Both the position numbers and the translations under genes were made by a program. Positions 1 through 23,772 of a DNA stretch of 23,772 bases are shown in pieces. A model generated the notes under the pieces. It worked only from the letters and a program-made list of their open reading frames with translations, searched no databases and was not told where the DNA came from. Where the stretch lies: positions 1 through 23,772 of IMG/VR virus record IMGVR_UViG_3300025120_000554; one strand, written 5' to 3'. How positions within the stretch are numbered: position 1 is the stretch's first letter; each line of letters begins with the position of its first letter. Origin of the DNA: a virus.

Positions 1-5
1 TGTGG

Positions 6-13
6 ATATTTAC
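6..13 (+). promoter_or_regulatory. ATATTTAC motif upstream of the histone-like gene
   Basis: This is a variant of the ATATTTAT octamer found before many genes in the window. It lies about 50 nt before the ATG at 63, and the spacer is A-rich with no Shine-Dalgarno sequence. A promoter role is inferred only from recurrence. Confidence 0.25.
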
Positions 14-62
14 ATCGCGTAATAAAAGGTAATGGAAATTTAACAATAAAAATTATAAAAAA

Positions 63-233
63 ATGAATACTCAAGAGTTATTTGAACAAATCGAAGGTTT
101 ATACGAAACATTTAAAACAGAACATGCTGGTACTACAAAAGCAGCCCACGGAAGAGCTAGAAAATCATTAGGTGGAATTAAAAAATTAATCACCGATTAT
201 AGAAAAGCATCCGTAGCTGAAGATAAAAAATAA
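63..233 (+). CDS. histone H1-like (Hc1-type) small basic DNA-binding protein
   Basis: This 56-aa gene starts at an ATG after an A-rich leader and ends in a run of TAA codons. Its centre reads KAAHGRARKSLGGIKKL. That resembles the AAGTRARKSLQDIKKL core of the short histone-H1-like proteins carried by Bacteroidota and some of their phages, which bind DNA through Lys/Arg-rich helices. The N-terminal half (about residues 1-20) is an acidic amphipathic helix, and the C-terminal half is basic. A plausible role is DNA compaction or nucleoid binding during infection, inferred from the family. The gene stands alone, about 65 nt before the next gene. The similarity is from memory of family sequences and has not been searched. 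Confidence 0.65.
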   Translation: MNTQELFEQIEGLYETFKTEHAGTTKAAHGRARKSLGGIKKLITDYRKASVAEDKK

Positions 234-260
234 TAATAATTTAGTTTTGATAAAAGAGTA

Positions 261-268
261 ATATTTAT
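261..268 (+). promoter_or_regulatory. ATATTTAT motif (candidate late promoter)
   Basis: This copy extends to TATTTATAAATA, so it also contains TATAAATA, the T4 late-promoter consensus, on the + strand at 266-273. It lies about 30 nt before the ATG at 298, followed by an A/C-rich leader. It is the best candidate promoter of the set because spacing and sequence both fit. Confidence 0.45.
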
Positions 269-297
269 AAATAAACCTCAATAAAAACAACAAAAAC

Positions 298-825
298 ATG
301 GCAGTAAAAACAAAAGACTCCTTATTATTAACTCTAAATAGAGTAATCAAGGCCGACAAAACCCTCAGAGTAGCATCAGAAAGCGCTCAGCAAGATCTAA
401 TAGATAGCGTATATGGTACTATAACTTCTGATATAGTCTCTTTAGGAGCAACCTCAACCGCAATCCCAGCATTAACCGTCCCTGCTAATTGCATAATTTT
501 AGATGCAGGTGTTATAGTAACCACAGCTATTGCAATGTCTTCAGGAAAAGTAGGTACTAAAATTGGTACTGCAGCAGATGGTGTCGAATTATCTGCAGCA
601 AATGATGATACTATTGCTACTACAGGTGTTGCTGTAGCAGCAGGTATTGGTACTAATACTACTGTTCACACACAAGCCGCTTTAGGAGGATTTGAGAAAA
701 TATTAATAGTTGCAGGCCAAGCCTACAGAAGTGCTGAAACTGAAGTTCACTTTACTATTACTTCAACAGCTGCGGCAACTGCGGGTGCTGTTAAATGTTT
801 TGTAAGGTATCAAGAATTAGCATAA
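298..825 (+). CDS. putative phage structural protein, Ala/Thr/Gly-rich
   Basis: The 175-aa product begins MAVKTKDSLLLTL after an A-rich leader (AAAAACAACAAAAAC) with no Shine-Dalgarno sequence. Residues about 1-40 are mixed and charged. The remainder is rich in Ala, Thr, Val and Gly with alternating hydrophobic residues, which suggests a beta-rich fold of the kind seen in capsid decoration or appendage proteins. There is no signal peptide or membrane segment. I do not recognise a named family. The structural role is inferred from composition, from its own candidate promoter and terminator, and from lying in a late structural region. It is isolated between a histone-like gene and a terminator, so it could be a separately and highly expressed virion protein. 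Confidence 0.5.
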   Translation: MAVKTKDSLLLTLNRVIKADKTLRVASESAQQDLIDSVYGTITSDIVSLGATSTAIPALTVPANCIILDAGVIVTTAIAMSSGKVGTKIGTAADGVELSAANDDTIATTGVAVAAGIGTNTTVHTQAALGGFEKILIVAGQAYRSAETEVHFTITSTAAATAGAVKCFVRYQELA

Positions 826-840
826 TAAAAATTTAGTACA

Positions 841-861
841 GACTAGATTCACATCCTAGTC
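841..861 (+). other. small hairpin 3' of the putative structural gene
   Basis: GACTAG (841-846) pairs with CTAGTC (856-861) around a 9-nt loop and is followed by GATTTTATAG. It is too short and lacks a clean U tract, so it is not a strong terminator alone. It may act together with the hairpin at 881-915. Confidence 0.3.
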
Positions 862-880
862 GATTTTATAGTAAAATGAG

Positions 881-915
881 AGATGTGGCCTCAATTTGGG
901 GTCACATCTTTTTTT
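881..915 (+). terminator. rho-independent terminator
   Basis: AGATGTGGCC (881-890) pairs with GGTCACATCT (900-909) through ten base pairs including one G-U. The loop is nine bases and a run of Ts follows at 909-915. It ends the transcript of the gene at 298-825 and lies just before the kinase-like gene at 932. Confidence 0.8.
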
Positions 916-931
916 ATATATATTAAAATAC

Positions 932-1516
932 ATGAATAAAATTATATTCGTAGTAGGTCTTCCGGGGTCAGGTAAGAATGTATTGACCAATTCTTTATTT
1001 GAAGGGAAAAGTAAATGGCACCATGCTGATTGGGGGTGGAAATTCTTTATAAATGAAGATGGAACCCTTAAAGAATCTTTTAATGATGATTATAGATTTG
1101 AACAATTACTTAACCAAATAAAACAAGGGACAAATCTTGTTATTGATGGAGGGCATTTATGTAACCATAGGTTTTTATTGGAAGGTGAATACTACTTAAA
1201 ATTAAATTTCCCCGGTATTGAGATTGAAAGATACTATTTTGAAAATAATCCTAAGGGTGCAATTGCTAATGTATTATATAGAGAACATGTAGGTGGGAAC
1301 CATTGGAAATGGGTTGATAACCAATATATATTTTATGGTCACCATTATACAGAAGAGGGACCTAATAAAGGAAGAAGACAATATGAGGTAATAATAGATA
1401 ATATAAACAATCTTTCTAAAAATTATATTATTCCTCCTACTTATACACCCTTACAAATTGAAGTGCAAGATGAAAAATTTTATAAGGGTTGGGAAGCATT
1501 AATTAAAAATAACTAA
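932..1516 (+). CDS. P-loop NTPase / kinase-like protein
   Basis: I start this 194-aa protein at the ATG at 932 (MNKIIFVVGLPGSGKN). An upstream TTG at 896 lies inside the terminator stem and is rejected. Residues 9-16 form a Walker A loop, GLPGSGKN, in a beta-strand-loop context typical of small nucleotide or polynucleotide kinases and zeta-toxin-like kinases. The usual Ser/Thr after the lysine is Asn here, which is unusual because that residue helps bind magnesium. NLVIDGG near residue 66 could be the Walker B strand. The C-terminal part is rich in aromatic residues (HWKWVDNQYIFYGHHY) and matches nothing I know. The substrate cannot be assigned. The gene belongs to a small cargo block between a terminator and the packaging genes. 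Confidence 0.6.
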   Translation: MNKIIFVVGLPGSGKNVLTNSLFEGKSKWHHADWGWKFFINEDGTLKESFNDDYRFEQLLNQIKQGTNLVIDGGHLCNHRFLLEGEYYLKLNFPGIEIERYYFENNPKGAIANVLYREHVGGNHWKWVDNQYIFYGHHYTEEGPNKGRRQYEVIIDNINNLSKNYIIPPTYTPLQIEVQDEKFYKGWEALIKNN

Positions 1517-1546
1517 AAGAATTAGGAGTTTTAAAATAATTTTATT

Positions 1547-1554
1547 ATATTTAA
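1547..1554 (+). promoter_or_regulatory. ATATTTAA motif before the FAD dehydrogenase gene
   Basis: This variant of the recurrent octamer overlaps a perfect 14-bp palindrome at 1550-1563 and lies 17 nt before the ATG at 1571. It could be a promoter or part of an operator, but the support is only positional. Confidence 0.25.
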
Positions 1555-1563
1555 ACGTTTAAA
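1550..1563. repeat. perfect 14-bp palindrome
   Basis: TTTAAACGTTTAAA is its own reverse complement and ends eight bases before the ATG at 1571. Such palindromes can be operator half-sites, but a chance AT-rich palindrome is also possible. Confidence 0.4.
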
Positions 1564-1570
1564 CTTACAA

Positions 1571-3055
1571 ATGGAAAAAATAGTAATAGTTGGAGCCGGT
1601 GTAGCAGGTGTTAATGCTGCCACTAAATTAGTTGATAATGGATATGATGGAAGTCATATTACTATTATTGATATGGGTAATGATCCTTATAACCGTAAAC
1701 CTGAGGAAGTAATGACAGGTTTTATGGGAGCAGGTGGCTGGAGCGATGGTAAACTTACATACCATACTTCAATAGGTGGTCATTTAACTAAGTATACGGG
1801 TGATGAAAAGGCAATGGAGTTAATGGATCAAGTGATTAACAACTTTAAACGCTTCCACCCAAAACCAGATGAAGTACAATGTTCTAATCCTGTAGCCGAA
1901 CCAGATTTTATCAAACCATATTTTGGCCTCCGTTTATTCCCAGTTTGGCACGTAGGTACAGATTATTTACATGAAATTGGTAAAAATTGGTATGATTATC
2001 TTTGTGATAAAGGTGTTAATTTTATATGGAATACTAAAGTTACATCTATAAAATTTGACACTCAAGTAGCTAAATTTGAAGGTGGAGAACTTAATTATGA
2101 TACACTTATATTTGGTGTAGGTAAATCGGGAATTGATTTTGGTAAGCAACTAGCAGAACAATATGAATTACCAACTGAACCTAAACCGGTTCAAATTGGT
2201 GTACGTTTTGAAGCACCACAAAAGCACTTCCAAAAACTTATTGATGTAAGTTATGATTTCAAATTATATCGTAAGTTTGAGGATGAGGGTGTATCACTTC
2301 GTTCATTTTGCACTAACAATAATGCAGCATATGTAGCACTTGAAGAAACATATGGTGATTATAGCTATAATGGTCATGCTAAAAAAGACGAAGCATATCG
2401 CAACGATATGACGAATTTTGGTATTTTAATGGAAGTTAAGGGCATTGATAAACCATTTGATTGGTCCCGTGAATTAGTCTCTAAGGTAAATAAAATGGAT
2501 ATTGTATCCGGTGAGGGTAGAGGAGGGAAAAAAGCAATAGGTCGTTTTCAAGATAAATACAAAGCAGGTCTTTATTATAGTCCTTCATATAAAGATAAAA
2601 CACTTACATCTGAAGGTGATTGGGTTAAAGCACATTATATCAATGAAAAGGGTCTCCAAGAAGTAAAAGATGCATTTAAAGGATATTTTCAATATATTGA
2701 AGATTTTATTGAGGATATGAAAAAAGTATTTCCAACACTTGGGGATGATTGGGGAATTTATGTACCTGAGGTAAAATATTTATCACCTGAACCCCTTGTA
2801 AATTATCAAGACTTGAGTTTAACTACATATCCTAATGTACACTTTGTGGGTGATGCATTAAGTGCTAGAGGCATTACAGTATCGGGGGCACAAGGTACTT
2901 TAGTAGCAGAACAAATATTATTGTTGCAAAAAGAAGTAAATGATTTTTTAAATGACCCCGTTAATAACCAAGAATCTTGGGAAATGGGAGATACACATGA
3001 GTATATTATGGGAGGATTAACAATGCCCAAAGAAAATACTAATAAATTAAAATAA
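1571..3055 (+). CDS. FAD-dependent dehydrogenase (COG2509-like oxidoreductase)
   Basis: The 494-aa protein opens with KIVIVGAGVAGVNAA, a dinucleotide-binding Rossmann loop with glycines at 8, 10 and 13. An acidic residue, D34, ends the second strand as expected for FAD ribose binding. Residues 50-62 (GFMGAGGWSDGKL) resemble the GGAGxFSDGKL signature of the uncharacterised FAD-dependent dehydrogenase family COG2509. Near residue 427, FVGDALSARG followed by SGAQGTLVAEQIL matches the C-terminal FAD-binding GD motif of these flavoproteins. Length is normal for the family. The substrate is unknown. The stop overlaps the next start as TAATG. This is not a T4 core gene, so I read it as auxiliary metabolic cargo. 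Codon use looks like that of its neighbours. Confidence 0.8.
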   Translation: MEKIVIVGAGVAGVNAATKLVDNGYDGSHITIIDMGNDPYNRKPEEVMTGFMGAGGWSDGKLTYHTSIGGHLTKYTGDEKAMELMDQVINNFKRFHPKPDEVQCSNPVAEPDFIKPYFGLRLFPVWHVGTDYLHEIGKNWYDYLCDKGVNFIWNTKVTSIKFDTQVAKFEGGELNYDTLIFGVGKSGIDFGKQLAEQYELPTEPKPVQIGVRFEAPQKHFQKLIDVSYDFKLYRKFEDEGVSLRSFCTNNNAAYVALEETYGDYSYNGHAKKDEAYRNDMTNFGILMEVKGIDKPFDWSRELVSKVNKMDIVSGEGRGGKKAIGRFQDKYKAGLYYSPSYKDKTLTSEGDWVKAHYINEKGLQEVKDAFKGYFQYIEDFIEDMKKVFPTLGDDWGIYVPEVKYLSPEPLVNYQDLSLTTYPNVHFVGDALSARGITVSGAQGTLVAEQILLLQKEVNDFLNDPVNNQESWEMGDTHEYIMGGLTMPKENTNKLK

Positions 3056-3312
3056 TGGGAAAAAGTGAAAAATGGCCTGAACCAAGGCGTATTAAAACCC
3101 CTGATGGTACAATTTTACATACATGGGATGGTAAACTCCATAATTGGGACGGCCCTGCTCTTCTACCTCAGGGTGTAAAACGGCTAAGAGAATATTATCT
3201 TTATGGTATATTCCATACTGAAGATGAATGGAAGGAAAAAAGACGAGATAGAACAGGATTACCTTGGTATAAAAATCCAGCAATGCGTGAATCAGCAAGA
3301 CAAGGAGGCTAA
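3055..3312 (+). CDS. small conserved phage protein with WDGPA motif
   Basis: The ATG at 3055 shares its A with the preceding TAA. The 85-aa product contains DGKLHNWDGPALLP followed by REYYLYGIFHTEDEWKEKR. This resembles short MORN-like 'HNWDGPA ... EYYLYG ... EEW' proteins scattered in phages, whose function is not known to me. It is charged and aromatic-rich, with no signal peptide or membrane segment. Its last codons contain AAGGAGG, a Shine-Dalgarno-like sequence for the next gene. The overlap suggests it is translated together with the FAD dehydrogenase. Confidence 0.65.
   Translation: MGKSEKWPEPRRIKTPDGTILHTWDGKLHNWDGPALLPQGVKRLREYYLYGIFHTEDEWKEKRRDRTGLPWYKNPAMRESARQGG
3302..3308 (+). 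promoter_or_regulatory. Shine-Dalgarno-like sequence fixing the start at 3314
   Basis: AAGGAGG lies five bases before the ATG at 3314. It supports this start over an in-frame upstream start at 3203. It is the clearest Shine-Dalgarno match in a window where most starts have none. Confidence 0.6.
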
Positions 3313-3313
3313 T

Positions 3314-3835
3314 ATGAAAATAGGACTTACAGGAACAATGAGTGTTGGAAAAACAACACTAGTTAAAGCTTTATCTGAAATAGAGCAATTTAAGGGTTAT
3401 ACATGCACTACAGAACGTAGCAAATATCTTAATTCATTAGGTATTCCCTTGAACCATAAAACTACTATTGAGGGTCAAACTATATTTTTAGCAGAACGCG
3501 TAACGGAATTAATGCAAGATCGTTTAATTACTGATCGTACTATTATTGATGTTATGGCATTTACAAATTGTGCTAAAATGGTTAGTGTAATTGATAGTGA
3601 TGCATTTGAAGATTATGCTAAAAGATTTATATCCCAATATGACTATATATTTTATATCTCCCCAGAAGGGATTGATATTGAAGATAATGGTGTTCGTGAA
3701 ACTGATTCTGATTATAGAAAACAAATTGATGAAGAAATTCAAAAACTTTTACTTAAACATCGCCCTATTGTTCATACTCTTAAGGGATCAACTGAAGAAC
3801 GTATTGAACAAATGATAAAAACTATTAAATTTTAA
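3314..3835 (+). CDS. AAA / NadR-type P-loop kinase-like ATPase
   Basis: This 173-aa protein starts at the ATG preceded by AAGGAGG. KIGLTGTMSVGKTTLVKAL at the N-terminus carries a Walker A loop at residues 7-15. LITDRTIIDVMAF further on matches the 'DRsxxDxxAY' motif of the AAA_28/NadR-like nucleoside or nicotinamide riboside kinase group. The rest fits a small alpha/beta kinase (YIFYISPEGIDIEDNGVRETD could be the lid region). Likely activity is phosphorylation of a nucleoside, nucleotide or NAD precursor, and the substrate is not resolved. It follows the WDGPA gene by one base and closes the cargo block. Its TAA is fused to an ATATTTAT motif. Confidence 0.7.
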   Translation: MKIGLTGTMSVGKTTLVKALSEIEQFKGYTCTTERSKYLNSLGIPLNHKTTIEGQTIFLAERVTELMQDRLITDRTIIDVMAFTNCAKMVSVIDSDAFEDYAKRFISQYDYIFYISPEGIDIEDNGVRETDSDYRKQIDEEIQKLLLKHRPIVHTLKGSTEERIEQMIKTIKF

Positions 3836-3842
3836 TATTTAT
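3835..3842 (+). promoter_or_regulatory. ATATTTAT motif fused to a stop codon
   Basis: The motif begins on the last base of the TAA at 3833-3835 and ends four bases before the ATG at 3847. If it is a -10 type element, the transcript would begin at or inside the start codon, which argues for leaderless expression or for a non-promoter role. Confidence 0.35.
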
Positions 3843-3846
3843 CAAC

Positions 3847-4161
3847 ATGAAATTATGGAAATACATTTTAGGAGCAATTGCTTTTATTGGGGGTATGCTT
3901 GCCCTTAATGCTACCTCTAAGAAAAAAGAGCAAACTAAAAAAGTTAAAGCTAACAAAGAAAAAATTAAAACGGTACAAGCTAAAACTCGTAAAGTAGAAG
4001 AAGCTAAAGTAAAGACTAAAAAGCAAATCACTGAGTCTAAAAAGAAAACTGCAACTACTAAAAAGCAAGTTAAAGATACTACAGCAGCTAAAAAAACTGT
4101 TAAAAACTTTAAAGGCAAATATCGTAAAAAAAATCAAGGCCAACCAAAAAAGAAATCATGA
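3847..4161 (+). CDS. membrane-anchored lysine-rich coiled-coil protein
   Basis: The 104-aa protein has an N-terminal hydrophobic segment, about residues 4-22 (WKYILGAIAFIGGMLAL). An extremely Lys-rich tail with Ala, Thr, Glu and Gln follows, probably a long basic helix, ending in QGQPKKKS. The layout, one N-terminal transmembrane helix and a long charged helix, resembles inner-membrane spanins, though a DNA- or RNA-binding membrane protein is also possible. Its TGA overlaps the ATG of the next gene, an exported coiled-coil protein, so the two are probably made together. No family is recognised. Confidence 0.6.
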   Translation: MKLWKYILGAIAFIGGMLALNATSKKKEQTKKVKANKEKIKTVQAKTRKVEEAKVKTKKQITESKKKTATTKKQVKDTTAAKKTVKNFKGKYRKKNQGQPKKKS

Positions 4162-4538
4162 AACATTTACTGTTAACCCTATTTTTAGGAATATCTAGTA
4201 TTTGTTATTCACAAGATACTCTTCAAATCCCTGAAGTAGAACTTGAAGAATTTTTTTTAGCTTTAGATACTCTTGAAGTTCAAGATTCACTAAAATCTAG
4301 TATAATCCTAGATTTAGAAAGAACTATAAAATTACATGAACTACTTGCTAAACAAGATAGTTTAGTTATAAAGTTTAAAGATGAAGAAATTGTTTTATTA
4401 AATGAACAAATTCAACTTCATTTAGATAGATTAGATCAAGTAGATAAATGGTATAACAAACCATCTGTAGGGATAGCTGCGGGATTTTTAAGTACTGTAA
4501 TTTTAATTCAAGCACTTGATTATACACTCCCTGAATGA
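4158..4538 (+). CDS. exported coiled-coil protein with signal peptide and C-terminal membrane segment
   Basis: The 126-aa product starts MKHLLLTLFLGISSICYSQ, a typical flavobacterial signal peptide with likely cleavage around YSQ. A cysteine at residue 16 does not sit in a convincing lipobox. Residues about 28-95 form acidic heptad-like helices (LERTIKLHELLAKQ, EEIVLLNEQIQLHLDRL). After KWYNKPSVG, residues about 104-121 (IAAGFLSTVILIQALDY) could span a membrane. The gene overlaps both neighbours by four bases (ATGA). With the preceding membrane protein it may form a spanin-like or holin-like envelope pair. In T4 the place before gp17 belongs to the small terminase, which this clearly is not. 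Confidence 0.6.
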   Translation: MKHLLLTLFLGISSICYSQDTLQIPEVELEEFFLALDTLEVQDSLKSSIILDLERTIKLHELLAKQDSLVIKFKDEEIVLLNEQIQLHLDRLDQVDKWYNKPSVGIAAGFLSTVILIQALDYTLPE

Positions 4539-6106
4539 GTGATCTAAAACAGATAATAAGACAAGAGTACCTTAAATGTGCTCAGGATCCTATCCACTTT
4601 ATGAAAAAGTACTGTATGATCCAGCACCCCCAAAGAGGTAGAATTAATTTTCATCTTTATCCTTTTCAAGAAAAAGTACTTAAATTAGTTCAAGAAAACC
4701 CTTATTCAATTATTCTTAAATCTAGACAGTTAGGTATTTCTACTTTATCCGCTGGATATTCTTTATGGATGATGACTTTTCATAAAGATAAAAATATTCT
4801 TTGTATTGCTACAAAGCAGGAAACTGCTAAAAACATGGTTACAAAGGTTAAATTTATGTATGAAAATCTACCTTCATGGCTAAAAGTAGATTACGAAGAA
4901 AACAATAAACTAACTCTTAGATTAGCTAATGGTTCCCAAATAAAAGCTACTTCAGCATCAAGTGATGCTGGTAGATCAGAAGCAGTTTCCCTTCTATTAA
5001 TTGATGAGGCCGCATTTATTGAAAATATTGGTGAGATTTGGGCTTCTGCCCAACAAACCCTTGCTACTGGTGGTGGTTGTATAGCATTATCTACTCCTTA
5101 TGGTACTGGTAATTGGTTTCACCAAACATGGAGTAGAGCTGAAGCTAAAGAAAACGACTTTTTACCTATTAAACTTCCTTGGTATGTTCACCCCGAACGA
5201 GACCAAATTTGGAGAGATAGACAAGATGAATTGCTAGGAGATCCTAGAATGGCAGCACAAGAATGTGATTGTGATTTTAGTACTTCGGGTGATGTTGTAT
5301 TTTATCCGGAATACATGGAGTTTATAGAAAAGACTACTATTAGAGAACCTCTTGAAAGGAGAGGAGTAGATCAAAATTTATGGATTTGGGAACCTGCAGA
5401 TTATACTAGATCATATATGATATCAGCTGACGTAGCTAGGGGAGATGGTAAAGACTATTCTGCATTTCACATATTTGATATTGAAAATGCCACCCAAGTA
5501 GGTGAATATAAGGGACAGGTAGGAACTAAAGACTTTGGAAATATTCTTACTGCAATTGCTACTGAGTATAATAATGCATTACTTGTAGTTGAAAATGCAA
5601 ATATTGGTTGGAGTACGATTCAAACTATAATTGAAAAAGGTTATCAAAATTTATATTATTCCCCTAAAGCGGATAATGTTAATGTAGAATCATACATTCA
5701 AAACTATGAAAATAATTCTAGTATGACTGCGGGTTTTACTATGTCTAGTAGAACTCGTCCTATGGTTATTGGTAAATTCCAAGAATATGTTAGTGATAAA
5801 GGAGTTACAATACAATCAAAACGTTTGGTTGAAGAAATGAAAACTTTTATTTGGAAGTATGGTCGAGCTGAAGCTCAAATAGGGTATAATGATGACCTAG
5901 TTATGAGTTTTGGTATAGGCCTTTATGTGAGGGATACCGCACTTAAATTTAGACAACACGGATTAGATGTTACAAAAGCAGCTTTAGGATCTTTTAACAA
6001 AAGCACAGTTAATTATCAAGGAGCATATTTTTCTACAGGCAAAGATAACCCCTATCATATGGATAATGGAAAAGGGGGGACTGAGGACTTTAGTTGGATT
6101 CTGTAA
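4535..6106 (+). CDS. 17: large terminase subunit, gp17-like
   Basis: The 523-aa protein is the DNA-packaging motor ATPase and headful nuclease of T4-like phages. The ATPase domain has a variant Walker A, KSRQLGIST at 62-70, Walker B LLLIDEAA at 153-160, and the coupling motif STPYG at 186-190. The RNase-H-like nuclease domain has ISADVARGDGKD (D299), VVENANIG (E353) and YNDDLVMS (D453/D454), matching the catalytic D-E-D set of T4 gp17. It is shorter than T4 gp17 (about 610 aa) but close to other marine T4-like relatives. Its ATG overlaps the previous TGA. The TAA is fused to an ATATTTAT motif that precedes the portal gene. Confidence 0.97.
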   Translation: MSDLKQIIRQEYLKCAQDPIHFMKKYCMIQHPQRGRINFHLYPFQEKVLKLVQENPYSIILKSRQLGISTLSAGYSLWMMTFHKDKNILCIATKQETAKNMVTKVKFMYENLPSWLKVDYEENNKLTLRLANGSQIKATSASSDAGRSEAVSLLLIDEAAFIENIGEIWASAQQTLATGGGCIALSTPYGTGNWFHQTWSRAEAKENDFLPIKLPWYVHPERDQIWRDRQDELLGDPRMAAQECDCDFSTSGDVVFYPEYMEFIEKTTIREPLERRGVDQNLWIWEPADYTRSYMISADVARGDGKDYSAFHIFDIENATQVGEYKGQVGTKDFGNILTAIATEYNNALLVVENANIGWSTIQTIIEKGYQNLYYSPKADNVNVESYIQNYENNSSMTAGFTMSSRTRPMVIGKFQEYVSDKGVTIQSKRLVEEMKTFIWKYGRAEAQIGYNDDLVMSFGIGLYVRDTALKFRQHGLDVTKAALGSFNKSTVNYQGAYFSTGKDNPYHMDNGKGGTEDFSWIL

Positions 6107-6113
6107 TATTTAT
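6106..6113 (+). promoter_or_regulatory. ATATTTAT motif before the portal gene
   Basis: The motif shares the final A of the terminase TAA and lies 17 nt before the ATG at 6131, with an AT-only spacer. This distance is compatible with a promoter giving a very short leader. Confidence 0.4.
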
Positions 6114-6130
6114 TCATATATTAATATAAC

Positions 6131-8038
6131 ATGGCTGATACAAGCGTATTTACAAGATTAAGAAGATTATTTTCCACAGACGTATTAATTCGTAATGTAG
6201 GAGGTAGTAAACTAAAGACATTAGACTTTAGCAAATATCAACAAACTGGACAAGTTGAAACTAATTCAATGGTTGATAGATACAATAGATTGTATACTAC
6301 AAACCAAATGCCAGTCTATAATCCGGCTCTTAATTATCAAACATTAAGAACTCAATTATATTCTGATTATGAGGCGATGGATACAGATGCTATCATTGCT
6401 TCTGCTTTAGATATTTTATGTGATGAATCTACCCTTAAAAATGATATGGGAGAGGTACTTCAAATCAAATCCTCAGACGAAAATCTTCAAAGAATTCTTT
6501 ATAACCTTTTTTATGATGTTTTAAACATAGAATTTAATCTTTGGATGTGGATTCGCCAAATGTGCAAATATGGTGATTTTTTCCTAAAACTTGAAATAGC
6601 AGAAGAATTTGGTGTATATAATGTAATCCCATACACCGCTTATAACATTATAAGAGAGGAAAAAATTAGTGAATCTAATAACCACCAAGTAGAAGTTAAA
6701 TTTAAATTTGACCCGGATGGTTTAAGTGGAGGAGGAGAATATGGTGGATATTTTGGGGGTCTACAAAGTTCGGGAGGAAATAGTAATAATACAAAAGCAA
6801 TTTATTTTGATAATTACGAAATAGCTCATTTTAGACTTCTCTCAGATGTAAATTATCTTCCATACGGTAGAAGTTATATTGAACCTGCTCGTAAATTATT
6901 TAAGCAATATGTGCTAATGGAAGATGCTATGTTAGTACATAGAATTGTCCGCGCACCTGAAAAACGTATTTTCTATATTAATGTAGGTGCTATTCCTCCT
7001 GCTGAAATAGAAAATTTTATGGAAAAAACAATTTCCAAAATGAAGCGTACTCCATATGTTGATCAAGACACTGGAGATTATAATTTAAAATATAATATGC
7101 AAAATCTCTTAGAGGATTATTATATCCCATTAAGAGGTAATGATGCTTCAACAAAAATTGAAACTACCCCAGGTCTTCAATATGATGGTATTACTGATGT
7201 AGAATATTTAAGAAATAAATTATTTGCGGCCCTTAAAGTACCTAAAGCATTTTTAGGATATGGTGAAGATACAGAAGGTAAAGCTACGCTGGCAGCAATG
7301 GATATTAGATTTGCTCGCACTGTAGAACGTATCCAAAGAATTATTCTTTCAGAGTTATATAAAATTGCTGTTGTCCACCTTTATACCCAAGGATATGATG
7401 GTGATGACTTAGTTAATTTTGAGCTTAATTTAACTACTCCTTCAATTATCTATGATCAGGAAAGAGTAGCGTTAATGAAAGAAAAAATGGATTTAGCGTC
7501 CCAAATGACAGATTCTAAATTATTCCCAACTGATTTTATTTATGATAATTTATTCCATTTAAGTGAGGATGATTATCATGAATTTAGAGATTTAGTTAGA
7601 GAAGATTCTAAACGCGCTTTCCGTAATGCCCAAATAGAAGCAGAAGGAAACGACCCAGTAGAATCGGGTGAGTCTTATGGAACCCCTCATGATTTAGCTT
7701 CATTATATGGTAAAGGAAGATATTATGATAAACCTGATAATGTACCCGCTGGATATAACGAGAAAGAATTAGGCCGCCCTGAAGAAAAAGTTTCTAATAT
7801 TAATACACAAGATAGTAATTTTGGAAAAGATAGATTAGGGGTAGATGCCATGAAAGGAAAAGAAAATGAATCAAATTCTATAAAACCTACATATAAAGGA
7901 GGTTCTCCATTAGCTTTAGAAGCCAAAACAGCTTATTTACAAAATAAAGATATGCTTAAAAGGATACCGGTTAATCGCAAACAGTTAGTTTTTGAGCAAG
8001 ATGATTCGCTACTTGATGAAAAACAATTAAAGGAGTAA
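6131..8038 (+). CDS. 20: portal vertex protein, gp20-like
   Basis: The 635-aa protein forms the dodecameric portal through which DNA enters the head. Gp20-type segments appear in order: MVDRYNRLY at 47-55, LYSDYEAMDTDAIIASALDI at 76-95, YIPLRGNDAS near 331, and the core AHFRLLSDVNYLPYGRSYIE (232-251) followed by LMEDAMLVHRIVRAPEKR (262-279). PKAFLGYGEDTEGKATLA at 371-388 is also typical. It is longer than T4 gp20 (524 aa). A Gly/Ser-rich loop at about 199-220 and a hydrophilic low-complexity tail from about residue 520 account for the extra length. Confidence 0.95.
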   Translation: MADTSVFTRLRRLFSTDVLIRNVGGSKLKTLDFSKYQQTGQVETNSMVDRYNRLYTTNQMPVYNPALNYQTLRTQLYSDYEAMDTDAIIASALDILCDESTLKNDMGEVLQIKSSDENLQRILYNLFYDVLNIEFNLWMWIRQMCKYGDFFLKLEIAEEFGVYNVIPYTAYNIIREEKISESNNHQVEVKFKFDPDGLSGGGEYGGYFGGLQSSGGNSNNTKAIYFDNYEIAHFRLLSDVNYLPYGRSYIEPARKLFKQYVLMEDAMLVHRIVRAPEKRIFYINVGAIPPAEIENFMEKTISKMKRTPYVDQDTGDYNLKYNMQNLLEDYYIPLRGNDASTKIETTPGLQYDGITDVEYLRNKLFAALKVPKAFLGYGEDTEGKATLAAMDIRFARTVERIQRIILSELYKIAVVHLYTQGYDGDDLVNFELNLTTPSIIYDQERVALMKEKMDLASQMTDSKLFPTDFIYDNLFHLSEDDYHEFRDLVREDSKRAFRNAQIEAEGNDPVESGESYGTPHDLASLYGKGRYYDKPDNVPAGYNEKELGRPEEKVSNINTQDSNFGKDRLGVDAMKGKENESNSIKPTYKGGSPLALEAKTAYLQNKDMLKRIPVNRKQLVFEQDDSLLDEKQLKE

Positions 8039-8048
8039 AAATCTTTAT

Positions 8049-8056
8049 ATATTTAT
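8049..8056 (+). promoter_or_regulatory. ATATTTAT motif downstream of the portal gene
   Basis: The motif lies 11 nt after the portal stop and 14 nt before the ATG at 8071. It extends to TATTTATA, the reverse complement of TATAAATA. Confidence 0.4.
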
Positions 8057-8070
8057 AAAAAAGCCTATTG

Positions 8071-8928
8071 ATGAAAATTAAACATTCTAAGTATAAAAAT
8101 ACGGGCCTTTTATTTGAGCTTCTAGTGAGACAAATAACTGCTGATACTCTTAACGGTGGTTCGTCTCCTTCCCTTGATTTGCTGAAAACAGCATTTGCTA
8201 AAACTGAATTAGGGAAAGAATATAAATTGTATGAGACCCTATTTAAAACTAAGAATTTAAGTGAAGGGAAAGCAGAAATAACTTTAAATGCTGTACTTGA
8301 AGCTGCCCGTAAATTAAATAGAAGTGCTTTAAGAAGAGAAAAATATAATCTTATTAACGAAATAAGAAAATACTATAATATAAATGAATTCTTTAGACAC
8401 CAGGTACCCAACTATAAGGGGTATGCTGCTTTCTATAAATTAATAGAAATTTATAATTCGGATAAATTATCTGAAACAAATGCAATTATAGATAATAAAG
8501 TTACTATATTAGAATGTTTAACTGAACGTCCTATATCACAGAAAAAAGTTAAACAGGATTTAGTTGAAGAATTTGCTAAATATGATAAAGATTTAAGAGT
8601 ACTTACCTATAAAGTAATGCTTGAAAAGTTTAATGGTAAATATGCTAATTTAAATAAGGGACAAAAAGAAGTACTTAAAGAGTTTATGAACTCAATTGAC
8701 AATACACCTCGTTTAAAAGAAATTTATAATAGTAAAATTAACGAAGTTAAAAAATTACTAAATCTTCAAGTTAAAAAAGTAAAAGATGATGCTACTAAAA
8801 TCAAAATTTTAGAAGTAGTCAAATTACTTAAAGAAATAAATAAAGGGGCTCGAATCAATAATGATGATTTAATCAATCTCCTTCAGTATTATGAGTTAAC
8901 TGAAGAATTAAATAAAGCAAATCAATAA
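8071..8928 (+). CDS. conserved hypothetical protein between portal and prohead protease
   Basis: I start this 285-aa protein at the ATG at 8071 (MKIKHSKYKNTGLLFELL). The TTG one codon earlier adds nothing. The sequence is Lys/Leu/Asn-rich and almost wholly helical by eye, with no membrane segment or signal peptide. The N-terminal KNTGLLFELLVRQIT is the most distinctive stretch. It lies where T4 carries the prohead-core genes 67 and 68 but is much longer than either product. A head-assembly or core role is inferred from position only. Its stop overlaps the next start as TAATG. Confidence 0.6.
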   Translation: MKIKHSKYKNTGLLFELLVRQITADTLNGGSSPSLDLLKTAFAKTELGKEYKLYETLFKTKNLSEGKAEITLNAVLEAARKLNRSALRREKYNLINEIRKYYNINEFFRHQVPNYKGYAAFYKLIEIYNSDKLSETNAIIDNKVTILECLTERPISQKKVKQDLVEEFAKYDKDLRVLTYKVMLEKFNGKYANLNKGQKEVLKEFMNSIDNTPRLKEIYNSKINEVKKLLNLQVKKVKDDATKIKILEVVKLLKEINKGARINNDDLINLLQYYELTEELNKANQ

Positions 8929-9473
8929 TGCCTATCAAACCTTCAGAACTAAGTCCTAGTTTTCTTAAAAAAATAGAAGATAGATATGGTCCCGTAAGTA
9001 ATGATGATTTTTTTGCTGATGATTTAGAGTATTATGCTAAAGCTGATAAACCTGAAGAAAGAAGGGAAGGAGGGGGCATCTCCCATACTATTATTGATCT
9101 TCCAAGTTTTATAGAATTATTTAAAACTTTAGATAAAGCTAAAGAAGTTGCTAAGGATTTAACTACTCAAAAAGACTTAAGAGGAAACCAAGAATATAAA
9201 GAACAATATAAAAAAGTTTCTGATACTTTTAATAAATTTAGAACATTCTTTAGAAAAAACTATCCTGATCAATATGCTATGGTTAAACAAACCGTTCAAG
9301 AAATTAGTACTTCGGGTGCAGCAGGAGGGTATTTAACTAAATATGCTTTTAGAAAAAAAAATTCTCCTGCCCCTGATAGTCAATATATTAAAATGGGATA
9401 TAAACCCGTTGATAGAAAGGCTTTAAGAAAAAAATCAAAGGGATTTGATTATGTAGATTTATATAAGGATTAA
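8928..9473 (+). CDS. hypothetical head-module protein with TSGAAGGY motif
   Basis: The 181-aa product starts at the ATG sharing one base with the preceding TAA. It is charged, with a helical middle (about residues 60-120). A C-terminal motif, EISTSGAAGGYLTKYAFRKK, recalls the 'TsTtGgvaGYnTPfAF' stretch seen near the C-terminus of several T4-like phage proteins of unknown function. There is no catalytic signature. Coupling to the gene before it, and position between portal and protease, suggest a prohead-core or assembly role. Its stop is fused to an ATATTTAT motif. Confidence 0.55.
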   Translation: MPIKPSELSPSFLKKIEDRYGPVSNDDFFADDLEYYAKADKPEERREGGGISHTIIDLPSFIELFKTLDKAKEVAKDLTTQKDLRGNQEYKEQYKKVSDTFNKFRTFFRKNYPDQYAMVKQTVQEISTSGAAGGYLTKYAFRKKNSPAPDSQYIKMGYKPVDRKALRKKSKGFDYVDLYKD

Positions 9474-9480
9474 TATTTAT
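9473..9480 (+). promoter_or_regulatory. ATATTTAT motif fused to a stop codon
   Basis: It begins on the last A of the TAA at 9471-9473 and ends four bases before the ATG at 9485, the same geometry as the copy at 3835. With so short a spacer, a conventional promoter would give a leaderless or 5'-truncated message. Confidence 0.35.
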
Positions 9481-9484
9481 AACC

Positions 9485-10567
9485 ATGAAAACACTTCAAG
9501 AACAATATAATTTAATTAAAGAAGGAAAAGGACATAAAGGCATTTTCAATAAAGAAGCAAAGCGATTATTTCCTAACATTGTTCCTAATGCCTCTACATT
9601 TAATCAAACTGCTAAATTATTAAAGCAACGTAGTGTAATTAGTGAAAACATTTTTCCTTTAATGCCTTCTGCTGGGTTGAACCCATTTACTTCATTTGAT
9701 AAATTTGTTAATGAAGAAGTTAAAGCGGATGAAAAGAAAACTACTAAAGAAGTAGAAGATGCTGAAACAGCAGGGTATGACTATAAGGATCCTAAAAATT
9801 TAGACAATCAAATATTTGACCAATATCTTAATGGTGTTAGAGTTGAGTTAGAAAAAGATTCTAAATTGGATTTAGAAGGAGCAAAGGAAATAGTTGCTAA
9901 AAATTTAGAAAAAGACCCAATTTTTTATACTAAAAATGCTGCTTTTAAAATAGATGGTTTAGGGTATGAAGAATTAAAACAACACGAAGAACTAAAAGGT
10001 AAATATAAATCATCCGGCTACGGAGACTTAAAAGAAAATAAAATGAGTAAATCAACAGATCTTAAAGAATTATTAGAAGAAGCAGTGGCTGGAATACCTT
10101 CAGTAGGTAATCCATTTTTAGAAAGACCCAAAACTAATTATGAAAATAAATTTGAAGCTTTTTTAAACGAAGAAGAAAAAGTAGATGAGGGCGATACCGA
10201 TGCTAAAAGAGCAGATGATGCTAAAAGGTTAGGTAAAAAAGGTGAAGAAAACATCTATGGAGCGGGAGTTGCTAAAGGAGAAAAAATTGAAAAATCTAAG
10301 ATGAAAAAAGAAGGCAGAATGAAAATGCCTGAAGTGCTCAAAGAAGCTGAACGTTTAGGAGAAATTGCTAAAAAGAAAGTTGAGGCTAAGATTTATGAAA
10401 GAGCAATAGCAGAAAGAAAAAAAGCTATGATGGTAAGCGAAGATGAATCTATCTCAGAATTTATTAATCAAGAGGCACTTAAAGAAGTTGAAAAAGAAAT
10501 TAAGGAACTAGAAAAAAAATTAATGGAAGCTTCAGCGGATAAAAATAATATGACTGGAGGCAAATGA
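9485..10567 (+). CDS. hypothetical charged coiled-coil protein of the head module
   Basis: The 360-aa protein begins MKTLQEQYNLIKEGKGHKG. Residues 1-60 are a compact basic region with KEAKRLFPNIVPNASTFN. The middle is acidic and low in complexity. From about residue 270 a long Lys/Glu helix predominates (EVLKEAERLGEIAKKKVEAK and EVEKEIKELEKKLMEA). This composition is common in prohead scaffold or core proteins. The gene directly precedes the protease gp21 and overlaps it by four bases (ATGA). Candidate gp21-type sites of the form (I/L)-x-E occur, for example ISE near residue 53. The role in core assembly is inferred. Confidence 0.55.
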   Translation: MKTLQEQYNLIKEGKGHKGIFNKEAKRLFPNIVPNASTFNQTAKLLKQRSVISENIFPLMPSAGLNPFTSFDKFVNEEVKADEKKTTKEVEDAETAGYDYKDPKNLDNQIFDQYLNGVRVELEKDSKLDLEGAKEIVAKNLEKDPIFYTKNAAFKIDGLGYEELKQHEELKGKYKSSGYGDLKENKMSKSTDLKELLEEAVAGIPSVGNPFLERPKTNYENKFEAFLNEEEKVDEGDTDAKRADDAKRLGKKGEENIYGAGVAKGEKIEKSKMKKEGRMKMPEVLKEAERLGEIAKKKVEAKIYERAIAERKKAMMVSEDESISEFINQEALKEVEKEIKELEKKLMEASADKNNMTGGK

Positions 10568-11184
10568 TTCGTCAAACCCTCATAGAAACCCAACTTTTTA
10601 CGGTTTCCCCACAGTCAATTACTGAAGCGGTTAAAACCGAAAGAGGTAATTTGCTTGTTGAGGGTAGATTACAATCTGCAGAAACCAAAAATGGTAACGG
10701 TAGATTTTACCCTAGAAAGATTTTAGAAAGAGAGGTTGAAAATTATCAAAAAGGACCAATAGCAGAAAATAGGGCATTAGGTGAACTTGATCATCCTGAT
10801 TCTTCTATTATTAATCTAAAAAATGTTTCACATAATATTAAAGAAATTTATTGGAAGGGAGATGATGTAATAGGTAAAATTGAAATCCTTCCAACCCCCT
10901 CAGGTAATATACTAACAGAGTTATTTAAAAATGGGATTACGGTAGGTGTATCTTCAAGAGGTATGGGTAGTTTAAAACCCGGATCAAACGGAGTACAAGA
11001 AGTCCAGGATGATTTTGAATTATTATGTTGGGATTTTGTATCAACTCCATCAACCCCAGGAGCATATGTTGCCCCCATACAGGAAGGTTTAGATTCTAAA
11101 TTTCTTTCAACAAAAGAATATTATAAAGTTAACGAAATAATTACAGAAATTCTTTGTAATAATGGGCAATGTCCTATTATATAA
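10564..11184 (+). CDS. 21: prohead core protease, gp21-like
   Basis: The 206-aa protein is the T4-type prohead serine protease (herpesvirus-assemblin-like fold) that digests the scaffold and trims capsid proteins. GNGRFYPRKILE at 44-55 and RALGELDHPDS at 70-80 carry the family signatures, with H77 as the catalytic histidine. TVGVSSRGMG at 126-135 holds the catalytic serine (S130 or S131). WDFVSTPSTPGAYV is the conserved C-terminal strand. Length matches T4 gp21 (about 212 aa). The ATG overlaps the previous TGA and is preceded by GGAGG at 10556-10560 with a spacer of three bases. A terminator follows the stop. Confidence 0.95.
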   Translation: MIRQTLIETQLFTVSPQSITEAVKTERGNLLVEGRLQSAETKNGNGRFYPRKILEREVENYQKGPIAENRALGELDHPDSSIINLKNVSHNIKEIYWKGDDVIGKIEILPTPSGNILTELFKNGITVGVSSRGMGSLKPGSNGVQEVQDDFELLCWDFVSTPSTPGAYVAPIQEGLDSKFLSTKEYYKVNEIITEILCNNGQCPII

Positions 11185-11205
11185 ATTTTTTTTTTATAAA
11201 ATATT

Positions 11206-11243
11206 AAAGGGAAGGTGCTAAAATTGCATTTTCCCTTTTTTTT
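11206..11243 (+). terminator. rho-independent terminator after the protease gene
   Basis: AAAGGGAAGGTGC (11206-11218) pairs with GCATTTTCCCTTT (11226-11238) through 13 pairs, including two G-U, around a seven-base loop, followed by Ts to 11243. It separates the portal-to-protease block from the scaffold and capsid genes. Confidence 0.8.
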
Positions 11244-11245
11244 AT

Positions 11246-11253
11246 ATATTTAC
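11246..11253 (+). promoter_or_regulatory. ATATTTAC motif, candidate promoter for scaffold and capsid genes
   Basis: The motif follows the terminator directly and lies about 110 nt before the scaffold ATG at 11362. The same ATATTTAC variant occurs at 6-13. Because a terminator stands just upstream, a promoter is needed in this short region, which favours a transcriptional reading of the motif. Confidence 0.45.
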
Positions 11254-11264
11254 ACGTGAAAAAT

Positions 11265-11334
11265 GTATCGTCAGTCTATACGATACCGATTATCAATTTA
11301 TTAATCACTATTACGCTTCTACAGAATAAGCGTA
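11265..11334 (+). promoter_or_regulatory. structured leader with two hairpins upstream of gp22
   Basis: GTATCGT (11265-11271) pairs with ACGATAC (11280-11286) around an 8-nt loop. TACGCTT (11312-11318) pairs with AAGCGTA (11328-11334) around a 9-nt loop. Both stems are perfect. They lie between the candidate promoter at 11246 and the ATG at 11362, so the leader would be about 100 nt, the longest in the window. They could stabilise the abundant scaffold-capsid mRNA or control translation. No known riboswitch is recognised. Confidence 0.45.
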
Positions 11335-11361
11335 CTTTCCCAACAAAAAAATTTAGGAAAA

Positions 11362-12432
11362 ATGGCAAACAGAGATTTGTTAGCAGATGCTATTGCAGAT
11401 GCTAAAGCAGTTAAAGAAGTCGCTATCGCAAATGCGAAGGCCGCTTTAGAAGAAGCTTTTACCCCTCATCTTAAGGACATGCTTACTCAAAAAATCAATG
11501 AAATGGAAGATCTAGATGAAACTGATCTTTCTGAAGTTGAAAAAGAGAAAAAGGTGGACGAAGAGAAAGAGATGGATGAAGCGTACGGTAAAAAGGACAT
11601 GGATGAAGAAAAAGACATGGATGAAGCCGTTCACGGCAAGAAAGACATGGATGAAGCTGAGGACATGGACGAAGAACTTAACTTAGAAGAAATTCTAGCT
11701 GAGTTAGAACTCGAGGAAGAAAAAGACATGGATGAAGCTAAAGACATGGACGAAACTAAAGACATGGACGAAACAAAGGACATGGATGAAGAAAAAGACA
11801 TGTATGAAGCTGAAGAAATGGATGATGAAATTAACCTCGAAGATATGAGTGAAGATGAGTTAAAAACCATGATTGAAGATATCATTGAAGATATGATTGA
11901 AGACGGTGAACTCGTTCCTGGACCAAATGCAGATGAATCCGAAGCTGAAGAAGATGAGGATACGGACGATGGTACAGAAGGAGATGCTGACGTAGACATT
12001 GAAATTGACGATATTGATCTTGAAGAAGGTAAAGAAGAAAAAGTTGATGAAGAAAAAGAAGAAATGAAAGAAGAACTTGAAGAAGCTAAGGCTGCAATCA
12101 ATCAACTTCGTTCTGATCTTAATGAAGTTAACTTACTTAACTCTAAACTACTCTATACTAATAAGATTTTCAGAGGCAAAAGCTTAACTGAAAATCAGAA
12201 AATTAAGGTTCTTAAGGCTTTTGATAAAGCCGAAACGGTTAAGCAAGCAAAAACAATTTTTGAAACTCTTAATGAAAATTTAGTTGCTAAAACTAAAAAA
12301 TCTAATATTAGAGAATCATTAGGTTCTGCTTCTAAACCAGCAGGTGTTGCTCCAAAGCGTCCTATAACTGAAAATGTTGTACAAGAAGATGCTATGGTCA
12401 ATCGTTTTAAACAACTTGCAGGTATTAAATAA
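11362..12432 (+). CDS. 22: prohead scaffolding (core) protein, gp22-like
   Basis: The 356-aa protein is very acidic, as expected for the internal scaffold that gp21 later degrades. Residues 1-40 are an Ala-rich helix. At about 69-104 and 121-153 a K-D-M-D-E-[A/T/E] hexapeptide repeats, some copies back to back. Residues 155-235 are almost entirely Asp/Glu. The C-terminal region is conserved gp22-like: NEVNLLNSKLLYTNKIF at 254-270, a charged helix, and the end AMVNRFKQLAGIK. Gp22 of T4 is shorter (about 269 aa), and the repeat block explains the difference. The next gene is the major capsid protein 28 nt downstream, with no terminator between them. Confidence 0.9.
   Translation: MANRDLLADAIADAKAVKEVAIANAKAALEEAFTPHLKDMLTQKINEMEDLDETDLSEVEKEKKVDEEKEMDEAYGKKDMDEEKDMDEAVHGKKDMDEAEDMDEELNLEEILAELELEEEKDMDEAKDMDETKDMDETKDMDEEKDMYEAEEMDDEINLEDMSEDELKTMIEDIIEDMIEDGELVPGPNADESEAEEDEDTDDGTEGDADVDIEIDDIDLEEGKEEKVDEEKEEMKEELEEAKAAINQLRSDLNEVNLLNSKLLYTNKIFRGKSLTENQKIKVLKAFDKAETVKQAKTIFETLNENLVAKTKKSNIRESLGSASKPAGVAPKRPITENVVQEDAMVNRFKQLAGIK
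11566..11820 (+). repeat. acidic hexapeptide-coding repeats (18-bp unit) within gp22
   Basis: Copies of AAAGACATGGATGAAGCT and close variants encode KDMDEA, KDMDET or KDMDEE. Four run head to tail at about 11722-11793, and looser copies lie at about 11566-11670. Differences between copies are mostly GAT/GAC and codon-6 changes. Confidence 0.85.
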
Positions 12433-12460
12433 TTTTAACTTAATTTTAAAAAAATAAAAA

Positions 12461-14098
12461 ATGTCAAACTTAAATTCTCTCCTAGAGAGCTCCAATCAGT
12501 GGAAGTCAGTTCAATCTGACGCTGCTAGGTTGGCTAATAAGTGGAACAAGACAGGATTGTTAGAAGGTATCGGTAACGAAACTGAGAAAAACAATATGTC
12601 TTTAATCCTCGAAAATCAGGCGAAACAACTCGTTGTTGAGTCGTCTCAAACCGGTGGTGGTACTGCTGGTGCTTCATTCTCAGCTGGAACTGGTGAACAG
12701 TGGGCTGGTATTGCTCTTCCTCTCGTAAGAAAGGTATTTGGTCAAATCGCAGCGAAAGATTTCGTTTCGGTTCAACCAATGAGCTTACCTTCTGGACTCG
12801 TTTTCTTCCTTGATTTCCAATACGGAGGTGGAGGTGCATACCCAACTCAAGGTGGTAAATTCACTAACGGTGGTGATGTATTTGGTGCAGGATCACTTTA
12901 TGGTAAAACTGATGTAAGCCCCGTTACCGATGGTTTATATGGTGCCGGTAAGTGGACTTACTCTTCTAACACAACTCAATCTGCTTTCAACGCTCCAACA
13001 GCTATTGCAACTGCATCTTGGGCTGAAACAGGATACGATTCAGCTTTGTCTGCTTCTGTTTCTAATGGTACTTTAAAGAAGATTTCATTTGTAAAAACTA
13101 GCTTTAACGAACCTGATTTAGAAGGTGTTAGAGGTTTCTTCGTTTCGGGTGTTGCTGTTACTACTAACTATCCTCAATATAACACAATCGCAGGTAATAA
13201 CTTCGATTTGTTTGCTTTAGGTACTGATGGTGTTGATCCTTCAGCTATGGAGGTTACTTACGTACAACAGCCTACTGATAACAAGAGAGGTGATTTCGAA
13301 GATGGTAATACTAGCTTAAACAACGACAACGCTACTATCGATATTCCTGAGATCAACGTTAAGATGAAGTCTGAAGCAATTGTTGCTAAGACTAAGAAGC
13401 TTAAGGCTGTATGGACTCCTGAATTCGCTCAAGATTTGAACGCTTACCACAGTTTAGATGCTGAGGCTGAGTTAACTTCAATCATGAGTGAGTACATCGC
13501 TCTTGAGATCGATTTGGAAATCCTCGGTATGTTGTTAGAAAATGCGTTGACCACTGAATACTGGACAGCTGAGAACAATGTTGCTTACGATGGTACATCT
13601 GATGTCGCTTCAAATAGCAACTTAAACTTCTACAACACACAAGGCCAATGGTTCCAAACCCTCGGTACTAAGATCAATAAGGTCAGCAACAAGATTCACC
13701 AGGCTACTTTGAGAGGCGGTGCTAATTTCTTAGTTTGCTCTCCAACAGTCGGTACTATCTTAGAATCAATTCCTGGTTTTGCAGCTGCCGATGGTGCTGA
13801 TGCTAACACTATGAACTACGCGTTTGGTATCCAGAAAGTTGGTAACTTAAACAGCAAGTATGAGGTTTATAAGAACCCTTACATGACTGAGAATACTATT
13901 CTTCTCGGCTTTAAAGGTTCACAATTCTTGGAAACAGGTGCTACTTTCGCTCCTTACATTCCATTAATTATGACTCCTCTTGTATACGATCCAACGACCT
14001 TCACTCCAAGAAAAGGTCTCTTAACTCGTTATGCAAAGAAGATGTTAAGACCTGAATACTACGCTAAGATTTACGTTGGTGGTTTAAACACCCTCTAA
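12461..14098 (+). CDS. 23: major capsid protein, gp23-like
   Basis: The 545-aa HK97-fold capsid subunit is recognised by its C-terminus, PRKGLLTRYAKKMLRPEYYA followed by KIYVGGLNTL, and by LENQAKQLVVE near residues 50-60. The first about 60 residues resemble the T4 propeptide cut by gp21. Possible sites of (L/I)-x-E type are LLE at 33-35 and ILE at 49-51, and VVE at 58-60 is where the T4 position would fall. Length is near T4 gp23 (521 aa). Codon use is visibly different from neighbours, with more C- and G-ending codons such as TTC, AAG, ATC and CTC, consistent with very high expression. A strong terminator follows. Confidence 0.96.
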   Translation: MSNLNSLLESSNQWKSVQSDAARLANKWNKTGLLEGIGNETEKNNMSLILENQAKQLVVESSQTGGGTAGASFSAGTGEQWAGIALPLVRKVFGQIAAKDFVSVQPMSLPSGLVFFLDFQYGGGGAYPTQGGKFTNGGDVFGAGSLYGKTDVSPVTDGLYGAGKWTYSSNTTQSAFNAPTAIATASWAETGYDSALSASVSNGTLKKISFVKTSFNEPDLEGVRGFFVSGVAVTTNYPQYNTIAGNNFDLFALGTDGVDPSAMEVTYVQQPTDNKRGDFEDGNTSLNNDNATIDIPEINVKMKSEAIVAKTKKLKAVWTPEFAQDLNAYHSLDAEAELTSIMSEYIALEIDLEILGMLLENALTTEYWTAENNVAYDGTSDVASNSNLNFYNTQGQWFQTLGTKINKVSNKIHQATLRGGANFLVCSPTVGTILESIPGFAAADGADANTMNYAFGIQKVGNLNSKYEVYKNPYMTENTILLGFKGSQFLETGATFAPYIPLIMTPLVYDPTTFTPRKGLLTRYAKKMLRPEYYAKIYVGGLNTL

Positions 14099-14120
14099 TA
14101 GATCTTAATATAGTCTAAAG

Positions 14121-14146
14121 AAAAGCCCCGCTTCGGCGGGGCTTTT
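14121..14146 (+). terminator. strong UUCG-loop rho-independent terminator after gp23
   Basis: AAAAGCCCCGC (14121-14131) and GCGGGGCTTTT (14136-14146) form a perfect 11-bp stem closed by a TTCG tetraloop and followed by T. It is the most GC-rich and stable hairpin in the window, and the A-rich 5' side means it could also terminate in reverse. Confidence 0.95.
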
Positions 14147-14168
14147 TATGTGCTTACTAGTTCCTACT

Positions 14169-14176
14169 ATATTTAT
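14169..14176 (+). promoter_or_regulatory. ATATTTAT motif, candidate promoter for the enzyme-PhoH trio
   Basis: It lies 22 nt after the gp23 terminator and 24 nt before the ATG at 14201. Because transcription should stop at the terminator, this short gap is expected to hold a promoter. Confidence 0.45.
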
Positions 14177-14200
14177 ATTAAACAATAAAGTTATACAAAA

Positions 14201-15115
14201 ATGAAAGAAACCCCCTCACAATTGCCTATACCGGCATTCGTTATGAATTTTCCTTTTACTTTAGACACTGCAGTCCCAAATAATATTTGGATGCAAGAAA
14301 TGAAAGAAGAAGAATTAAAAGTAAATAAAGGAAATGCTTACCGACAATTTTTAGATTTATATCAATTTGTAGCAGGTAATTCTTTAGTTTATACTCTACC
14401 TGCTGAAGGTAATTTCCAAGATTTAGTATATGTAGCTAATATGGGGTTACAATTACCCCACATTAAGGATTCAAATAATATTATTATGTCTAATTTTACT
14501 TCTAAACCCCGACAAGGAGAAGAAAAAGTTGGAAAGCCATTTTTTGAATCAATGGGGTATAAAACCCACACATGCCCCTTCAAATGGGAAGGAGAAGCTG
14601 ATTTAAAATATCTTTATGATAATGTTTATATAGGGGGATACGGTCAACGATCCGATATTCGGGCTTTTAAATGGATGGAAAAAGAATTTGACATGAATAT
14701 CATTAAAATCGAAATGGTAGATGAATATCTTTACCATCTTGATTGTTGCATCTTCCCGTTAACTAAAGATAAAACATTAATTTGCACGGAGCTCTTCGAC
14801 CCTGAGGAGTTAACGCAAATATCACAATATACTGACATAATAGACATAAGTGTTGATGATACCTACAACGGTATTGCTAATTCTGTTAGATTAGGTAATA
14901 TGATTTTATGTGCTTCAAATATTTCTGAGCTTACTAGAGCAGATGAAAATTATGAAGCTGAAAAAGCTAAAATTAATACATTAGAAAGAATATGCTTTAA
15001 TGAAGGGCTTGAACCTGTATTCTTCAACATTTCAGAATTTATGAAATCAGGAGCTATGTTAAGTTGTATGATGATGCACTTAAATTATGTTGACCAAACT
15101 AAATCTCTCCTTTAA
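14201..15115 (+). CDS. amidinotransferase / dimethylarginine dimethylaminohydrolase-type enzyme (COG1834-like)
   Basis: The 304-aa protein matches the guanidino-group-modifying enzyme superfamily, which cleaves or transfers the guanidino carbon of arginine-like substrates through a Cys-thiouronium intermediate. Motifs in order: QDLVYVANMGL at 73-83 (D74), FKWEGEADLKYL at 127-138 (E130, D133), GGYGQRSD at 145-152, YHLDCCIFPL at 178-187 (H179), and NISEFMKSGAMLSCMMMHL at 276-294 with C289 at the catalytic position. The usual GGG before the Cys reads SGAMLS here. Length is normal for a complete enzyme. The substrate (dimethylarginine, arginine, agmatine or other) cannot be told. Its TAA overlaps the next start as TAATG, coupling it to a phosphatidylserine decarboxylase-like gene. 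This is not a usual T4 gene. Confidence 0.85.
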   Translation: MKETPSQLPIPAFVMNFPFTLDTAVPNNIWMQEMKEEELKVNKGNAYRQFLDLYQFVAGNSLVYTLPAEGNFQDLVYVANMGLQLPHIKDSNNIIMSNFTSKPRQGEEKVGKPFFESMGYKTHTCPFKWEGEADLKYLYDNVYIGGYGQRSDIRAFKWMEKEFDMNIIKIEMVDEYLYHLDCCIFPLTKDKTLICTELFDPEELTQISQYTDIIDISVDDTYNGIANSVRLGNMILCASNISELTRADENYEAEKAKINTLERICFNEGLEPVFFNISEFMKSGAMLSCMMMHLNYVDQTKSLL

Positions 15116-15864
15116 TGGCTCAACATTTAGAAGATTGGTTAGAGGGAGAAGTTGCAGAACTTTCTAAATTAGAAGTAGGTGAATTATCAAATACTTTTTT
15201 CTTTAGAGACCCTATGCGTCCTAACTATATAGATCATAGACATTTTTACGCTCCTGCAGATGGTACTATTTTATACCAAAAATATGTAAAAGACGCTACT
15301 GACCCTATAGTAGAAATTAAAGGTATAGATTATACATTACAAGATGTTTTAGGTAATAAACAATATAATCAACCCTCTCTTGTAATTGGTATATTTATGT
15401 CATTTTATGATGTCCATGTAAATAGAATCCCATACCCAGGTATATTACAATATAAAGGATTAGATCCAATTGAATCTACTAATAAGCCTATGCTTGCTGT
15501 AGAAAAAGACATTCTTAATGCTGCTATTAATCCTAATAATATGGATTACCTTAAGTATAATGAAAGAATGTTAAACAAAATATACTCACCTCAATTAGAT
15601 TATACTTACTATTTAGTACAGATTGCAGATGAAGATGTAAATGTAATTGCTCCCTTTATAAATGACCAAAACGCTCCTGTTTCTCAAAACGAACGCTTTT
15701 CACTGATAAGATGGGGTTCACAAGTTGATTTAGTTCTTCCATTAGATGAAAGATACGATTTTGACCTTGTCTTAGATGATGAAATGCATATAAATGCTGG
15801 ATTAGATAAATTAGTTAAAATCAATTTCAGAAATGACCCATTTCAACAACACCCCCAAAGCTGA
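15115..15864 (+). CDS. phosphatidylserine decarboxylase-type pyruvoyl enzyme
   Basis: The 249-aa protein carries the signatures of the phosphatidylserine decarboxylase family. FYAPADGTIL at 44-53 contains the catalytic aspartate D49, VEIKGIDYTLQDVLG at 66-80 is a conserved strand and helix, and FMSFYDVHVNRIPYPG at 94-109 contains H101. WGSQVDLVLP at 200-209 has the GS cleavage site, where S202 would become the pyruvoyl group of the alpha chain. All three members of the Asp-His-Ser self-cleavage triad are present, so self-processing is expected. No transmembrane helix or signal peptide is evident, unlike host membrane-bound forms. The known reaction makes phosphatidylethanolamine from phosphatidylserine, but a different amino-acid substrate is possible. 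The stop lies about 30 bases inside phoH. Confidence 0.85.
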   Translation: MAQHLEDWLEGEVAELSKLEVGELSNTFFFRDPMRPNYIDHRHFYAPADGTILYQKYVKDATDPIVEIKGIDYTLQDVLGNKQYNQPSLVIGIFMSFYDVHVNRIPYPGILQYKGLDPIESTNKPMLAVEKDILNAAINPNNMDYLKYNERMLNKIYSPQLDYTYYLVQIADEDVNVIAPFINDQNAPVSQNERFSLIRWGSQVDLVLPLDERYDFDLVLDDEMHINAGLDKLVKINFRNDPFQQHPQS

Positions 15865-16531
15865 AGAAATCTTCAGAGAAAAAAAAGTAGTGAAAAACCC
15901 TATAAAATTTAAAATCCAACTAAATGAAGAACAAAAAGAAGCTAAACAGCTAATTTTAGATAACACTATAACGTTATTGGCAGGCCAAGCAGGATCAGGA
16001 AAAACATTATTGGCGTGTCAAGTAGCTTTAGATGGTCTTTTAAGAAGGATATATGATAAAATCATTATTACTCGCCCCACAGTAAGTAAAGAAGAAATAG
16101 GATTCTTACCAGGGGATTTAAGAGAAAAAATGGATCCTTGGGTACAACCTATTTATCAAAATTTATATATGTTGTATGATAAAGCTAAAGTTGAAAAACT
16201 TATAGCGGATGGTAAGATAGAAATTGTTCCTGTATCATTTATGAGAGGTAGAACATTTTTAGATTCATGTATTATTGTTGATGAAGCTCAAAATGTAACC
16301 CACGATCAAATGGAAATGATATCTACCCGTATAGGATTAAGATCTAAAATGATGGTGTGTGGGGATGCCCACCAAACAGACTTAAAGAAAAAATCAGACT
16401 CAGGATTTAAATATTTATATAAAGCTTCTAAAAAAGTAAAAAATCTTGAAGCTATAACCTTAAATTCTAACCACCGTAATGAAATTGTTGAAGATTTAAG
16501 AGATTATTATGTAGATAACCCAATTTATTGA
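15833..16531 (+). CDS. phoH: PhoH-like ATPase
   Basis: The 232-aa protein is a PhoH-family P-loop ATPase common in marine T4-like phages. Walker A is GQAGSGKT at 51-58, followed by IIITRPTVSKEEIGFLPGD at 77-95. Walker B is IIVDEAQN at 147-154, then TRIGLRSKMMVCGDAHQTDL at 165-184, all family hallmarks. Its function is still debated (RNA or phosphate-starvation links). The first available ATG at 15833 overlaps the decarboxylase gene by 32 bases in another frame, and no later ATG precedes the Walker A motif. Its TGA is fused to an ATATTTAT motif. Confidence 0.93.
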   Translation: MTHFNNTPKAEEIFREKKVVKNPIKFKIQLNEEQKEAKQLILDNTITLLAGQAGSGKTLLACQVALDGLLRRIYDKIIITRPTVSKEEIGFLPGDLREKMDPWVQPIYQNLYMLYDKAKVEKLIADGKIEIVPVSFMRGRTFLDSCIIVDEAQNVTHDQMEMISTRIGLRSKMMVCGDAHQTDLKKKSDSGFKYLYKASKKVKNLEAITLNSNHRNEIVEDLRDYYVDNPIY

Positions 16532-16538
16532 TATTTAT
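16531..16538 (+). promoter_or_regulatory. ATATTTAT motif fused to the phoH stop
   Basis: The motif begins on the last base of the TGA at 16529-16531 and lies ten bases before the ATG at 16549. It marks the boundary between the enzyme-PhoH trio and the appendage genes. Confidence 0.35.
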
Positions 16539-16548
16539 ATGAAAAACC

Positions 16549-16947
16549 ATGTCTGCAGGAAGATACTCATTTACAATAGAACAGGGATCAACTTTAGATT
16601 TTGAATTAGCGTATAAAGATTCAAATAATGATCCTATTAATTTAACAGGACACCAAGGTAGAATGCAAATCCGCCCTGCTATTGGGGACTCTACTATTCA
16701 CATTACATTATCAAGTAGTTTAGATGCAGATGGAACTGGTTTAAACTTTAGTGGATCTGATGGATTAAATCCTCCTACTTCCGGTACTATAGGAATTTTC
16801 ATTTCAGCAGCTTCTTCATCATTATTAGACTTTGGAGAGGCAGTTTATGATTTAGAAATAGCAACAATTGATGTTAACCCCGTAGTTACAAGGTTATTAG
16901 AAGGAAAGGTTCAATTAAGTAAAAACGTAACATTAGGTAGTTTTTAA
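16549..16947 (+). CDS. putative baseplate/appendage structural protein, Ig-like
   Basis: The 132-aa product begins MSAGRYSFTIEQGSTLDFEL and continues with YKDSNNDPINLTGHQGRMQI. This resembles a short family of phage beta-sandwich proteins ('fTIeQGatf...tyKDs.GnPiDLTgytarmqiR') found near fibre and baseplate genes. It is beta-rich and has no transmembrane segment. A role as a virion attachment or baseplate component is inferred from this pattern and from the fibre genes that follow. The TAA overlaps the next start as TAATG. Confidence 0.65.
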   Translation: MSAGRYSFTIEQGSTLDFELAYKDSNNDPINLTGHQGRMQIRPAIGDSTIHITLSSSLDADGTGLNFSGSDGLNPPTSGTIGIFISAASSSLLDFGEAVYDLEIATIDVNPVVTRLLEGKVQLSKNVTLGSF

Positions 16948-17093
16948 TGAACAAGGTAGTTCCATTAAAAAATTTATCTAAAATAATAGTAACAGAAAAT
17001 TGTGGTGATACTGTAACTGTTATAATGGTTAACTCCAACATTACAGTTTCAAAAATCAATAATCAAGTAAATATAACTAAGTGTGGGTCGTAA
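16947..17093 (+). CDS. small beta-rich protein overlapping the collagen-like fibre gene
   Basis: This 48-aa frame begins MNKVVPLKNLSKIIVTENCG at the ATG that shares a base with the previous TAA. It ends NQVNITKCGS at 17093. It overlaps the GTG start of the following gene (17083) by 11 bases. Its repeated short strands (IIVTENCGDTVTVIMV, NITVSKIN) resemble in style the N-terminal strands of the next protein (KVIITDNICNKSVTIEL), so it may be a split or duplicated N-terminal domain. Tight overlap on both sides supports that it is real. Confidence 0.55.
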   Translation: MNKVVPLKNLSKIIVTENCGDTVTVIMVNSNITVSKINNQVNITKCGS

Positions 17094-18756
17094 CTCAATT
17101 AACATATCAGACCAACCAAACCAAATCATTCTACAAGATCAGAATGAAAAGGTTATTATTACAGATAATATTTGTAATAAGTCTGTTACTATTGAATTAC
17201 CCCAAACAAACTTAATTGTCCAGGAGGAAAATACTAAAGTAGTAACCATAAATGAGGGTGCTTCAGGTAAACCTGGTACCTCAGGTACTTCGGGTTCAAG
17301 TGGTACTTCAGGTTCTTCGGGCACTAGTGGTTCTTCTGGCACTTCAGGCACTTCAGGATCAAGTGGTACAAGTGGATCATCAGGATCATCAGGATCATCA
17401 GGATCTTCAGGTTCAAGTGGCACTTCAGGCACTTCAGGATCAAGTGGTACAAGTGGATCATCAGGATCATCAGGATCATCAGGTTCCTCAGGCACCTCAG
17501 GTACTAGTGGTTCTTCTGGTACTTCAGGTTCTTCAGGGACCTCAGGCTCAAGTGGTACCTCAGGCACTTCAGGCTCTTCAGGTAGCTCAGGCTCTTCAGG
17601 TTCTTCAGGTACCTCAGGCTCTTCAGGTTCTTCAGGTACCTCAGGCTCTTCAGGCTCCTCAGGTACCTCAGGCTCAAGTGGTTCTTCTGGAACATCAGGT
17701 TCTAGTGGCTCTTCAGGCACCTCGGGTTCAAGTGGTACTAGTGGAATTGATGGTGCGGATTTAATATTACCTAGTAAAACTTATTTATTTGCGGGGACAG
17801 GTGGAAATCCTCCTTCTGGAGATATTACATCGAATAGTACTACTCCGGGTAATATAACTCTTATTAGGATTCATATAACTGATAATGGGGGTACTTCTCA
17901 TTTATCTTTTCTTGAAGATTTAGATGCTTTTAATAAAGGTATTATAAAAATAGTTAATGGAGGTAATATAGACCAATGGAACATTACAAGTGCCAATTCT
18001 GACATTAGTGAAACATTTTACAATTTAACAGTATCTTATGTAGAAGGAGACAATGCTTCTTATAGTATTGGAAGTTCTTCTAATGTAACTATATTAATAG
18101 GAGATAATTTTGGTACATCTGGTACTTCAGGCAGCTCCGGAACTTCAGGTGTTGATGGAGCTACAGTCTCAAACCCCGAAGCATTTAGGGTTATAAGATC
18201 TACTGGAACTACATCAGGTTTATTAGCTGAAGAAAATTTAAGATTTACTGGATCTTTATTATCTGTAACGGGTAGTGTACAAGCCCCTACAGGATCATTT
18301 GAACTTTTAGTAGCTAGAGGTCATATAATACCTGATGGTGATTTATTGTATAATTTAGGAGATGATAGTAACTATTTCAACACAGCTTCCATAGGCCATA
18401 TTAGGACTTTTAATTCTACAATTGAATTTGTAAATTCTACTACTAAGGCTAAAGAGGCATCTTTAACAGCTACATCTGCAGGAATATCAGTAAAAGGCGC
18501 TTCAAATCAATTAACATCCCTTTCAGGTTCAGATGGTATATTTACAGGAAGACTAGGTGCAGCATCTTTTAGGGGGCAAGTAAATGGACAAAATGATGTA
18601 ATGCTTATTACTACATCCTCTGCAACTCGATATAAAATCACCAGTGAAGGTATTCCTGTATTTACAGATTTACATCCTAATTCACAGACCCAACCTACCC
18701 CAATAGAAGGCGGGATGTATTATGGTAGTGGAAGTTTTTATTTGGGGATAGAATAA
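17083..18756 (+). CDS. collagen-like Gly-Ser/Thr-Ser repeat fibre protein
   Basis: The 557-aa protein starts at GTG, because no ATG lies between 17083 and the conserved N-terminal strands. Residues about 1-60 are short beta strands. About 61-222 are roughly 55 consecutive G-[S/T]-S triplets, a collagen-like register with almost no proline, ending GTSGIDGAD. A globular region of about 120 residues follows, then a second short GTSGTSGSSGTSGVDGA segment near residue 345. The C-terminal domain (about 360-557) has the LGDDSNYFNTASIG style of phage tail fibres and ends GGMYYGSGSFYLGIE. It is probably a trimeric fibre, with the collagen-like run as a shaft and the tip for receptor contact. No intramolecular chaperone is recognised. 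Confidence 0.8.
   Translation: MGRNSINISDQPNQIILQDQNEKVIITDNICNKSVTIELPQTNLIVQEENTKVVTINEGASGKPGTSGTSGSSGTSGSSGTSGSSGTSGTSGSSGTSGSSGSSGSSGSSGSSGTSGTSGSSGTSGSSGSSGSSGSSGTSGTSGSSGTSGSSGTSGSSGTSGTSGSSGSSGSSGSSGTSGSSGSSGTSGSSGSSGTSGSSGSSGTSGSSGSSGTSGSSGTSGIDGADLILPSKTYLFAGTGGNPPSGDITSNSTTPGNITLIRIHITDNGGTSHLSFLEDLDAFNKGIIKIVNGGNIDQWNITSANSDISETFYNLTVSYVEGDNASYSIGSSSNVTILIGDNFGTSGTSGSSGTSGVDGATVSNPEAFRVIRSTGTTSGLLAEENLRFTGSLLSVTGSVQAPTGSFELLVARGHIIPDGDLLYNLGDDSNYFNTASIGHIRTFNSTIEFVNSTTKAKEASLTATSAGISVKGASNQLTSLSGSDGIFTGRLGAASFRGQVNGQNDVMLITTSSATRYKITSEGIPVFTDLHPNSQTQPTPIEGGMYYGSGSFYLGIE
17337..17402 (+). repeat. 66-bp perfect direct repeat, copy 1
   Basis: This 66-base block is identical to 17418-17483, an offset of 81 bases (nine repeat units). 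The flanking bases differ on both sides. Identity at silent positions implies a recent duplication or gene conversion. Confidence 0.9.
17418..17483 (+). repeat. 66-bp perfect direct repeat, copy 2
   Basis: Second copy of the block at 17337-17402. The reading frame is preserved because the offset is a multiple of nine. Confidence 0.9.
17590..17670 (+). repeat. 27-bp tandem triplication in the collagen-like array
   Basis: Units 17590-17616 and 17617-17643 are identical. The third, 17644-17670, differs at two bases. Each encodes three G-x-S triplets ending in GTACCTCA. Confidence 0.9.
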
Positions 18757-18784
18757 TATAATATGTATAATAAATTAATATAAA

Positions 18785-19858
18785 ATGGCAGAGTGGAGAA
18801 AAGTAATAGTATCAGGGTCTAGAGCAGAACTAGCGGATGCATCAGGATCATTTAGTGGTTCATTTTTTGGAGACGGTAGTGGCCTTTCAGGAGTAGCTGC
18901 TAGTTTCCCAACAACTTATATTGATCCTGCAGATGCTATAAAAGTATTTGTAAATGATGGAGCTAGTAAATTTACTTCTGCTTCTGCTGTTGCTGATTAT
19001 GCACTTGGAAAGATAAGTGGGGATGCTACCGTAGCAGCAGGTGGTGCTTTAACAATTGCAAATGATGCAGTTGAATTGTCTATGATTGCTGAGGCAGCAA
19101 CAGGATCTATTCTTAATACTATTGCTGGAGATGTTAATGTAAGCACTGGTGGTGTTTCAACAATTCAAGCAAATGCCGTCGAAATATCTATGATTGCTGG
19201 ATCTGCAACTGGATCTATTCTTAATACCATTGCAGGAGACGTTAATGTAAGTACTGGTGGAGTTTCGACAATTCAAGCAACTTCCGTAGAGGGCACAATG
19301 CTAAATGCTAACGTTGCCGATACTAGCACAATTGCAGTATCTAGTAATACATTATCCGTTCTTAAGGTACCAAATGCCTTAACAGCAGGAACTGGTTTAT
19401 CTTCTAACAATGGTACTTTTGATGGTTCAGGAGCAGTTACATTTACTTTAGCAGATACAATCTCGGGGAACAGAACATTCTCAGGTGTTATCACAATTGC
19501 TAATGATCTTGTAGTACAAGGAACAGCTTCATTTCAACAAACAACTAACTTAGAAGTAGCTGATCAATTTATCCTATTAAATTCTGGTTCCAGTACTGAT
19601 AATTCCCCAGGTGGTTTTGTAGTTCAACAAAATGTTCAAGATAAAGGAGTATTATTTGGATATGATGCCGCTGCCTCCTCGAATGCCGGTAGATTTGGTG
19701 TTACAAGTAGTTTTTCTGCGGATTCTGCTACTTTTACTGCCGATGCTTATGTCGCTATGGTAATTGATATAGATGCCTCTCAAACTGATATAGCTTTATA
19801 TCAACAAAGAGGAAATATTAAAATTGATGCCTCCGACGATATTTTCATTTATGTTTAA
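18785..19858 (+). CDS. tail-fibre-like protein with W-K-V-I-SGS N-terminal tag
   Basis: The 357-aa protein begins MAEWRKVIVSGSRAELADAS, closely similar to the start of the protein at 20297. A Gly/Ser-rich segment follows (GSFSGSFFGDGSGLSG). From about residue 90 to 170 a 37-residue unit repeats (ATGSILNTIAGDVNV, STGGVSTIQA). The C-terminal part has NRTFSGVITIANDLVVQGTA and LEVADQFILLNSGS, typical of phage beta-helical fibre or appendage proteins, and ends in a short beta-rich domain. No enzyme motif is seen. It probably attaches to the virion through the shared N-terminal tag. Confidence 0.75.
   Translation: MAEWRKVIVSGSRAELADASGSFSGSFFGDGSGLSGVAASFPTTYIDPADAIKVFVNDGASKFTSASAVADYALGKISGDATVAAGGALTIANDAVELSMIAEAATGSILNTIAGDVNVSTGGVSTIQANAVEISMIAGSATGSILNTIAGDVNVSTGGVSTIQATSVEGTMLNANVADTSTIAVSSNTLSVLKVPNALTAGTGLSSNNGTFDGSGAVTFTLADTISGNRTFSGVITIANDLVVQGTASFQQTTNLEVADQFILLNSGSSTDNSPGGFVVQQNVQDKGVLFGYDAAASSNAGRFGVTSSFSADSATFTADAYVAMVIDIDASQTDIALYQQRGNIKIDASDDIFIYV
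19095..19283 (+). repeat. protein repeat of 37 residues in the fibre gene
   Basis: Two copies 111 bases apart encode the same 25-residue core, beginning ATGSILNT and ending STIQA. Over that core the DNA differs at seven third-codon positions and nowhere else, so the duplication is old and the protein sequence is under constraint. Confidence 0.85.
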
Positions 19859-19865
19859 TATTTAA
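19858..19865 (+). promoter_or_regulatory. ATATTTAA motif fused to a stop codon
   Basis: A variant of the octamer that starts on the last A of the TAA at 19856-19858, twelve bases before the ATG at 19877. Confidence 0.25.
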
Positions 19866-19876
19866 TTAAAAAAGTT

Positions 19877-20050
19877 ATGTCTTTATTAGATAAAATATCC
19901 CGCCAAAAATCCACTCCCGATAATTTGGAGAAACAAGAAATAGAATTTATATTAAATACTATTAAAGAATCTACTTTCAAAGGTAAAGATTTAGATATGC
20001 TTTACAAAGTAGTAGTTAAGTTACAAAACCAATACGTTAATATAAAATGA
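19877..20050 (+). CDS. small hypothetical protein (57 aa)
   Basis: The frame begins MSLLDKISRQKSTPDNLEKQ and continues with EFILNTIKESTFKGKDLDML and a Lys/Gln-rich end. It looks like a compact helical protein. Short proteins with a 'fIL.tIkes.FkG.dle.l' pattern accompany fibre genes in marine phages, in my recollection, with no known function. Its TGA overlaps the ATG of the next small gene (ATGA), which supports that both are translated. Confidence 0.6.
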   Translation: MSLLDKISRQKSTPDNLEKQEIEFILNTIKESTFKGKDLDMLYKVVVKLQNQYVNIK

Positions 20051-20208
20051 GTTATACAGTTGAAGAATTAAGTGTACTAAGAGAATCATTAAACCATATA
20101 ACCATAAAAGGATCAGATGCTCAAAGAATTGCTTCTTTACAAGCAAAATTAGAAACAAATATTTCCGACCTAAATAAAACAAAAACAAAGAGGATCACAA
20201 ATAAGTGA
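20047..20208 (+). CDS. small hypothetical helical protein (53 aa)
   Basis: Starting MSYTVEELSVLRESLNHITI, this 53-aa frame has a helical pattern (GSDAQRIASLQAKLETNISDL) like other small phage proteins of the 'eea..l..aLn...ikgs.a..ia.L..kL' type. Its function is unknown. The last codons and stop lie in the 5' arm and loop of the terminator at 20191-20216, so the gene ends exactly at the operon end. Confidence 0.6.
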   Translation: MSYTVEELSVLRESLNHITIKGSDAQRIASLQAKLETNISDLNKTKTKRITNK

Positions 20209-20216
20209 TCCTTTTT
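20191..20216 (+). terminator. rho-independent terminator overlapping a stop codon
   Basis: AGGATCAC (20191-20198) pairs with GTGATCCT (20205-20212) around a six-base loop, followed by Ts at 20212-20216. The loop and 3' arm include the TGA at 20206-20208. Confidence 0.85.
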
Positions 20217-20218
20217 AT

Positions 20219-20226
20219 GTATTTAT
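20219..20226 (+). promoter_or_regulatory. GTATTTAT motif after the terminator
   Basis: The variant octamer extends to TATTTATA and lies 70 nt before the ATG at 20297. It is the only candidate promoter between the terminator and the second fibre gene. Confidence 0.35.
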
Positions 20227-20239
20227 ACTAAATTGTCGG

Positions 20240-20283
20240 CCCGTAAGGGAAGTGGACACCACACTTTTGGTGTAGCCAACCAC
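20240..20283 (+). promoter_or_regulatory. structured leader with GNRA-capped hairpin
   Basis: CCC-GTAA-GGG at 20240-20249 forms a small hairpin with a GNRA-type loop. ACACCA (20256-20261) pairs with TGGTGT (20268-20273), and GTGG (20252-20255) could pair with CCAC (20280-20283) around it. The element lies wholly in the 88-nt gap between a terminator and the ATG at 20297 and is more GC-rich than its surroundings. No known RNA family is recognised. Confidence 0.45.
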
Positions 20284-20296
20284 AATATAAAAAAGT

Positions 20297-21007
20297 ATGC
20301 CTAACTGGAAAAAAGTAATAACTTCAGGCAGTAATGCCAATTTAAATAATCTCTTAGTAGGAGAAATCACAGCCTCAGGTAACATTAGTGGTTCACTTAC
20401 GGGTTCATTTAAACACCTTAAAGCTACAACAATTGAGGGCAATTCACCCCTTACTATTAAAAATGTAACTGAATTAACATTTCTCAGTTCATCTGTACAA
20501 TTTGCCAATGATTCTAATCTTTTTGGAAATCCCGCATTTCATGGTGATATAAACATTTATAGTGGATCAGCAATGCTTGATGAAATTGATCAAGTTATTT
20601 TTAGATCCACTAATGACTCTCAACCAGCAAATGGTCGCCTTCAAATGGGTGATGCATCAACTCCCCTTGATATAAGAGGTAAAACTACTAATTTATCTGG
20701 TTCTATTTTTATAGACACTACACTTGTTAGAAATATTACGGGATCAACAGCCTCAGATGGAGCAACTATATTTGATTTTGGGGATTATGATGCAGTTCAT
20801 GCTGAGTATAAAATTAAAAGTGGTTCTAATCTTAGAACAGGAACTGCTATAGGATGTTTTGATGGATCAGCCGTAGACTTTACGGAAACCTCGATTCACG
20901 GTATAGGAGATACTTCAGATGCATCTTTTAGATTTATAAATGATGGCAGGCTTGTATTAGATACATCTGGAATTTACACATTTAATGTTATAGCTAAAGC
21001 TTTATAA
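20297..21007 (+). CDS. second fibre-like protein with W-K-V-I-SGS N-terminal tag
   Basis: The 236-aa product begins MPNWKKVITSGSNANLNNLL, matching the N-terminus of the protein at 18785 (W-[R/K]-K-V-I-x-SGS-x-A-x-L). Residues 24-40 are Gly/Ser-rich (GEITASGNISGSLTGSF). The middle resembles beta-solenoid fibre repeats. The C-terminal about 85 residues (ASDGATIFDFGDYDAVHAEY onward) could form a C1q/TNF-like or receptor-binding tip, but this is a guess from strand pattern. It follows its own leader and candidate promoter and precedes the neck genes. Confidence 0.7.
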   Translation: MPNWKKVITSGSNANLNNLLVGEITASGNISGSLTGSFKHLKATTIEGNSPLTIKNVTELTFLSSSVQFANDSNLFGNPAFHGDINIYSGSAMLDEIDQVIFRSTNDSQPANGRLQMGDASTPLDIRGKTTNLSGSIFIDTTLVRNITGSTASDGATIFDFGDYDAVHAEYKIKSGSNLRTGTAIGCFDGSAVDFTETSIHGIGDTSDASFRFINDGRLVLDTSGIYTFNVIAKAL

Positions 21008-21015
21008 ATTTTTTA

Positions 21016-21023
21016 ATATTTAT
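21016..21023 (+). promoter_or_regulatory. ATATTTAT motif before the gp13-gp14-gp15 block
   Basis: Nine bases after the fibre stop and 12 nt before the ATG at 21035, followed by AAACAAACAAC. Three overlapping genes depend on this boundary. Confidence 0.4.
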
Positions 21024-21034
21024 AAACAAACAAC

Positions 21035-22186
21035 ATGGCAAATACTCCAATCTGGCCCGGCTCTAGTTCATTTTTCCCAGGAGATACACCTTTTGGGTTT
21101 TACGATAATGATGTAGATTTTCAAAGTGATGCTGATAAAGTAGCAGTATTTTGTGCTAGACGCTTGGGATTTCCTTTAACTGATATCGAATTACAGGATA
21201 TTAGTTTCTATGCAGCTTTTGAAGAAGCAGTAACAACTTATGGTAATGAAGTGTATGCTTTTAAAGCAAGCGAAAATTATCTTTCATTAGAAGGGTCTCC
21301 TACAGGATCTGATTTAAATTATAAACTTCAAAGGCCTAATTTAGGCGCAGTTGTTCGTATTGCGGAACAATATGGTGAAGAAGCAGGTGTTGGGGGGACT
21401 GTTGATTGGAGGACAGGTAGTTTAGATTTAACTAAAGGCCAACAAGTATATGATATGAATGATTGGGCAGTCTCCCAGAGTATAAATAATGGAGATTTAG
21501 AAATTAAAGAAATATTATATCAAGCACCCCCCGCGGTTGTTAGATATTTTGACCCTTATGCGGGTACTGGTACTGATGTCCAGGGACTACTTGATGCCTT
21601 TGGATTTGGTAATTACACCCCAGGTATTAACTTTTTATTAATGCCTATTAATTATGATTTATCTAAAATTCAAGCTATTAATTTTAATGATATGATTAGA
21701 AAATCTAATTATAGTTTTGAATTAATTAATAATAAATTAAGACTTTTTCCTATACCCAATAAAGCCTATACATTACATTTTAAATATATTTTAAAATCTG
21801 ATAGAAATAGAGCAACTGTAAGTGGTAGTTTAGGGACGGGTGTTGTAACAGACATATCTACTGTGCCCTATGATAATCCTACTTATGAATATATTAACTC
21901 TATTGGTAGACAATGGGTTTTTGAATACACCTTAGCTTTAGCTAAAGAAATGTTAGGTTATATTAGAGGTAAATATGGTACAGTCCCCATCCCGGGATCA
22001 GAAGTTACACTGAATCAAGCAGATCTTATTACAGCAGCCACATCAGAAAAAACAGCATTGTTAGAAAGATTAAGATCATATTTAGATGAAACTTCTCGTA
22101 ATAAATTATTAGAAAAGAAAGCAGCAAATTCTGAATTTGTGCAAAAAGACTTAAGCTCAGTACCTTACACTATTTATATTGGCTAA
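21035..22186 (+). CDS. 13: neck / head-completion protein, gp13-like
   Basis: The 383-aa protein has DADKVAVFCARRLGFPLTDIE at about 32-52, then FEEAVTTYGNEVYAF. This parallels the 'yClRrLG.PvieIev.d.qiedridda...Y' segment of gp13 neck proteins in marine T4-like phages. The C-terminal RQWVFEYTLALAKEMLGYIRGKYGTVPIPG resembles the portion that packs on the portal. It is longer than T4 gp13 (309 aa). The next two genes look like gp14 and gp15, in T4 order, which strengthens the call. Its TAA overlaps the next ATG. Confidence 0.7.
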   Translation: MANTPIWPGSSSFFPGDTPFGFYDNDVDFQSDADKVAVFCARRLGFPLTDIELQDISFYAAFEEAVTTYGNEVYAFKASENYLSLEGSPTGSDLNYKLQRPNLGAVVRIAEQYGEEAGVGGTVDWRTGSLDLTKGQQVYDMNDWAVSQSINNGDLEIKEILYQAPPAVVRYFDPYAGTGTDVQGLLDAFGFGNYTPGINFLLMPINYDLSKIQAINFNDMIRKSNYSFELINNKLRLFPIPNKAYTLHFKYILKSDRNRATVSGSLGTGVVTDISTVPYDNPTYEYINSIGRQWVFEYTLALAKEMLGYIRGKYGTVPIPGSEVTLNQADLITAATSEKTALLERLRSYLDETSRNKLLEKKAANSEFVQKDLSSVPYTIYIG

Positions 22187-22695
22187 TGGCACTATTTGGA
22201 AGACAACGTGATATAGATCTATTTACAACAATTAATAGAGAATTGTTAGGGGATGTTATTACCCAACAATGTGCATTTTACAAATTTGCTTTAGAAAAAA
22301 CTTCAGTAAACATATATGGTGAAGCAGCTGATGGGGCTTTTTACGATGGTCCTACATTATTTAACTGCTTAATAGAAAGATCAGACCAAGAATTCCCAGA
22401 AAGTGACTTAGGTATAGATTTTAATTGGGGAATTACCTTTAAATTTTTACGTGAAGATTTAAAAGATGCTAATGTAGTACCTCAAGTAGGTGATATTATT
22501 TTATATTATAATGGTTATTATGAAGTTGAATCAACTAACGCTAACCAGTATATCTTAGGTAAGAACCCAGACTATCCTTACAATACTAATCCTCTTAATC
22601 CTGGATTAGAACAATTTGGTGCCAATTACTCAATTATTTGTAATACGGTTTACGTTCCTGGTGATAAACCCGGTATAACTAGAGAAAGATTATAA
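22186..22695 (+). CDS. 14: neck / head-closure protein, gp14-like
   Basis: This 169-aa protein begins MALFGRQRDIDLFTTINREL. Its core, SVNIYGEAADGAFYDGPTLFN followed by CLIERSDQEFP, then VVPQVGDIILYYNGYYEVE and GKNPDYPYNT, matches a phage neck protein pattern ('niYGEs...ffdP..l.cLIer...dfG...vGDii.w...yyEvd'). It is shorter than T4 gp14 (256 aa), so the gp14 label rests on position between gp13-like and gp15-like genes. It overlaps both neighbours by one base (TAATG), and expression as a unit is likely. Confidence 0.6.
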   Translation: MALFGRQRDIDLFTTINRELLGDVITQQCAFYKFALEKTSVNIYGEAADGAFYDGPTLFNCLIERSDQEFPESDLGIDFNWGITFKFLREDLKDANVVPQVGDIILYYNGYYEVESTNANQYILGKNPDYPYNTNPLNPGLEQFGANYSIICNTVYVPGDKPGITRERL

Positions 22696-23603
22696 TGGCA
22701 ACTAAAGGAAGAATACCGATACCAAAAACTCAAGCTGAAATAGCTAATGGGTTTGTTGAACCCTTTGACACTCAGAGAGGTAATCCCAACCAGTCTCGGG
22801 ATTTAAATAGAGGAGATAAAACCTCTTATAGAGATGATACTACTAAACCTTTTTCTATAGGAATTAAAGATATAGATGAATCTATTGTTTTTTATTTTAA
22901 AAATGTTATTAAACCTTTTGTAGTCCAAAATGGTCAACGTATTGAAGTTCCTGTAATGTATGGTGCCCCCGAAAGGTGGAAATCAATACAACGTGATGGG
23001 TTTATAAGAGATGATAAAGGTGCTCTTATGGCCCCCATGATTATGTTTAAACGTAATACCTTATCTCCTGTAAGGGGGATGTATAATAAAATAGACGCTA
23101 ATAGACCTGTCAATATAGCTTACACTCAGACAGCATACAATAAACAAAATGCATATGATAAGTTTAATATTTTAAACAATAGAAAACCTATTAAAGAATT
23201 CCACACTGTTGTAGTCCCAGATTATGTAACTATGACTTATAGTTGTATAATTTACACTTACTACGTAGAACAACTTAATAAAATAGTTGAATCTATTAAT
23301 TATGCTGCTAACTCTTACTGGGGTAATCCTGATAGGTTTAAATTTAAAGCTAATATAGATAGTTTTACTACTATTACGGAACTTACTGCGGGAAATGATA
23401 GAACAGTAAGAGCTAATTTTGACATAAATCTTAATGGATATATTATACCAGATATCCCACAAAAAGATCTTACAGTAGATAAAAAAAGATTTAGTAAGGG
23501 TCAAGTTGTAATACAACAAGAAACAGTTTCTAATTTTGACCAATTAGATAGAGACCAAATAAACACAAGAAATCCCCAAAATACTGATACTAGCATTTCT
23601 TGA
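22695..23603 (+). CDS. 15: tail completion / sheath stabiliser protein, gp15-like
   Basis: The 302-aa protein opens with a polar Gly/Asp-rich region, then SIVFYFKNVIKPFVVQNGQR and IEVPVMYGAPERW. A strand-rich segment follows (YVTMTYSCIIYTYYVEQLNK). This order resembles gp15 of T4-like phages (272 aa in T4), which caps the tail tube at the neck. The RVANFDINLNGYIIP-type stretch near residue 250 (VRANFDINLNGYIIPDI) is also in keeping. It is the third of three overlapping genes. A 59-nt gap with two ATATTTAT copies follows its TGA. Confidence 0.7.
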   Translation: MATKGRIPIPKTQAEIANGFVEPFDTQRGNPNQSRDLNRGDKTSYRDDTTKPFSIGIKDIDESIVFYFKNVIKPFVVQNGQRIEVPVMYGAPERWKSIQRDGFIRDDKGALMAPMIMFKRNTLSPVRGMYNKIDANRPVNIAYTQTAYNKQNAYDKFNILNNRKPIKEFHTVVVPDYVTMTYSCIIYTYYVEQLNKIVESINYAANSYWGNPDRFKFKANIDSFTTITELTAGNDRTVRANFDINLNGYIIPDIPQKDLTVDKKRFSKGQVVIQQETVSNFDQLDRDQINTRNPQNTDTSIS

Positions 23604-23614
23604 GAAAAAAATTG

Positions 23615-23622
23615 ATATTTAT
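23615..23622 (+). promoter_or_regulatory. first of two ATATTTAT motifs before the last gene
   Basis: This copy and the one at 23650 are 35 bases apart in a 59-nt gap, the only gap in the window with two copies. Confidence 0.35.
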
Positions 23623-23649
23623 CAACAAATGGTTTTAGAAAAAATATTA

Positions 23650-23657
23650 ATATTTAT
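23650..23657 (+). promoter_or_regulatory. second ATATTTAT motif before the last gene
   Basis: It ends five bases before the ATG at 23663, again a very short spacer. Confidence 0.35.
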
Positions 23658-23662
23658 TTGAA

Positions 23663-23772
23663 ATGAGTGAACAAATCAAGCTATCTCAAGAAGAATTAAA
23701 TTCTATTAAGCAGTTACAACAACAACAAGAAAACTTAATAACTAAGTTTGGTAAATTAGAATACCAAATTCA
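23663..23772 (+). CDS. coiled-coil phage protein, 5' part only
   Basis: The frame is open to the window end, giving 36 residues: MSEQIKLSQEELNSIKQLQQ, then a Gln/Glu-rich helix (QQENLITKFGKLEYQI). This resembles the start of a small coiled-coil protein often found near tail genes in marine T4-like phages, of unknown function. The 3' end lies outside the window. Confidence 0.6.
   Translation, partial: MSEQIKLSQEELNSIKQLQQQQENLITKFGKLEYQI

Follow-up and report, generated by a model that had tools for sequence, protein, structure and literature searches.

A putative lipid-free, spanin-like gene pair upstream of the large terminase gene in a T4-like phage of Bacteroidota

Two-component spanins comprise an o-spanin, an outer-membrane lipoprotein with a lipobox ([LVI][ASTVI][GAS]C), and an i-spanin, a type II (N-in, C-out) inner-membrane protein. 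Their genes are adjacent, overlapping or embedded, and linkage to holin and endolysin genes is common but not obligatory; in T7, the Rz/Rz1 genes (18.5/18.7) sit just before the gene for the large terminase subunit (TerL). Unimolecular spanins (u-spanins) of the T1 gp11 type combine an N-terminal lipoylation signal with a C-terminal transmembrane segment. Outer-membrane disruption by phages that lack a lipoprotein spanin is still unexplained. By lipobox-based criteria, 91 of the 677 genomes surveyed in 2018 had no spanin (PMC6139136), including those of the Croceibacter phages P2559S and P2559Y, Rhodothermus phage RM378, and Bacteroides phage B124-14 (PMC6139136); among the untested possibilities named by Kongari et al. 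(2018) are a protein with a C-terminal TMD and one located in the outer membrane. A lipobox-filtered survey from 2025 reported only unimolecular spanins for phages of Bacteroidetes (PMC12596118); in flavophages, such spanins are annotated in Nekkels and Ingeline (PMC8776804). The literature searched, which covers subscription journals thinly, yielded no account of a two-component spanin that is lipid-free.

The window analyzed here is the whole 23,772-nt stretch of DNA from an uncultured marine phage in IMG/VR record IMGVR_UViG_3300025120_000554 (positions 1 to 23,772), in which two small genes, A and B, lie directly upstream of TerL (Table 1). Judging from sequence and gene context, A and B are probably a non-canonical two-gene lysis pair, spanin-like in kind, and the phage that carries them is T4-like and infects Bacteroidota, most likely Flavobacteriia. 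This reading rests on the obligate pairing of the two genes, on a genomic slot shared with a second family of A-B pairs (family 2), and on the linkage of families 2 and 3 to holin and endolysin genes. As in lambda Rz/Rz1 and T7 18.5/18.7, the genes are small, adjacent, overlapping and late, with an N-terminal anchor in one partner and a helical exported partner, and the lysis-cassette linkage of the Rz/Rz1 type is matched by family 2. The pair differs from the lambda type in that B has no lipobox but a C-terminal hydrophobic helix (beta strands in some relatives), and in the extremely basic tail of A. B also resembles the T1 gp11-type u-spanins in its N-terminal export signal, periplasmic domain and C-terminal membrane helix, but it lacks a lipoylation site, is helical (the T1 gp11 family has a helix plus beta sheets), and has an obligate upstream partner.

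Table 1. Features of the A-B locus and its flanks, in window positions.
Feature	Position	Strand	Description
FAD oxidoreductase	1571-3055	+	part of upstream block
85-aa protein	3055-3312	+	part of upstream block
AAA_28/thymidylate-kinase-like kinase	3314-3835	+	part of upstream block
Conserved upstream block	1571..3835	+	marks slot that family-2 phages also have
ORF A	3847..4161	+	104 aa; putative i-spanin-like partner; short N-terminal membrane segment, then Lys-rich tail
Predicted transmembrane segment of A, residues 6-24	3862..3918	+	hydropathy; next 15 residues carry +5 net charge
ATGA overlap, A stop / B start	4158..4161	+	4 bp
ORF B	4158..4538	+	126 aa; Sec signal peptide followed by an acidic long helix and a hydrophobic helix at the C-terminus
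Signal peptide of B, residues 1-18	4158..4211	+	signal peptidase I type, read from sequence; no lipobox
Long helix / predicted coiled coil of B, residues 26-99	4233..4454	+	AlphaFold pLDDT about 90; conservation
C-terminal hydrophobic helix of B, residues 102-123	4461..4526	+	hydropathy, AlphaFold
Large terminase subunit TerL, T4 gp17 type	4535..6106	+	PHROG 2, 1.3e-50; overlaps B by ATGA

ORF B (pI 4.5, net charge -11) opens with MKHLLLTLFLGISSICYSQ, followed by DTL, and has a signal peptidase I type site whose predicted cut lies before or near Q19 (ICYS before it, QDTL after). AlphaFold, with 48 relatives, predicts helices at residues 2-17, 26-99 (74 residues) and 102-123; the near-invariant ELEEFF-ALDT (residues 28-38) opens the long helix, and the last helix is only moderately hydrophobic. 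Foldseek found no match for window B among viral structure models. A lipoprotein attached through Cys16 was considered and ruled out, since this residue is preceded by SSI, outside the lipobox consensus, and a cysteine occupies the position in only 36 of the 58 family members. Across families, a consensus lipobox is missing from the cleavage site of every B protein read, and the signals of the other families end in SFSQ. Thus, B is not a canonical o-spanin or u-spanin: of the unimolecular features it has the C-terminal hydrophobic helix and not the N-terminal lipoylation signal.

ORF A (pI 10.6, net charge +29) consists of an N-terminal part, MKLWKYILGAIAFIGGMLALNAT, and a Lys-rich tail ending in FKGKYRKK-NQGQPKKKS. 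It has only a weak PHROG match, to the Rz-like PHROG 89 (0.021), whereas divergent A homologues match 'Rz-like spanin' families more strongly (the A protein of L022 to PHROG 739 at 3.5e-6 and PHROG 7584 at 1.7e-4; that of L185 to PHROG 214 at 6.4e-5), all of these matches being inflated by coiled-coil composition. In 98% of window-family A proteins the positive charge after the membrane segment equals or exceeds that before it, so the positive-inside rule favors a cytoplasmic tail; the N-in/C-out charge pattern is seen in 2% of the window family versus 88% of family 2 and 100% of family 3. In the window, either the basic tail would be exported despite the rule, or A would be turned round, with B acting alone. 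The end of A (window 4130-4158) also carries an AT-hook-like GRP/GQPKKK tail, found in most but not all family members; it reads GRPKKK or RGRPSKK in many, and the GRP motif is missing from several (L010, L014, L016).

The preliminary description had recognized a membrane-anchored A and an exported coiled-coil B overlapping by 4 bp, which is borne out by the ATGA, the hydropathy profiles, the signal peptide and the AlphaFold helices. The two are also conserved as a pair: B is encoded in more than 100 IMG/VR contigs, A lies directly upstream at every locus that reaches far enough, and 58 distinct A-B pairs were recovered in the window family. The junction is mostly a 4-bp overlap; in a few cases the genes overlap by 1 bp or are spaced 2 bp apart. 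Purifying selection acts on both genes (dN/dS about 0.12 for B and 0.3-0.4 for A), and B is conserved far better than A. A search of 84,980 bacterial and archaeal genomes for the A-B pair returned one spurious match. The opposite charges of the two proteins are real and constant within the window family (+12 to +27 for the A tail and -5 to -15 for B). As the reason for pairing they find no support beyond this family: the correlation between A and B charge falls from -0.55 (raw) to -0.09 (P 0.19) once phylogeny is removed, and the homologous A-B pairs of other phages lack such opposite charges. Charge complementarity was accordingly rejected as a sign of A-B binding.

The pair lies in a mixed late/nucleotide-metabolism block, where the order in the window family is FAD oxidoreductase, 85-aa protein, kinase, A, B, TerL and portal, and B and TerL share a second ATGA (4535-4538). 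Two other window genes were noted: one encoding a 56-aa histone H1-like protein (63-233; Pfam Hc1, 1.7e-8), kept upstream in the window clade, and one encoding a protein with a long GTSGSSGTSG repeat of collagen-like composition (17083-18756). By TerL, the closest cultured relative is Flavobacterium phage immuto (60% identity), although the neighbors of its TerL differ from those in the window. The immuto genome (MW353177) encodes a pair of the second family in its lysis region, which runs from a GH19 endolysin (PHROG 181, 3e-63) and a holin through two further genes to an N-TM/coiled-coil A-like protein (45781-46131) overlapping a B-like protein with signal peptide, helix and C-terminal TM (46046-46444). 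The annotated start of the latter (46085) is wrong and removes the signal peptide, which the in-frame ATG at 46046 restores. Relatives of the immuto-type pair were found on about 80 contigs, with A/B overlaps of 59-116 bp; an apparent absence of A from six family-2 loci proved to be an artefact of requiring ATG starts.

Gene context was counted at 45 distinct loci of families 2 and 3. Twelve of these lie directly after a GH19/holin cassette (immuto belongs with these, except that two genes intervene), 13 lie after an Amidase_2 gene in large phages (with L135 a similar case at a slightly greater distance), and three after another Amidase_2 gene, besides which there are further amidase-linked loci. 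Another 12 lie before TerL, and two more are in TerL context at a contig end. The lysis genes beside these pairs include a holin (PF05105, 26.8 bits against a cut-off of 22.2) and amidases (PF01510, 3.5e-13 and 2.6e-9). In sister phages, a family-2 pair sits between the kinase and TerL, the exact slot of the window pair, within shared flanks (FAD oxidoreductase 57-75% identical to the window, small gene 36-60%, kinase 55-66%, TerL 64-78%, portal 59-68%); L185 retains only TerL, the portal and the next gene of this flank. BLASTP of window A and B against these TerL-context family-2 pairs gave no match. The window pair thus fills the place of a family-2 pair, whether as a diverged copy or as an equivalent replacement. 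One contig (G017; 105,692 bp) carries B only once, next to TerL at 3301; its GH19-holin cassette at 65,552 (L206) runs straight into another gene at the point where G020 has A-B. Within the window family itself, no holin or endolysin gene was found near A-B on the available contigs, which are fragments no longer than 81 kb, and searches of these contigs with the immuto GH19 protein, PF01510, PF13539, PF05105, PF00959 and PHROG 181, for which the control was silent, gave a single lysis-type match, an Amidase_2 domain inside a 685-aa frame in G003.

Comparison of profiles indicates that B is probably homologous between the window family and family 2 (full-length match, probability 94, E 9e-8; B controls under 1.1), part of this match being the signal peptide; ungapped shuffles of mature B gave P 0.055. 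For A, direct sequence homology between the families was not significant: the profile probability was 23, while an unrelated single-TM protein scored 51 against family-2 A, and ungapped shuffles of the A C-termini gave P 0.046, against 0.03-0.22 for controls. Given the weak A profile match and weak shuffles, the link between the families rests on synteny and architecture. The ELEEFF motif at the start of the B helix (window 4239-4256) has a counterpart in ELEQFF at the C-terminus of family-2 A, each near-invariant in its own family; the coincidence stands out against shuffles, but it involves only six residues and was spotted before being tested.

In a third group of relatives (L184, L186-L204), the C-terminal helix of B is replaced by a segment ending GGYGFVVEYKIF, and the pairs with readable upstream sequence mostly follow holin-like genes and Amidase_2. 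AlphaFold predicts for this beta-type B a helix at residues 30-94 and strands at 99-109, 112-126, 129-138 and 141-151. Among 350,542 PDB chains, the top four Foldseek matches were AtaA/Hia membrane anchors (E 9e-3 to 9.5e-2, probability 0.97-1.00), which on a second look with VIA had Z scores of about 5-6, not above unrelated rows. The trimeric autotransporter anchors (Hia, AtaA, YadA) share with the beta-type proteins a long helix followed by four beta strands, at E 9e-3 at best, and differ from window B, which has a helix in place of the strands. The models therefore suggest an outer-membrane anchor for the beta-type B of the third group only.

If A and B are a lysis pair, A would be an inner-membrane protein, and B would be exported by Sec, lose its signal peptide and expose its long helix to the periplasm, with its own C-terminal hydrophobic helix as the anchor. 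The intact cell wall would cage the pair and keep it inactive until holin and endolysin strip the wall, whereupon collapse of the helical complexes would either bring the inner and outer membranes together or rupture them. An A-B complex across the envelope is plausible; we infer binding of A to B, a function of the window pair equivalent to that of family 2, and the membrane that the C-terminus of B enters. The spanin-like lysis pair of the preliminary description is supported indirectly, through a second A-B family found both in the same pre-TerL slot and, elsewhere, after holin and endolysin genes, but not in canonical form, as B has no lipobox. Other observations that speak against a lysis pair are the charge pattern of window-family A, the non-significant A match, the share of the signal peptide in the B match, and the lack of a lysis gene near A-B on the window-family fragments.

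Several of these observations could instead indicate that B alone is the effector, acting like a u-spanin without lipid, with its ELEEFF segment at the outer membrane and its C-terminal helix in the inner membrane, while A regulates or times it. The signal peptide and C-terminal TM of B amount to the u-spanin layout minus the lipobox, B is far better conserved than A, the charges of window-family A favor a C-in orientation, and unimolecular spanins are the only type reported for Bacteroidetes phages in the 2025 survey (PMC12596118). Since A is never lost, and A of families 2 and 3 resembles a normal N-in i-spanin, this arrangement is considered unlikely. Some other late function of the two membrane proteins, for instance in superinfection exclusion or, as virion components, in envelope penetration, would suit the mixed character of the surrounding block, but it leaves unexplained why related pairs are linked to GH19 and amidase genes and is rated slightly less likely still.

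A role in DNA packaging or head assembly, in which the basic, AT-hook-like tail of A (GRPKKK) binds DNA at the membrane and stands in for the small terminase, appears very improbable. The location of the pair immediately before TerL, which it overlaps by 4 bp, the GRPKKK/RGRPSKK tail of many members, and the search for gp16-type small terminases (PF11053), which came up empty for the window, immuto, Mel-JY01 and three related contigs and was silent in the control genomes too, would all be compatible with it; among the remaining window ORFs that were tested, the matches were to head proteins and PhoH, with no small terminase. Against it stand the export signal of B, the GRP motif missing from some members, the equivalent pairs in lysis cassettes away from TerL, and a structural gene of about 370-690 aa inserted between B and TerL in one clade (L034, L038, L045, L066 and others), which indicates that A-B is independent of contact with TerL. 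The earlier suggestion that the pair replaces or displaces the small terminase is not supported: both proteins carry membrane or export signals and the pair moves independently of TerL.

Under the preferred reading of A and B as a lysis pair, it can be proposed, tentatively and at somewhat less than even likelihood, that such pairs form a distinct two-component spanin class of Bacteroidota phages, in which the outer-membrane-side partner is lipid-free, Sec-exported and held C-terminally, by a beta anchor resembling that of trimeric autotransporters in some and by a hydrophobic helix in others, including the window. If so, surveys requiring a lipobox would miss all such pairs. Immuto and P2559S are cultured candidates for a direct test of a lipid-free two-gene pair.

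Comparable arrangements were noted in other phages. In P2559S (NC_018276, 27300-28065; L216), the gene directly following the endolysin is an N-TM/coiled-coil ORF. It overlaps a second, unannotated ORF, open from 27499, of which GenBank has only a 3' fragment; the product has a signal peptide, then a coiled coil, and at its C-terminus beta-like strands that end in GGRLSFAIW. P2559Y (NC_023614, 22998-23621; L217) and Cellulophaga phage phi14:2 (gp073; L212, 4488-5066) each encode, directly after the endolysin, a single protein that has a membrane helix at its N-terminus and a beta-like segment at its C-terminus; these are possibly reversed-polarity unimolecular spanins with an outer-membrane beta anchor. 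Microcystis phage Mel-JY01 (PP395634, 13800-15759) has an A-like/B-like pair directly before TerL, for which no B relatives were found in IMG/VR; its TerL is closest to those of Bacteroidota phages among those compared and its B-like signal is of flavobacterial type (IFSQ), and the recorded cyanobacterial host may be wrong. A further A-like/B-like pair lies upstream of TerL in a 484-kb uncultured phage (LR756508.1, 3580-4295; L029), where the B-like protein matches PHROG 937 'hemolysin' (2.8e-5).
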